A DNA stretch of 55,393 nt from Chloroflexota bacterium (GCA_016219275.1 JACRBM010000026.1:1-55393); one strand, 5' to 3'; counted from the stretch's first letter, positions 1-55,393 are shown. Numbers and translations: made by a program. Notes: a model not told the origin generated them from the sequence alone.

Positions 1-36
1 AGGTAGTGCGGTCGTTGATGTTCCAGTCTGAGACAT
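1..36 (-). CDS. 5' end of an unidentified protein, runs off the left edge
   Basis: Twelve codons (MSQTGTSTTALP) are readable before the window ends. The ATG is preceded on the minus strand by a good ribosome binding site (GGGAGAG, 6-8 bases upstream), which is the only support for a real start. It lies 30 bp beyond the stop of the small membrane protein at 67-264, in the same direction, so the two could be co-transcribed. Nothing can be said about function. Confidence 0.35.
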   Translation of the reverse strand, partial: MSQTGTSTTALP

Positions 37-66
37 GTTGATCTCTCCCTTGCCCCCATTATACAG

Positions 67-264
67 TTAATTGTCAGGGAGAGTTGTACCACCCCATATT
101 AGCACAGGGGGTTGTGTGGCGGTTGCAATATCAAGCTCCTTACGTTTCTTCTTAATCTCCCAATAAGCCAAGATACGTTGCCCAACGAACCACGTCAGGC
201 CAAGTACGAAGAGCGCAAACGCTGTTTTAATTAGTTCAATATATACTTGTTCAATGAAAGTCAT
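67..264 (-). CDS. small single-pass membrane protein of unknown function
   Basis: 65 residues. A hydrophobic segment at about residues 10-33 is followed by a basic stretch (KKKRK, about residues 38-42), suggesting a single membrane helix with a cytoplasmic C-terminus. A GAGG ribosome binding site lies 9 bases before the ATG. A TTGACA-16-TATAGA promoter at 381-408 points at it. The C-terminus is short and lacks a recognisable domain, so it may be a truncated form of a longer membrane protein. I do not recognise the family. The gene lies beyond the last attC-like repeat and may be the next cassette of the array. Confidence 0.5.
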   Translation of the reverse strand: MTFIEQVYIELIKTAFALFVLGLTWFVGQRILAYWEIKKKRKELDIATATQPPVLIWGGTTLPDN

Positions 265-284
265 ATCTTAATATCCTCAGTCAC

Positions 285-380
285 TATAGAGGTTAACATT
301 TGCTTTTAGAATCCCCCGCCGCGAAAATGCCTAAAACAAGCCATTCCAGCAGTTGGAGATTCTAAATCATTATCTTAACA
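285..380. repeat. 96-bp palindromic repeat, copy 1
   Basis: Identical over 96 bp to 432-527. The element is itself an imperfect inverted repeat: the outer 34 bases of the two arms match at about 25 positions, starting with CTATAGA and containing TTTAGAATC in both arms. The centre is GC-rich. No open frame. It has the look of a small non-autonomous palindromic element. Confidence 0.8.
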
Positions 381-408
381 TCTATAGTTCCAACTTCGAT
401 ACTGTCAA
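381..408 (-). promoter_or_regulatory. sigma70-type promoter between the two 96-bp repeats
   Basis: On the minus strand TTGACA (403-408), a 16-bp spacer and TATAGA (381-386). Transcription would start inside repeat copy 1 and run into the small membrane protein gene. The -10 box overlaps the edge of the repeat. Confidence 0.5.
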
Positions 409-431
409 GTCCTGTTACAGTTGTAATAAGA

Positions 432-527
432 TATAGAGGTTAACATTTGCTTTTAGAATCCCCCGCCGCGAAAATGCCTAAAACAAGCCATTCCAGCAGT
501 TGGAGATTCTAAATCATTATCTTAACA
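432..527. repeat. 96-bp palindromic repeat, copy 2
   Basis: Exact direct copy of 285-380, offset by 147 bp and separated from it by a 51-bp spacer that carries a promoter. The two copies plus spacer account for most of the 445-bp gap between the genes at 264 and 709; the remainder is the attC-like site at 551-680. Confidence 0.8.
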
Positions 528-550
528 GCTATAACTGTAATAGTGATGCC

Positions 551-680
551 GCCGAACGGTTTGCGTTACCCGCGGGTGGGCGGGACGAGACAACGCCATT
601 TTGACGGAACCAGTCTCGAGCCAAAGAAAGTGCCTGAAAACGCGCAGACTCCCACCAGTCGGGTGCACGCTGTGTTGGGC
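551..680 (-). other. attC-like recombination site (130-bp type), distal end of cassette array
   Basis: Read on the minus strand it opens with GCCCAAC (674-680), fitting the attC R'' consensus RYYYAAC. An L''-like segment GCGT-G-CACCCG follows, and the site closes near 551 with the complementary CGGGTAACGC arm and GTTCGGC. The unpaired G in the first arm resembles the extrahelical base of integron attC sites. About 80% alike to 2834-2963. The closing box departs from GTTRRRY at one position. It follows the hydrolase gene, as expected for a cassette. Confidence 0.6.
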
Positions 681-708
681 AGTTCTTTTGGATATTCACC
701 CAGCAAAC

Positions 709-1539
709 TTAGGACTTGAGAAACGTTAATCGCTTTTGCCAGACATCCTGCGCCGACTTGCCAATCCAAATTAGATGAGTGTCGGCAGCTACTTCATAGA
801 GTTCACATATCGCAACTTCTGCGGCGACTCGCTTGGCATTCTTGAGCGGCACTGACTTATCATATGGCGAATGCATCACCAAGACGGGCGCGGTAATTCC
901 CGATAAGTCATCCACCCGATGATTGATGTCATTCATAAATCCAGTTCCTGATTGGGACGTTTTGATGAGCCAATGCACAAATCGCAAGTCATCTGGGCTC
1001 ATGCGTTGGATGACCTCATCTACATTCAAAGTGGTCATTTCTTGCAGCATCAACCGCATCATCGTCATTGGTGCCAGTCTCAAAACCGTTTTTATCAGCC
1101 CCCAAGTGATACGTTCAGCACGACCGAATAGAAGGCGCGCACCCCGCTTGACTTCCTGATCGTCTGGCCAGACCGTTGTAACCGTTGACTCCATGATTAG
1201 TTTGCGAATCCGACTGGGATGGCGCAGAGCAAAGGACAGAGCCGTTGGGCCTGAGGCAGAAATACCGATCACATCAGCCACGGGAATTTGGAGCATGTCC
1301 ATCAGTGCGGCAAGAGCGTCTGCCGCCTCCTGAGCGGTTCTTCCTACTTCAGAAGGAGTGCTGTCGTAACCTGGGCGAGAAGGGGTGAGAACTGAAAAGC
1401 CATGCTCAATCAATCGCTCGTGTGACAACCGACTCTCTCGACTGCAATGCCCACCGTTCAAAACCATGACGGTCGGTCCACTGCCTTCGAGACGATACTC
1501 AATTGGCCCCTTCGTGGTGTTAGCGATATTCCGTGTCAT
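709..1539 (-). CDS. alpha/beta-hydrolase fold protein (cassette gene)
   Basis: 276 residues, usual for single-domain hydrolases. The nucleophile elbow GISASG puts the catalytic serine at residue 94. The acid is likely the Asp in HSPYDKSVP and the base the His in DTHLIW near the C-terminus. An oxyanion-type LNGGH lies at about residues 27-31. No signal peptide, so probably cytoplasmic. The ATG has a GGAGA site 8 bases upstream and starts about 35 bp after the GTTGGGC box of the preceding attC-like repeat; another such repeat follows the stop. That spacing is typical of an integron cassette. Substrate cannot be told from sequence. Confidence 0.88.
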   Translation of the reverse strand: MTRNIANTTKGPIEYRLEGSGPTVMVLNGGHCSRESRLSHERLIEHGFSVLTPSRPGYDSTPSEVGRTAQEAADALAALMDMLQIPVADVIGISASGPTALSFALRHPSRIRKLIMESTVTTVWPDDQEVKRGARLLFGRAERITWGLIKTVLRLAPMTMMRLMLQEMTTLNVDEVIQRMSPDDLRFVHWLIKTSQSGTGFMNDINHRVDDLSGITAPVLVMHSPYDKSVPLKNAKRVAAEVAICELYEVAADTHLIWIGKSAQDVWQKRLTFLKS

Positions 1540-1574
1540 TAGAGATTGTCTCCATTCGAGTAAGTGCTTTTACT

Positions 1575-1798
1575 GCCCAACGGGGCGGCGGATCAGCCGC
1601 GAGGTCGAGCCGCGAAGCGAGCGAGACCGAGTCGGCTGCATCCGCTTGTTCGACGGCGCGCAGCGTCCGCTCGAACGGTTTGCGTTACCTGCGTGTGGGC
1701 GGGCGTGGATAATGCCTGAGAGCAGGAAAAACCCGAAGTCAGAAAAATGTTTGTAAATCGCGCAGACTCCCGCAAATCCACTGCACGCTTTGTTAGGC
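1575..1798 (-). other. compound attC-like repeat (129 + 80 bp units)
   Basis: Outer boxes on the minus strand are GCCTAAC (1792-1798) and GTTGGGC (1575-1581), both fitting attC consensus boxes. Inside are two units: 1670-1798 (large loop, diverged) and 1575-1654 (80 bp, almost identical to 2689-2768 and 3690-3769), 15 bp apart. The 80-bp unit folds as GCGGAT-G-CAGCCG against its complement with one bulged G. Reading frames through this repeat are spurious. Confidence 0.65.
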
Positions 1799-1905
1799 GT
1801 TCTTTGTTGTGCAAGACTCACCGCCTGAAAAAAGGCGATATCTTGTTAGGTTTTATTGTTATGTTCCAAAACAACGCTATCACTATCCCTTCAGCATGGA
1901 TTATG

Positions 1906-2631
1906 TCATGCAGATTCAAGAGCACGTTTTTCCCACTTTGGGAGATTCACACCTCTTACGATGAGCCACAGGGAAAGTGACAATTCCCCAATTAGGGCAA
2001 GCGCTAGAACGGGGAGGATCGCCCCTGAGTATTTGGGCGCGAGGATAAGCGTGAAGCTATTCGTTAAATAACTCAAGCCCGCAATCACTATCAAAACGCC
2101 AACTGCCCTAGGGAAATAGCCCGAGCTGAAAAGCAAATATCCATAGATCAGACATGCAAAACCGAAAAATATCAGCCCGATGCCAAAGCCGAAATCATGT
2201 ACTCTGACAAAGAGATAGCTTAGCGCATATAGCTGACTGGGTTCGATAGCTTTCAGGTAATCTGCGTTGCCCAATAAGAACAGTGGCATCAAAAGATTTA
2301 ACTTGTTGACGACCAATACAGCAGTTTGGATTAGATTAAATAGCACTGCAAGTAAAGCCAGGTTCTTGTTGACTGGCTTGAGCAATATATACATAACTAG
2401 CATTATAGGAATATCGAACACGTGCAATATGATGTCGCCAGCAATACCAATGCGCCACAGCGACTCGGCAGCTATAATATTTTTTGCTGTGGACATGGCA
2501 TCGCCTGACACAATCAGTCTGCCTCGAATGAAAATTTGATCCAGTGCACCCACGACAATGATGAGGAGATACAGAATGCCAGCAATTCGGGCATAAACTT
2601 GTGGCGATGTTCCAATGGTACGGGTTGTCAT
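1906..2631 (-). CDS. DUF4386 family membrane protein (cassette gene)
   Basis: 241 residues with about six hydrophobic helices. The YARIAGILYLLIIVVGAL start and the later pattern of helices match the DUF4386 family, whose role is unknown. I chose the ATG at 2631 because AGGAG lies 8 bases upstream; the frame is open 36 bp further but without a binding site. The gene begins about 58 bp after the GTTAGGC box of one attC-like repeat. It ends 108 bp before the next, a longer tail than usual for a cassette. The first half and flanks are AT-richer than the metabolic genes to the right, consistent with acquisition from elsewhere. Confidence 0.8.
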   Translation of the reverse strand: MTTRTIGTSPQVYARIAGILYLLIIVVGALDQIFIRGRLIVSGDAMSTAKNIIAAESLWRIGIAGDIILHVFDIPIMLVMYILLKPVNKNLALLAVLFNLIQTAVLVVNKLNLLMPLFLLGNADYLKAIEPSQLYALSYLFVRVHDFGFGIGLIFFGFACLIYGYLLFSSGYFPRAVGVLIVIAGLSYLTNSFTLILAPKYSGAILPVLALALIGELSLSLWLIVRGVNLPKWEKRALESA

Positions 2632-2688
2632 TTTAATTTCTCCTAAATTCAGATTAGCTGACAACAATACATCTTAAGAGTTGCAAAC

Positions 2689-2963
2689 GCCTAACGGGGC
2701 GGCGGATCAGCCGCGAGGTTGAGCCGCGAAGCGAGCGAGACCGAGTCGGCTGCATCCGCTTGTTCGACGGCGCGCAGCGCCGAGAACAGCGGATGGAAGT
2801 CCGCCGCCCCGTTCGAGCGGCGCGAAGCGTCCGCTCGAACGGCTGGCGTTACCCGCTGGTGGGCGGGAGGAGATAACGCCACTTTGACGGAACCAACTCC
2901 AAGCCACGAAAACTGCTTGAAAACGCGCAGACTCCCACCAGTCGGGTGCACGCTGTGTTAGCC
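2689..2963 (-). other. compound attC-like repeat (130 + 80 bp units)
   Basis: Outer boxes on the minus strand are GGCTAAC (2957-2963) and GTTAGGC (2689-2695). The units are 2834-2963 and 2689-2768, separated by 65 bp. In the larger unit GCGT-G-CACCCG-A-CTGGTGGG pairs with its own complement across a loop of roughly 80-90 bases, with two bulged bases. The TAA stop of the gene at 2958-3626 lies inside the GGCTAAC box, a common arrangement in integron cassettes. Confidence 0.7.
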
Positions 2964-3626
2964 AGCTTCTTGGGGCGACAAATTGATTGCTGTCTCAGCA
3001 GACTTTGACGTAAGCGGACTGAGGCTCGTAATTTCGCATTTAATCAGAATATATCCTTTTAATGACTCATAAATGTGGAATGCGAGGTTTTGAAGGAGCA
3101 AAGGTGCGGCATTCGTTACGACTTCTCGCTCCCCATTGAATTTCAAAGTTGCGGGTCGTTCGTTAGTAATATGACCAGATATTACTTGCCATCGGTCATC
3201 ATTTTTAGGAGCAAATATTGCAATGCTTTTTGTTGGAGGGTCTCCTCTCCAGTAAAAAGAAAACGTAGCCATAACCCCTTTATACAATGCACCTGATTTA
3301 CTGGTCGAGACTACTAAGCCGAAACTTGGTCGGAAATCTGGATTCTTCGGGCAGGTAAAGCTAATAGCGTCTCCCCAACTTTCATGATTATCATAAAAGA
3401 TGCCGCAAACAATATCGCTATCAATCTTCTGCTTCTCCAATTCGAGATATATCCGATAGTTTTCTATAAGTAAGCCAGCGCCCAGGAAAGCCCAATACCC
3501 CCACGTTGGAACATTGATATTTATTCCAACCGCGTTGAGCGCAAATAGCAGTATATCGAAAATCCCAACGGCAATAACTGGTGCAGATTTTAGGAGTCTA
3601 AAGAGATATTGTCCTATTGTTTTCAT
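2958..3626 (-). CDS. membrane-anchored protein of unknown function (cassette gene)
   Basis: 222 residues. Two hydrophobic segments near the N-terminus (about residues 12-34 and 41-55) are followed by a soluble domain of about 160 residues. That domain has alternating beta-type stretches (for example ATFSFYWRGD and KSIAIFAPKNDD). I do not recognise the family. The stop codon is inside the R''-type box of the next attC-like site. A weak GAGAAAG ribosome binding site precedes the ATG. AT-rich compared with the leu genes to the right, consistent with a mobile cassette. Confidence 0.7.
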   Translation of the reverse strand: MKTIGQYLFRLLKSAPVIAVGIFDILLFALNAVGININVPTWGYWAFLGAGLLIENYRIYLELEKQKIDSDIVCGIFYDNHESWGDAISFTCPKNPDFRPSFGLVVSTSKSGALYKGVMATFSFYWRGDPPTKSIAIFAPKNDDRWQVISGHITNERPATLKFNGEREVVTNAAPLLLQNLAFHIYESLKGYILIKCEITSLSPLTSKSAETAINLSPQEAG

Positions 3627-3689
3627 GTTTCTTTCTCATCCATCAGATGAAAGACATGGACATTGCTTACCAAACGATTCACATGAGCT

Positions 3690-3769
3690 GGCTAACGGGG
3701 CGGCGGATCAGCCGCGAGGTCGAGCCGCGAAGCGAGCGAGACCGAGTCGGCTGCATCCGCTTGTTCGAC
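3690..3769 (-). other. 80-bp attC-like unit at the upstream edge of the cassette array
   Basis: Differs from 2689-2768 and 1575-1654 at only two positions each. Outer boxes are GTCGAAC (3763-3769) and GTTAGCC (3690-3696) on the minus strand. Similarity to the spacer of the 2689-2963 repeat continues to about 3809 and then stops, so the 130-bp unit expected next to it has been lost. This is the apparent breakpoint between array and chromosome. Confidence 0.6.
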
Positions 3770-3847
3770 GGCGCGCAGCGCCGGGAATAGCGGAGATAGT
3801 CCGCCGCCCCCACACGGCGGATTAGACTGCATCGTTCGCTTGGTGAG

Positions 3848-3876
3848 AATATAACCCAGTTTAGACATCAAGTCAA
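3848..3876 (-). promoter_or_regulatory. promoter reading into the cassette array
   Basis: TTGACT (3871-3876 complement), 17-bp spacer, TATATT (3848-3853 complement). It lies about 80 bp outside the outermost attC-like unit and faces the cassettes, the position of a cassette promoter (Pc) in an integron, though no integrase gene or attI is recognisable. Confidence 0.55.
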
Positions 3877-3904
3877 TGCAGGGCGACCGATATTAGCACA
3901 ACAA

Positions 3905-3938
3905 AAAACCTTGCGCCGAAATTTCAGCGCAAGGTTTT
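3905..3938 (-). terminator. intrinsic terminator of leuB
   Basis: AAAACCTTGCGC (3905-3916) pairs with GCGCAAGGTTTT (3927-3938) around a short AT-rich loop; on the minus strand the stem runs into TTTTTTGTTG. It begins 6 bp after the leuB stop codon. Confidence 0.85.
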
Positions 3939-3943
3939 CGATT

Positions 3944-5035
3944 TCATAATCGCGCCATGATCTCATCCGCCATCTCACGCGTGCTCAACACGCGCTCTCC
4001 TTCGCGCGCAATGTCGGCGGTGCGACAACCATCGCCAATCGCGCGCTCGACTGCGCGTTCAATCGCGTCTGCCTCCTGTCCCAGGTTGAGCGAATAGCGC
4101 AACAACATTGCCGTGCTCAGGATCGTCCCGATCGGATTCGCGATTGCTTTGCCGGCAATGTCCGGCGCAGAACCGTGGATCGGTTCGTAAACCCCCATAG
4201 CCACGCCCTTTAGGGCGTGGCTACCGAGTGACGCCGACGGTAACAACCCCATCGAGCCGACGAGCACCGCGGCTTCATCGGTGAGAATATCGCCAAACAT
4301 GTTCTCGGTCACGATCACGTCGAACGACGCCGGCGCGGCGACGAGTCGCATCGCGCACGTGTCCACGAGCAAGTGATCGAGTTTCACGTTCGGATACGCG
4401 CGCGCGGTCTCGGTCGCAATCTCGCGCCACAAGCGCGAACTCGCCAGCACGTTCGCCTTGTCCACCGAGGTGACGCGCGCGCGACGCGGCGCGGCAAGTC
4501 GAAATGCCAGGTCAACGATGCGTTTGATTTCAACGTCCGAGTACTCCAGCGTATCCACGGCGCGCGTTTTTCCACCCTCCGCGTCGTCAAAGCGACCTTG
4601 CGGTTTGCCAAAGTACAGTCCGCCGGTCAATTCGCGCACGACGACGAAATCCACGCCCGCGATTTTTTCCGGCTTGAGCGGCGAGGCGTACGCGAGCGCG
4701 GGATGTGGTTTGACGGGGCGCAGATTCGCGAACAAACCGAGTCCTTTGCGCAGACCCAGTAAGCCCGCTTCGGGTCGCGTTTTCGCGTGCGGGTCGTCCC
4801 ACTTTGGTCCACCGACCGCGCCGAGCAGTACCGCGTCCGCGCGTTTGCACGCGTCGAGCGTCGCGCTTGTCAATGCTTCGCCGGTCGCGTCAATCGCGCA
4901 ACCGCCGATCAGGTGTTCTTCAAACTCAAACGAATGCCCAAATCTTTTCGCGATGTGTTCAAGGACGCGCACGCCTTCGCGCGTAACTTCGGGACCGATG
5001 CCATCGCCGGGCAGGGTGATGATGTGAGCGTTCAT
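3944..5035 (-). CDS. leuB: 3-isopropylmalate dehydrogenase
   Basis: 363 residues. Catalyses NAD-dependent oxidative decarboxylation of 3-isopropylmalate in leucine synthesis and of the methylmalate product in the citramalate route. The N-terminal [10 protein letters not shown], the metal/substrate region around [11 protein letters not shown] and the nucleotide-binding [13 protein letters not shown] are all present. GGAG lies 5 bases before the ATG. The loop before VYEPIHG is about five residues longer than in well-known LeuB proteins and is encoded by a perfect 12-bp DNA hairpin (4198-4223). A terminator closes the gene. It is separated from cimA by a decayed toxin-antitoxin locus on the other strand. 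Confidence 0.97.
4198..4223. repeat. 12-bp perfect hairpin inside the leuB coding region
   Basis: TAGCCACGCCCT faces AGGGCGTGGCTA with a two-base loop. It encodes roughly residues 271-280 (HALKGVA) of LeuB, a surface loop, and adds residues without breaking the frame. Confidence 0.75.
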
Positions 5036-5067
5036 TCAAACTCCAGGTGAGAATTGATTTTGTATCG

Positions 5068-5096
5068 TTGACGGATTAGACCGGTTACGTTAAATA
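5068..5096 (+). promoter_or_regulatory. promoter of the decayed RelE/ParE-type toxin-antitoxin locus
   Basis: TTGACG (5068-5073), 17-bp spacer, TAAATA (5091-5096), ending 20 bp before the antitoxin ATG, which has its own GAGGTG binding site. Confidence 0.55.
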
Positions 5097-5115
5097 GATT
5101 TCGAGAGGTGAGAAT

Positions 5116-5385
5116 ATGGGACAACCAGCCACGCTTGAGCAAACGCTCATCAGCATTGTCCGGACGTTGCCACCCGAACGCGCGGTGGAACTGTTGGATT
5201 TTGCGCGCTTTCTTCAAACACTTGACGCGCGATCCGACACGGAGGACCAATGGGATCAACTATTTGCCAAGCCCGAAGCACAGCGCGCGATGTTAGAAAT
5301 GGCGCGCGAGGCGCGTGAAGAATTCCAAGCCGGTCGCGCTACAGACATCACGATCACCGATGATGGACGACTCGCTCCGAAATGA
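5116..5385 (+). CDS. antitoxin-like protein (DUF2281/RelB-type)
   Basis: 89 residues. The segment ERAVELLDFARFLQTL is typical of small antitoxins of the DUF2281 kind, and the C-terminal half is acidic and probably disordered, as expected for a toxin-binding tail. GAGGTGAGAAT precedes the ATG. Its TGA overlaps the ATG of the next frame (ATGA), the usual coupling in antitoxin-toxin pairs. The partner toxin is interrupted, so the gene may be a relic or an orphan antitoxin. Divergent from leuB. Confidence 0.65.
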   Translation: MGQPATLEQTLISIVRTLPPERAVELLDFARFLQTLDARSDTEDQWDQLFAKPEAQRAMLEMAREAREEFQAGRATDITITDDGRLAPK

Positions 5386-5642
5386 AAGCCAAAGCCGCAC
5401 CACGATTCTGGAAATTATACAACCGATAGCCGTATCAAGAGCAACAACGCGCGCGTAAAGCGTACCAGATTTGGAAAACCAATCCCAGTATGCCAGGATT
5501 GCATTTAAAGCGGGTGAGTGAAGAAGAACCGATTTACTCCGCGCGTGTGAGCGATGATTATCGCGTGCTTGGTCTACTTGAGGGCGATACGATCCTCTGG
5601 TTCTGGATTGGCAGGCACGATGAGTACGAACGTATCTTAATA
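5382..5642 (+). pseudogene. RelE/ParE-family toxin, interrupted by an amber codon
   Basis: From the ATG at 5382 the frame reads MKAKAAPRFWKLYNR, then TAG (5427-5429), then continues in frame with PYQEQQRARKAYQIWKTNPS and a typical RelE/ParE core (VSDDYRVLGLL, WIGRHDEYERIL). A TTG codon at the amber position would restore it by one base. The expected stop after ERIL is also missing: the frame runs on into the terminator hairpin at 5651, while stops sit in the neighbouring frame. It therefore looks inactivated at both ends. Confidence 0.75.
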
Positions 5643-5650
5643 GCACGGAC

Positions 5651-5687
5651 AAGAATCTTGCCAAGATCACATCTTGGCAAGATTCTT
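5651..5687. terminator. bidirectional terminator between cimA and the toxin relic
   Basis: A perfect 17-bp stem, AAGAATCTTGCCAAGAT (5651-5667) against its complement (5671-5687), with a three-base loop. It touches the cimA stop codon. The plus-strand side runs into TTTATTTT, and the minus-strand side is less T-rich. Confidence 0.8.
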
Positions 5688-7240
5688 TATTTTGCGACCG
5701 TGATTCCGTACTCGATCGCATCCGCGAGCGCGAGCCAGGATGCCTCGATAATGTTCGTGCCCGCGCCGACGGTGCTCCACCGACTCGTATGATTCGCCGT
5801 ATCAATCATCACGCGCGTTGTCGCGCCGGTGCCCGCGTCGCTGTCGAGAATCCGCACCTTGTAATCTTCGAGTTGGAAATTATCAATCGCCGGGTAGTGC
5901 GGTCGCAACGCTTTACGCAGCGCATGGTCGAGCGCATTCACCGGACCATTGCCTTCTGCGACCGTGTGAATGATCTCGCCATTGATTCGCAGTTTCACAC
6001 TGCTCTCGGCGAACATGCCGCGTCCTTCGCGATGTTCGACGACCGCCATAAAGTCCAACATCTCGAACGGCGCGTGATAATCGGGTTGTTGGCGGCGCAA
6101 CATCAACTCGACCGATGCTTCGGCGCCTTCAAAGTGAAAGCCGCGCGCTTCGAGTTCTTTGATTTGTTGCAACACCTCGCGCGTATCCCCAACATCACCC
6201 AGGTTCAACTCCTCGGCTTTGCTCAACACGTTGCCTTTGCCGGACAATTCCGAAATCAGCACACGCGCTTCGTTGCCGACGCGTTCTGGTTCGATGTGTT
6301 GATAACTCAACGCGTTACGGCGTTGCGCGGCGACGTGAATGCCGCCCTTGTGCGCGAACGCCGAGCGACCGACGAACGCGGCGTGATCGTCCGGCGCGAG
6401 ATTCGCGATTTCCGCGACCGCGTGCGAGAGTGCAGTCAACTGCGCGAGTTTTTCGGTCGGCACACAACGCCGATTCAATTTTATTTCGAGATCGGGAATG
6501 ATCGAGCAAAGGTTCGCGTTGCCGCACCGCTCGCCGTACCCGTTGATCGTGCCTTGCACGAGATTGCAGCCAACGCGCACCGCCGCAAGCGTATTCGCGA
6601 CTGCGAGTTCGCTGTCGTTGTGCGTGTGAATGCCGATGGACGTGTTGGGCAGAGCCGCGCGTACCGCGCACACCGCCTCCTCGACTTCCCAGGGCAGGCG
6701 ACCGCCGTTCGTATCGCACAGCGTCACCGAGTCCGCGCCGCCCTCGATTGCCGCGCGCAACGTTGCGAGCGCGTACGCCGCATCCGCGCGATACCCGTCG
6801 AAGAAATGTTCCGCGTCGTAAATCACTTCACGCCCGCGCGATTTGATGAACGCGGCAGATTCGCGAATGAGGCGCAAGTTTTCGGCGAGCGTTGTTTGCA
6901 GAACATCGGTGACATGCAAAGTCCACGTCTTGCCGACGAGCGTGACGACGGGTGTTTCCGCGTCCACCATCGCGTTGATATTCGCGTCGTCTGCCGGCGC
7001 GGTGTTTGGTCGGCACGTCATGCCGAAGGACGCGAGCTTGGCGTTCTTGAACTTGACCGATTTGGCGCGCTCGAAAAACTCGACGTCCTTGGGATTCGAC
7101 CCAGGCCAACCGCCTTCGATGTACGCCACGCCGAATTCGTCGAGCAGACGCGCCACGTGAAGTTTGTCGTTCACAGTCAGCGAAAGCCCCTCGCGTTGCG
7201 AGCCATCGCGGAGCGTGGTATCGTAGATCAGGATATTCAT
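5687..7240 (-). CDS. cimA: (R)-citramalate synthase
   Basis: 517 residues, usual length. Condenses pyruvate and acetyl-CoA to citramalate, opening the threonine-independent route to 2-oxobutyrate and isoleucine. The N-terminal DTTLRDGSQREG, the metal-binding IHTHND and the GYGERCGNANL motif define the HMGL-like synthase barrel. The C-terminal 130 residues form the LeuA-type regulatory domain. DGSQREGLSLTVNDKL separates CimA from LeuA, which is also present here. I chose the ATG at 7240 (AGGA 9 bases upstream) because the frame further upstream runs into a palindromic spacer. Lies between leuD and leuB, whose products finish the citramalate branch. Confidence 0.94.
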   Translation of the reverse strand: MNILIYDTTLRDGSQREGLSLTVNDKLHVARLLDEFGVAYIEGGWPGSNPKDVEFFERAKSVKFKNAKLASFGMTCRPNTAPADDANINAMVDAETPVVTLVGKTWTLHVTDVLQTTLAENLRLIRESAAFIKSRGREVIYDAEHFFDGYRADAAYALATLRAAIEGGADSVTLCDTNGGRLPWEVEEAVCAVRAALPNTSIGIHTHNDSELAVANTLAAVRVGCNLVQGTINGYGERCGNANLCSIIPDLEIKLNRRCVPTEKLAQLTALSHAVAEIANLAPDDHAAFVGRSAFAHKGGIHVAAQRRNALSYQHIEPERVGNEARVLISELSGKGNVLSKAEELNLGDVGDTREVLQQIKELEARGFHFEGAEASVELMLRRQQPDYHAPFEMLDFMAVVEHREGRGMFAESSVKLRINGEIIHTVAEGNGPVNALDHALRKALRPHYPAIDNFQLEDYKVRILDSDAGTGATTRVMIDTANHTSRWSTVGAGTNIIEASWLALADAIEYGITVAK

Positions 7241-7258
7241 ACGATGATTCCTAAAGGA

Positions 7259-7332
7259 CAATGGAGCGGGGGCGCAGAGGCGCAGGGGTGAAATACCAAT
7301 CACCTCTGCGCCCTTGCTCCTCTGCTCCATTG
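7259..7332. repeat. intergenic hairpin cimA-leuD
   Basis: CAATGGAGCGGGGGCGCAG... faces ...CTGCGCCCTTGCTCC...CCATTG. The arms are about 32 bases with a few mismatches. The element fills most of the gap between the two genes and has no T-tract. Confidence 0.75.
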
Positions 7333-7341
7333 CAGATCAAG

Positions 7342-7917
7342 TTAAATGCTTGAATGCGCCGCTTCGAATTTGGAAATCGCATCGTCGCGCGCGATCAAAT
7401 ACCCCAGTTCGTCCACGCCTTCGAGCAAACATGTTTTCGCGAACGGATCGAGCGCAAAGGGCACCGCGCGACCGTCGGGCAAGGATAGAGTTTGCGCGGC
7501 GACATCAATTTTCAATTCGACGTGTGGAATCTCCGCGACGAGATCGAACAAATCGTGATGCGTTTGTTTGTCCACGATGATCGGGAGCAAGCCGTTCTTG
7601 AGCGCGTTGTTGCGAAAAATATCCGCGATCGTCGTGCTGATGACGACGCGAAAACCAAACCCGGTCAATGCCCAAACCGCGTGCTCGCGCGAACTGCCGC
7701 ACCCAAAGTTGTCGCCCGCGAGCAGAATCTGCGCGCCCAGCGATTCCGGTTTGTTTAGTACAAAATCCGGATTCGCGCGCCAATCGGCAAAGAGCGCATC
7801 GCCCATGCCTAGTTTGTCCGTCGCTTTGAGATAGCGCGCCGGGATGATTTGATCGGTGTCTACGTTCTCGTTCGGCAGCGCGACGACGCGCGCGGTAAGT
7901 TGAATCAGTTTATCCAC
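7342..7917 (-). CDS. leuD: 3-isopropylmalate dehydratase, small subunit
   Basis: 191 residues. Pairs with LeuC to isomerise 2- and 3-isopropylmalate, and acts on citramalate in the isoleucine branch. NENVDTDQIIPARYLK and the FGCGSSREHAVWAL motif are diagnostic of the swivel domain. I prefer the GTG at 7917: it has GGAG five bases upstream and gives VDKLIQLTARVV, the usual N-terminus. An ATG at 7938 in the same frame would add seven residues but lies inside the palindromic spacer. Follows leuC and precedes cimA in the operon. Confidence 0.93.
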   Translation of the reverse strand: MDKLIQLTARVVALPNENVDTDQIIPARYLKATDKLGMGDALFADWRANPDFVLNKPESLGAQILLAGDNFGCGSSREHAVWALTGFGFRVVISTTIADIFRNNALKNGLLPIIVDKQTHHDLFDLVAEIPHVELKIDVAAQTLSLPDGRAVPFALDPFAKTCLLEGVDELGYLIARDDAISKFEAAHSSI

Positions 7918-7928
7918 TATTTCTCCAA

Positions 7929-7991
7929 GTTCCTTCATTTCCCTCAGTTCCCTTATTTCCTGATTTGAGGGAAATGAGGGAAATGAGGGAA
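7929..7991. repeat. intergenic tandem-repeat hairpin leuC-leuD
   Basis: The left arm is built of TTCCCTCA/TTCCCTTA-like units and the right arm of GAGGGAAAT repeated three times, so it can fold back on the left. Same design and nearly the same unit as 14129-14203 and 32621-32692. Confidence 0.75.
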
Positions 7992-7992
7992 T

Positions 7993-9405
7993 CTATGGAA
8001 TGATCGTTCGCACGTCAGTTACGCGACCCGCCACCGCGCTCGCTGCCGCGGTTAATGGCGACGCGAGAAACGTGCGCGCGCCTTTGCCTTGACGCCCTTC
8101 GAAATTGCGATTCGACGTACTGACCGCGTACTGTCCTGCGCCGACCTCGTCACCATTCATTGCGATGCACATACTGCATCCTGGCTCGCGCCATTCGCAA
8201 CCGGCGTCGAGAAAAATCTTGCCCAGCCCTTCGCGGTCGGCTTGCTCTTTGACTTGGCGCGATCCTGGGACGACGAGCACGCGCACGTTCGGCGCGACCT
8301 TGCGATCTTTGAACACGGTTGCCGCCGCGCGCAAATCGGCGATGCGCCCGTTCGTGCAACTGCCGATGAAGACGACGTCAATCGGTTGACCGAGCATCGC
8401 TTGTCCTGGTTGCAGATTCATGTACGTCAATGCTTTAACGAGCGCGTTGCGTTGGCTCGTGTCCTTGATGCTTGATGGATCGGGTACGTGTCCCGAAATC
8501 GCCATGCCCATCCCAGGATTCGTGCCGAACGTAATCATCGGCTCGAGCGTGTTCGCGTCGAGCGTGATGGTCTGATCGTACGTCGCGCCGTCATCCGTGG
8601 GCAACGCGCGCCAACGCGCGACTGCCGCGTCCCACGCCGAACCCTGGGGTACGAACTCGCGCCCGGCAAGATACTCGAATGTCGTGTCGTCCGGCGCGAT
8701 CATGCCCGCGCGTGCGCCGCCCTCGATGGTCATGTTGCAAACGGTCATTCGCGCGTCCAGCGAGAGCGCGCGAATCGCGGGACCGGCGTACTCGATCACG
8801 TGTCCCGTACCGCCGCCAATACCAATTTTCGCAATCAACGCGAGAATAATATCTTTCGATGAAACGCCGCGCGCGAGTGCGCCGTCCACGCGCACGAGCA
8901 TCGTTTGCGGTTTCTTTTGCAAGAGGCATTGCGTTGCGAGGACGTGCTCGACTTCGCTCGTGCCGATGCCGAACGCGAGCGCGCCGAATGCGCCGTGCGT
9001 CGCGGTGTGGCTGTCGCCGCAAACGATCGTCATGCCGGGTTGCGTCAAGCCCATTTCGGGACCGATGACGTGGACGATGCCTTGACGGGGATCGCCCATT
9101 GCGTACACCGGCACGCCAAAATCGCGGCAGTTGGTCGCGAGTTGCGCGACCTGTTTCGCGGCTTGCTCATCCACAATCGGCAACGCGAGCGGGTCGGTCG
9201 GAATGCTGTGGTCCATCGTCGCGAATGTTTTATCCGGGCGACGGACTTGCAATCCGCGCGTCCGCAAACCCTGGAACGCTTGCGGCGAGGTGACTTCGTG
9301 AACGAGATGCAAATCAATGTACAAAATCGCGGGACTGTTCGGTTCTTGCGCGACGACGTGACGGTCCCAGATTTTTTCGAAAAGGGTGCGAGGTGTCGAA
9401 TTCAA
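7993..9405 (-). CDS. leuC: 3-isopropylmalate dehydratase, large subunit
   Basis: 470 residues, bacterial-type length. Aconitase-family subunit carrying the 4Fe-4S cluster. The cluster cysteines are in GSCTNGR and in [10 protein letters not shown] near the C-terminus, and the N-terminal [12 protein letters not shown] and [19 protein letters not shown] are present. The start is a TTG at 9405 with GGAG eight bases upstream. The nearby ATG at 9410 is out of frame and meets a stop after one further codon. Preceded by a small gene at 9430-9627, followed by leuD. Confidence 0.96.
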
Positions 9406-9429
9406 TTCATTTGCTCCGAGTGTGTCAAT

Positions 9430-9627
9430 TTAGTACAGGGCGGACGTATCCCAGGCATTCGCGCAATCGCGCGGCTGACGCGACGGATCGAGTTTGCCGG
9501 CGCGCGCGTCTTGCTCGCGTGTATCGCGCGCGGGCTGACCCAGCGCCGAGCCGTCCCACGCGTTGCAGTGATCGTGTGGCTCGAGTAGTGGATCGAGTTC
9601 GCCTTGAGTAGGAGATGTGTGATTCAT
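9430..9627 (-). CDS. small protein with a duplicated C/NAWD-SAL motif, between leuA and leuC
   Basis: 65 residues, no family recognised. It is internally duplicated: residues 11-29 and 46-64 both read LDP, a Pro/Arg/His/Asp-rich stretch with a Cys, then NAWD, one residue, SAL. A strong GGAGG lies five bases before the ATG, and the gene fits exactly between leuA and leuC with 15-24 bp gaps, so it is probably translated with the operon. It is not rich in Leu codons as a classical attenuator peptide would be. It could be a small regulatory or complex-associated protein. Confidence 0.6.
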   Translation of the reverse strand: MNHTSPTQGELDPLLEPHDHCNAWDGSALGQPARDTREQDARAGKLDPSRQPRDCANAWDTSALY

Positions 9628-9642
9628 TTTGTCCTCCAGAAA

Positions 9643-11238
9643 TTAAGTGCTCACTAATTCCAACGTCGAATGCTGCGCGTGCATCCGCGGCGAACTTTGC
9701 GCGGTGATCAGTTTGTTCAGCGCGGCGAGGTACGCCTTGGCGCTCGCGACGATAATGTCCGTATCCGCGCCGTGTCCGCCGAACGTGCGCGAGGTGTCCG
9801 CGTTCGCTTGCAAGCGCACGGTCACTTCACCGAGCGCGTCAATTCCTTCGGTGACCGCGTGGATGTTGAATTCGACTAGCGTGCACGGCTCGCCGACAAT
9901 CGCGTCAATCGCTTTGTACGTCGCGTCCACGGGACCCGTGCCAATTGCGGCGAATGTTTTGTCCAAGCCCCCTGGTCCGATCAGACGGACTGTCGCCGTC
10001 GGCATCCCGTGGCGTCCGCACACGACCTGGATGTCTTCGAGCCGGAACACTTCGTTCGGTTGATAAAACTCGTCCGCAATCAACGCTTCGAGATCCGCAT
10101 CGGCGATGTATTTTTTCTTGTCGGCGAGTTCTTTGAAACGCGCGAATGCCTTGTCGAGGTCTTGCTCGTTCATCGTATAACCCAGCGCGCTGAGATGCGC
10201 TTTGAACGCGTGTCGTCCCGAGTGTTTGCCCAAGACTAATTGCGACGCGGACACGCCGACCGTTTCGGGGCGCATGATCTCGTACGTCATTTGATTCTTG
10301 AGCATCCCGTCCTGGTGAATTCCGGCTTCGTGTGCGAACGCGTTCGCGCCGACAATCGCCTTGTTTGGCTGGACGGGAATGCCGGTGTAATTTGCGACCA
10401 TTTTCGACGTGCGCGAAATTTGTGTCGAGTCAATCCCAGAATGCAGACCGAATACCGCCGCGCGCGTCTTGAGCGACATGACCACTTCTTCGAGCGAGGT
10501 GTTGCCCGCGCGTTCGCCGATGCCGTTGATCGTCACTTCGGCTTGGCGCGCGCCGGCGCGCAGACCGGCGAGTGCGTTCGCGGTCGCCATACCCAGGTCG
10601 TCGTGGCAATGTACCGACCACACCACCTGGTCGCCGCCGCGCGTCCCTTCGATCAAACCCTTGATGAGCGCGCCGTATTCCTCCGGCGTCGTGTAGCCGA
10701 CCGTGTCTGGAATGTTGAGCGTCGTCGCGCCGCATTCAATCGCGACCTCCAGCACGTCGCACAGGTATTCGGGATCGGAACGCCCGGCATCTTCGGGCGA
10801 GAATTCGACATCGGCGCAGAGCGAACGCGCATACGAAACCATTTCGCGCACGCGCTCGACGACTTGCTCGCGCGTCATCTTGAGTTTGTACTTGAGATGA
10901 ATATCCGAGGTTGCGAGAAAAGTATGGATGCGCGGGCGCGCCGCGTGTTTTACCGCGTCCCATGCCTTGTCAATGTCGTCCTTGTTCGCGCGCGCCAGCC
11001 CCGCGATCATCGGCGGTTGGCTACCATCGCGCGGATTGCCGACTTCGGTTGCGATGCGGCGCACCGCTTCGAGATCGTCCGGCGACGCGGCGGGAAAACC
11101 GGCTTCGATGATGTCTACGCCGAGCCGCGCGAGTTGCCGCGCGATTTCGAGTTTCTCCGCGCTCGTCAGCGATGCGCCCGGCGATTGCTCGCCATCGCGC
11201 AAGGTTGTATCGAAAATGCGAACGTATTTATTGTCCAT
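9643..11238 (-). CDS. leuA: 2-isopropylmalate synthase
   Basis: 531 residues. Condenses 2-oxoisovalerate with acetyl-CoA, the first committed step to leucine. [16 protein letters not shown] at the N-terminus, [18 protein letters not shown] for metal and substrate, and the [16 protein letters not shown] motif are typical. Residues from about 400 form the allosteric leucine-binding domain. AAAGGA precedes the ATG. The DGEQSPG version of the first motif distinguishes it from cimA in the same cluster. A 102-bp inverted-repeat spacer precedes it. Confidence 0.96.
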
Positions 11239-11253
11239 ACGAATTCCTTTTAT

Positions 11254-11355
11254 TTGGAGTTTAGACTAACTGCAAAAAACAGGCGATTTCCCGCTATTTT
11301 TCGGCTCTTGTACGCTCAAAATATAGCCAGAATCGAAGATTAGTCTAAACTCCAA
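11254..11355. repeat. 102-bp element with 16-bp perfect inverted ends upstream of leuA
   Basis: TTGGAGTTTAGACTAA (11254-11269) and its exact complement (11340-11355) enclose about 70 AT-richer bases with no open frame. It resembles a miniature inverted-repeat element or a large stem-loop in the leuA leader. Confidence 0.75.
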
Positions 11356-11370
11356 TTTTATGGTTCATTG

Positions 11371-11397
11371 TAGTGGCGGGTAGCTTGCCCGCACCAC
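11371..11397. repeat. short GTGGCGGG hairpin after the ModF-like gene
   Basis: GTGGCGGG-TAGCTTG-CCCGCACCAC forms an imperfect stem a few bases past the stop of the ATPase gene. No T-tract. Confidence 0.5.
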
Positions 11398-11399
11398 AG

Positions 11400-12920
11400 T
11401 CAACCAACAACCTGTCCCTGGTCTAGCCGAAGCACGTGCGTGATGCTTTGCGGTAGTTCATCCGCGCGATGCGTCACATAAATCATGCTCGTATCTTTTC
11501 GGCGGATGCCATCGAGCGCTTGCAAAATTCGATCGCGATTACTCGCGTCCAGACCCTGGCATGGTTCGTCGAGTACGAGTAGCGTCGGACTTTTTACGAG
11601 CGCGCGCGCCAGGAGCGCCAAGCGTTGCTCTCCTTCGGAAAGTTGTTCAAACACTGTCGCGTCATGTCCCGCGAGACCGACTCGCGGCAACCATGCCAGC
11701 GCGATTTCGCGTTGCTCGACTGAACATTGGCGATACAATCCAATCGAATCGAACCAACCGGAGCAGACGACATCGAGACAGGTCGCATTCCTGGGATAGT
11801 ACAAGTGCAGTTCCGGCGCGACCCAGCCGATGTTTTGCTTGATCTCCCAAATGCTTTCGCCCGATCCGCGGCGTTTTCCAAACAGCGTGATGTCGTTCGC
11901 ATACGCCTGCGGATTGTCTGCCAGGATCAAACTGAGCAGGGTTGTCTTGCCCGCGCCATTCGGACCCAACAATGCCCAGTGCTCATTTTCGCGAACCGTC
12001 CAGTTGACTTGATGAAGAATCGCCGTTCCGTTGTACGAGACGTTTACGTCTTTCATCTGTATGAGAATCTTGCGCGTTGGGTCAGGTGACTCGTCTGGTC
12101 GAATCGCCAAGTCTGCCAATTTCAGCGTACCATGATTGTCATTTCGAGGAGCGGTTTTTGCGACGAGAAATCTAGATGTCGCGAAAGAGATTTCTCGCTT
12201 TGCTCGAAACGACAATTCTAGGATGTGCGTGATACCATCCGGAATTTCATCGCGACTTGTTCCGACGATGATGACGCGCATGTCGCTTCGCATCAGGTTT
12301 TCAAGGTTCTTGGCTAATTTGATTCGGAAACGTTCATCCAATCCGCCGAAGGGATTGTCCAGAATCAAGAGTGCCGGTTGCTTGAGCAACGCCCGCGCAA
12401 TCGAAACCTTGCGCCGCTCGCCGTTAGAAAGTTGAATGACGCTTCTTTTCAGTAGCGGTTCCAATTCCAATTGTTCCACAACAGTTTGTCGGCGCGCATC
12501 AAATCCTGGGTCGGATTGACTTTCAACGATGTGATACGGATTAATGCGCTGGATACCTGGCTCGGAAAGAAATTCCGTTACCGATTGCGCGTCTTCACTC
12601 ACGCCGATGTTCCAACGCGCTTGATAGAACGCTTCATCACTCAGCACTGCTCTTTGATTTTCAAAGGTCACGTACGCGATCTGATCGGGCGCGGTGCTGT
12701 GTCTATCGCCCTGGAAAAAATGATAGACGATCTTGCCCTTGACGACCGGGAGCGAACCGCACAACGCTTTCATCAACGTAGACTTGCCCGAACCATTCGG
12801 ACCGATTACCGCCCAGTGCTGATCGTCCAATATTTGCCAGGATAGACCTTCGAACAAGACCTGGTCGCGCACGCGGATGGCGATGTTGTTCAGCGCGACG
12901 AATGGTTTAGCGTTGAGCAT
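11400..12920 (-). CDS. double ABC ATPase, ModF-like
   Basis: 506 residues with two nucleotide-binding domains and no membrane segment. Walker A sites are GPNGSGKST (residues 40-48) and GPNGAGKTT. Signature motifs are LSNGERRKVSIARAL and LSEGEQRLALLARAL, each followed by a Walker B (LILDNP, LVLDEP). Domain order and the HRADEL/ITHVLRL ending resemble ModF/PhrA, whose biochemical role is unclear. Residues of about 235-262, in the linker between the domains, are encoded by a palindromic DNA element (12135-12216). Why it lies between ilvC and leuA is not evident. Confidence 0.85.
   Translation of the reverse strand: MLNAKPFVALNNIAIRVRDQVLFEGLSWQILDDQHWAVIGPNGSGKSTLMKALCGSLPVVKGKIVYHFFQGDRHSTAPDQIAYVTFENQRAVLSDEAFYQARWNIGVSEDAQSVTEFLSEPGIQRINPYHIVESQSDPGFDARRQTVVEQLELEPLLKRSVIQLSNGERRKVSIARALLKQPALLILDNPFGGLDERFRIKLAKNLENLMRSDMRVIIVGTSRDEIPDGITHILELSFRAKREISFATSRFLVAKTAPRNDNHGTLKLADLAIRPDESPDPTRKILIQMKDVNVSYNGTAILHQVNWTVRENEHWALLGPNGAGKTTLLSLILADNPQAYANDITLFGKRRGSGESIWEIKQNIGWVAPELHLYYPRNATCLDVVCSGWFDSIGLYRQCSVEQREIALAWLPRVGLAGHDATVFEQLSEGEQRLALLARALVKSPTLLVLDEPCQGLDASNRDRILQALDGIRRKDTSMIYVTHRADELPQSITHVLRLDQGQVVG
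12135..12216. repeat. 82-bp palindromic element inserted in frame in the ModF-like gene
   Basis: ATTGTCATTTCGAGGAGCGG... pairs with ...CTTTGCTCGAAACGACAAT. It encodes a low-complexity stretch (FRAKREISFATS...) between the two ABC domains without breaking the frame. Related in layout and sequence to the intergenic element at 12941-13031. Confidence 0.8.
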
Positions 12921-12940
12921 GGTGTTCGATAGTAATTCGT

Positions 12941-13031
12941 CATGTCATTGCGAGGGCGGTTTTTGCCCGAAGCAATCGCCGCCGTACGGGTTGGGGGATC
13001 GCTCCGTCGCTGCGCTCCTCGCAATGACATG
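12941..13031. repeat. 91-bp palindromic element between ilvC and the ModF-like gene
   Basis: CATGTCATTGCGAG...CTCGCAATGACATG ends with perfect 14-bp complementarity and shares the internal GCGGTTTTTGC with 12135-12216. Arm differences between the two copies are partly compensated, supporting a conserved stem. No coding role here. Confidence 0.8.
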
Positions 13032-13042
13032 ATGGCAACCAA

Positions 13043-14098
13043 TTACGATTTCTTCCAATTCTCCGGGCGCAGCGAGCGGACCGCCGCGCCGGCTTGCCAC
13101 ATTTCCGACTCGTGAATCTCGCGCAATTCTGCGCCGAGTTTTTCCTTGTAATCGGGGCGACTGTTCGCCGCGAGCACGATGCGCGTCTGTTCGCCGGAGA
13201 CGACGCTCTGGTACAGTTTCTCGTACACCGGCTCGACCGCTTTGCGGAACTCGTGCCGCCAATCCAACGCGCCGCGCTGCGCGGTCGTGCTACAATTCGC
13301 GTACATCCAATCCATGCCGTTTTGCGCGACGAGACGAATCAAACTCTGCGTCAATTCTTCAACCGTTTCGTTGAACGCTTCGCTGGGCGAGTGACCATGT
13401 TTGCGAAGTTCGTTGTACTGCGCTTCCATCACACCCGCCAACGCGCCCATCAAAATGCCGCGTTCGCCGGTGAGATCGCTGTACACTTCGCGCGCGAAGG
13501 TCGTCGGGAATAGGTAGCCCGCGCCGACCGCAATGCCAAGCGCAATCGTCCGCTCGGTCGCTCGACCGGTCGCATCCTGAAAAATCGCGTAGCTCGCGTT
13601 GATGCCGCTGCCGCTCAAAAAGTTCGCGCGCACGCTCGTGCCCGAACCTTTGGGCGCGACCAGGATCACATCCACGAAATCGGGCGGCACGATGCCGGTT
13701 TGATCTTTGTACACAATCCCAAAGCCGTGCGAAAAATAGAGCGCATCACCTTTTTTCAGATGCGGCTTGATCGAATTCCACGTCATCATTTGCCCCGCAT
13801 CGGAAACGAGATACTGGAGTACCGTGCCGCGTTCGGCGGCTTCTTCGAGCGAAAAGAGCGTTTTGCCGGGGACCCAGCCGTCCTTGATTGCTTTGTCGTA
13901 CGTTGGACTACCGGACTTTTGTCCGACGATGACGTTGATTCCATTGTCGCGCATGTTGAGCGCCTGCGCGGGACCCTGCACGCCATAACCCAGGATCGCG
14001 ACGACCTCGTCCTTCAACACGTTGCGCGCTTTGTCAAGTGGAAACTCTTCGCGCGTAACGACCGCTTCGACGACTCCGCCAAAATTGATCTTTGCCAT
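13043..14098 (-). CDS. ilvC: ketol-acid reductoisomerase
   Basis: 351 residues. Converts acetolactate or acetohydroxybutyrate to the dihydroxy acids using NAD(P)H and Mg. The Rossmann motif GYGVQGPAQALNMRDNG, the VAPKGSGTSVR loop, and the acidic helix segment GHSPSEAFNETVEELTQSL are present. The overall sequence (for example DGWVPGKTLFS and ACSTTA-like NCSTTAQRGALDW) recalls the fungal/Bacteroidota type rather than the common bacterial form. Start at 14098 with GGAG six bases upstream; the frame further upstream lies in a palindromic spacer. Confidence 0.95.
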   Translation of the reverse strand: MAKINFGGVVEAVVTREEFPLDKARNVLKDEVVAILGYGVQGPAQALNMRDNGINVIVGQKSGSPTYDKAIKDGWVPGKTLFSLEEAAERGTVLQYLVSDAGQMMTWNSIKPHLKKGDALYFSHGFGIVYKDQTGIVPPDFVDVILVAPKGSGTSVRANFLSGSGINASYAIFQDATGRATERTIALGIAVGAGYLFPTTFAREVYSDLTGERGILMGALAGVMEAQYNELRKHGHSPSEAFNETVEELTQSLIRLVAQNGMDWMYANCSTTAQRGALDWRHEFRKAVEPVYEKLYQSVVSGEQTRIVLAANSRPDYKEKLGAELREIHESEMWQAGAAVRSLRPENWKKS

Positions 14099-14128
14099 GA
14101 TTGCTCCGTGGTATTGGATTCCAAAACG

Positions 14129-14203
14129 ATTTCCCTTATTTCCCTCAGTTCCCTCAGTTCCATTGTGGCATGGAAACAAGCGAAATAACGGAAATGAGGG
14201 AAC
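14129..14203. repeat. intergenic tandem-repeat hairpin ilvN-ilvC
   Basis: The left arm is TTCCCTTATTTCCCTCAGTT-like repeats; the right arm carries GAAATGAGGGAAC and related units. It abuts the ilvN stop codon. Confidence 0.7.
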
Positions 14204-14713
14204 TTAGTGCGTACCGTTTCCATTCCCGTTGTTGCTCACGCTGCCGCGCACCATTGCGATCTGACCGGTGCGAACCATTTCGACAATGCCGCGCGGACGC
14301 AAGAGTTCGATCAAGCCGTCAATCTTGGCTTCGTCGCCGGTCACTTCGACGATCACCGAGTCGGCGGCTACGTCCACGATCTTGGCGCGAAAGATGTCGG
14401 CGAGTTGCGCGATTTCCGCGCGCGCCGCCGCATCGGCTTGAACCTTGACGAGCGCGAGGTCGCGCATCACGGTTGGTTTTTGCGTGACGTCGTGCACGTC
14501 AATCACGTTCACCAATTTGTACAAGTTCGCTTCGACGAGATGCGGCGCGGTCAATTCCGTGTCCACGACAATCGTCATGCGCGAGACGTTCGGTTCGTGC
14601 GTGTGACCGACGGTGAGACTTTCGATGTTGAATGCGCGGCGACGAAATAGACTCGCAACGCGATTTAACACGCCAGGTTTGTCTTCGACTAACGCTACAA
14701 GTGTGTGCTTCAT
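14204..14713 (-). CDS. ilvN: acetolactate synthase, small regulatory subunit
   Basis: 169 residues. The N-terminal ACT domain (VALVEDKPGVLNRVASLFRR) binds the feedback inhibitor valine and activates IlvB; a second ACT-like half follows. The ATG at 14713 has GAGGG five bases upstream. A GTG at 14725 overlapping the ilvB stop is possible but would add VRDS without a clear binding site. The tail ends in a short Asn/Gly repeat. Directly downstream of ilvB with an 8-bp gap. Confidence 0.94.
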   Translation of the reverse strand: MKHTLVALVEDKPGVLNRVASLFRRRAFNIESLTVGHTHEPNVSRMTIVVDTELTAPHLVEANLYKLVNVIDVHDVTQKPTVMRDLALVKVQADAAARAEIAQLADIFRAKIVDVAADSVIVEVTGDEAKIDGLIELLRPRGIVEMVRTGQIAMVRGSVSNNGNGNGTH

Positions 14714-14721
14714 AGAATCCC

Positions 14722-16419
14722 TCACTTACCGATTTGTTCCAAAATAGGGCGGCGAATCATCGCGTGCAAATCCGCGCCGGCGGGCACCATCGGGTACACC
14801 GATTCTTCGGACTCGACGCGAAATTCGATGACGACCGTGCCGGCATTTTCGCGCGCGGCTTGAATCGCCGGCATCACCTCTTCTTGTTTCGTCACCAGAA
14901 TGCCGGTGTGTCCGTGCGCCTCGGCGAGTTTCACAAAGTCAGGACTGGTGATCGGCGTTGCGGCATAGCGGCGTTTGTAGAAAAATTCTTGCCACTGGCG
15001 CACCATGCCGAGAAAGCCATTGTTCAAAATCGCGATGTTGATCTTGAGTCCTTCTTGCCGAAGCGTTTGCAGTTCGGCTTGCGTCATTTGGAAACCGCCG
15101 TCGCCGGCGACGACCCAGACTTCGGCATCCGGTCGCGCGAATTTCACGCCCATCGCGGCAGGCAACGCAAAGCCCATCGTGCCCAAGCCGCCGGAAGTGA
15201 TCAGCGTGCGCGGCGCGCTGTGAAGATAGTACTGCGCCTCCCACATCTGATTCTGTCCCACATCGCTGACGACAATCGCATCGCCGTTCGTCGCCTTCCA
15301 CAAATCGCGAATCACCTGGGGCGGCAAAAGTTTGCCGTCGCCGTCCCGCGCGATAATATCGCGCGCGCGCGTGTCATCGCGCCATTCGTCAATCTGTTCG
15401 AGCCAATCGTGATGCGGCTCGGGATGGATGAGCGGCATCAGTTGGTTCATCACGCCCGCCGCGTCGCCGATCAGCGGTAAATCTACGTGTACATTTTTCG
15501 CGACCTCGGAGGGATCAATCTCGATGTGAATTTTTTTCGAGAGTGGCGAGTACGTTTTCAAATTGCCGGTCACGCGATCATCGAAACGCATCCCAACCGC
15601 GATCAAGAGATCGGCGGCTTGCACCGCGCGATTCGCGTATGCTTCGCCGTGCATGCCCATCATGCCGAGGCAGAGTGGATGCTCGCGTGGGAACACGCCG
15701 ATGCCGAGCAAGGTCAACGCGACCGGCGTTTGCGTTCTCTCCGCGAATTCGCGGAGTTGGCGCATCGCGCCGCTGAGGAGGATGCCGTGACCGGCAAGAA
15801 TGACCGGACGCTTGGCTTGCGCGATCATGTCTGCCGCGCGCGCGAGTTGCGCTTCGGGAATCGGTTTCGTCGCGCGCTTGGGCAGATGAACCTGGGTCGG
15901 ATAGACGAATTCGGTCTTGGCATTCTGCGCGTCTTTGGTAATGTCCACGAGCACGGGTCCGGGACGTCCTTCGCGCGCGACGTAGAACGCTTCGTGCAGC
16001 GTGGGCGCGATGTCTTCGACGTGGGTGACGAGATAGTTGTGTTTGGTGATTGGCAGTGTGACGCCGGTCACATCCACTTCTTGGAACGCGTCACTCCCCA
16101 GGACGGACGAGCCGACTTGCCCGGTGATGCACACCATTGGCACCGAATCAAGCATCGCCGTCGCGATGCCGGTGACCATGTTCGTCGCGCCCGGTCCGCT
16201 CGTCGCGATCGCGACGCCGACCTTGCCCGACGCGCGCGCGTATCCATCCGCGGCGTGCGTGGCGCCTTGCTCGTGGCGCGTGAGGACGTGATGAACCGGA
16301 TAATCGAGCATCGCGTCGTACGCCGGCAGAATCGTACCGCCGGGATAACCGAACACAACCTCGACGCCTTCGCGCACGAGACATTCCCAAATGATTTGAG
16401 CGCCGGTCAAAATTGCCAT
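14722..16419 (-). CDS. ilvB: acetolactate synthase, large catalytic subunit
   Basis: 565 residues. Thiamine-diphosphate enzyme that makes acetolactate (valine, leucine) and acetohydroxybutyrate (isoleucine). The catalytic glutamate is in RHEQGATHAADGYARA. The TPP/Mg motif is GDGGFQMTQAEL to NNGFLGMVRQWQ, and PGPVLVDITKD closes the FAD region. Start at 16419 with GGAGAGGAG upstream; ten extra upstream codons are open but lack a site. First large gene of the cluster, preceded by a tandem-repeat hairpin and a small frame. Confidence 0.96.
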   Translation of the reverse strand: MAILTGAQIIWECLVREGVEVVFGYPGGTILPAYDAMLDYPVHHVLTRHEQGATHAADGYARASGKVGVAIATSGPGATNMVTGIATAMLDSVPMVCITGQVGSSVLGSDAFQEVDVTGVTLPITKHNYLVTHVEDIAPTLHEAFYVAREGRPGPVLVDITKDAQNAKTEFVYPTQVHLPKRATKPIPEAQLARAADMIAQAKRPVILAGHGILLSGAMRQLREFAERTQTPVALTLLGIGVFPREHPLCLGMMGMHGEAYANRAVQAADLLIAVGMRFDDRVTGNLKTYSPLSKKIHIEIDPSEVAKNVHVDLPLIGDAAGVMNQLMPLIHPEPHHDWLEQIDEWRDDTRARDIIARDGDGKLLPPQVIRDLWKATNGDAIVVSDVGQNQMWEAQYYLHSAPRTLITSGGLGTMGFALPAAMGVKFARPDAEVWVVAGDGGFQMTQAELQTLRQEGLKINIAILNNGFLGMVRQWQEFFYKRRYAATPITSPDFVKLAEAHGHTGILVTKQEEVMPAIQAARENAGTVVIEFRVESEESVYPMVPAGADLHAMIRRPILEQIGK

Positions 16420-16441
16420 GCAGAACTCCTCTCCAAAAGAT

Positions 16442-16504
16442 GTAAACAAGAAGACAGGTAAACAAGCGAGTTGAGATTGAATTTACACTTGTTTACCTGT
16501 CTAC
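16442..16504. repeat. tandem-repeat hairpin in the ilvB leader
   Basis: GTAAACAAGAAGACAGG-TAAACAAG faces CTTGTTTACCTGTCTAC. It touches the stop codon of the small frame at 16504-16683. The same unit occurs at 18750-18833 and 37960-38020. Confidence 0.75.
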
Positions 16505-16683
16505 TAGTTGTTGTAGCACTCGGTCAAGCGTTCGCACACCCAGGTGGTCGAGTCGGCGTCGTTGGGGCGGGAACGCGTGGACGCAGGAAATTCCATCGTA
16601 CGCGCGTCCGGACGCTGGTCGTCGGATGCGGCGATGATGAATTGCGGCATCGAACGTTTTTCGTTATGAGTTGGCTGGATCAT
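16504..16683 (-). CDS. short hydrophilic protein upstream of ilvB
   Basis: 59 residues from the ATG at 16683, chosen for its GGAG five bases upstream. Charged, with a C-terminal stretch TTWVCERLTECYNN containing two Cys and a Trp. No run of Ile, Leu or Val codons, so it does not look like a classical attenuation leader peptide. Family unknown. It precedes ilvB in the same direction, separated by the hairpin at 16442-16504. Confidence 0.5.
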   Translation of the reverse strand: MIQPTHNEKRSMPQFIIAASDDQRPDARTMEFPASTRSRPNDADSTTWVCERLTECYNN

Positions 16684-16701
16684 TTCATCTCCTACCGCGT
16701 G

Positions 16702-16728
16702 GGACAAATTTCCAATTTGTCCTACGTA
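16702..16728. repeat. GGACAAATTTCC-type short palindrome
   Basis: GGACAAAT-TTCCA-ATTTGTCC, followed by TACG. The same sequence recurs at 25647-25668, in half form at 29259-29281, and as a variant in the terminator at 44676. Confidence 0.7.
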
Positions 16729-16733
16729 AAATT

Positions 16734-16760
16734 AAAACCGCCTGAGTGGTTCAGGCGGTT
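16734..16760 (-). terminator. terminator of the small membrane protein gene
   Basis: AACCGCCTGA (16736-16745) pairs with TCAGGCGGTT (16751-16760); on the minus strand the stem is followed by TTTTAATTTT. Separates the small gene at 16781 from the ilvB unit. Confidence 0.8.
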
Positions 16761-16780
16761 GGCATTCAGTCGTTGTGCGT

Positions 16781-16915
16781 TTATCGCACTCGTCTGCGTC
16801 GAGGGCGTTTCTCGACGATTGCCGCCCAAACCAAGTTGCGCCTGTTGCTAAGAATCAAGCCAACAAGCGAAATAAGGACGACAATAATCGAGAGACCGAA
16901 ACTGGTATCGAACAT
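16781..16915 (-). CDS. 44-residue single-pass membrane protein
   Basis: From the ATG at 16915: one hydrophobic helix (about residues 6-23) and a strongly basic C-terminus (RPRRRRVR). AGGA lies about 10 bases upstream, and a TATAAT at 16943-16948 with a weak -35 could drive it. A good terminator follows. Function unknown. It sits as its own small unit between the PucR gene and the ilvB operon. Confidence 0.5.
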   Translation of the reverse strand: MFDTSFGLSIIVVLISLVGLILSNRRNLVWAAIVEKRPRRRRVR

Positions 16916-16997
16916 TTGGATGACTTTCCTTTTGTGCGTCACATTATACGGCGGGACGGGATGAGCGTCTACGGGCAATGTGCCAAAGGGGAGGATG

Positions 16998-17026
16998 AAG
17001 CGTTTGTGCAAAGTGCACAAACGCTT
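16998..17026. terminator. hairpin after the PucR-type gene
   Basis: A perfect 13-bp stem, AAGCGTTTGTGCA against its complement with a three-base loop, five bases past the stop of the regulator gene. The minus-strand side lacks a T-tract, so termination strength is uncertain. Confidence 0.55.
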
Positions 17027-17031
17027 TTCGG

Positions 17032-18636
17032 TTACTCCTCGCGCGCGCTCAATAACCGATGCGCCCGGAGCGCGAGTTGAATGTTGAACCGCGTTTCCGG
17101 ATTGTCGAGATCGAGTCCGCTAATTTCTTTGATGCGTTCCATCCGATAGAGCAGGGTATTGCGATGGACGAATAATGCTTCCGCGGTCTGGCTGAGATTG
17201 CCCTTGTGCGTGAAATACGCGGCGAGCGTTTGCACCAAATCGGTGCCTTGCTCGCGGTCGTACTCGATCAACTTGCCGAGCACTTCATCCGCGAACGTCG
17301 CGAGTTCGGGATTGTCTTCGAGTTGAAACAACAAACGATAGACGTTGAGTTCGCCAAAGTACAGCGCGTTCGGTTCGGCGAGACGCCGCGCCATCGTTTG
17401 CGCTTGCCGCGCCTCGCGGTACGAATCGCGCAGACCGATCAACGCTTCCGCCGCACGACCGATGCCCATCGCCAATGGATCGTTCGGAAACTCAGCGCTC
17501 GCGCGACGGCGAATGTTTGCCGCGAGTCGCCGCGCGCTTTCGACGCCTTGACGCGCATCGAGCCGCGCCAGGACGACGACCTCGTTTTCGCGCATTTGCA
17601 CGAGCGCACCATGTTCGTGCCGGTTCGTCACTTCGCGCACCATTGTTTCGAGTCGGCGATGCGACGGATGCGCTTTCTTCAACCAGTCCGCGACGAGGAC
17701 GGTATGCAATCCTTCGGGGTCGTAGCGATTGCGCCGCGCCCAACTCGCGGCTTCGGGCGGCGCGAGACTGCCGGAGAGGAGCGCGTCGATGAACGAACCG
17801 CGCACGCGCTTTTCCGCTTCGCTCACCGCTTTTGCTTTCGCCATTTCGAGCGCGCACGCCGCCGCGCTTTGCTCGGCTGCCGCGTGATCGAACTGGGTCA
17901 GCGCGTCTTCGGTCGCGATCAACGAAAGGAATCCGCGCGCGACGCCCATGACGACGATTGGCGCGACGAGCCGCGCGAGGTGATCGAGCGCAAGTGATTG
18001 CTGGGCGACCTCTTGATTTTGCGCGGCGCGTTTGCGATCGCGCCATTCCTCCGGCAAATTGCTCATCGCGCCAGCCCAGGTCGCAATGTCCTCGCGGCGC
18101 GCGTCGAGGTCGGGCGCGAACGACGCGGCAAGTGTCGCGAGGCGTTTGTCTTGAATCAACACGCTCTTGCCGGTCGTCTCACGAATGAGCGCCGCCATCG
18201 CGTCCAGCCCGGTATTTTCCGCGATCAACACGGTGAGGCGTTGATACAAGTGCGCGGCGCGTTGTTCGAGACCGGCGCTGCGTTCGATCAACAACGATAA
18301 CGCGATGCGCTCGATGCGGCGCACGTCCGCCGAATGCGGCAACACGACGACTGGAATCGCGACGGGCATGGCGACGGTTGGCTCGCCCAACACGGCGATG
18401 CACGCCACGCGGAGATCGGCGAGACGCGCGAGTCGTTGCGCTAAATCATCGGGATAAGGCGGCACGAGGAATACAAAATCGCCGGCGGCGAGACGCAGCG
18501 TGCTGTCATTCGCCGGCGTCACGACGACCCACGTGACCGGGCGATCTAGCTGGGCGTGCCCGGCAATCACGCGCGTTTCGGCGGGCAGTCCAAGCGAGAT
18601 CAATTCGCGAATGGTGATGGGGGTTGTATCTGGCAT
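17032..18636 (-). CDS. PucR-family transcriptional regulator
   Basis: 534 residues. The N-terminal PucR-type sensor domain (ITIRELISLG at the start) is followed by a GGDEF-like central region (about residues 290-430). A C-terminal helix-turn-helix of the HTH_30 type comes last (FTHKGNLSQTAEALFVHRNTLLYRMERI). Relatives often control purine or amino-acid catabolism; the target here is unknown. I chose the ATG at 18636 because the upstream in-frame ATG lies inside a terminator-like hairpin. No clear ribosome binding site is visible. Its promoter and hairpin leader are unusual and listed separately. Confidence 0.9.
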   Translation of the reverse strand: MPDTTPITIRELISLGLPAETRVIAGHAQLDRPVTWVVVTPANDSTLRLAAGDFVFLVPPYPDDLAQRLARLADLRVACIAVLGEPTVAMPVAIPVVVLPHSADVRRIERIALSLLIERSAGLEQRAAHLYQRLTVLIAENTGLDAMAALIRETTGKSVLIQDKRLATLAASFAPDLDARREDIATWAGAMSNLPEEWRDRKRAAQNQEVAQQSLALDHLARLVAPIVVMGVARGFLSLIATEDALTQFDHAAAEQSAAACALEMAKAKAVSEAEKRVRGSFIDALLSGSLAPPEAASWARRNRYDPEGLHTVLVADWLKKAHPSHRRLETMVREVTNRHEHGALVQMRENEVVVLARLDARQGVESARRLAANIRRRASAEFPNDPLAMGIGRAAEALIGLRDSYREARQAQTMARRLAEPNALYFGELNVYRLLFQLEDNPELATFADEVLGKLIEYDREQGTDLVQTLAAYFTHKGNLSQTAEALFVHRNTLLYRMERIKEISGLDLDNPETRFNIQLALRAHRLLSAREE

Positions 18637-18645
18637 CGTGGTAAC

Positions 18646-18674
18646 AAAAAGACCCATCGGCAAACACCGATGGG
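18646..18674 (-). terminator. terminator-like hairpin in the PucR-type gene leader
   Basis: CCCATCGG (18653-18660) pairs with CCGATGGG (18667-18674). On the minus strand the stem is followed by GTCTTTTTG, and the start codon comes 10 bases later. It lies between a strong promoter and the gene, so it could end radA transcripts, attenuate the regulator's own transcript, or both. Confidence 0.7.
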
Positions 18675-18698
18675 CACGTCAACGTACCCTGTGCCAAG

Positions 18699-18726
18699 AT
18701 TATACGCTCAATTGGGTACGGGTCAA
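18699..18726 (-). promoter_or_regulatory. near-consensus promoter of the PucR-type gene
   Basis: TTGACC (18721-18726 complement), 16-bp spacer, TATAAT (18699-18704 complement). The predicted start site at about 18692 gives a leader of about 55 bases containing the terminator-like hairpin. Confidence 0.75.
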
Positions 18727-18749
18727 GATGGGAACAGAAAAGTTTGGGG

Positions 18750-18833
18750 GTAAACAGGTAGACAAGGAAACAGGGCAATAAGGAAATCAGGGAAATGGGT
18801 TGCGGAAACTTGGCTCCCTGTCTCACTGTTTAC
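18750..18833. repeat. intergenic tandem-repeat hairpin radA-PucR gene
   Basis: GTAAACAGGTAGACAAGG... faces ...CCCTGTCTCACTGTTTAC. The interior contains AAATCAGGGAAATGGG units like those at 7929 and 14129. It ends six bases before the radA stop codon. Confidence 0.7.
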
Positions 18834-18838
18834 TTGAC

Positions 18839-20224
18839 TCACCTTATCAACGCCAGTTCCATTGCTTGCGTGAGCGTGCGCGCACCCAGCAATTCAATGC
18901 CGTCCGGCTTGTCCTTGATTTTCGTGAGCAGCTGCGGCACGAGCGCGCGTTTGAACCCGAGTCGCGCGGCTTCAGTCAATCGTCGTTGCGCGTGCGCGAC
19001 GGTGCGTAGTTCGCCGCTCAAGCCGACTTCGCCGATGATGACCAGGTCTTCCGCGACCGGCTGATTACGGAACGACGATGCAATCGCGAGCGCGACGGTG
19101 AGGTCGGCGGCGGGTTCGGTGATTTTCAATCCACCAACGACGTTCACGAACACATCTTGCGCGCCGAGTTTCAATCCAACGCGTTGCTGCAATGTCGCGG
19201 TGAGCAACAGCAAGCGCCCCATATCGAATCCGTTGCCAGTGCGGCGCGGATACGCAAACGCGGTTGAGTTGGTCAATGCTTGAATCTCGACGAGGAGCGG
19301 GCGCGTGCCTTCCATCGTCACCGCGATCGCGCTGCCCGATGCGCCGGGTGCGCGTTCCGCGAGAAACGCCTGCGATGGATTCTCCACCTCGATCATCCCA
19401 TCCTGGGTCATCTCGAACACGCCGACCTCGCTCGTCGCGCCGAAACGATTTTTCACCGAGCGCAACAGGCGGTACGCGTGAAAGCGTTCGCCTTCGAGAT
19501 ACAACACCGTGTCCACGATGTGTTCGAGGACGCGCGGTCCGGCTATCGCGCCGGCTTTGGTGACGTGCCCGACGAGGAAAATCGGAATGCCAGTCGCTTT
19601 CGCGGTTTGCGTCAATCGTGCCGCCGATTCGCGGACCTGGGAAATGCTGCCCGCCGCGCTCGTCAGTTCTTCGAGGTAGACGGTTTGAATCGAATCTACG
19701 ACGACGAGTTTCGGTTTGAGGTTTTCGATGTGTGCGATAATGTCGTCGAGGTTCGTTTCGGTGAGGAGAAAGAGCGTGTCGGGTTGCATGCCCAGCCGCT
19801 CGGCGCGCATTTTGATTTGATGCACCGACTCTTCGCCGGAGATGTAGAGCACAATGCCTACCGACCGCGCGAGCACTGCCGCCATTTGAAGCAAGATTGT
19901 ACTTTTGCCGATCCCCGGCTCGCCGCCGATGAGCACGAGCGACCCAGGTACGATGCCGCCACCGAGCACGCGCGCGAGTTCGGGCATCGGAATCGGGATG
20001 CGCTGAAATCCTTCGACCGCGACGTCCGTAATTTTTTGTGGTGCGCCGCGCGGCATCAACGACGCGAGCGAAGATGCCTTTTGCTCTTTCGCCGATTCGA
20101 TGGTCTCGACCATGCTGTCCCAGGTTCCGCAATCGGGACACTTGCCGTACGATTTGGGCGACGTGAAACCGCACTGCTGGCATGTCCATTTTACGCGCGA
20201 TTTGGATTTGGGGGGCATTCGCAA
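18839..20224 (-). CDS. radA: DNA repair protein RadA (Sms)
   Basis: 461 residues. RecA-related ATPase and branch-migration helicase in recombination. A four-Cys zinc finger (CQQCGFTSPKSYGKCPDC) near the N-terminus precedes Walker A GGEPGIGKST. The RadA-specific KNRFG motif and a C-terminal Lon-protease-like domain follow. Starts at 20224 or two codons later. Upstream on the same strand is a decayed toxin-antitoxin locus. Confidence 0.96.
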   Translation of the reverse strand: MRMPPKSKSRVKWTCQQCGFTSPKSYGKCPDCGTWDSMVETIESAKEQKASSLASLMPRGAPQKITDVAVEGFQRIPIPMPELARVLGGGIVPGSLVLIGGEPGIGKSTILLQMAAVLARSVGIVLYISGEESVHQIKMRAERLGMQPDTLFLLTETNLDDIIAHIENLKPKLVVVDSIQTVYLEELTSAAGSISQVRESAARLTQTAKATGIPIFLVGHVTKAGAIAGPRVLEHIVDTVLYLEGERFHAYRLLRSVKNRFGATSEVGVFEMTQDGMIEVENPSQAFLAERAPGASGSAIAVTMEGTRPLLVEIQALTNSTAFAYPRRTGNGFDMGRLLLLTATLQQRVGLKLGAQDVFVNVVGGLKITEPAADLTVALAIASSFRNQPVAEDLVIIGEVGLSGELRTVAHAQRRLTEAARLGFKRALVPQLLTKIKDKPDGIELLGARTLTQAMELALIR

Positions 20225-20314
20225 CCTCGCATCAAACGTTTGTTCTACGAGCGCATTTTACAACGAGATGCCGTGGGCGTCAAATGAAATTCGTATCACG
20301 GTTTGTGAGGCGAA

Positions 20315-20488
20315 TTACGCAATCAAGGATTCGATTTTGCGGAGCACGGTTGCCAAATCGGGAGGACTTGCAGAGAAGGCGCTCGATAGATTGCCAATGT
20401 GTTTGTGGTGCGGCGCATTTGGCAAATGGGGAAAGTGAGGCGCGTCGTCTTAACGTAGGATCAACGTGCCATCGGCGCGCTGAAAATG
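20315..20488 (-). pseudogene. C-terminal remnant of a DUF6516-like toxin
   Basis: An in-frame stretch of 58 codons reads HFQRADGTLILR, a TAA, then DDAPHFPHLPNAPHHKH and IGNLSSAF, ending with KIESLIA and a stop. The HFPHLPNAPHHKHIGN block is characteristic of DUF6516-type toxins paired with antitoxins like the one at 20461-20748. The N-terminal half is absent. The remnant joins directly onto, and out of frame with, the 3' end of the antitoxin gene, implying a deletion across their junction. Confidence 0.65.
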
Positions 20489-20748
20489 AGTTGTTCCTGC
20501 AAAAGCCGAAGCGTTTTGATCTCACCCAGCCAGTCAATGAATTCCAAATCCTCGTCCAGCTCGCGCGCCTGAAACTTGTGCTCGAATTCATCGGACGGCA
20601 TACCAAATTGCTTCTCGAACGCGGCGAGTCGTTCGCGTGTGCGGTTGCTGCCGTGCTCCAACGTTTTTAGTTGATTGCGGATTGCCGATTCCACCAACGG
20701 TTTAATGGAGACCGGCGCTTCAGATGTGATGATCACTTGTTGAATCAT
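20461..20748 (-). CDS. antitoxin-like protein with altered C-terminus
   Basis: 95 residues. The segment RTRERLAAFEKQFGMPSDEF and the acidic ELDEDLEFIDWLGEIKT match small antitoxins found beside DUF6516 proteins. The last eight or so residues (IFSAPMAR) are read from the toxin remnant in another frame, so the original C-terminus is lost. A good promoter and a palindrome just downstream of it precede the gene, so expression may persist. Confidence 0.6.
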   Translation of the reverse strand: MIQQVIITSEAPVSIKPLVESAIRNQLKTLEHGSNRTRERLAAFEKQFGMPSDEFEHKFQARELDEDLEFIDWLGEIKTLRLLQEQLIFSAPMAR

Positions 20749-20759
20749 TTTTACCCCTA

Positions 20760-20782
20760 CCGATCAGCGAAACATTGATCGG
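20760..20782. promoter_or_regulatory. inverted-repeat operator of the antitoxin gene
   Basis: CCGATCA, nine bases, TGATCGG: a perfect 7-bp inverted repeat between the -10 box and the start codon, a usual site for antitoxin autoregulation. Confidence 0.5.
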
Positions 20783-20786
20783 CAAA

Positions 20787-20815
20787 AGTATACCGGCGTT
20801 TGAGCATGTTGGCAA
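20787..20815 (-). promoter_or_regulatory. promoter of the antitoxin gene
   Basis: TTGCCA (20810-20815 complement), 17-bp spacer, TATACT (20787-20792 complement). Confidence 0.65.
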
Positions 20816-20871
20816 GCGTGCGTTGAGAAAGATCAGGCGCTTTGAGAGTAAGTGGGGTTGGCTGGGATTTT

Positions 20872-20930
20872 ACCGAAGAGTCCGCAGAGAACGCGGAGAA
20901 AATTCTAAAAAACTCTGCGCGTTCGGCGGT
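20872..20930. repeat. imperfect intergenic hairpin
   Basis: ACCGAAGAGTCCGCAGAG... faces ...CTCTGCGCGTTCGGCGGT around an AT-rich loop. Same class as the other tandem-repeat spacers. Confidence 0.5.
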
Positions 20931-20959
20931 GAAATTGAATTTACACCACTGGAAATGCA

Positions 20960-20986
20960 AAGGACACGGTTCATCACCGTGTCCTT
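20960..20986 (-). terminator. terminator of clpC
   Basis: AAGGACACGG and CCGTGTCCTT form a 10-bp stem with a seven-base loop, about 45 bp past the clpC stop; TTTGCATTT follows on the minus strand. Confidence 0.7.
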
Positions 20987-21029
20987 CTTACATCCGTCTT
21001 AATATCCGGTTATCCGTTTCAATCCGCTC

Positions 21030-23540
21030 TCACGCGGGCATCAACGCTGGTTCCGGCATCGGTATGCCGCCGTCCGTGCCATTGTGCGGACTCTCTTTGA
21101 TCGAGAGTTTGATTTCGCCTTCGATCACATCGGCGATGAGCACACTGCCCGGTTTGAACTCTTGCGAGAGCACGCCTTCGGAGAGCGGGTCTTCAATCGT
21201 GCGCTGGATCACGCGTTTCAACGGGCGCGCACCCAGGTTGCGATCGTACCCTTCCTCGGCGAGTTTCGCCTTCGCCGCGTCGGTGATTTCGAGCGTGAGT
21301 TGATGTTCGTCCAAGCGCGGCTTGAATAAACGAATTTGCACGTCCACGATTTTGAGAATGTCTTCTTTGCTCAACGTGCGGAACACGACGATGTTGTCGA
21401 GACGATTCAAGAATTCCGGGCGGAACAAGCGTTTTAGTTCGCCCATCAATTTCTCGCGCATCTTTTGATACGCGTCTTCTTCCGTCTTGGCTTCATCGCG
21501 TTTGCCGCCGAACCCGAGCACGGAATCTTTTTGAATCAAGTCCGCGCCGATGTTCGAGGTCATGATCAAGATCGTGTTGCGGAAATCCACCTTGCGACCT
21601 TTCGCATCGGCAAGGTGCCCGTCTTCGAGAATTTGCAAAAGCATGTTGAACGCTTCGGGATGCGCCTTTTCGATTTCGTCGAACAACACGACCGAGTACG
21701 GGCGACGCCGGACTGCTTCCGTCAGTTGACCGCCTTCTTCGTAGCCGATGTACCCCGGCGGCGCGCCGACCAATCGCGAAACATTGTGGCGTTCCATAAA
21801 CTCGGACATATCGAGTTGCAACAGCGCCTTTTCGTCGCCGAACATGAATTCGGCGAGCGCCTTGGCGAGTTCGCTTTTGCCAACGCCAGTCGGACCCAGG
21901 AAGATGAACGAACCAATCGGGCGTTTCGGATCTTTCAACCCGGCGCGCGCGCGGCGCACCGCTTTCGCGATGCTGTTGATCGGCTCGTCTTGTCCGATGA
22001 TGCGCTTGTGCAATTCTTCTTCCATCTTGAGCAAGCGCGCACTCTCTTCGCCGGCGATGCGCGTGACCGGCACGCCCGTCCACATCGCGACGACTTCGGC
22101 GACATCTTCGCCGGTGACCTGGGGCGGCTTCTCCGCCATCGTTTCGAGCCAGTTCACTTTCAACTGCTGAATCTGTTCGCGCAGGTCTGTTTCCTGCCCC
22201 ATCAATTCGGCGGCGCGATCAAAGTTTTCTTGCGCGACCGCGTCTTTCTTTTCTTTTTCAAGTTCCTTGAGACGCGTGTCCATTTGCACGTACTCGGTCG
22301 GCTTGGGCACTTTGTACATTCGCACGCGCGAGGATGCTTCGTCAATCAAATCAATCGCTTTATCGGGCAAGAATCGCTCGGTGACGTACCGCGCGGCGAG
22401 ATTCGCGGCGGAGGTCAACGCCTCGTCCGTAATCTTGAGCGCGTGGTGCGCCTCGTAGCGTTCCTTGATGCCCTTCAAAATTTCAATCGTTTCGTCCACG
22501 CTCGGCTCGTCCACCTTGACCGGTTGGAAACGCCGTTCGAGCGCGGCATCGCTTTCGATGTGCTTGCGATATTCTTCCATCGTCGTCGCGCCCACGACTT
22601 GCAGTTCGCCGCGCGACAAGGCTGGTTTCAAAATGTTCGCCGCGTCAACCGCGCTGCCTGCCGCACCCGCGCCGACGACCATGTGCAGTTCGTCAATGAA
22701 GAGAATCGTTTTGCTGCCTTTCAATTCGTCAATCACGCGCTTCATGCGTTCTTCGAACTGTCCACGATAAATTGTGCCCGCGACGAGCGACCCAACATCG
22801 AGTTGCACGACGCGTTTGTTGAGGAGTGGACCTGGGACATCGCCTTGAATTATTTTTTGCGCGAGACCTTCGACGATCGCGGTCTTGCCGACGCCTGGCT
22901 CGCCGATCAACGCGGGATTATTTTTGGTACGTCGTGAAAGTATTTGAATCACGCGTTCGATTTCTTTTTGGCGACCGATCACCGGATCGAGTTTGCCTTC
23001 TTCCGCTTGCGCGGTTAGGTCGGTCGCCAGTTGGTCAAGCAGAGGCGTTTTGGAATCGCCGCGTTTCTTTTCGGGGGTTTGTCCCGCGGGGGCTTGTTCC
23101 ATCACCGCGCGTTGCAATTGGGCGCGCACCTTGTCGGGACTGACGTTCAAACTCTTCAGCACGTTCACCGCGATGCCATCGCCTTCGCGCACGAGACCCA
23201 GGAGCAAGTGCTCGGTGCCGATGTAGTGATGTCCCATGCGGCGCGCTTCGTCCACCGCGAGTTCGATCACGCGCTTGGTGCGCGGCGTGAGCGAAAGGCG
23301 CGTGCCCGCCGGCGCTTGCCCGCGTCCGACAATATCTTCGACCACGCGGCGCACGCGCGCCTGGTCTACTCCCAGGTCGCGCAACACTTTGGCGGCGAGT
23401 CCTTCTTCTTCTCGAATCAACCCGAGCAGGATGTGTTCAGTGCCGATGTAATTATGGCTCAGGCGAGCGGCTTCTTCCTGCGCGTACGTCAGTACGCGTC
23501 GCGCGCGCTTGGTAAACTTGTCCAATTTGTCGGACATCAT
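21030..23540 (-). CDS. clpC: ATP-dependent Clp protease ATP-binding subunit ClpC
   Basis: 836 residues, full length. Hexameric AAA+ unfoldase that feeds ClpP. Two N-terminal Clp repeats ([22 protein letters not shown]) are followed by AAA domain 1 with Walker [14 protein letters not shown]/coiled middle region ([15 protein letters not shown]) then leads to AAA domain 2 with Walker [10 protein letters not shown] and a C-terminal D2-small domain. The UVR segment separates ClpC from ClpA/ClpB. GAGGTGAAAG precedes the start. Followed by a terminator. Confidence 0.97.
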
Positions 23541-23613
23541 CTTTCACCTCATTAAGCAAGCCAGCGGAGTCAAGTTCGGAGGCGTGGCTTGTGACGCCCC
23601 GCGCTGTACAAAA

Positions 23614-23637
23614 AGCGTCCCTTGATTGCAGGGACGC
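23614..23637 (-). terminator. terminator of the S1 gene
   Basis: GCGTCCC and GGGACGC form the stem; on the minus strand it is followed by TTTTTG. It separates the S1 gene from clpC. Confidence 0.75.
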
Positions 23638-23654
23638 CAGTGTCTCTAAAGAAT

Positions 23655-24908
23655 CTACGCTTCAGGAGCGTCGTTGGTTCCAGTGTCGGGCCATTCCTCT
23701 TCCGGCGTGTCCAGTTCGGTGACATCGCTCGAGTATTCGCTGTCGGCGACCTTTTTCAGCGAGAGACCCAAACGGCGGCGCGCGGCGTCAATCCGCACGA
23801 CCCGGAGCGTCAAGGTGTCGCCTTCTTTGACCACCTCTTTCGGATGCTGGATTCGGCGGTCTGCCAGCTCCGAAATATGAATCAGCCCTTCAATGTTGTC
23901 GTCGAGCCGCGCGAACGCGCCAAAGGACGCAAGTTTGGTGATCGTGCCGTTGACCAATTGTCCCACTTGGTAGCGCTGTTCGACGGTTGACCAGGGTTCC
24001 GGCGCGAGCCGTTTCAAACTCAGCGCGATGCGTTCGCGATCGCGATCCACGCTCAACACCTGGACTTGAATCTTGTCACCGACTTTGATCAGGTCTTGCG
24101 GATGCCCGATCTTTGTCCACGAGAGTTCGGACAGGTGAATCATGCCGTCCACTCCGCCCAAGTCCACGAACACGCCGAAATCGGCGACGCTCGTGACGGT
24201 GCCGGTGCGGACATCGCCTTCTTTGAGTTCACCCAACACTTGTTCTTTCGCAGTCTTGCGTAGATCACGCATCGCCGCGCGTTCGGACAAGATCAGCCGA
24301 TTGCGCTCGCGATCCAGCTCGATGACTTTGAGCTTGATCTTTTTGCCGACGAGCGCGCTCAGGTCGGCTTCGGTCACCGCGGCGTCTTCGGGCGATTCGG
24401 CTTTTTTGCGCGCGATGCTTTCGAGTTGCGTCGCGGGCACAAAGCCGCGCACTTTGCCGACGCGCACGATCAAACCGCCTTTGTTAAACCCGGCAACTTG
24501 GGCTTCGAAGATTTGTTCGGACTTTAATAGTTGCTCTGCGTCCAACCAATCGCGTTCGAGTTGTGCGCGCACCAGCGAGAGCACGACCGCGCCCTCGCGG
24601 TTTTCCGATTTGACGACGAATGCGAGAATTTTGTCGCCCACTTGGATTTTCTTGATCGCCTCGCCGCTCATCTTTTCCAACTCGGCGTGGTCTACCACGC
24701 CTTCCGATTTCGCGCCAATGTCAACCAAGATTTCGCGCGGACCGACGCGCACGACCGTGCCGGCGACGATGTCGCCGTACTTGAGTCGCTTGAATCCCAG
24801 ATCCAGGTCTGAGAGTTCACTCATCTTCATGCCGGTGTTCTCAGCGGTTACGCCTTGCTTGTTGGCATTTCCCTCCTGAGGACTAACGGGTCCTCGACTC
24901 GGAACCAT
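23655..24908 (-). CDS. rpsA: 30S ribosomal protein S1 (four S1 domains)
   Basis: 417 residues. Four S1 RNA-binding repeats start at about residues 42, 125, 228 and 313 (for example GDVRTGTVTSVADFGVFVDLGGVDGMIHLSEL), flanked by an extended N-terminus and an acidic tail. Helps mRNAs with weak ribosome binding sites bind the 30S subunit. The ATG at 24908 has GGGAG six bases upstream; an in-frame TTG 30 bp earlier lacks one. Four domains rather than six is usual outside Proteobacteria. Confidence 0.92.
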   Translation of the reverse strand: MVPSRGPVSPQEGNANKQGVTAENTGMKMSELSDLDLGFKRLKYGDIVAGTVVRVGPREILVDIGAKSEGVVDHAELEKMSGEAIKKIQVGDKILAFVVKSENREGAVVLSLVRAQLERDWLDAEQLLKSEQIFEAQVAGFNKGGLIVRVGKVRGFVPATQLESIARKKAESPEDAAVTEADLSALVGKKIKLKVIELDRERNRLILSERAAMRDLRKTAKEQVLGELKEGDVRTGTVTSVADFGVFVDLGGVDGMIHLSELSWTKIGHPQDLIKVGDKIQVQVLSVDRDRERIALSLKRLAPEPWSTVEQRYQVGQLVNGTITKLASFGAFARLDDNIEGLIHISELADRRIQHPKEVVKEGDTLTLRVVRIDAARRRLGLSLKKVADSEYSSDVTELDTPEEEWPDTGTNDAPEA

Positions 24909-25019
24909 GTTTTTCTCCCGCACACCAATTTTCGACAATCATATTTTGAATTCTGAACTGTCGCGCGCGTATTATAGCCGTAAACGGGACAAATGGCAAC
25001 CCCGCCACGCCGCGTAAAT

Positions 25020-25460
25020 CTATTTGACGATGCGCGCGGATTGACGTGCGCGCACAAATTCGCGCAACGCGCGCATTGCCGCGCGCGGCTCGTCAATCGG
25101 CTGGGTCAGTTGTTCCATCGGGCACGGTCCGTCGTTGCGTTTGTTGAGGATGAGCGGCACGCGTTGCGCGTACTCGAACGCGATCTGGTCGCGCGCGAAT
25201 GCGTCGCACGCGGCTTGGCTCATCAACGCCGCGTAGACCGCGCGAATTCCGGCGGTGCGCGCGACCATCGCGAGCGCCTTGCCGGCAACCTTGTCCGCGA
25301 GCGCGGCGTTGCGCGTGTGCTCGCCGAGCGCGTCCGTCGCTTCGATGAGTTCGCCGATGCCGTCGCGCGTGCCCACGCGCAGAATCGCGCCCTCTTTGAC
25401 GATGACGAACGCGAGCGGATTCGCGGCGAGAACTTGTTTGGCGATGGTCAAATCCAACAT
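25020..25460 (-). CDS. DUF1893 domain protein
   Basis: 146 residues. The first 110 residues fit the DUF1893 family (FVIVKEGAILR..., KVAGKALAMV, IRAVYAALMSQAA), a small fold of unknown role. The tail ends with PMEQLTQPIDEP and a helical Arg-rich segment. No signal peptide or membrane segment. Transcribed toward the S1 gene, divergent from the RpiB-like gene. Confidence 0.8.
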   Translation of the reverse strand: MLDLTIAKQVLAANPLAFVIVKEGAILRVGTRDGIGELIEATDALGEHTRNAALADKVAGKALAMVARTAGIRAVYAALMSQAACDAFARDQIAFEYAQRVPLILNKRNDGPCPMEQLTQPIDEPRAAMRALREFVRARQSARIVK

Positions 25461-25543
25461 GGCGGCAGTGTATCACCGCGCTCCCAGCGTGTCAAGCCAA
25501 AATTATAAAGACACGCGCAAAATTCGTAAAAATAGAATTAGGG

Positions 25544-25572
25544 TTTACGTTTCGCGCGATTCGCGGTAAAAT
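25544..25572 (+). promoter_or_regulatory. promoter of the RpiB-like gene
   Basis: TTTACG, 17-bp spacer, TAAAAT. The leader that follows (about 105 bases) contains two short hairpins of the CAAATTTCCAA type (25607-25625 and 25647-25665). Confidence 0.5.
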
Positions 25573-25606
25573 GCGAACGAAGAAAAAAATCGCGCGTAAT
25601 GGATGA

Positions 25607-25668
25607 GGCAAATTTCCAACTTGCCAGGTTCGCGCATGGGATGGGAGACAAATTTCCAATTTGTCCTA
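25607..25668. repeat. two CAAATTTCCAA-type hairpins in the RpiB-like gene leader
   Basis: GGCAA-ATTTCCAAC-TTGCC at 25607-25625 and GACAAAT-TTCCA-ATTTGTC at 25647-25665. The second is the same palindrome as at 16702-16722. Confidence 0.65.
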
Positions 25669-25684
25669 CTTGTTCGGAGCGAGG

Positions 25685-26149
25685 ATGAAGATCGCGATTG
25701 GTTCGGATGAGCGGATGCACTTGACGGATCGCGTGATCGAGAATATTCGCGCGCGCGGTCACGCGGTCGAATTGTTCGGACCCTTGCGCGAGGAAAAAGC
25801 AACCTGGACTCTAGTTGCGCAAGCGGTGGCGGAAGCCGTCGCGCGCGCCGACGCGGACGAGGGCATTCTGTTTTGCTGGACTGGGACGGGCGTTTCGATT
25901 GCCGCGAACAAGGTGCCGGGTATTCGCGCCGCGCTCGCGCACGACGCGGAAACCGCCAAGGGCGCGCGCATGTGGAATCGCGCAAATGTATTGTGTTTGA
26001 GTTTGCGCGCTACGTCGGAAATCGTCGCGCAAGAAATTCTCGACGCGTGGTTCGCCACGCCAATGGGAACTGACCCGGTAGATGTGCAGTGTGTGGAGCA
26101 GGTGCAGGAAATTGAGGAGAAGTACACCGGCAGACAAGCAAACGGCTAA
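25685..26149 (+). CDS. RpiB/LacA/LacB-family sugar-phosphate isomerase
   Basis: 154 residues. The fold core GTGVSIAANKVPGIRAAL is typical of ribose-5-phosphate isomerase B and LacAB, with the catalytic Cys in GILFCWTGTG. The usual DHAG-K start is replaced by SDERMHLTD and the REHN segment by ARMWNRAN, so substrate may differ from ribose 5-phosphate. GGAGCGAGG precedes the ATG at 25685. Followed closely by the methyltransferase gene. Confidence 0.8.
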   Translation: MKIAIGSDERMHLTDRVIENIRARGHAVELFGPLREEKATWTLVAQAVAEAVARADADEGILFCWTGTGVSIAANKVPGIRAALAHDAETAKGARMWNRANVLCLSLRATSEIVAQEILDAWFATPMGTDPVDVQCVEQVQEIEEKYTGRQANG

Positions 26150-26195
26150 AGCATCCGCAACGTGTGGTAAAGGAAGTAAAACGCGCGTGGTCCGC

Positions 26196-27113
26196 ATGGT
26201 CTTGGATGTTTCACCCTGGCACGAAATACAATTGGACATTGATGCGATTGAGAAGGACCGCACCCTTTTCGACATAGCGAATTTTCTCGGCAGGGTGGAA
26301 GCGATAGACCGCCTCGAATTTCACATTCTCGGTCGAATTCAAAGCGCGCACGCGGACAGCCCCGCAAAAAATTCGATACAATTGAAGGAACGCGCCGAGC
26401 GGCTCAGAAATCGTTTGGAAGAAACCAACGCGCGGCTCTTCCGGAAACTGCGCGCTCGAATCAAGTCAGGTTCGCTTACCGGCGAAAAGTTGAAACGCGA
26501 ACTCGATAAATATGGTGGAGATCAGGACGGCTTTGGCAAGTATGATGCACTCGACGTGCTGGTGGGTGGCTTGCTTCGGCTGAATGTGTCTCCACAAGAG
26601 ACACAGCCGCGCGAGCCGGAGATGGTGTTCTATCAGCCCACTCCTGCGCACATCATTTTGGAACTTGCCGGGAAAATGACGATCACGCCGGACGCGGTGT
26701 TCTATGACCTCGGTTCGGGACTGGGGCAGGTCTGCATCCTGGTTCATCTGTTGACCGGCGTGAGAGCCAAGGGGATCGAGCTTGAACCCGGCTATTGCGA
26801 GTACGCGCAAAAGTGCGCCCACGAGCTAAATTTGTCTCGCGTCGAATTCATCAAGGGAGATGCGCGGACTGCCGATTTCTCCGATGGGACCCACTTTTTT
26901 TTATTCACACCTTTCAAAGGTAGTCTGTTGAAACAAGTGTTGCGCCAACTTCGACGCGTGGGAGAGAAACGGCGAATCAGCATCTACACTTATGGTCCGT
27001 GCACTCTCGATATCTCCAAACAGATGTGGTTGAGGCGCGTTGACCAGAATCCCAACACGGAATATTCGCTAGCCAGCTTTGCGGCAAGAAGAAATGTTCT
27101 GGAGGAAAAATGA
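26196..27113 (+). CDS. SAM-dependent methyltransferase, DOT1-like core
   Basis: 305 residues from the likely ATG at 26196; a GTG at 26187 is also possible. The N-terminal half (residues 1-140) is helical and charged with no known domain. Then VFYDLGSGLGQVCILVH forms SAM motif I, AKGIELEPGYCEYA the adenosine-binding acidic loop, and FIKGDARTADF a later motif. Motif I and spacing resemble DOT1-type methyltransferases. The stop overlaps the start of the macro-domain gene (ATGA), so the two are translationally coupled. Target unknown. Confidence 0.7.
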   Translation: MVLDVSPWHEIQLDIDAIEKDRTLFDIANFLGRVEAIDRLEFHILGRIQSAHADSPAKNSIQLKERAERLRNRLEETNARLFRKLRARIKSGSLTGEKLKRELDKYGGDQDGFGKYDALDVLVGGLLRLNVSPQETQPREPEMVFYQPTPAHIILELAGKMTITPDAVFYDLGSGLGQVCILVHLLTGVRAKGIELEPGYCEYAQKCAHELNLSRVEFIKGDARTADFSDGTHFFLFTPFKGSLLKQVLRQLRRVGEKRRISIYTYGPCTLDISKQMWLRRVDQNPNTEYSLASFAARRNVLEEK

Positions 27114-27646
27114 AAGTTGAAATCGGCGAATCAACGCTTGAACTTGTTCAGGGTGACATTACGCAACAGGATGTGGACGCGCTAGTGAACGCGGCGAACT
27201 CGTCACTGCTCGGCGGTGGCGGTGTGGACGGTGCGATTCATCGTGCAGCGGGACCGCAATTGCTCGAAGAGTGTCGCACGTTGGACGGGTGCGAAACGGG
27301 AAGCGCGAAAATCACGCGTGGTTATCAATTGCGCGCGCGGCATGTTATTCACGCGGTCGGTCCGGTGTATCGCGATGGCAAGCACGGCGAACCGGTATTG
27401 CTCGCGAGCGCGTATCGCACATGCCTCGAACTCGCGTCGCAAAACAATTGCGCGTCCATTGCGTTCCCAGCGATTTCGACCGGCGTGTACGGCTATCCGA
27501 TGGAGGATGCCGCGCACATTGCGTTTCGCGTGATCGTAGATTATCTCAGCGAACATCCGGAAATTGCGCGTGTGAATTACGTATTGTATGACGCGCGCGC
27601 GTTAGAAGTCCACGCGCGCGTGCTGGAGCAAGTGTTGTCCGAGTGA
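27110..27646 (+). CDS. macro domain protein, likely ADP-ribosyl hydrolase
   Basis: 178 residues, a single macro domain of the MacroD/YmdB type. The signature VNAANSSLLGGGGVDGAIHRAAG is complete, and PAISTGVYGYP forms the second ADP-ribose-binding loop. Such enzymes deacetylate O-acetyl-ADP-ribose or remove ADP-ribose from proteins. Overlaps the methyltransferase gene by four bases with GGAGG upstream. A bidirectional terminator follows. Confidence 0.93.
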   Translation: MKVEIGESTLELVQGDITQQDVDALVNAANSSLLGGGGVDGAIHRAAGPQLLEECRTLDGCETGSAKITRGYQLRARHVIHAVGPVYRDGKHGEPVLLASAYRTCLELASQNNCASIAFPAISTGVYGYPMEDAAHIAFRVIVDYLSEHPEIARVNYVLYDARALEVHARVLEQVLSE

Positions 27647-27689
27647 ACAAGACCCCAAGGGTTTCGCAAAACCCTTGGGGTCTCTTGTT
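27647..27689. terminator. bidirectional terminator between convergent genes
   Basis: ACAAGACCCCAAGGGTTT faces AACCCTTGGGGTCTCTTGT, then TTT. It directly follows the macro-domain stop and serves the protease gene from the other side. Confidence 0.85.
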
Positions 27690-27697
27690 TCATCGCG

Positions 27698-29248
27698 CTA
27701 CTTTTTCTTCAACGCGATCGGTTTGAGTTTCGTCACATCTGGGTCGTCATCGGTTAAATCCAATTCCAATTCGCGGCGTTGGTACGCTTTCTGTCCAACG
27801 AGTAGTGTATACGTGATTCCGCGTTCCAACCCGGGCGCGGTCAGGAATTTGCCGGCTGAATCGGCGATGCCCGAGGCGATGATGAGTGGCTCAATATCTT
27901 CGGCGTCATCGAAATCCTCGACGCTCACATCCGGATCGAGCACCAGAATGACCGCGCCCGAAATGCCGCGCTGAGTGTCGGCATCCACGATTTGACCGGA
28001 CAGCGCGACGCCACGCGATGGCTGCGGCGCAGGCGGTTGGGGCGACGGAGGAGTGGTGCTTGTCCCGATCATAAACTCGGCTTCGGTGGTGGGACGCCCT
28101 TGAAGATAGAGCGCGAATCGGTATTTGCCATTCGGGAGCGCCTCGCCTTGGTTCGCGAGCGTGTTGCAAAAAGTGCCGTCTGCCGCGTCCTTCCAACTTC
28201 GCCCCGTCTCCGCGCCGGCGACCGCTTTGTCATCTACGAACCACACCGATCCCCAGTCTGTCCCGGTTCGCATTCCACTGTGCGGGAACAAGGCGGCGAT
28301 CATTTTTGTGCCTGCCGGAAAGGTCGCACCCGGATTGCTAATCGGCGCGTCCTTGCACGCGGTTGAGAATGCCAGTTTGCCAAACGTTGGATTGCCCGTA
28401 TTCGTAGTCGGAGATGTTCCGGCAGTGCCCAGCCCGCTACTCGTCGTCGAGTCGCCCAGTTGTTTCGCTTTTTTGATCAACGGCTCGGCAATGTTGATCA
28501 TCTTGAAGCGGTCAATCTTGCTGACGCCAGAGACCTTACCCCAGGTCGAAATGCCGATCTGTTCCCCGTTCCCATTCATACCCAGTCCGCCGCTATTTCC
28601 CGGCGCAATCTCCGCGTTCGTTTTGAAGGAATCCAAATTCCCATCGTTGTCCTGATCGTCAAAGCCGGAAATTTGTCCCGGCAGATAGGAAATGAGATTG
28701 CCACCGACACCTGGGTATCCAACGGTCGCGATAAATTCACCAATCTTGGCATTGTCCGAATCCACGCGCTTGATGACGGTCAAGGGTAACGCGCCGGGTA
28801 ATTTCTCGCCCTCGTTGTACATTCGAAAAATCTTGACGACCGCGACATCCAACTTGGGATCGCCGGTGATGTACTTTGCCATGTAGGTTGGCACGGGCGC
28901 TTTTTTCGGATCCTTGGTCGGACCGACCACGAGCCAACCCTGGGAATGGTACAGATCGCCATGTTTCAAGTTAAAGCCGGAATCATCTTTGCCGTACAGA
29001 TTCGTGTACCCGACGCAATGAAAGTTGGTTAGGATGTACCCGGCTGGATCAATGACGGTGCCGGAACAACCACCGAACGCTTTGCCATCCGGACCCAGGA
29101 TCCAGATTTTGACGACTGCCAGCATCGCGTTTTCGATTTGCGCGGGCGCGGGGTCTTTGGCGTGCGCGGTCGGCAACTCGAGTGTCAAACTCGCGAGCAG
29201 AACGAACGCAATTGCCAACAACGCCACGCGCAGAGTATATTGTTTCAT
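27698..29248 (-). CDS. secreted trypsin-like serine protease with C-terminal beta-sandwich
   Basis: 516 residues. A signal peptide (basic MKQYTLR, then a long hydrophobic stretch, cleavage near AHA) precedes an S1-type domain. The catalytic triad is His in LTNFHCV, Asp in KLDVAVVKI and Ser in APGNSGGLG. A middle region (about residues 270-390) has no clear match. The last 105 residues (GVALSGQIVDADTQRGISGAVI) form a carboxypeptidase-regulatory-like domain. GGAGGAG lies before the ATG at 29248. Likely acts outside the membrane; 27 bp downstream of the PrsW-like gene. Confidence 0.85.
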   Translation of the reverse strand: MKQYTLRVALLAIAFVLLASLTLELPTAHAKDPAPAQIENAMLAVVKIWILGPDGKAFGGCSGTVIDPAGYILTNFHCVGYTNLYGKDDSGFNLKHGDLYHSQGWLVVGPTKDPKKAPVPTYMAKYITGDPKLDVAVVKIFRMYNEGEKLPGALPLTVIKRVDSDNAKIGEFIATVGYPGVGGNLISYLPGQISGFDDQDNDGNLDSFKTNAEIAPGNSGGLGMNGNGEQIGISTWGKVSGVSKIDRFKMINIAEPLIKKAKQLGDSTTSSGLGTAGTSPTTNTGNPTFGKLAFSTACKDAPISNPGATFPAGTKMIAALFPHSGMRTGTDWGSVWFVDDKAVAGAETGRSWKDAADGTFCNTLANQGEALPNGKYRFALYLQGRPTTEAEFMIGTSTTPPSPQPPAPQPSRGVALSGQIVDADTQRGISGAVILVLDPDVSVEDFDDAEDIEPLIIASGIADSAGKFLTAPGLERGITYTLLVGQKAYQRRELELDLTDDDPDVTKLKPIALKKK

Positions 29249-29258
29249 TTTGCTCCTC

Positions 29259-29281
29259 CAAATTTCCAATTTGCCCTACGG
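29259..29281. repeat. CAAATTTCCAA-type half palindrome
   Basis: AAATTTCCAATTTGCCCTACGG overlaps the stop codon of the PrsW-like gene and fills the gap to the protease ribosome binding site. Confidence 0.5.
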
Positions 29282-30691
29282 CACGCGCCAAGTCGCGATA
29301 ATTCGCTCGCGCCAATCGGCGAGCTGATCGAATTCGTTACGCTCGGCGGCAAAGGTCAACGCGAAAATCTGGTCGCCGCTGACGACCAATACATCTGTCG
29401 CGCGCATCAGCGCGGGTAGCGTACCCGATGCGGAACCTTGCGGCGAATCGAGCAAAAACGCATAGTCCACGCGTACTGCGTCGCGCCCTTGCCATTTCAC
29501 CTCGTTCATTTCGAGCAAGCGATACGCGATCAATTCTTTACCGCGCGCCAGTGACCAATTCATCGCGGCGTCCGCCAGTCCGCCAGTCGCCGGAAATAAA
29601 TCTGCGCGCGGGATTTGATGCACGCTGATGCGCGCGCCAAAGACGCCGCCGTGCGTGCGATCCTCTGCCGCGAACAGCGCGCCGGTTGCACTCGCGCGCG
29701 ACCAGGACGCCGGATAACTCACGCTGACCTGACCGACGCTTGTGGTGCGAACCTGGTCAAGCACGTTGCCGCGCACGAACCATGCCGCCGCCAAGCCGAC
29801 GATCACGACGACCCAAACGATCCATTCCGGTTCTTCGGCGAGCGCGGTGGACGCATTCGACGCGTTCTCGGTTGCGCCGCGCAGTCGGCTCATCAATCGA
29901 AACAAGACAAAAAAAGTGCTGCCCGCGATGAGCACCCCGGCAAGCAGACCGTACCACGGATTGATGTTCAAGTCGCCGCCGATGAATGGGACTTGGCGTA
30001 AAACCAAATCAATCACGCCATTCAGAATCGCCGCGAGCGCCAATCCGAGCGGCAACCAGCGTGCGCCCATTTTGTCGAACTTGGCGCGTCCGAGGAAATA
30101 TCCGGATACGCCGCCCAAACTCGCGAGCGATAGCGCCTCGACTGCGATGGTAATCGCGCCGACACCCAGGTCAACGCCGCCGTTGTTCACGACGTACTGG
30201 ATATTTTGCATCGTCGCGTACCCCAGCCCTGCCGCCGCGCCATAGATGATGCCATCAATCCGTTGATCGAACTCGGTCGAATAGAAAACGGTGTAGCGCA
30301 CTGCGGCGTATAACAAAAACTGGGTGATCAAACCGCCGACCAAAATCGAACCGCTCAACGCAATCCACCAATTTGCGCCGACCCAGTCTTGCGCGCGGAA
30401 AACCTCGCGAGTGAGCGGCTGACCGACGGCTTGGTAGAGCAGTGCGCCCAAAATAAATATGCCGATCACGTATTGACGCGGCTCCGGCTCGATGCGGTCC
30501 TGCCGATAAAATGCGGACAGCCACAGCAGAGCCGGGACGAGCGCGAGCACGATGCCCGCGAGTACGAGTGGCAATCCGTTTAGTTCAAGTCGCAGAGCGT
30601 TAGCCGCTAACGCGACCAGCCCGGCAAACACCGCGATCCCGATCATTTCGAGCCAGACCGATTCGCGCGCGACACGAAGATGATTCTGCAT
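29276..30691 (-). CDS. PrsW-like membrane protein lacking the protease active site
   Basis: 471 residues. Nine or so hydrophobic helices cover residues 15-300, followed by a soluble C-terminal domain of about 150 residues. DRIEPEP (about 65-71) and FDQRIDGIIYGAAAGLGYA (about 141-160) are typical of PrsW intramembrane metalloproteases. However, the EExxK motif is replaced by TQFLLY at about 123-128, and the EN pair by QN at 162-163. The protein is therefore probably not a protease. The C-terminal domain (VSVSYPASW) could be extracytoplasmic. Confidence 0.8.
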   Translation of the reverse strand: MQNHLRVARESVWLEMIGIAVFAGLVALAANALRLELNGLPLVLAGIVLALVPALLWLSAFYRQDRIEPEPRQYVIGIFILGALLYQAVGQPLTREVFRAQDWVGANWWIALSGSILVGGLITQFLLYAAVRYTVFYSTEFDQRIDGIIYGAAAGLGYATMQNIQYVVNNGGVDLGVGAITIAVEALSLASLGGVSGYFLGRAKFDKMGARWLPLGLALAAILNGVIDLVLRQVPFIGGDLNINPWYGLLAGVLIAGSTFFVLFRLMSRLRGATENASNASTALAEEPEWIVWVVVIVGLAAAWFVRGNVLDQVRTTSVGQVSVSYPASWSRASATGALFAAEDRTHGGVFGARISVHQIPRADLFPATGGLADAAMNWSLARGKELIAYRLLEMNEVKWQGRDAVRVDYAFLLDSPQGSASGTLPALMRATDVLVVSGDQIFALTFAAERNEFDQLADWRERIIATWRVP

Positions 30692-30786
30692 AGCGCTCCT
30701 TTGCGGAGAGAAAAGTATGTCTTTGCCGACAATCGTTTAATGGCGGGGATTTTACACGCAAAGATAGGTGTCGTCAATGGGAGTAG

Positions 30787-31011
30787 CGAAACACAATTCA
30801 AGCAGTAATCTATCCCGGTGATGCACAAGGATACGTGGGTGAATGTTTGGACTTGGCGGTTATCACGCAGGGCAAGACTCTTGATGAAACGGTGCAAAAT
30901 CTGCGCGAGGCAATTCAACTTCATCTGGAAGGCGAAGACTTGAGTGAATTAGGATTGGCGCCTAATCTACCTTTGCTGATTACCTTCGAGATGGAGCCAG
31001 TGTATGCCTAA
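30787..31011 (+). pseudogene. HicB-like antitoxin, start lost
   Basis: The frame reads TIQAVIYPGDAQGYVGECLD and continues VITQGKTLDETVQNLREAI to EPVYA and a TAA, a typical HicB-like fold. The codon before CGA at 30787 is TAG, and the only nearby ATG (30777) is in another frame, so the N-terminus is broken by a frameshift. Its end overlaps the start of the HicA remnant. Confidence 0.7.
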
Positions 31012-31187
31012 TCTGCGGCGCCTGTCGGGAGAACAAGTTGCGACGGATGATCGCGACCGGCGAAAAACAAACACTGACGATTCCGCGTCATCGGGAACTT
31101 GCTACGGGTACATTGCGGGCGATCCTGCGTCAAGCGAGTCGTTACGTTTCGAGTGATGAGTTGCGTCCACATTTCTACGCGGATTGA
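31004..31187 (+). pseudogene. HicA-like toxin with catalytic region deleted
   Basis: ATG at 31004 gives MPNLRRLSGEQV, a normal HicA start. The similarity then jumps in another frame to RMIATGEKQTLTIPRHREL, followed by TGTLRAILRQASRYV, the normal HicA end. About 25 residues, including the catalytic GSH region, are missing. A terminator follows at 31195. Confidence 0.75.
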
Positions 31188-31194
31188 ACATTAG

Positions 31195-31226
31195 ACCCGA
31201 AGGGTTTCCAAAAACCTTCGGGTTTT
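31195..31226 (+). terminator. terminator after the HicBA remnant
   Basis: CCCGAAGG and CCTTCGGG form the stem with an AAA/TTT extension, followed by TTTTTG. Confidence 0.8.
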
Positions 31227-31234
31227 TGTTACGT

Positions 31235-31263
31235 TTGACCAAATCGCCAATCTCCGCTAAAAT
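31235..31263 (+). promoter_or_regulatory. promoter of ffh, giving a leaderless or near-leaderless mRNA
   Basis: TTGACC (31235-31240), 17-bp spacer, TAAAAT (31258-31263). The GTG start of ffh is only nine bases past the -10 box, so the transcript would begin within 0-3 bases of it. Confidence 0.7.
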
Positions 31264-31271
31264 AGCGCACT

Positions 31272-32606
31272 GTGTTCGATAACCTAACCGAGAAACTCAA
31301 CGCCGTTTTCAAAAAACTGAGCGGCAAGGGAAAACTATCTGAAGCGGACGTGGACGCCGCGTTGCGCGAAGTGCGTCTCGCGTTGCTCGAAGCGGATGTC
31401 AATTTCAAAGTCGTCAAAGACTTTTTGACACGCGTGCGCGAACGCGCGGTCGGCGTCGAGGTGATGCAATCACTTTCGCCCGCGCAGATGGTCGTCAAGA
31501 TTGTCAACGAAGAACTCGTCAAGACGCTCGGCGAACCGGCAAAGATTGACCTATCGGGTCAGCCGCCGCACGTGGTCATGCTCATCGGTTTGCAAGGCGC
31601 TGGCAAGACGACGATGGCGGCGAAGCTCGCGTTGCATTTGCGAAAGCATCAGCAAAAACCGCTCCTCGTCGCAGCAGACACGCGACGCCCCGCCGCGATT
31701 CAGCAACTGCAAACGCTCGGCAAACAATTAGATATTCCCGTACATGCGGAACCGAATACGGTTCCACCTCCGATGATCTGCGCGAACGCGGTCAAGCACG
31801 CGAACGATGGCGCGTACAGCGTCGTCCTGCTCGACACCGCGGGGCGCTTGCACATTGACGACGAGTTGATGCACGAACTCGAAGAGGTCAAAAACAAGAC
31901 CAAGCCGCAAGAAGTGTTGCTTGTGGTGGATGCGATGACCGGACAGGAAGCAGTGCGCGTCGCAGATGAATTCAACAAGCGCGTCGGGTTGACCGGGTTA
32001 ATCCTCACCAAGGTTGACGGCGATGCGCGCGGCGGTGCGGCGCTTTCGGTTCGTTCGGTCACGGGCGTGCCGATCAAGTACCTGGGCGTCGGCGAAAAGA
32101 CTGACGCGCTCGAACAGTTCTTTCCTGATCGGCTCGCATCGCGGATTCTCGGTATGGGCGACGTCCTCACGCTCATCGAAAAAGCGCAAGAGAATCTCGA
32201 TCAAGATCAAGCGCGTCAGGCGGCGGAGAAATTACTCAAGGCGGAATTCAACTTTGAGGATTTCTTGTCGCAACTTCAGCAGATCAAAAAAATGGGACCG
32301 ATCTCGCAATTGCTGGGAATGGTTCCTGGGTTGAACCAGGTCACGAAGGACTTGCCCGCCGAAGTGACCGACACGCAGATGAAGCGCATCGAAGCGATCA
32401 TCAACTCGATGACGCGCCAAGAGCGCCAACACCCCGACATCTTGAACGGCTCGCGGCGCAAACGCATCGCGACGGGCAGTGGCACGTCCGTGCAAGAAGT
32501 CAATCAGTTAATGAGTCAATTCAAACAAATGCAGCGCATGATGCAACAACTCAAGAGTGGCAAAACGCGCGGCATGTTCCCGGGATTTCCGGGTCTAGGA
32601 ATCTAA
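31272..32606 (+). CDS. ffh: signal recognition particle protein Ffh (SRP54)
   Basis: 444 residues. Binds 4.5S RNA and signal peptides of nascent membrane proteins and delivers them to FtsY. The N domain (residues 1-85) precedes the GTPase G domain with GLQGAGKTT, DTAGR and TKVDGDARGG. The Met-rich M domain ends FKQMQRMMQQL. Starts with GTG and has no ribosome binding site, in keeping with a leaderless mRNA. Heads the ffh-rpsP-khpA-rimM group. Confidence 0.97.
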   Translation: MFDNLTEKLNAVFKKLSGKGKLSEADVDAALREVRLALLEADVNFKVVKDFLTRVRERAVGVEVMQSLSPAQMVVKIVNEELVKTLGEPAKIDLSGQPPHVVMLIGLQGAGKTTMAAKLALHLRKHQQKPLLVAADTRRPAAIQQLQTLGKQLDIPVHAEPNTVPPPMICANAVKHANDGAYSVVLLDTAGRLHIDDELMHELEEVKNKTKPQEVLLVVDAMTGQEAVRVADEFNKRVGLTGLILTKVDGDARGGAALSVRSVTGVPIKYLGVGEKTDALEQFFPDRLASRILGMGDVLTLIEKAQENLDQDQARQAAEKLLKAEFNFEDFLSQLQQIKKMGPISQLLGMVPGLNQVTKDLPAEVTDTQMKRIEAIINSMTRQERQHPDILNGSRRKRIATGSGTSVQEVNQLMSQFKQMQRMMQQLKSGKTRGMFPGFPGLGI

Positions 32607-32620
32607 CTACACTCTCTCGG

Positions 32621-32692
32621 GTTCCCTTATTTCCCTTATTTCCTTCATTTCCTTTCGTAGGGAATGGAGGGAAATAAGGGAACTAAAGGAAC
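32621..32692. repeat. intergenic tandem-repeat hairpin ffh-rpsP
   Basis: Left arm TTCCCTTATTTCCCTTATTT..., right arm GGGAAATAAGGGAAC and related units. It fills the gap up to the rpsP ribosome binding site. Same unit as 7929-7991 and 14129-14203. Confidence 0.75.
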
Positions 32693-32713
32693 TTGGGGAA
32701 TTGAAGGAGAACC

Positions 32714-33022
32714 ATGTCCGTCAAAATTCGTCTTTCGCGCTATGGCGCGAAGAAACAGCCGACCTACCGCGTGGTCATCGCCGAAGAGCGCAGCAAGCGC
32801 GATGGTCGCATTGTCGAAAGCATCGGTCATTACGACCCGCGTTCGCAGCCGCCGACGATTCAGTTGAACGAAGCACGCGCCAAGTACTGGCTCGGCGTGG
32901 GCGCGCGCCCCACCGACGCGGTGGGCGTGTTGCTCAAGCATGCGAACATTAGCGACAAGTACGTCAAGACGCGCACCGCACGCAAACCGCGCGCCGCCGT
33001 AAAAGCCGAAGCCAAGAGTTAG
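32714..33022 (+). CDS. rpsP: 30S ribosomal protein S16
   Basis: 102 residues. Small-subunit assembly protein. SVKIRLSRYGAKKQPTYRVVIAEER at the N-terminus and WLGVGARPTDAV are diagnostic. A basic Ala/Lys tail extends the usual 80-90 residues. GAAGGAG lies before the ATG. The next spacer hairpin begins at its stop codon. Confidence 0.97.
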   Translation: MSVKIRLSRYGAKKQPTYRVVIAEERSKRDGRIVESIGHYDPRSQPPTIQLNEARAKYWLGVGARPTDAVGVLLKHANISDKYVKTRTARKPRAAVKAEAKS

Positions 33023-33116
33023 TGCAATAGTGCAATAGTTCAGTAGTGCGATAGTTGATTCTCAGAGCACCCACTATCGCACTAACGTACTAACGCACTA
33101 TCGCACTATTCAACTA
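33022..33116. repeat. intergenic tandem-repeat hairpin rpsP-khpA
   Basis: The left arm repeats AGTGCAATAGT/AGTGCGATAGT and the right arm repeats ACTATCGCACT/ACTAACGCACT. It starts at the rpsP stop and ends four bases before the khpA ATG. Confidence 0.8.
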
Positions 33117-33120
33117 AACT

Positions 33121-33372
33121 ATGAACCTTCAAGTACTCGTCGCGTTCATCGCGAAAACGCTCGTCGAGCATCCGGACCAAGTGGATGTGCGGATGAACGA
33201 AAAAAACGGTTCGATCGCTTTAGAACTCTATGTCGCGCAAGGCGATATGGGACGCGTGATCGGCAAGAGTGGACGCATTGCGAACGCGATGCGCACGCTC
33301 GTGCGCGTTGCCGCCGCGCGCGAGGGCAAGCGGGTGATGCTCGATGTCATCACGCGCGCCGGCGAAGCATGA
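33121..33372 (+). CDS. khpA: KH-domain RNA-binding protein KhpA
   Basis: 83 residues, a single type-II KH domain with the GRVIGKSGR loop. Partner of KhpB in RNA binding in many bacteria. Sits between rpsP and rimM, its conserved position. No ribosome binding site is visible because the tandem-repeat hairpin runs almost to the ATG, so initiation may rely on the upstream genes. Overlaps rimM by four bases. Confidence 0.93.
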   Translation: MNLQVLVAFIAKTLVEHPDQVDVRMNEKNGSIALELYVAQGDMGRVIGKSGRIANAMRTLVRVAAAREGKRVMLDVITRAGEA

Positions 33373-33881
33373 CCGACGCGCCGCTTTTGCTCACCATCGG
33401 TCGCGTGCTCAAACCGTGGAGCTATCGCGGCGAATTGAAAATTGAAGTGCTATCCGATTTTCCGGATCGTTTCGCGTCGCTCCGCGAGGTTTTCCTCGGG
33501 GACGACGCGAAATCTTTTCAGGTCGAGCGCGCGCATCAGCACGGCAAGTTTATTCTCCTCAAGCTAGTCGGTGTGGATTCGGAAGCGGACGCGGAAAAAT
33601 TGCGCGAGCAGTACATCTACGTGACGCGCGAAAATGCCGTTCCGCTCAAGCCGAATCAAGTTTACCTCTATCAAACGATTGGAATGCGCGTCGTCACAGT
33701 TCAAGGGCAAGACCTCGGCGAGGTGGTGGATATTCTCGACACGCCCGCGCACGATGTGTACGTCGTACACGATGGCGCGCGCGAAATTCTCATCCCCGCC
33801 GTGCCCGAGTTCATTCGCGAAATCAACCTCGAAAGCAAACGTCTCGTGGTTAAGTTGATTGACGGTTTGCTCGATTTGTAG
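33369..33881 (+). CDS. rimM: 16S rRNA processing protein RimM
   Basis: 170 residues. The N-terminal RimM domain (LLTIGRVLKPWSYRGELKIEVLSDFP) is followed by a C-terminal PRC-barrel (GMRVVTVQGQDLGEVVDIL). Needed for 30S maturation; binds S19. Start overlaps the khpA stop (ATGA). trmD, the usual next gene, is absent; a transporter operon follows instead. Confidence 0.95.
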   Translation: MTDAPLLLTIGRVLKPWSYRGELKIEVLSDFPDRFASLREVFLGDDAKSFQVERAHQHGKFILLKLVGVDSEADAEKLREQYIYVTRENAVPLKPNQVYLYQTIGMRVVTVQGQDLGEVVDILDTPAHDVYVVHDGAREILIPAVPEFIREINLESKRLVVKLIDGLLDL

Positions 33882-33962
33882 AGATAATCTTGCGGAGGTC
33901 CGATGGGTTTCCGCGAAGCACCCCTCTTCAGGTCTGCCGTCGTAACAATCTCGTCACACGCA

Positions 33963-33991
33963 TTGACAATCGTTCTGCTTGCGTTTATAAT
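33963..33991 (+). promoter_or_regulatory. consensus promoter of the peptide transporter operon
   Basis: TTGACA, 17-bp spacer, TATAAT: a perfect match. The leader of about 105 bases contains AAGGAAGGAGGTGATT at 34011-34026. This is a long complement to the 16S rRNA 3' end but has no suitable start codon right after it. Confidence 0.85.
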
Positions 33992-34104
33992 CGCGCCAAA
34001 CATCGCCCCCAAGGAAGGAGGTGATTCTCCCCGCTAATCGCATCTATGAGCCTGGCACCGCTCGACGATTCCCACAAATTCGAAACTTTTGGAGGAGAAG
34101 TAAG

Positions 34105-35940
34105 ATGCGTTCGAAATTTCAGATGCTAGGGATTATTGCGCTGTTGGCATTCATTCTGGTCGCGTGCGCCGCGCCGACGCCTACCGCGGTCCCGGCGACC
34201 GCAGTTCCCGCGCCGACCAAAGCGCCCGCCGCGGCTGAACCGACCAAAGCCCCCGCCGCAACAACTGCGCCTGCCGCGACCAAAGCACCCGAAGCGACCA
34301 AGCCCCCCGCCCCAACGACTGTGCCGACCCCTGCCGCACCCGCGCCCAAACGCGGCGGCAAAGTGACGATGGCAGTCTGGCAATCGCCGATTACGCTTAA
34401 CACGTTGCTTGGTACGCAAACCGTGATGGACGAAGTCCTCGTCTTTCTGCAAGAGGGCTTGTCCAAGGTCGAACCCGACGGCAAACGCGTTCCGGCGCTG
34501 GCGAAAGAAATTCCAACCGTTCAAAACGGCGGTGTGAGCGCGGACGGTAAAACCGTGACGTGGAAACTCAAAGAAGGTTTGGTGTATTCGGATGGTAAAC
34601 CGGTCACTTGCGCAGATTTTCAATTCACATTGCAAGCATGGATGACCCCGGGCGTTGGCGTCGTTTCGACGACCGGTTACCAGGATGTGGACAAGGTGGA
34701 TTGCCCCGATCCCAATACCATTGTCATCCGGTTCAAGAATTTCTACGCTCCGTATCTCACACTCTTTGGCAACGATTTGCTTCCCAAGCACGCGACCGGC
34801 GATCCCAAGGATATGACAAAATGGGAATTCAATCGCAAGCCCATCGGCACCGGTCCGTTCAAGCTTGACGAGTGGGTCGCGGATTCGCACATCGTCTTGT
34901 CGCGCAATCCGAATTATCGCGAAAAAGACAAACCGTATCTCGATCAAGTCGTCATTCGCATCGTTCCCTCGTCCGAAGTCGCGATGCAATTGCTCTCCAG
35001 CGGCGAAGTGGATATTATGTGGAACAACACCGAAGCCGATTTCCCACTACTCGAAAAAATGACTGGCGTCAAAATTTCCGATCCACTGCAGATCGGTGGC
35101 GAGCGCTTGTTCCTGAATATGGCGGAGAACAAGGACCCCTCCGATCCCAAAAAACCGCACCCGATCCTGAGCGATGTCAAAGTTCGCCAAGCCATCGAGT
35201 ACGGCATCAACAAACAACGCATCATTGACAAATTGCTCTTTGGCAAAGCGAAACCCGGCACGAACGAAATCAACGCGGGCTTTTTCCAATGCGCCGATTT
35301 CAAACCGCGCGGGTACGATGTCGCCCAAGCCAAGAAACTCTTGGACGAAGCGGGCTGGGTTCCCGGTTCTGACGGTATTCGCGTGGCAAAAGGTTCCAAG
35401 ACCGCGCCCGATGGCACCCGCTTGCGCTTGAAATACTCGACGACCTCTGGCAACAAACTGCGCGAAGACTCCCAGGTGCTCGTCGTCGAAGATATGAAGG
35501 CAATTGGCGTTGAGTTGTACATCGAGAACGCGCCATCGTCGGTGGTGATCGGTTCGTGGGATGGCGGTTCGCCGCGTCGTCACGGCAACTTTGATATCAT
35601 CATGTACACGACGAATGCCAGCATTGACCCGCACGGTCAGATGCTGAACCTGTTCTACTCGAAGAACATTCCCAGCGAAACGAACAAGGGCGGCGTGAAC
35701 TATACCCGCTTTAATGATCCCCAGGTGGATTCCTTGCTCGACAAAGCCGGCGCGGAACCCGACATCAACAAGCGTCGCGATCTGTACTGCCAGGTCGCCA
35801 AGATTGGTCAGGAAACGACGAACATGATCTACCTGTACCAACGCCTCGACATGGATTCGTACCGCGATCGCTTGCTCGGCTGGGTCCCGAACGCGTGGGA
35901 CAACAACGGCTGGAATGCAGATCTCTGGTCGCTCAAATAG
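34105..35940 (+). CDS. peptide/oligopeptide ABC transporter substrate-binding lipoprotein
   Basis: 611 residues. Lipoprotein signal with Cys in FILVACAA, then about 60 residues of Ala/Pro/Thr repeats, a linker common in Chloroflexota surface lipoproteins. A family-5 solute-binding domain follows (KPVTCADFQFTLQAWM, IGTGPFKLDEW, DVKVRQAIEYGINKQRI). Binds peptides or similar solutes outside the membrane. I chose the ATG at 34105 (GGAGGAG upstream); the frame is open further upstream but in the leader. Two permeases follow; no ATPase gene is near. Confidence 0.93.
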   Translation: MRSKFQMLGIIALLAFILVACAAPTPTAVPATAVPAPTKAPAAAEPTKAPAATTAPAATKAPEATKPPAPTTVPTPAAPAPKRGGKVTMAVWQSPITLNTLLGTQTVMDEVLVFLQEGLSKVEPDGKRVPALAKEIPTVQNGGVSADGKTVTWKLKEGLVYSDGKPVTCADFQFTLQAWMTPGVGVVSTTGYQDVDKVDCPDPNTIVIRFKNFYAPYLTLFGNDLLPKHATGDPKDMTKWEFNRKPIGTGPFKLDEWVADSHIVLSRNPNYREKDKPYLDQVVIRIVPSSEVAMQLLSSGEVDIMWNNTEADFPLLEKMTGVKISDPLQIGGERLFLNMAENKDPSDPKKPHPILSDVKVRQAIEYGINKQRIIDKLLFGKAKPGTNEINAGFFQCADFKPRGYDVAQAKKLLDEAGWVPGSDGIRVAKGSKTAPDGTRLRLKYSTTSGNKLREDSQVLVVEDMKAIGVELYIENAPSSVVIGSWDGGSPRRHGNFDIIMYTTNASIDPHGQMLNLFYSKNIPSETNKGGVNYTRFNDPQVDSLLDKAGAEPDINKRRDLYCQVAKIGQETTNMIYLYQRLDMDSYRDRLLGWVPNAWDNNGWNADLWSLK

Positions 35941-36032
35941 TTCGATAGTTCGATAGTTCAAAAGTTGGATAGTTGCATCACCTACGATGTGACTATCCAA
36001 CTATCCAACTATCCAACCACCCAACTATCTAA
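35941..36032. repeat. intergenic tandem-repeat hairpin, binding protein-permease
   Basis: The left arm repeats ATAGTTCGATAGTT and the right arm repeats CTATCCAACTATCCAA. It starts at the TAG stop codon and ends next to the ATG of the permease. Confidence 0.8.
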
Positions 36033-36034
36033 CG

Positions 36035-37009
36035 ATGACTCAATATATCATTCGCCGCATCATCCAAGCGTTACCGCTTTTACTCGTGATCAGTTTCGTC
36101 GTTTTCACATTGATGAATCTGATCCCCGGCGGTCCACTTGCCGCGTACGAAAACAATCCCAATATCACGCCCGAAGATCTCGAACGCTTGAAAAAAGAAC
36201 TCGGCTTGGATGCGCCGATTCACGAACGCTACTTGAACTGGCTCTGGTCCGTCTTGCGCGGCGACTGGGGTATTTCGCTCGTCACGCGCCGTCCCGCGCT
36301 CACCGAGATCATGGAGCGACTCCCGAACACGCTATACCTCTCGCTGACCGCATTTTTCTTCGCCTTGTTGATTTCGATTCCCATTGGCATCGTCTCGGCA
36401 ACGCGGCAGTACTCTTGGTTCGATCATCTCGCGACGACGATTGCCTTCCTCGGTCAGTCCATGCCCGTGTTTTGGCTTGGACTTATTCTCATTATTGTGT
36501 TTAACGCGACGTTGAAACATCCGAATGGAGGACCGCTGTTGCCGGGCGGCGGCATGTACACGATTGGCGCGGATTTTTCATTCGAAGACCGCATTACGCA
36601 TTTGATTCTGCCCGCGAGTGTGTTGACCTTTTTTTCGCTCGGTACGCATATTCGCTACATGCGCGCGGGAATGTTGGACGTTTTGCACCAGGATTACATC
36701 CGCACTGCGTTTGCGAAAGGTCTGCGCGAACGCGGCGTGCTACTGCGACACGCGCTCAAAAATTCTGTTCTGCCGCTCATTACCATCATCGGTCTCGAAA
36801 TTCCTGGCTTGTTTGCCGGCGCGGTGATCACCGAAACGATCTTTGCGTGGCCCGGCATGGGGCGACTCTTTTTCGCCCAGGGCATCGAGCGCGGCGATTA
36901 CGCGGTGATGATGGGCATTCTGATGATGAGCGCTACGCTGATTGTGGCGTTCGGTCTTATCACCGACATTGTGTACGGTTTTCTCGATCCGCGGATCCGG
37001 TTTGATTAA
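36035..37009 (+). CDS. ABC transporter permease, DppB/OppB type
   Basis: 324 residues, six membrane helices. The N-terminal MTQYIIRRIIQALPLLLVISFVVF and the EAA-type loop around AFAKGLRERGVLLRHALKNSVLP are typical. Forms the membrane channel with the next gene's product. The preceding spacer hairpin leaves no room for a ribosome binding site, so translation may be coupled or weak. Confidence 0.94.
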   Translation: MTQYIIRRIIQALPLLLVISFVVFTLMNLIPGGPLAAYENNPNITPEDLERLKKELGLDAPIHERYLNWLWSVLRGDWGISLVTRRPALTEIMERLPNTLYLSLTAFFFALLISIPIGIVSATRQYSWFDHLATTIAFLGQSMPVFWLGLILIIVFNATLKHPNGGPLLPGGGMYTIGADFSFEDRITHLILPASVLTFFSLGTHIRYMRAGMLDVLHQDYIRTAFAKGLRERGVLLRHALKNSVLPLITIIGLEIPGLFAGAVITETIFAWPGMGRLFFAQGIERGDYAVMMGILMMSATLIVAFGLITDIVYGFLDPRIRFD

Positions 37010-37011
37010 AT

Positions 37012-37941
37012 ATGACTCAAGCCCAATTCTCCTCAACCGCCATCAGTTTAGACTGGTCCTCGCGCATGCGCCCGCAAGAATCCATGCGCGCGCTGATCTG
37101 GCGGCGTTTTCGTAAGCACAAGCCCGCGCTCGCCGGGCTGATCGTCATCGCGACCTTCGTTGTGCTGTGCATTGTCGTTCCGTTCCTCACCAACTACGAT
37201 CCCGGCAAAACGCATCTTGACGTCATGCGCGAAGCGCCGACCGCCGAACACATCTTTGGCACCGACGAGTTGGGTCGCGATATGTTCATTCGTCTGTGGG
37301 ATGGTGGGCGCATTTCGATTCTGATCGGCGTTGCGACGATGTTGATCGCGATTACAATTGGAACGCTGATTGGATCCATCGCGGGATTTTACGGCGGGAA
37401 TATTGATAATGTTTTGATGCGCTTCACCGATTTTATGCTTTCGATTCCGCAATTGTTCCTGCTGTTGATTTTCGCGCAACTGCTTCGCAGTACGAACAAC
37501 CCCGCTATCAGCGGCGGACCCATGCCGATCATCATTATCATCGGCATTCTCGTGTGGCCCCCCGTCGCGCGCTTGGTGCGCGGGCAGTTCCTGTCGCTCA
37601 AGGCGAAAGAGTTCGTCGAGGCGGCGAAAATGTCCGGCGCGCGCAACTTTCGCATCATCCTGCGCCACATCTTGCCCAACGCCGCCAGTCCGATCATCGT
37701 CGCCGCGACGCTGCGCGTTGGCGCGGCGATCATCACTGAATCCACGCTCAGTTTTCTCGGCTTTGGCGTGCAACCGCCGACCGCGACCTGGGGCAACATG
37801 CTCAAGAACGCGCAAGCACAAATGACCTACGCACCCTGGACTGCCATCTTTCCTGGTCTCGCGATTTTGTTCACCGTGCTCTCGCTCAACTACATCGGCG
37901 ATGGACTGCGCGACGCGCTCGATCCGCATCATGTAGAATGA
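37012..37941 (+). CDS. ABC transporter permease, DppC/OppC type
   Basis: 309 residues, about six helices with a cytoplasmic N-terminus (WRRFRKHKPALAGL). The coupling loop EAAKMSGARNFRIILRHILPN and SFLGFGVQPPTATWG are diagnostic. Two bases after the DppB-type stop. Partners with an ATPase encoded elsewhere. Followed by peptidase genes that could process imported peptides. Confidence 0.94.
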   Translation: MTQAQFSSTAISLDWSSRMRPQESMRALIWRRFRKHKPALAGLIVIATFVVLCIVVPFLTNYDPGKTHLDVMREAPTAEHIFGTDELGRDMFIRLWDGGRISILIGVATMLIAITIGTLIGSIAGFYGGNIDNVLMRFTDFMLSIPQLFLLLIFAQLLRSTNNPAISGGPMPIIIIIGILVWPPVARLVRGQFLSLKAKEFVEAAKMSGARNFRIILRHILPNAASPIIVAATLRVGAAIITESTLSFLGFGVQPPTATWGNMLKNAQAQMTYAPWTAIFPGLAILFTVLSLNYIGDGLRDALDPHHVE

Positions 37942-37959
37942 CACATAGATAGGGAGACC

Positions 37960-38020
37960 GGTAAACAGGTAGACAGGAGACGACTTGTCTACCTGTTTTA
38001 CTTGTCTACTTGTTTACTTG
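37960..38020. repeat. intergenic tandem-repeat hairpin, permease-M20 peptidase
   Basis: GGTAAACAGGTAGACAGG faces repeated CTTGTCTACCTGTTTTACTT units. Same unit as 16442-16504 and 18750-18833. Confidence 0.75.
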
Positions 38021-38039
38021 AATTAAAAATGGAGAAACT

Positions 38040-39377
38040 ATGAATTGGCAAACCATCGTTCACGAAACAACCACGCTCTTGCAAGACCTGATCCGCTTTG
38101 ACACGACGAATCTACCCGGCAACGAGACGCCGTGCATTGAGCATATCGCGCGTGTGCTCAATCGCGATGGCGTTGAATCCCAGGTATTCGAGTCTGCGCC
38201 GGGACGCGGCAATCTCGTCGCGCGATTGCAAGGCGATGGCTCACTACCGCCGCTGCTTTTGATGGGACATGTGGATGTCGTGACCGCTGAAGCCGACAAG
38301 TGGCATCGCGCGCCCTTCTCCGGCGATTTGGTGGACGGGATTGTGTGGGGACGCGGCGCGACGGACATGAAGCAAATGGTCGCGATGGAATTGATGGTGT
38401 TCCTGCTCGCCAAGCGCAACAGCATTCCGCTGAAACGCGATTTGATTTTCATGGCGAACGCCGACGAAGAAGTCGGCGGGCGGATGGGCGCGGGGTGGAT
38501 GGCGGCGCATCATCCGGATTTGATTCGCGCCGAGTACGCGATCAACGAAGGCGGACCGACGAGTATCGTGCTCGACGACAAGGTGTTTTACGTTTGCTCG
38601 ACTGCCGAAAAAGGTTCCGCGCGTTTTACGATTCGCACGCGTGGCAAACCGGGTCACGCCTCGCAACCGCACCAAGACCATTCGATTTTGTACTTGGCGC
38701 GCGCACTCACGAAACTGATCGAAACGCCGTTGCCGTTGCGTGTATGCAAATCTGCGCGCGGTCACATCGAAGCGATGGCGCGCGGCGTGGATGGCGCGAC
38801 GCGCGCCAATTTGCTCGGCTTGCTTGACGAGCGGACGAACGCGCAATCGCTCGCGGCATTGCCGTTGCCCGAAACGCAAAAGCGCCGCTTGAATGCCGCG
38901 CTCCACAACACCGCCGTACCGACGATTCTCAAAGCCGGGTCGAAAATCAATGTGATTCCCGGGGAAGCAGAATGCCAGGTGGATTGTCGCGTTTTGCCCA
39001 GCACGACGCCCGAATCGCTCGAACAGGAATTGCGCGCGGTGCTTGGCAACGACATCGAACTCGAATTCACGCCGTTCTCGCCCGCGCTCGAATCCGATCC
39101 AGACTCGCCACTGTTTGAGACGATTCGTCGCGTCGTCGAAGAACACGAACCAGGCGCGACGCTTGTCCCAGGTCTCATCACCGGTGGTACGGACGCGAAG
39201 AGTCTGACGACACTGGGAACCAAGGTGCTCGGCTTTGTGCCGATGCGCTACGAAGGTCCCGATATGACCGGTCTCGCGCACAACCACAACGAGCGTGTCA
39301 GCGTGGCGAATCTCGAATTCGGTGCGCGTGTGTTGTGGGATGTGGTTGCGCGATTCTGTGCATCAGGTAGTTGGTAA
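38040..39377 (+). CDS. M20-family metallopeptidase
   Basis: 445 residues. Di-zinc aminoacyl or dipeptide hydrolase. Ligands are His in MGHVDVV, Asp in GRGATDMKQM and Glu in ADEEVGGRMG, with the distal His in GLAHNHNE. A dimerisation lid (GKPGHASQPHQDHS) interrupts the catalytic domain. GGAGAAACT lies before the ATG. Follows the peptide permeases, so it probably degrades imported peptides. Its last codons form part of the next spacer hairpin. Confidence 0.92.
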   Translation: MNWQTIVHETTTLLQDLIRFDTTNLPGNETPCIEHIARVLNRDGVESQVFESAPGRGNLVARLQGDGSLPPLLLMGHVDVVTAEADKWHRAPFSGDLVDGIVWGRGATDMKQMVAMELMVFLLAKRNSIPLKRDLIFMANADEEVGGRMGAGWMAAHHPDLIRAEYAINEGGPTSIVLDDKVFYVCSTAEKGSARFTIRTRGKPGHASQPHQDHSILYLARALTKLIETPLPLRVCKSARGHIEAMARGVDGATRANLLGLLDERTNAQSLAALPLPETQKRRLNAALHNTAVPTILKAGSKINVIPGEAECQVDCRVLPSTTPESLEQELRAVLGNDIELEFTPFSPALESDPDSPLFETIRRVVEEHEPGATLVPGLITGGTDAKSLTTLGTKVLGFVPMRYEGPDMTGLAHNHNERVSVANLEFGARVLWDVVARFCASGSW

Positions 39378-39416
39378 TTGGTAAATAGTAATTACCAATT
39401 ACCCTCTACCCTTTAC
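39367..39416. repeat. intergenic hairpin, M20-M28 peptidase
   Basis: GTAGTTGGTAATTGGTAA faces TTACCAATTACCCTCTACC. The M20 stop codon lies in the left arm. Confidence 0.7.
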
Positions 39417-39431
39417 ATTTCCGGAGAACTC

Positions 39432-40793
39432 ATGGACATTAGTACCTTCGACAAACAACTCATCGCCAATGCCTGGACGAGTCGCGACCTCTATGCCAAC
39501 CTGGAAACGCTGTGCGATTTTGGTAGCCGCTTTGCCGGCTCGCCGAGTGAAGCGCAAGCGCGCGATTTCATTCAGGAAAAATTTCATCAGTACGGTTTGA
39601 AACGTGTCTGCCTCGAACCGTTCGACTACCTGGGTTGGTGGCGCGGTACGTGCGCGTTGTGTGTCACCTCACCCACCGCGCGCACATTCGACGCGATCTC
39701 GCTGGTGTATTCGCCTTCGACACCGGCGAATGGCATCACCGCGCCGATTGTAGACGTGGGCATGGGTACGGAAAAGGAGTACGCCGCGAAAAAAGGGATG
39801 CTCGCCGGAAAAATCGTCGTGTGTTCGAGCGCGAATCCGGAAGATGGACGCGCACCGCATCGCCGCGAAAAGTACGGCTGGGCGGTAGACGCGGGCGCGG
39901 TTGGTTTCATCTACGCGCGCCATTTGCCGGGCGGTTTGCCGGAAACCGGGTCGTTACGCGCCGGACGTCTCGGCGAAATCCCGGCGATTGCCGTCTCATT
40001 TGAAACGGGGTCGGCGCTCAAGCGATTGATCGGCAAAGGCGAAACGGTGGTTACGCTGGACGCGCAGAACGAATCGCGTCCGACGACCGCGTATCACGTC
40101 ATTGGCGAGGTGCCGGGAACAACGGACGAGGTGATCGTCGTCGGCGCGCATTACGACGGGCACGACATTTCGCAAGGTGCGAACGACGATGCGACCGGCA
40201 CGTGCCTCGTGCTCGAACTCGCGCGCTTGTTCGCGCCGCTCGCGGGTCAACTCAAACGCACGATTCGCTTTATCGCGTTCGCGTGCGAGGAACTCGGCGT
40301 GCTCGGCTCGACCGAGTACGTCAAGCAACATCGCGACGAGATGAAGAACGTCGCGTTCATGATGAATCTCGATAGCGGTGTGGGCGACGGACCGAAAGGG
40401 TTTACCTTTAGCGGGCTGGACGATGTGGAAACATTTTTGAAGAATGTCGCGCAAGACACGCGCTATGCGTTGCGCTTGCGCGAGAAAATCGAAACCGCGT
40501 CCGATCATTTTCCATTTTTCATGGAAGGCGTGCCCGCCGTGATGATGCTTGCCAAACCGAGCGACCGCGCGATGGGTCGTGGTTTCGGTCACACGCCGAT
40601 GGACACGCTCGACAAGGTGAACGAGCGCGATATGCACGAGTGTGCGATGGTTGCCGCGCGCGTATTGTTGCGTGTCGCGCAGGACGACCGCGCGTACCCG
40701 CGCCATCGCACGCCGGACGAGATCAAACAAATTCTGATCGCGCAAGAATTGCAAGACGCGCTCAAAGCACAAGGCAAGTGGAGATTCGAGTAA
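39432..40793 (+). CDS. M28-family metallopeptidase with PA insert
   Basis: 453 residues. Zinc ligands are in GAHYDGHDISQGANDDATG, CEELGVLGS, NLDSGVG and GHTPMDTLD. A protease-associated (PA) segment lies at about residues 110-210 (AGKIVVCSSANPEDG). No signal peptide is evident, so it may act inside the cell or be exported without a classical signal. Start at 39432 with GGAG five bases upstream. Second peptidase of the transporter group. Confidence 0.9.
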   Translation: MDISTFDKQLIANAWTSRDLYANLETLCDFGSRFAGSPSEAQARDFIQEKFHQYGLKRVCLEPFDYLGWWRGTCALCVTSPTARTFDAISLVYSPSTPANGITAPIVDVGMGTEKEYAAKKGMLAGKIVVCSSANPEDGRAPHRREKYGWAVDAGAVGFIYARHLPGGLPETGSLRAGRLGEIPAIAVSFETGSALKRLIGKGETVVTLDAQNESRPTTAYHVIGEVPGTTDEVIVVGAHYDGHDISQGANDDATGTCLVLELARLFAPLAGQLKRTIRFIAFACEELGVLGSTEYVKQHRDEMKNVAFMMNLDSGVGDGPKGFTFSGLDDVETFLKNVAQDTRYALRLREKIETASDHFPFFMEGVPAVMMLAKPSDRAMGRGFGHTPMDTLDKVNERDMHECAMVAARVLLRVAQDDRAYPRHRTPDEIKQILIAQELQDALKAQGKWRFE

Positions 40794-40797
40794 GACG

Positions 40798-40840
40798 TTG
40801 GATCGCGAAACTCGCGAAAGCGTGTGAAAACCGCGAAAGG
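40798..40840. repeat. left arm of inverted repeat flanking the GxxExxY gene
   Basis: TTGGATCGCGAAACTCGCG... and onward to GAAAACCGCGAAAGG. Complementary to 41294-41335 with about 80% matching positions. Confidence 0.75.
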
Positions 40841-40851
40841 ATTTGCATGCC

Positions 40852-41262
40852 ATGCCGCAACCATCCAAGCATCAATTTGAACCGCTGTCGTACAAGGTGA
40901 TTGGCGTGTGTATTGATGTGCAAAAGCAACTGGGTTTGCACTGTATGGAAGTGGATTATCAACGCGCACTCGAACTCGCCTTGCCCCAGTTCGGCGTCCA
41001 GTGCGCGCGCGAAGTTGAGATTCCGATTGTGTATGCCGGTATCATTGTGACCAAACGCCGCGTTGATTTCAAATGCTGGGATGAACGCGACGAATTGCTC
41101 TTGGAATCCAAAGCGGCGCAAGCAATTCGCCCGGACGATGCAGAGCAATGTTTGCTCTATATCACCAAAGCGAATCAAAAACTTGACTTGCCCGTCAACT
41201 TCGGCGAAAAGCCCTTGCGTCCGCGTCGTTTTGTAAATACGCCACCTGAGACCGCGAGATAA
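40852..41262 (+). CDS. GxxExxY protein (PDDEXK-like)
   Basis: 136 residues. The defining motif is GLHCMEVDY, and a PD-(D/E)XK-like core follows (RVDFK ... LLLESKAA). The family's role is unknown though the fold suggests a nuclease relative. The ATG at 40852 has AGGA ten bases upstream. The gene lies between two long inverted-repeat arms (40798-40840 and 41294-41335), a layout suggesting insertion into, or movement with, a palindromic spacer. Confidence 0.85.
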   Translation: MPQPSKHQFEPLSYKVIGVCIDVQKQLGLHCMEVDYQRALELALPQFGVQCAREVEIPIVYAGIIVTKRRVDFKCWDERDELLLESKAAQAIRPDDAEQCLLYITKANQKLDLPVNFGEKPLRPRRFVNTPPETAR

Positions 41263-41293
41263 CATGAAATCCGTGAAAGGTGTGCGCGGTTTT

Positions 41294-41335
41294 CTTTTCG
41301 CGGTTTTCGTAACTTTCGTTGTTTTCGCGATCCAA
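41294..41335. repeat. right arm of inverted repeat flanking the GxxExxY gene
   Basis: CTTTTCGCGGTTTTCG... to GTTTTCGCGATCCAA, the complement of 40798-40840. It ends before the DinB ribosome binding site. Confidence 0.75.
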
Positions 41336-41360
41336 ATCTTTTTGTCCGAGGAGTAACTTT

Positions 41361-41894
41361 ATGCCCCACCCACTCGTACTTCAACTGCGCTTTACGCGGA
41401 GCGAATTCAGACGCGCGCTCAAAGGTCTGAGCGATGACGAGGCGCGTCAACGATTCTTGCCGATGAACTGCATCAGTTGGAACATCGGACACCTGGCTTG
41501 GCAAGAGCAGAGATACTTTGTGTTTTACGGACAAGGTAAACTGCTTCTGCCGGAGATGAACGAGTTGTTCGCGTACGGCGCGCCGGCAAGCACGCCCGCG
41601 CTCGCCGAAACATGGAAAGCGTGGAACAAGATCACCAAAGCGGCGGATGTCTTTCTCGATTCGCTCACGACCGAGAAGATGTTGGAGCGGGTGATCAAGA
41701 ATGGCAAGCCCAGCCGGTATCTTTTCGGATCGCTCGTGCAACGAACGATCTATCACTACTGGTATCACATCGGCGAGAGCATGGCGATTCGCCAAAACCT
41801 GGGACACACGCGCCTGCCGCAATTCGTCGGGAACCTGGATGGTCAAGCGCCCTACGCGCCGGAACCGCTTGCATCGCGCAGGAAAGCGAAATGA
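41361..41894 (+). CDS. DinB-family four-helix protein
   Basis: 177 residues. A DinB/YfiT-like helix bundle. Metal-type histidines are in NIGHLAWQEQ and in HYWYHIGES, the usual triad positions. Members include thiol S-transferases and proteins of unknown activity. GAGGAG lies seven bases before the ATG at 41361. Its TGA overlaps the ATG of rarD. Confidence 0.8.
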   Translation: MPHPLVLQLRFTRSEFRRALKGLSDDEARQRFLPMNCISWNIGHLAWQEQRYFVFYGQGKLLLPEMNELFAYGAPASTPALAETWKAWNKITKAADVFLDSLTTEKMLERVIKNGKPSRYLFGSLVQRTIYHYWYHIGESMAIRQNLGHTRLPQFVGNLDGQAPYAPEPLASRRKAK

Positions 41895-42787
41895 ACCGAG
41901 GCATCTGGTACGCGATTGGCGCATACAGCATCTGGGGCTTGTTCCCGGCGTATTGGAAATGGCTCGGTTATGTACCCGCGCCTCAACTGATGAGCCATCG
42001 CCTGGTTTGGTCATGCGTGATTCTCATTGCGTATATTTTCCTCACGCGCCAGTGGCGCGCATTTCGCCGGTCCGCGTCCAACCGGCGCGTGCTCGGCGTC
42101 TATCTCGTCGCGGCAGTGATCCTCGGCGTCAATTGGTTGATCTATTTGTGGGCAATCGCCAGCGGCTTTGTCGTCGAATCGAGTCTGGGCTATTTCATCA
42201 ATCCACTCGTCAATGTGTTGTTGGGTGTGATTCTTTTGCGCGAACGGTTGCGCGCGTGGCAGTGGCTACCGGTGGCGTTGGCAACGCTTGGAGTGGTGTA
42301 CTTGACGGTGATGTATGGTTCACCGCCTTGGATCGCGTTGTCGCTTGCGCTGACCTTTGGATTCTACGGACTCGTCAAAAAAACCGCGCCGCTCAATTCA
42401 CTTCACGGGTTAGCGTTGGAGACGAGTCTCTTGTTCGTGCCGGCGTTGCTGTGGCTGACGTATGCGGACGTGAGCGGGCAAGGCGCGTTTCTTCACACCG
42501 GCGCGATTGCGGATTCGTTGATGATTGGCGCGGGTCTGGTAACGACGATTCCACTCTTGTTGTTCGCTTCTGCCGCGCGGCGCATTCCGCTTTCGATGAT
42601 GGGCATTCTGCAGTACATTGCGCCAACGCTACAATTCTTGCTCGGCGTGTTGATGTTTGGCGAACCGTTCACGCAAACCCAGTTCATCGGTTTTGGGATG
42701 GTTTGGGTCTCGCTCATCATTTTTGCGGTCGAAGGATTCCTTACCCATCGCACCCAGTCCACCGCGGTTGTCGCGGTCGCGGAGTAG
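41891..42787 (+). CDS. rarD: RarD-like EamA/DMT transporter
   Basis: 298 residues, ten membrane helices. The start MNRGIWYAIGAYSIWGLFPAYWK and the SHRLVWS segment are typical of RarD. Substrate unknown. Starts inside the DinB stop codon (ATGA), so translation is coupled. Followed by a phosphoesterase gene. Confidence 0.9.
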   Translation: MNRGIWYAIGAYSIWGLFPAYWKWLGYVPAPQLMSHRLVWSCVILIAYIFLTRQWRAFRRSASNRRVLGVYLVAAVILGVNWLIYLWAIASGFVVESSLGYFINPLVNVLLGVILLRERLRAWQWLPVALATLGVVYLTVMYGSPPWIALSLALTFGFYGLVKKTAPLNSLHGLALETSLLFVPALLWLTYADVSGQGAFLHTGAIADSLMIGAGLVTTIPLLLFASAARRIPLSMMGILQYIAPTLQFLLGVLMFGEPFTQTQFIGFGMVWVSLIIFAVEGFLTHRTQSTAVVAVAE

Positions 42788-42811
42788 TTGTCGCATGGCA
42801 AAAGAGGGCGC

Positions 42812-43435
42812 ATGCGATTTGCATTGATCTCCGACATTCATGGCAATAGTGCGGGACTGGTAGCCGCACTGACTCATTTGACGAAGCTGGGTTTTGACGC
42901 ACTCTATGTTTTGGGCGACATCCGAGGCGGTGTAGGCACAGACCAGGTTCTGGATTTGCTCGTTCGCTACGACGCGCATCTGATTCGTGGCAATGCTGAA
43001 GAGGCGTTGTTTGATGTTGATGCGTTTGCCGACCAAACCACTGACCCAGCCAGGGTTCGCCGAAACGTGGAATGGTGTCACACGAATTTATCCGCCGCTC
43101 ATTTAGACCTGCTTCGCGATTTGCCGATCCAAGAAACGATTGAAATCGCGCCGCATCGCAAAATCTTTTTGTGTCACGCCGCGCCAAACAATGTGTGGAG
43201 TCGGACTTGTGAACCGACGACGCCGTCCGCGAGACTGCGGCAAGTGTACGGACCTTTGGATGCAAAAGTGGTTGTCTACGGACACTATCATGGTCATCAC
43301 GTCATCGCCTTGGATGGAAAACTGCTGATCAATGTGGCGGGCGTAGGCATCGGGAATGGTTTGAGCGCAATCACACTTTTGGAATACGACGGGCGATGGA
43401 TTGTGCAGCAACATCAGATTCCATACAATGACTAG
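42812..43435 (+). CDS. metallophosphoesterase (YfcE/DevT-like)
   Basis: 207 residues. Calcineurin-type motifs: SDIHGNSAGL, LGDIRGG, IRGNAEEA, LCHAAP and GHYHGHH. Binds two metals; likely hydrolyses a phosphodiester or protein phosphate. The ATG at 42812 has GAGGG five bases upstream. Its end overlaps the start of the next membrane protein gene. Confidence 0.9.
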   Translation: MRFALISDIHGNSAGLVAALTHLTKLGFDALYVLGDIRGGVGTDQVLDLLVRYDAHLIRGNAEEALFDVDAFADQTTDPARVRRNVEWCHTNLSAAHLDLLRDLPIQETIEIAPHRKIFLCHAAPNNVWSRTCEPTTPSARLRQVYGPLDAKVVVYGHYHGHHVIALDGKLLINVAGVGIGNGLSAITLLEYDGRWIVQQHQIPYND

Positions 43436-43838
43436 CCGCGTTCGAGTAACCTGGTTCGCCCGCATCATTGTCGGCGTGGTGTTCGCGGTCAATGTGTGGT
43501 GCGCGCTCTCGTTCATCCTCGACCCAGGATCGTACACCGGCGCGTTCGAACTCGAAGGATTGCCCGGTCGGCTCGTCGTTCAATCGTTCGGCATTCTCTT
43601 TCTGATGTGGAACGCGACCTATCCGCCAGTCTTGGTTGATCCGCTCGCGCAGCGCACCTTGTTTCGAGTGATCCTGATCCAACAGATCATCGCCGTCGTT
43701 GGCGAAACTTGGCTTGCGCTGTCATTGCCAGCCGGACATCCGATTCCCTGGACTACCGCGTTACGCTTTACCGTGTTTGATGCCATCAGTTTTATCGCGA
43801 TGGGGTGTGTCTATTTGATTGTCGAAAAAGAAAATTGA
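43428..43838 (+). CDS. four-helix membrane protein of unknown function
   Basis: 136 residues with helices at about residues 9-29, 44-62, 73-94 and 108-130. No domain recognised. Begins inside the last codons of the phosphoesterase gene (overlap of 8 bases) and has no clear ribosome binding site, so coupled translation is likely. A tandem-repeat spacer follows. Confidence 0.7.
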   Translation: MTSRVRVTWFARIIVGVVFAVNVWCALSFILDPGSYTGAFELEGLPGRLVVQSFGILFLMWNATYPPVLVDPLAQRTLFRVILIQQIIAVVGETWLALSLPAGHPIPWTTALRFTVFDAISFIAMGCVYLIVEKEN

Positions 43839-43882
43839 AACGCAATACGCAATACGCAATACGTACCACGTTTTAAGTTTCA
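43837..43882. repeat. tandem CGCAATA repeat with partial complementary arm
   Basis: CGCAATA is repeated three to four times, then ACGTACCACGTTTTAAGTTTC. The left end GAAACG pairs with the distal GTTTC; the right arm seems eroded. Confidence 0.6.
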
Positions 43883-43898
43883 CTCTACAAGGAGCACG

Positions 43899-44669
43899 AT
43901 GGCTAAATCATTGATTCTCTCGCAAATGACCTGGGAAGACGCGCGCGACGCGCTTGAAAAAGTTGAACTCGCGATTATTCCGACTGGCTCGTTCGAGCAG
44001 CACGGTCCGCACATGACGTTCGAGGTGGACACGGCGCGTGCGGTCGCGTTCGGCAAATTGCTCGCCGAGCGATTGCATCCCCGCGTGATTCTCGCACCGC
44101 CGATTTCCTTCGGCGTATCGTTTCATCACATGGCGTTTCCCGGCACGATCACCCTGCGCGCCGAAACGTTCCACGCGCTCATCTACGACATCGTGTGGAG
44201 TTTGCGCGAGCACGGCGTCAAGCAATTTTTTTTTGTGAATGGTCACGGCGGCAACCGACCCTCGCTCGAAGTGATGGGAGTGAAACTGCGCCACGAACTG
44301 GGCGTGCATATCGCCTGGTCGAGCTTTACCGCGCTCGCGGCGGATGTGAAACGTGGGCGCGTCAAATCGGAAATCACCGGGCACGCGTGCGAAGGTGAGA
44401 CATCGCAAGCGATGTATCTCGCACCGCACGTCGTCAAGCGCGACCGCATCACGCGCGGCGCGGTCAAAGGTTATCCGTACAAATTTCTTGGCAAAGGGAA
44501 TAACGGCGGCATCATCGTGCCGTACACCTTCGACGAAATCACCGCGAACGGCGCGCTCGGCGACGCGACTCTGGCGACCGAAGAATTCGGCAAAGAGGTC
44601 ATTGACGCCGCGTTGAGCAAAGCCACCGAATTCCTGATTGATTTCATGGACAAGAACAGAACAGATTGA
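43899..44669 (+). CDS. creatininase-family amidohydrolase
   Basis: 256 residues. Zinc ligands are in TGSFEQHGPHM, the Asp of FEVDTARAV, VNGHGGNRPSLE and GHACEGETS. The family includes creatinine amidohydrolase and enzymes acting on formamides in cofactor pathways; substrate here is open. AAGGAG precedes the ATG. A hairpin with a long T-tract follows and ends at the promoter of the Fur-like gene. Confidence 0.9.
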   Translation: MAKSLILSQMTWEDARDALEKVELAIIPTGSFEQHGPHMTFEVDTARAVAFGKLLAERLHPRVILAPPISFGVSFHHMAFPGTITLRAETFHALIYDIVWSLREHGVKQFFFVNGHGGNRPSLEVMGVKLRHELGVHIAWSSFTALAADVKRGRVKSEITGHACEGETSQAMYLAPHVVKRDRITRGAVKGYPYKFLGKGNNGGIIVPYTFDEITANGALGDATLATEEFGKEVIDAALSKATEFLIDFMDKNRTD

Positions 44670-44675
44670 TATTGC

Positions 44676-44712
44676 GTAGGACGGGACAAAAATCTTGTCC
44701 TACGTTTTTTTG
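44676..44712 (+). terminator. terminator of the creatininase-family gene
   Basis: GTAGGAC and GTCCTAC pair around GGGACAAAAATCTT, followed by G and seven T residues. A variant of the GGACAAATT palindrome family. Confidence 0.8.
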
Positions 44713-44713
44713 A

Positions 44714-44741
44714 TTGACAATCGCGCGAAAATGGCTATAAT
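44714..44741 (+). promoter_or_regulatory. promoter of the Fur/Zur-like gene
   Basis: TTGACA (44714-44719), 16-bp spacer, TATAAT (44736-44741). Confidence 0.8.
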
Positions 44742-44748
44742 TTCTAAC

Positions 44749-44763
44749 TGAAAACGATTTTCA
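44749..44763. promoter_or_regulatory. Fur/Zur-type operator
   Basis: TGAAAA-CGA-TTTTCA, a perfect 6-3-6 palindrome just after the -10 box and 12 bp before the ATG of the Fur-family gene. It probably mediates autoregulation. Confidence 0.65.
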
Positions 44764-44774
44764 TTTAGGTAACG

Positions 44775-45224
44775 ATGACCACGACACCCTTCGCCGCGGG
44801 ACTGCGGCAAAACCATCGCAAACTCACGCGCTCGCGCCAAGCCGTGCTCGACATTATCACGCAAGCAAGTCATCACCTCACGCCCGCCGACATTTATCGC
44901 CAAGCCAAAACGCGCTATCCCAATCTCGGATTGACGACGGTGTATCGCACGCTCGACTTGCTCGTCGAGCTGGGTTACATTCAGCGGATTCATCTCGAAG
45001 AGGGATGCCACAGTTACGCGCCCACCGCGCGCCCGCATGGACATCACCTCGTTTGTTCGGTGTGTGGTCGCGCGGAGGAATTTGCGGATTGCGATTTGGA
45101 CGCGCTCGTGCGTTCGCTGCAAGCGCGCACCGGGTACGAAATTCAAGTGCATGTGTTGGAGTTGATGGGGCGCTGTCCGAGTTGCCAAAACAAAACGCGC
45201 GCCTTGCGCGCGCGGCGAAAATAA
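44775..45224 (+). CDS. Fur-family metalloregulator (Zur-like)
   Basis: 149 residues. Winged helix (LTPADIYRQAKTRYPNLGLTTVYRTLDLL) and a C-terminal metal domain with HGHHLVCSVCGRAEEF and a CPSC pair for structural zinc. Paired with a Zn/Mn transporter directly downstream, so a zinc or manganese sensor is likely. Basic Arg/Ala tail. The palindrome in its promoter suggests it represses itself. A GC-rich hairpin (45229-45253) follows without a T-tract. Confidence 0.9.
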   Translation: MTTTPFAAGLRQNHRKLTRSRQAVLDIITQASHHLTPADIYRQAKTRYPNLGLTTVYRTLDLLVELGYIQRIHLEEGCHSYAPTARPHGHHLVCSVCGRAEEFADCDLDALVRSLQARTGYEIQVHVLELMGRCPSCQNKTRALRARRK

Positions 45225-45303
45225 AAACGCGCGCGAGTTGTGACCTCGCGCGCGCACGTGCTAGAGACCAAGCCATCTGTTCAATCGCTTGTGCCTCTGC
45301 GGA

Positions 45304-45318
45304 TGTGATTATATCACA
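45304..45318. promoter_or_regulatory. palindrome TGTGATTATATCACA upstream of the metal-binding lipoprotein gene
   Basis: A perfect 15-bp palindrome 42 bp before the start codon. It recalls CRP/FNR-type half sites but has a 5-base centre. No convincing promoter is seen around it. Confidence 0.45.
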
Positions 45319-45360
45319 GAGCGGGGCGCGAGCAAATCACACTTGAGGAGGCGACTGCTC

Positions 45361-46731
45361 ATGTTCCGCTCGTTTCATTTGTTCGCGCTCGTCGTGATGC
45401 TCGCGCTTGTGGGATGCGCGACGCCTGCGACGCCGACGAGTGCGCCAGTGACGGTGGTTCCCGTCGTTGCGCCGACACCTACCAGTGCGAAATCGAATCT
45501 CAACGTCTTGGCGACCGAAACCTTTATTGCCGACATCGCACAGAACGTCGCGGGAGAGCGCGTCAAGGTGAGCGCGCTCTTGCCGATTGGCGTTGATCCG
45601 CACGCGTTCGAACCGACGCCGAACGATGTTAAACGCGTCGCCGATAGCAACATTCTCATCGCCAACGGCGCGGGGTTTGAGGATTTTCTCGACAAGTTAC
45701 TCAAAAACGCCGGCGGCTCGCGCACCTTGATCGAAGCGGCGACTGGGTTGACGAGTCGCAAGCCGAAAGAGAGCGAATCGCCGGCGATGTCGGATGCGGA
45801 CATCGCGGACGCGATTTGCGCGAACGTGGGCAACGAGAAACCGCAAGCCGCATTGTCCGGCAAAGCTGCGAACAATGCTACCGCTTTGCCGGCGCAAGAA
45901 GGTGCGTTCGATGTTGCGCTGACCAAGCAAGCGGATGGCACATTCGCCGGCTATGTTAAATTCAAAGCGCACGACGAAGGCGACAATCACATTGCGATTG
46001 CCGCCGGCAAAATCGCGATCAGCGCGGCGAAGGACAACCAGAAACTCGCCATCGAGAAATCGGTCGCGCTCAAGTGTGGCGGACTTGTGCAGGGCAACAT
46101 CGTCGAACTCGAACATGACACCGAGTACGTCCTCGCGTTGACCGGTTTCAAAACCGACAAGGCGCGCCTTGCGATTGGTTCGCTCGGTGGGCATCAACAC
46201 GCGGGCGACCCGCATTTTTGGTTCGACCCGAATTACGTCGTGCAGTACGTCGAAAACATTCGCGATGGGTTGAGCAAAGCGGACCCCGCGGGCGCGCCAA
46301 CGTATGCGACGAACGCAACCGCGTACATCGCGAAACTAAAGCAACTCGATCAATCCATTGCCGAGCAAGTCAAGGTGTTGCCGGTGGAGCGCCGTTTGTT
46401 GGTGACGGATCACGATACGTTTGGCTACTTTGCCGACCGCTACGGATTTCGCGTCGTCGGCATGATCGTGCCGAGTGTCAGCACCGGCGCGTCGCCGTCC
46501 GCGCAACAGGTCGCGCGGCTCGTTCAGCAAATCAAAGCCGCGCGAGCCAAAGCGATCTTTCTCGAAGCGAGCACGAGTCCGCAACTCGCGCAACAAATCG
46601 CGAAAGAGACCGGCGCTAAGGTCGTAGCCGGGCTGCACACGCATTCGATCACCGATGCGAACGGCACCGCGCCGAACTATCTCGCGATGATGCAGTTCAA
46701 TGTCAAGTTGATCGTGGACTCGCTCAAATAA
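45361..46731 (+). CDS. Zn/Mn ABC transporter binding lipoprotein with inserted domain
   Basis: 456 residues, against about 300 for the family. Lipobox Cys in LALVGCA, then a Pro/Thr linker. The metal-binding fold is split: residues 47-130 include the ligand His in GVDPHAFEP, and residues 276-456 include HQHAGDPHFWFDP and VTDHDTFGYFADRYG. Between them, at about 135-275, is an extra beta-rich domain with two Cys residues. GAGGAGG lies 11 bases before the ATG. Next to the Fur-like regulator and the cognate ATPase. Confidence 0.88.
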   Translation: MFRSFHLFALVVMLALVGCATPATPTSAPVTVVPVVAPTPTSAKSNLNVLATETFIADIAQNVAGERVKVSALLPIGVDPHAFEPTPNDVKRVADSNILIANGAGFEDFLDKLLKNAGGSRTLIEAATGLTSRKPKESESPAMSDADIADAICANVGNEKPQAALSGKAANNATALPAQEGAFDVALTKQADGTFAGYVKFKAHDEGDNHIAIAAGKIAISAAKDNQKLAIEKSVALKCGGLVQGNIVELEHDTEYVLALTGFKTDKARLAIGSLGGHQHAGDPHFWFDPNYVVQYVENIRDGLSKADPAGAPTYATNATAYIAKLKQLDQSIAEQVKVLPVERRLLVTDHDTFGYFADRYGFRVVGMIVPSVSTGASPSAQQVARLVQQIKAARAKAIFLEASTSPQLAQQIAKETGAKVVAGLHTHSITDANGTAPNYLAMMQFNVKLIVDSLK

Positions 46732-46740
46732 ATTTTTTTG

Positions 46741-46807
46741 CCCACGACGGGCACGAAGATCACGAAAAATAATATAAAAAATTCGTGTCCTTTGTGCTCT
46801 TCGTGGG
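46741..46807. repeat. intergenic hairpin, binding lipoprotein-ATPase
   Basis: CCCACGACGGGCACGAAG... faces ...CTTTGTGCTCTTCGTGGG around an AT-only loop. 26-base arms with five mismatches. Confidence 0.8.
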
Positions 46808-46820
46808 AGAAACGATTTTA

Positions 46821-47615
46821 ATGACCGAATTGCCTGTGTCTCCCGCGCATCTCGAAATCGAAAACATCACGGTCGCGTACAACGGCACACCGGTTTTGCG
46901 CGACGTGTCGTTCCGCGTTCCGCATGGCACGCGCGTCGCGGTTGTCGGACCGAACGGCGCGGGCAAATCCACGCTGTTCAAGGCGCTCGTTGGATTGTTG
47001 CCGTTGCGCGCGGGGCGCGTGATGATTCACGGTTTGTCGCTCGGTCATCATCTCGATTGTGTCGCGTACGTGCCGCAACGCGAAGAGGTGGACTGGCGCT
47101 TTCCAGTGACGGTCGCCGATGTCGCGATGATGGGACGATTTGGTCAATTGGGATGGTTGCGTCGCCCAGGCAAACGCGACCATGCCGCCGTCGCGCGCGC
47201 GCTGGAGCAGATGAACATTCCGCATCTCGCAACCCAGCCCATCGGCGATTTGTCCGGCGGACAGCAGCAACGCGTGTTCCTCGCGCGCGCGCTCGCGCAA
47301 GAGCCGCACATCTTGCTGATGGACGAACCGTTCACCGGCGTGGACGCCGCGACCCAGGAAGCCACGCTCGCTCTGCTCGATCAGCTGCGCGAGCAAAGCG
47401 TCACCGTGATGGTTTCGACCCACGACCTCAATCTCGCCGCGTCGCGTTTCGATCAAGTGCTCTTGTTGAATCGGCAGCGGATCGCGTTTGGCGCGCCGCG
47501 CGAAATCTTGACGGCGGCGAATCTCACCCAGGCATTTGGTACGCGCGTGATGCAACTCGAAGGCATCGCGGTTGTAGACGATTGTTGCCCGCACGATGAA
47601 TTGTTGGGAATCTAG
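46821..47615 (+). CDS. Zn/Mn ABC transporter ATPase
   Basis: 264 residues. Walker A GPNGAGKSTLF, signature LSGGQQQRVFLARAL, Walker B ILLMDEP, and the H-loop STHDL. The YVPQREEVDWRFPVTV segment is typical of ZnuC/MntB ATPases. Start at 46821 (GGGAG upstream); the earlier in-frame GTG lies in the palindromic spacer. Energises uptake with the permease at 48069. Confidence 0.93.
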   Translation: MTELPVSPAHLEIENITVAYNGTPVLRDVSFRVPHGTRVAVVGPNGAGKSTLFKALVGLLPLRAGRVMIHGLSLGHHLDCVAYVPQREEVDWRFPVTVADVAMMGRFGQLGWLRRPGKRDHAAVARALEQMNIPHLATQPIGDLSGGQQQRVFLARALAQEPHILLMDEPFTGVDAATQEATLALLDQLREQSVTVMVSTHDLNLAASRFDQVLLLNRQRIAFGAPREILTAANLTQAFGTRVMQLEGIAVVDDCCPHDELLGI

Positions 47616-47634
47616 GAAATCGGCTGAGGTAGGT

Positions 47635-48072
47635 ATGCTTGACTTGGGGATGATCGTGCTCATCGGTTTGATTGGCGGCGTGGCAGTCGGTATGCAAGCG
47701 CCGATTGCTGGCGCGATGGGACAACGGATCGGTGGAACTGCCGGCAGTTTCTTTGTGCATCTGAGCGGAATGATTCTTTCGGGCGCGCTGTTGATTCTAC
47801 GCGGTGGCGAGAAAATTCGCGATTGGCAAACTTTGCCCTGGTATATGCTGGGCGCGGGAATCTTTGGCGTGATTCTGTATCAAACGATCAATATCACTCT
47901 GCCGCGTCTGGGTAGTACAATGACGGTGGCGCTGATCATTGTCGGGCAACTCTTGGTTGGCATTGTGATTGATCACTTCGGCTGGTTGGATGTTCCGGCT
48001 CACCCAGTTGATGCGGCGCGCATCCTGGGTGTCGTCGCTTTGTTGACCGGCAGTTACTTGATTGCAAAATGA
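47635..48072 (+). CDS. DMT-superfamily transporter of the YdcZ (DUF606) type
   Basis: 145 residues, five membrane helices. GGVAVGMQAPIAGAMGQRIGG and the QLLVGIVIDHFGWLD segment fit the DUF606/YdcZ half-size family. GAGGTAGGT precedes the ATG. It interrupts the metal ABC operon and overlaps the permease start by four bases, so it is co-translated with it. Substrate unknown. Confidence 0.8.
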   Translation: MLDLGMIVLIGLIGGVAVGMQAPIAGAMGQRIGGTAGSFFVHLSGMILSGALLILRGGEKIRDWQTLPWYMLGAGIFGVILYQTINITLPRLGSTMTVALIIVGQLLVGIVIDHFGWLDVPAHPVDAARILGVVALLTGSYLIAK

Positions 48073-48923
48073 TCGAGCTGTTTGACTGGTTCATCACCCC
48101 GCTCACGTACACGTTTATGCAGCGTGGAATGCTAGCATCCGTCATCGTCGGCGTGTTGTGCGCGGTCGTCGGATGTTACGTCGTTCTGCGCTCGATGGCA
48201 TTCCTGGGCGACGCGATGGCGCACGCGATATTGCCGGGCATTGCGATTGCCTACTTGCTCAAAGGCGAGTTGATCGTCGGCGCGCTCGTCGCCGCGATCA
48301 TCGTTGCGCTCGCGATCGGTTTGCTCTCGCGGCAAGGCGCGGTGAAAGAAGATACCGCGATTGGCATTCTATTTGCCGGCGCGCTCGCGCTCGGCGTCGC
48401 GCTCATCAGTACGATCAAAACGTACGCGGTGGACTTGTCGCACATTTTGTTCGGCAACGTGCTTGGCGTGAGCGATACCGATTTGTTGCTGACGGCAGCG
48501 CTCGCCGTGATCGTGCTCGCGACGATTGCGCTGTTGTTCAAAGAATTTCTCGTCATCTCCTTCGACCCCGTTCTCGCTGCGACGATTCGCTTACCGGCGG
48601 AATTGTTGCGAAATGTTTTGCTCATCCTCCTTGCATTGACGATTGTCGTTTCGATGCAGACCGTCGGCGTCGGGTTGGTCGCGGCGATGCTCGTCACCCC
48701 GGCGGCGACGGCATACTTGCTCACGCGTCGCCTCGCGCCGATGATGTTCATCGCGGCGGCGATAGGCGCGTTCTCCAGCATCGCCGGACTCTACGCGAGT
48801 TTCTACATCAACGTCGCGTCCGGCGCGGCGGTTGTGTTGATCGCGACCATGATCTTCCTCGTTGCGTTCTTGTTCGCGCCGAGTCGCGGCGTGGTGTGGC
48901 GGTACATTCGGCACGCGTTGTAG
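48069..48923 (+). CDS. Zn/Mn ABC transporter permease
   Basis: 284 residues, about eight helices. MQRGMLASVIVGVLCAVVGCYVVLR and MAFLGDAMAHAILPGIAIAY are characteristic of ZnuB/MntB/TroC permeases. Start overlaps the DMT gene stop (ATGA). Completes the transporter begun at 45361. Confidence 0.93.
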   Translation: MIELFDWFITPLTYTFMQRGMLASVIVGVLCAVVGCYVVLRSMAFLGDAMAHAILPGIAIAYLLKGELIVGALVAAIIVALAIGLLSRQGAVKEDTAIGILFAGALALGVALISTIKTYAVDLSHILFGNVLGVSDTDLLLTAALAVIVLATIALLFKEFLVISFDPVLAATIRLPAELLRNVLLILLALTIVVSMQTVGVGLVAAMLVTPAATAYLLTRRLAPMMFIAAAIGAFSSIAGLYASFYINVASGAAVVLIATMIFLVAFLFAPSRGVVWRYIRHAL

Positions 48924-49030
48924 AGCGCTTGGCGTTTCCGGAATCGCCGAGACCGCGCGTGTTCGCGCAAGCAAAGCGCTGGACCAAGGCGCGAACAGTT
49001 TCGGGTATGGCGGATTCGATTGGCGCTGAT

Positions 49031-49059
49031 TTGCTCGCGTGACTGTTCTGCACTAGAAT
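49031..49059 (+). promoter_or_regulatory. promoter of the 829-residue membrane protein, leaderless
   Basis: TTGCTC, 17-bp spacer, TAGAAT (49054-49059). The ATG is eight bases past the -10 box, leaving no room for a ribosome binding site. Confidence 0.6.
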
Positions 49060-49067
49060 AGTCAACG

Positions 49068-51557
49068 ATGTCTCGCTCCCATCCGATTCTTTCCACCTCG
49101 TTTGCGTGCTTCACGTTTGTATTTGCGATTCTCGCGCTGATCTTGCTCAACGGGTATTTGCAAAACCTGGTCGCGGATTATCGGTCGAATACGTGGCTCG
49201 TCTTGTTCGGCGTCGTATTCGGGATGACCGCGCTGGTCTGGTTCGCGCGCGGACGCGTGACGCTTGAGCGCGACGCGTTCGAGTTCGCCGGTTTTGTCCT
49301 CGTCATCGTGGGTGTGTGGCTGTACTTTGTCGCGCCGGCATTGCCCACGCTGCTCCCTCCGACGCATTCATCCGACGCCGTGCGGCATTATCTCCAAGTG
49401 ATGTTCTCGTACCCCGAAGGCAAACTCGTCAGTTGGTATCCGGCGGGCGGCGCGTTCGTCGCCGCGACGTTCGCGCATTGGTTCTTTGCCGATCCGTTGC
49501 GCGTGTTGCATCCGACTGCCGCGCTGTTTGTCGCGTCAAGTGCGGGCGCGGTGTATGGGATCGCGTGCGCGTGGTTACCCAAGACGAAAACAGGCAAGAT
49601 CGTCGCGCTGCTCGCGCCAACATTGTTGTTCGTGCCCTGGTCGTATTTTGCCGGGATCATTTTGAGCGAACAATATTTTTTCGCGCAAGCGTTCGCGCAC
49701 TATTTCATCATCGCGGCGTTGTGGTACACCGCGAGCTATGCCGAGCGACCGTCTTGGCTCTGGGTCGCGCTCATCGGCGTTGCATTGCTGGGTGTCGTCG
49801 TGACGTATCCGATCCTCGCGCCGCTGCCGCTCGCGTTGTTCGCGCTCGTGACGCTCGCGCGATTTCGGTCGCGGCGCGCGTTCATCGCGCTCGCGATTTT
49901 TCTCGCGTTGATGCTACTTGCCGGCGTCGCGCTCGAACGCGGCGGTATCCTCCAATTCAAAACAGCAAGTGTTTCGACGACCGGCGATGTGGGGGAGGGT
50001 GGTGTGGCGAATCCCTCGCTCGATACGCTCGGCGGACCGATTTTTTTATTGCTCGTGCTGGTCGGCATTTCGTTCGCGTGGCGCGGCAACGTGATTGGTA
50101 AAACGCTCGTCGCGTTTTTGCTCGCGTGGTTGTTGCAACTCGGGGCGTTTGCGGCGATTCAACCGTTCTTTCCGATTTCAGCGTATCGCATTGACAAATC
50201 ATTTTACATTCTCGCGTTTCCACTCGCGCTGTTCGCCACGTTGCCGCTCGCGCGCCTGCTCGAACGCATCGCGCCGCGCGTCGAGCGATTCCCACGCGCG
50301 GCAATGCTCGCCATGACGTTCGTCGTCGGCGCGCTCGTGTTGACGATTCGCCCGCCGCAAGCGTACACGTTGTTCACCGAATCGGAGATTCAGGTCGCGC
50401 GATGGGCAAAAGACAATCTCGACACCTACCAAATCCATTATCGCGATCCCGATCCGACGCGCGCGTACTGGTTGGCGTTTGGATTGTGGGGCGAAACTCT
50501 GCCGAACGAATGGTTTCAGTGGATTCCGGCAGGAGTGAAACTGGGTCCAGCAACGTTCGAGGAATGGCGGAATGACCCAGGATGGTCGCCGATGATGTTT
50601 GTGCGCGATGCGGCGGCGGTGCGCGACGCGTCGCTGCGTGTCGTGTATCAAAATGGCGCGAGCGCGATCCTGGAAAAAGAAACGCCGCGCGCGACGAAAC
50701 CGCAACCCAGCATTCGCGACGAGTGGACGTTTCGTTCGACGTTTAAACTGCTAGGTTACGACTTGCCACGCACGACATTCTCACCGGGCGAGACAATCAC
50801 ACTGACCACGTACGTCGAGTCCATCTATCCGCCGCGCGATACGTTGCGTTGGCGCATCGAGTTGGTGAATCGCGATGGCGTAGCAGTCAACCAGGTTGAA
50901 GCCGACCCGTTCGATAACAAGTATCCACTGCAACGCTGGTCGCCGGGCTTGGTCGCGCGCGATGCGTGGCTTCTAGCGGTGCCGGCGAATGCAACGCCGG
51001 GCGTGTACGAAATGCGTCTCGGTTTGTTTCGGCGCACCGATGGTGATTTGACGAGTGTGTTTCGTTTATCGCCGACCGGCGAGGTGACGTTGCACCTGGC
51101 GCACGCGCCGCTCGCGCGCATCAAAGTGCCGATCCCTGCGCCGAGTGGAGCGGAACTCGACGCGGCGACGCCGATGAATGTGCGCGTGGGCGACGCGTTC
51201 GAGTTATCGCGCTATACGGTCAACGTAGATCGCACGACGCGCGCGGTCAATGTTGTGTTATACTGGCAGGACATTGCGCGGACGGAAAAAAATTATACGG
51301 TGTTCGTCCATTTGCTTGATGCGTCTGGCAACATTATCGCGCAGAATGACGCGCAACCCGCGCAAGGTATTTATCCCACATCCATCTGGGATCCACGCGA
51401 GGTTGTCAAGGACGTTCACACGCTCGCGCTTCCGCCAAACGCGCGCGGTTCGTTCTCATTCGTCGTTGGCATGTACGACCCGGCGAGCGTGACGCGTTTA
51501 TCGGTCGGCAAAGACGACAAGGTGATTTTGGATTTCGGATTTGCGATTACGGAGTAA
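49068..51557 (+). CDS. large multi-helix membrane protein with extracytoplasmic C-terminal domains
   Basis: 829 residues. About 11-12 membrane helices cover residues 8-430, resembling the layout of GT-C glycosyltransferase-like proteins, though no catalytic Asp motif is obvious. A soluble part of about 400 residues follows. It contains two beta-rich modules, the last ending VVLYWQDIARTEKNYTVFVHLLDASG and SFVVGMYDPAS, a type frequent in Chloroflexota. Leaderless start. The stop codon lies within the next palindromic spacer. Function unknown, perhaps cell-envelope assembly. Confidence 0.75.
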   Translation: MSRSHPILSTSFACFTFVFAILALILLNGYLQNLVADYRSNTWLVLFGVVFGMTALVWFARGRVTLERDAFEFAGFVLVIVGVWLYFVAPALPTLLPPTHSSDAVRHYLQVMFSYPEGKLVSWYPAGGAFVAATFAHWFFADPLRVLHPTAALFVASSAGAVYGIACAWLPKTKTGKIVALLAPTLLFVPWSYFAGIILSEQYFFAQAFAHYFIIAALWYTASYAERPSWLWVALIGVALLGVVVTYPILAPLPLALFALVTLARFRSRRAFIALAIFLALMLLAGVALERGGILQFKTASVSTTGDVGEGGVANPSLDTLGGPIFLLLVLVGISFAWRGNVIGKTLVAFLLAWLLQLGAFAAIQPFFPISAYRIDKSFYILAFPLALFATLPLARLLERIAPRVERFPRAAMLAMTFVVGALVLTIRPPQAYTLFTESEIQVARWAKDNLDTYQIHYRDPDPTRAYWLAFGLWGETLPNEWFQWIPAGVKLGPATFEEWRNDPGWSPMMFVRDAAAVRDASLRVVYQNGASAILEKETPRATKPQPSIRDEWTFRSTFKLLGYDLPRTTFSPGETITLTTYVESIYPPRDTLRWRIELVNRDGVAVNQVEADPFDNKYPLQRWSPGLVARDAWLLAVPANATPGVYEMRLGLFRRTDGDLTSVFRLSPTGEVTLHLAHAPLARIKVPIPAPSGAELDAATPMNVRVGDAFELSRYTVNVDRTTRAVNVVLYWQDIARTEKNYTVFVHLLDASGNIIAQNDAQPAQGIYPTSIWDPREVVKDVHTLALPPNARGSFSFVVGMYDPASVTRLSVGKDDKVILDFGFAITE

Positions 51558-51693
51558 CTACTCAGCCATCGTTCCTTTATCCGCGAATTACGCGAATCTT
51601 CGCTAATTTTTTCTTCTTATTCGCGCAATTCGCGTTATTCGCGGATAAATTTGTTTTTTCATCGGCGTAAATGTGGGTTGGCTGAGTAGTTAC
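51554..51693. repeat. nested palindromic spacer
   Basis: The outer arms GTAACTACTCAGCCA and its exact complement (15 bp) enclose an inner hairpin of TTATCCGCGAATTACGCGAA against TTCGCG...TTCGCGGATAA. The outer left arm contains the upstream stop codon. The inner units resemble the arms flanking the GxxExxY gene. Confidence 0.8.
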
Positions 51694-51717
51694 AGTACGG
51701 ATTGAAAATCGCAGATC

Positions 51718-53085
51718 ATGCATCATAAATTGAAAATGCGAATTAGAGAAGCGTTGCGTCTCCAAACCAAAGAGGTCGTCGCGTTCGTGGGCGGCGGCGG
51801 TAAGACCACGGCGATGTTTCGTCTCGCCGACGAACTTGTCGCGCAGGGCAAGCGCGTCGTCACGACGACGACGACGCGCATCTTTGCCGCGCAGAGGCGT
51901 CTCGCGCCGCAGGCGCTCACGTACGACGCCGCGTTCGAATTTGGCGCGCGCGTACTCGACGCGCTGGACGCCAAATCGTCCGTGTTGGTGATCGGCGCGG
52001 AAACTGAGGACGGCAAGGCGCTCGGCGTGCCGCCCGCGTTCGTGGACGAACTCATCGCGCTCGACTCGGTGGACGCGGTGCTCGTCGAAGCGGACGGCGC
52101 GCGGACGCGTTCGTTCAAAGCGCCCGCCGACCACGAACCGGTCATCCCAGGTTCGACGACGCTCCTGGTTCCGGTGATGGGCGTGCGCGTGCTTGGCGCG
52201 CCGCTCGACGACAAGCACGTGCATCGCGCGGAACTCGTCGCGCGGCTGGCTGGCGCGCATCTCGGCGAAACGATCACGCCGAACATTGCTGCGCGCGTGC
52301 TTGCGCACGCGGAAGGCGGATTGAAAAATAAACCGCGTGACGCGCGCGCGATCATCTTTGTCAACCAAGTTGAGAGTGCCGCGGAACTCGACGCGGCGCG
52401 CGCGTTGGCGGGCTTGTTGCTGGGTTATGGCGCGATCAACGCCGTCGCGCTCGGCGCGGCGCAAATGCCGGAGCCGATTCGCGAAACGCATCGCCGCGTC
52501 GCGGTCGTCGTGCTTGCCGCGGGTGGGAGCACGCGCATGGAAGGACGCGTCAAGCAACTCCTCCCCTTGCGCGGCAAACCGTTGATTCGCAACGCGGTGG
52601 ATCTCGCGGCGAAATCGCCGGCGCAACAAATCATCGTCGTCCTCGGCGCGCACGCCGAAGAAATTCGTCTGGCGATTCACGACGCGCCCGCGCAAGTAAT
52701 CGTCAATTCCAACTGGGCAAGCGGGCACGCATCGAGCATTCGCGCCGGCTTGCTCGCGGTGTCCCCGTATGTGGACGCGGTGTTATTTGTCAACGCGGAT
52801 CAACCGTTGCTGACGCCGCGCGTGTTGGAGCAGATCATCCAGCGACGCCACGAAACGGACGCCCACATCGTCGTGCCGTTTTACGCGGGCAAGCGCGGCA
52901 GTCCGGTCTTGTTCGACCGGACACACATGGACGCGTTGTTGCAATTGACCGGCGAGCAGGGTGGACGCGAAGTGCTGAATTTATATCGCGATGAAATCGC
53001 GCGCGTGGATTTCGACGACGCGCGACTTGGCTTTGACGTGGACACGCCGGCAGATTTCGCGCAACTCGAAACGGAATCGAAATAA
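51718..53085 (+). CDS. YqeC-MocA fusion: molybdenum-hydroxylase accessory protein and molybdopterin nucleotidyltransferase
   Basis: 455 residues. Residues 1-245 match YqeC of selenium/molybdenum hydroxylase maturation, with a P-loop-like VGGGGKTTAMFRLADEL. Residues 259-455 are a MocA-type nucleotidyltransferase (VVLAAGGSTRMEGRVKQLLP, NSNWASGHASSIRAGL, FVNADQPLLTP) that would attach CMP or AMP to molybdopterin. The two are usually separate genes. No Mo-hydroxylase structural gene is in the window. Start uncertain: ATG at 51718 or 51736, no clear binding site. Confidence 0.85.
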   Translation: MHHKLKMRIREALRLQTKEVVAFVGGGGKTTAMFRLADELVAQGKRVVTTTTTRIFAAQRRLAPQALTYDAAFEFGARVLDALDAKSSVLVIGAETEDGKALGVPPAFVDELIALDSVDAVLVEADGARTRSFKAPADHEPVIPGSTTLLVPVMGVRVLGAPLDDKHVHRAELVARLAGAHLGETITPNIAARVLAHAEGGLKNKPRDARAIIFVNQVESAAELDAARALAGLLLGYGAINAVALGAAQMPEPIRETHRRVAVVVLAAGGSTRMEGRVKQLLPLRGKPLIRNAVDLAAKSPAQQIIVVLGAHAEEIRLAIHDAPAQVIVNSNWASGHASSIRAGLLAVSPYVDAVLFVNADQPLLTPRVLEQIIQRRHETDAHIVVPFYAGKRGSPVLFDRTHMDALLQLTGEQGGREVLNLYRDEIARVDFDDARLGFDVDTPADFAQLETESK

Positions 53086-53087
53086 GT

Positions 53088-53116
53088 TTGACAGCACTTT
53101 GTTGGCGTGGTATATT
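53088..53116 (+). promoter_or_regulatory. near-consensus promoter of the AlkZ-related gene
   Basis: TTGACA, 17-bp spacer, TATATT. It overlaps the stop codon region of the YqeC-MocA gene. Confidence 0.8.
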
Positions 53117-53174
53117 CATTCCGCACGACCTCTGCAATTGAGAGGCAACCCCGGCATACGCGCGGTTTTCATCC

Positions 53175-53199
53175 CCAGCCAATCCGCGCTGGTTTTTTT
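53175..53199 (+). terminator. terminator-like hairpin just before the AlkZ-related start codon
   Basis: CCAGC and GCTGG form a short stem with an eight-base loop, followed by seven T residues; the GTG start is three bases further. A weaker AACCCCG/CGCGGTT stem lies just upstream (53147-53168). Confidence 0.5.
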
Positions 53200-53202
53200 A
53201 TT

Positions 53203-54021
53203 GTGACCAAGACAATCACGCTCGAACAAATCGAACGCCGACGCGATCTGCTTTATCGGCGCACCCCCACGCGGCGCGTTCGCACGATGGAACACGCGGC
53301 GCAATTCATTGATGCCGTCGGCTTTGCGTGGCTGTTCGCTTCGACGCAGACGATTGAATTGCCGTCGCTCTTTGAAGCGGTGAAGGGTCGCCGCGACGCG
53401 CACATCGAAGACTGGGACGCGGATTCGGAGCGCGTGTGGGTGTGGAAAAATGATTTGCCGGCGACGCGCCGCGCGTTTTACGGTAAGGTGTTGGGAAACG
53501 GCAAGCCGGCGTTCGTGTCGCTCGCCATGTTGCCGGCGCTCATGGCGGTGAACGCGCCGGACGATTTGACGCGCGCGTATGCGCGTGGCGATTTCAGTCG
53601 CGATGCCAAACGCGTCGCCGATGCGCTCACCGCGCTCGGTCCGACGCCGACGATGGCGTTGGCGGAAGCGTCGGGTGTGCGGCGCGCCGATTTTCACCGC
53701 GCGTTGGACGAACTGCAAAAACGCTTGGTCGTTTCGCCGGTCGGCGCGCTGAACGAACGCGGCGCGTGGACCTCGCAGATTTTCGAAATCACCGCGCGCT
53801 GGTTCGCGCGTCAAGCCGCGCACGCGCAGAAACTCGACGTGGAGCAAGCGCGGCGAATGATCGCGCGGCGATACATCGCCACCGTGTACGCGACGTCCGC
53901 GCCGATGCTGGGTCGCGTGTTCGGTTGGTCGCGCGAGGCGGCGCGCGAAACGCTGGGCGAATTGTGCGCGCGTGGAATTGCCCTGCAGAACGCGGAATGG
54001 ATTATTTCTAAAATCAGGTAG
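53203..54021 (+). CDS. AlkZ/YcaQ-related winged-helix protein (tentative)
   Basis: 272 residues from the GTG at 53203. Sequence features are winged-helix-like: DALTALGPTPTMALAEASGVRRADFHRAL and a later YATSAPMLGRVFGWSREAARETLGEL. The overall arrangement recalls proteins related to the DNA cross-link glycosylase AlkZ (YcaQ), but the catalytic QxQ/QxD motif was not located. No membrane segment. The start codon follows a terminator-like hairpin with no ribosome binding site. The next gene starts 10 bp after its stop. Confidence 0.5.
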   Translation: MTKTITLEQIERRRDLLYRRTPTRRVRTMEHAAQFIDAVGFAWLFASTQTIELPSLFEAVKGRRDAHIEDWDADSERVWVWKNDLPATRRAFYGKVLGNGKPAFVSLAMLPALMAVNAPDDLTRAYARGDFSRDAKRVADALTALGPTPTMALAEASGVRRADFHRALDELQKRLVVSPVGALNERGAWTSQIFEITARWFARQAAHAQKLDVEQARRMIARRYIATVYATSAPMLGRVFGWSREAARETLGELCARGIALQNAEWIISKIR

Positions 54022-54031
54022 GAAATGGATT

Positions 54032-55393
54032 ATGCCGATCATGTTGCCCGACTCAGTTCGTGTCTTGATGCCGACCGGTTTCGTCGAGGAAATGAAAATC
54101 GAAACATACCTTGCCGGCGCGGTTGCCGCGGAAATTGGCGCGACCGCGCCGCTCGAAGCGTTGAAAGCGCAAGCAGTCGCGTCGCGCACGTATGTCGTTT
54201 CGACGCAACGGCACCAGGAGCATGGCGCGGATGTTTGTACGACCTCGCACTGCCAAAAATGGAAACGCATTGATCCCGTGACCGCGCCCGAAGTATTTCG
54301 CGCGGTGAGCGAAACCTGGGGCATGGTGCTCACCCATCACGATAAACTGATCAACGCGTTTTTCTTTGAACATTGCGATGGACATACGCGGAATTCGGAA
54401 GAGATGTTGATGCCGGCGCTGCCGTACTTGCGCGGGGTAGATTGTGCGTGCGGTTTTCTCGCGATGCGTGGACACGGCGTCGGGATGTGCAAGCGCGGCG
54501 CGATTGTGATGGCGCGACGCGGCGCGGCTTTCGACCGCATCCTGCAACACTATTATCAGGGGGTGACGATCGTTCAAACAGCGCGCGCGGAAAGCGAAGA
54601 ATCCGCGTCTACTCCCGATATGCTTGCGGTAGTGCCAGCGGGAGCGCGTTCTCGGATGCGCCGGAAAAAAGAAGAGTCGCGCGTCGAACCCAAGCCAGTC
54701 ACGCCAAGCCACGCGCCGGCGAGCGCGCCGGAAATGCGCAAGCCCGCGCATGCCACGCCACTGCTTCCTGAGACACGCTCTGCCGCGCGACCTACTCCTG
54801 CGGTAGCGCCCGAAAGATCCGAGCCAGTCGCGCCGCTACGCGTGCGTCGCCGCGCCCCGGAATCACTTCCGCCCGAGTCCATGCTCCCAGCAGAACCGCC
54901 CCCGGAAAGAATCACGCGTAAATCATCCGATTCGAGTGTGACGCGCAAAAATGTTGCGCCGCCGAGCGAACCTGGCGCGCTGAAATCATCCGACTCGGGT
55001 GTCACGCGTAAGAAAATCGCGCCGCCGAGTGAATCTGCCGCGCCGAAATCATCCGACTCGGGTGTCACGCGCAAAAAAATTACACCGAGTCAAGTCACCG
55101 CGCCGAAACCATCCGACTCAAGTGTCACGCGCAAGAAAATTGAACCGCCGAGTGAAACGGTCGCGCAGAAACTAGCAGACTCGGTGGCGCGACGCAAATC
55201 GCCGATTACCCCAGCGCCAAAACCAGCCGACTCGTCAGACACGCGTGCGCCGATTCAACCACCGGTCGCACCCATCGCGAGCGAACCGGTCGCGCCTCTC
55301 GAGCCGACCCAGGAACCACGCGTGCCGTTGATTTTGCCGACGCCGCCGGTCGCGCCCATCGCGAGCGAACCGGTCGCGCCTATCGAGCCGACC
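54032..55393 (+). CDS. SpoIID/LytB-domain protein with repetitive tail, incomplete at the right edge
   Basis: 454 codons are visible with no stop. Residues 26-54 (YLAGAVAAEIGA, LEALKAQAVASRTY) and GHGVGMCKRGA at 147-157 mark a SpoIID domain, a peptidoglycan-processing fold. No signal peptide is seen. From about residue 185 the chain is low-complexity Pro/Ala/Ser/Arg. Residues from about 297 form 21-residue repeats with the core K-S-S-D-S-G-V-T-R-K-K, then Pro/Ala-rich repeats. AGGAA lies before the ATG at 54032. Confidence 0.85.
   Translation, partial: MPIMLPDSVRVLMPTGFVEEMKIETYLAGAVAAEIGATAPLEALKAQAVASRTYVVSTQRHQEHGADVCTTSHCQKWKRIDPVTAPEVFRAVSETWGMVLTHHDKLINAFFFEHCDGHTRNSEEMLMPALPYLRGVDCACGFLAMRGHGVGMCKRGAIVMARRGAAFDRILQHYYQGVTIVQTARAESEESASTPDMLAVVPAGARSRMRRKKEESRVEPKPVTPSHAPASAPEMRKPAHATPLLPETRSAARPTPAVAPERSEPVAPLRVRRRAPESLPPESMLPAEPPPERITRKSSDSSVTRKNVAPPSEPGALKSSDSGVTRKKIAPPSESAAPKSSDSGVTRKKITPSQVTAPKPSDSSVTRKKIEPPSETVAQKLADSVARRKSPITPAPKPADSSDTRAPIQPPVAPIASEPVAPLEPTQEPRVPLILPTPPVAPIASEPVAPIEPT
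54920..55222 (+). repeat. tandem 60-63-bp coding repeats
   Basis: Units start at 54920, 54983, 55046, 55106, 55169 and 55220. The first four are highly alike, the last two diverged. They encode the basic Ser/Lys repeats of the SpoIID-domain protein tail. Confidence 0.8.

Follow-up and report, generated by a model that had tools for sequence, protein, structure and literature searches.

Integrons are usually pictured as one integrase, one attI site, and one cassette array. An earlier note on the DNA described here held that integrons are little known in Chloroflexota; they have already been reported there (PMC8618304, PMC9668308), as have CALINs and cassettes without an open reading frame (ORF-less cassettes) (PMC8618304, PMC9668308, PMC9024848). 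The IntegronFinder authors warn that draft genomes inflate CALIN counts (PMC9024848). In Treponema phagedenis, intI has been lost and attC kept; the paper states that there is one attI only per integron (PMC3607928).

We analysed a stretch of 55,393 nucleotides (the window), which is contig C26 of the Chloroflexota (Anaerolineae) draft genome G000 (6.16 Mb, 107 contigs, 97.9% complete). Positions 551-3696 of its minus strand are an integron gene cassette array: three single-gene units with long repeats after each. The repeats are composite, made of a 129-130 nt attC site, here type A (three copies), and a palindromic ORF-less unit, here B (three copies, two truncated). All cassettes carry a single gene, share one orientation, and end in an attC, and the window holds three type-A sites and no IntI-like match. 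We therefore regard the array, with high confidence, as a CALIN: an Anaerolineae-type integron cassette chain with no integrase in cis. Its features are listed below; R1 is a model of type-A sites.

3944-5035: leuB, the upstream neighbour; the array begins right behind it.
3848-3876, minus strand: promoter-like TTGACT-17-TATATT just upstream of the array, the best consensus match within 500-4000, where the number of matches is at chance level.
3690-3810, minus strand: site 4, the array start, a 5'-truncated ORF-less B unit, 95% identical to the B unit at 2690-2846; its R' box GTTAGCC (3690-3696) is the front of cassette 3.
2958-3626, minus strand: cassette 3 gene, 222 aa; its stop codon (2958-2960) lies within R''.
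2834-2963, minus strand: attC of cassette 3 (type A), R'' box GGCTAAC at 2957-2963; R1 score 133.6 bits (training sequence), covariation.
2690-2840, minus strand: B unit, an ORF-less hairpin cassette, with GTTCGAGCGG, 10 bp, CCGCTCGAAC, then an attC-like hairpin.
2689-2695, minus strand: R' box GTTAGGC.
1906-2634, minus strand: cassette 2 gene, DUF4386 membrane protein, 242 aa from ATG (PF14329, 184 bits).
1670-1798, minus strand: attC of cassette 2 (type A), R'' box GCCTAAC at 1792-1798; R1 score 128.2 bits (training sequence).
1575-1676, minus strand: internally deleted B unit, matching the 3' part of B at 98% identity over 90 bp; its R' box GTTGGGC (1575-1581) is the front of cassette 1.
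709-1539, minus strand: cassette 1 gene, alpha/beta hydrolase, 276 aa (PF00561, PF12697, PF12146).
551-680, minus strand: attC of cassette 1 (type A), R'' box GCCCAAC at 674-680 and R' box GTTCGGC at 551-557; R1 score 129.1 bits (training sequence).
67-264, minus strand: probable cassette 0, a 65-aa ORF behind the front GTTCGGCGGC, running toward the contig edge.

The 222-aa protein has no match in Pfam, NCBIfam, or PADLOC, and defence-gene and NCBIfam scans of the cassette proteins gave no specific match. The 65-aa ORF has no family match, and no attC is seen between it and the contig edge. The cassette after site 1 holds two 102-nt imperfect palindromes (285-386 and 432-533), 99% identical and 147 bp apart. 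The same element occurs at the attI crossover on contig C56 of the genome (L166, about 172-276); it may be a MITE or a further gene-less cassette. At the other edge, GGCGGATTAGACTGCA adjoins two arrays, that of the window (3815-3838) and that of contig C30 (L034, about 9865-9890), and is possibly a genome-wide repeat.

Much of this layout had been described in the earlier note. The three minus-strand units with long repeats behind each, the stop codon inside an R'' box, the gene starts shortly after the sites (about 36-64 bp behind the R' boxes), and the lack of an integrase between the array and leuB are all seen. The proposed extent of 545-3810 needs correction: 545 is not the end, and the box at 551-557 is the front of another cassette, that of the ORF at 67-264. 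The reading of the outer boxes as attC consensus holds for the three R'' boxes and three R' boxes and fails for GTTCGGC at 551-557, which departs from strict GTTRRRY, as does the GTTCGAG of the B unit. Boxes alone prove nothing, because the bare RYYYAAC box is found 99 times in the window against 78 expected, which is near chance. The proof is carried by structure, relatives, and a test of cassette ends.

The end test uses the geometry of insertion. If each gene came in as a circle, the first bases of a cassette (from GTT) are expected to pair with its own last bases (to AAC), regardless of its neighbours. The ends of window cassettes 1-3 match over 10, 10, and 11 bases; each begins with 10 bases that form the reverse complement of its last 10, and the ends differ between cassettes. 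The pairs are GTTAGCCAGCT/AGCTGGCTAAC (cassette 3, where the site 4 front GTTAGCCAGCT is the reverse complement of the cassette end), GTTAGGCGTT/AACGCCTAAC, and GTTGGGCAGT/ACTGCCCAAC. Across 42 cassettes of the order, positions 4-12 gave 266 matches versus 179 +/- 8.3 with swapped ends (maximum 210 in 20,000 permutations). In 48 held-out cassettes, from genomes not used before, positions 4-10 matched in 321 of 336 cases versus 177 +/- 9.5 when permuted (maximum 215), and positions 11-15 gave no signal (71 vs 67.5 +/- 5.8). Since the signal covers positions 4-10 and then stops, these cassettes have 10-bp self-complementary ends, three bases beyond the 7-bp core site. Matching of a cassette to its own end is a mark of cassettes inserted one by one. 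In the class 1 integrons R46 and R388, positions 8-10 match in 7 of 12 cases, a count made by eye on four distinct cassettes only.

The structure of the type-A site is that of an attC. R1 was built from fourteen type-A sites over 133 alignment columns: three window sites, five from other parts of the genome, and six from the related genomes G303 and G312, where the training sites share contigs with an intI and lie within about 5 kb of it. The stem returned by RNAalifold is the stem expected of attC and agrees with the attC structure drawn by hand. In the drawn structure, 91.8% of cells are paired versus 83.0% when shuffled. The covariation score is 0.264 versus 0.130 shuffled (0/500) and at most 0.085 when the partner is slid, and 8 pairs show two-sided changes. 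The hairpin has a GCGT/ACGC L box, an unpaired A at column 22, and a covarying stem. Taken alone, site 1 has a minimum-free-energy fold no better than its shuffles (z -0.1), so the attC structure is visible only by comparison across sites. An Rfam gathering scan of the window gave no match. The R1 scores of the window sites prove nothing by themselves, because these three sites are in the training set, and R1 E-values are rough.

Relatives supply the independent evidence. R1 finds sites in 16 of the 20 genomes of the order, including 10 of 10 good-quality ones, and sites lie beside intI in G301, G303, G312, and G318. In G312, the array next to intI includes a site with 93% identity to the window site at 2834-2963. 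Arrays of tens of R1 sites lie beside intI in G322, G323, G324, and G327; in G322, intI is at C1:1395044-1395988 and the sites run from 1397151 to 1460720. In G326, the sites and intI share a contig and are a few kb apart. Because genomes G321-G328 did not contribute to R1, its detection of long intI-adjacent arrays there independently supports the attC assignment. The integrases of the relatives exceed the curated IntI cut-off of TIGR02249 (265 bits), and IntI is present in 8 of the 20 genomes of the order and in 30 of 301 in a phylum sample. No gene of the window's own draft genome reaches this cut-off, by the one family model applied, and about ten attC sites are found there. The earlier note's main claim, an integrase-less array in a Chloroflexota genome, is thus borne out.

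A gapped pattern with about 30 specified bases, scanned against 84,980 genomes, gave at least 120 stretches, most from MAGs titled Anaerolineales, Anaerolineae, Chloroflexi, or Chloroflexota. A handful bear other titles, e.g., Nitrospirae, Saprospiraceae, and Bathyarchaeota; these could reflect transfer or binning error. A plasmid search with the attC/B stretch gave no match. The exact type-A pattern is present in 26 IMG/VR viral contig stretches (L292-L317), up to four per contig; type-A cassettes may travel in phages, or the viral contigs may be mis-binned host DNA. On contig C85 of the window's genome (L035), a short hairpin resembling attC but of a different type (GGCTAACATCACGTGCAGCCGAC...GCGGCTGACGTACACGTTAGCC) stands ahead of a cassette with a type-A attC at its end; more than one attC type is thus present in this genome.

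The genome also holds attI sites with no integrase beside them. Five such orphan loci (C43, C41, C59, C66, and C56) lead arrays and match the region directly ahead of intI in G318; three keep an intact TATAAT promoter motif. A profile made from six intI-adjacent copies only finds all five: C43 at 7.6e-7, C41 at 5.7e-6, C56 at 1.3e-5, C59 at 0.0023, and C66 at 0.012. When intI-adjacent and orphan copies are aligned at the crossover GTT, one common architecture emerges, mostly ungapped: TATAAT, then a palindrome (TTATACAG..CTGTATAA), a C-run, another palindrome whose sequence varies, and CATA/GTT. In this second palindrome, symmetry is kept while the letters change, in orphans and intI-adjacent copies alike. 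The attI of G321 is its own variant of this architecture. The C59 copy has lost its promoter part, and the C66 copy is cut by an IS66-like transposase (identified by eye). On C59 (L036:1-850), a CRISPR repeat array precedes MntA/HepT-like genes (by eye) and the orphan attI with its B unit by a few hundred bases. L168 (G313:C76) and L162 (G314:C6) show, directly ahead of other genes, the promoter part of attI (about 45 bp, TATAAT included) and no attI palindromes.

Orphan attI lead arrays in many relatives. One 3.1-Mb contig of G321 carries intI and attI at about 2.319 Mb and further attI at 1.474, 1.791, and 2.148 Mb (0.17-0.84 Mb from intI), each pointing into its own attC array. G324 has four orphan attI, one of them 96% identical to the intI-adjacent copy. 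Pieces resembling intI are kept at three orphans, in G308 (residues about 15-48), in G321 at 2.148 Mb (C-terminal residues 246-317), and weakly in G307, so some orphans, at least, arose through intI loss. Class 1 integrons with an IS-truncated intI1 and an intact attI1 exist, and a single orphan attI is therefore not new in kind; the unusual part is several per genome. A brief search of open-licence papers found no description of dispersed integrase-less attI platforms.

We propose the following course of events. A cassette consists of a single gene and its attC site. By integron biochemistry, the tyrosine recombinase IntI would have the bottom strand of attC form a hairpin and bind it, cleave GTTRRRY after its G and before its TT, and string cassettes together head to tail, at attI or behind another attC. 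The sequences themselves show the substrates of this reaction. A resident or ancestral IntI most likely built the window array and the other arrays of the genome, and its gene was later lost or lies in unassembled sequence. The window array would now be static unless IntI is supplied, its cassettes becoming movable again only by IntI in trans, in a genome that keeps five orphan attI. A wider reading, which we hold tentatively and at somewhat less than even odds, is a distributed integron. One IntI, resident or transferred, would serve several promoter-attI platforms in trans, each with its own array; genomes such as that of the window would be temporarily integrase-less, with platforms kept ready.

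The attI profile has no match in the window, and no recognisable attI stands ahead of its array. Under the proposed course, the array's own attI would have been lost with the left part, where the first B unit is truncated, or was never present. A competing account is that an IntI from elsewhere inserted cassettes directly at a non-attI (attG-like) chromosomal target, so that the array never had an attI. This fits the missing attI, the start right behind leuB, and insertions of this kind reported for IntI1, as cited in PMC12901181. The truncated B unit at the array start points instead to a lost left part, and at C41, C59, and C66 attI is likewise directly adjoined by a B unit; we consider this account somewhat unlikely.

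Slightly less probable is an ordinary complete integron split by the assembler, with intI and attI on an unassembled or unbinned piece. All arrays read in the window's genome are at most about 3 kb away from a contig end, and the assembly may therefore have dropped intI. The earlier note had suggested looking for intI elsewhere in the genome, and the resulting absence weighs less in a draft than in a closed genome. The frequency of intI in the order and the known inflation of CALIN counts in drafts (PMC9024848) also fit such a split. Against it, the orphan attI of C41, C43, and C59 have contiguous chromosomal left flanks without intI; CP070764.1, a 4.5-Mb single-record chromosome, carries nine attC sites and gives no match to IntI at E 1e-30; and G321 keeps its orphan-led arrays on one contig. 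A tyrosine recombinase on contig C4 (L001:610-1758, 382 aa) was considered as IntI and rejected: it scores 200 bits, below the cut-off, and its match skips model positions 179-232. It scores similarly with XerA/XerD models and has an extra N-terminal stretch of about 90 aa.

The B unit, which lies between attC and the next gene in the window and after type-A attC in G307 and G313, is probably an ORF-less cassette that would move as one. Its ends (GTTCGAGCGG, 10 bp, CCGCTCGAAC) obey the cassette-end rule, with 10 of 10 bases self-complementary. That the repeats are MITE- or REP-like palindromes between genes, unrelated to integrons, is highly improbable: B is strongly palindromic (fold z -7.5 vs shuffles) and recurs in the genome, but the ends are cassette-specific and self-matching with no fixed terminal repeats, relatives carry long type-A arrays next to intI, and copies of B border attI or attC. 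The earlier note had counted repeats at non-cassette positions as evidence against an integron; copies read elsewhere in the genome are all at cassette or attI borders.

Anaerolineae, a class known mainly from metagenomes, have many attC arrays and repeated attI without an adjacent integrase. Judged from sequence, they often seem to have several cassette docking sites that lack an integrase and are spread over the chromosome. If IntI acts on these platforms in trans, CALINs in such genomes would be extra docking sites, beyond dead remnants. If the distributed integron is true, cassettes could be acquired and expressed at several chromosomal sites. The class-wide attI profile and the 10-bp end rule mark attI and cassette borders, for which current tools have no such means outside class 1 integrons.

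The window array resembles the CALINs of IntegronFinder in having at least two attC, single-gene cassettes in one orientation, and no intI. It differs in that its genome also has orphan attI, which IntegronFinder does not seek outside class 1 (PMC9024848). The sedentary chromosomal integrons of Anaerolineae and Chloroflexota share the attC type, the cassette-end rule, and the attI architecture, whereas this genome has no detected intI. The Treponema phagedenis remnant (PMC3607928) likewise kept attC and lost intI; it is one locus at a syntenic integron site, whereas here several loci are dispersed, with attI retained at loci other than the window array. Delta-attI cassettes of class 1 and 2 integrons (PMC12901181) resemble the orphan attI in placing attI sequence away from intI. 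They are partial attI replacing attC inside an array, whereas the orphans span roughly 115 bp, mostly with a promoter motif, and head separate arrays. Finally, ORF-less gene cassettes (PMC8618304) share with B a recombination site without a gene; B differs as a recurrent hairpin with a body of roughly 30 bp, found in several genera, either at attI or right behind attC.
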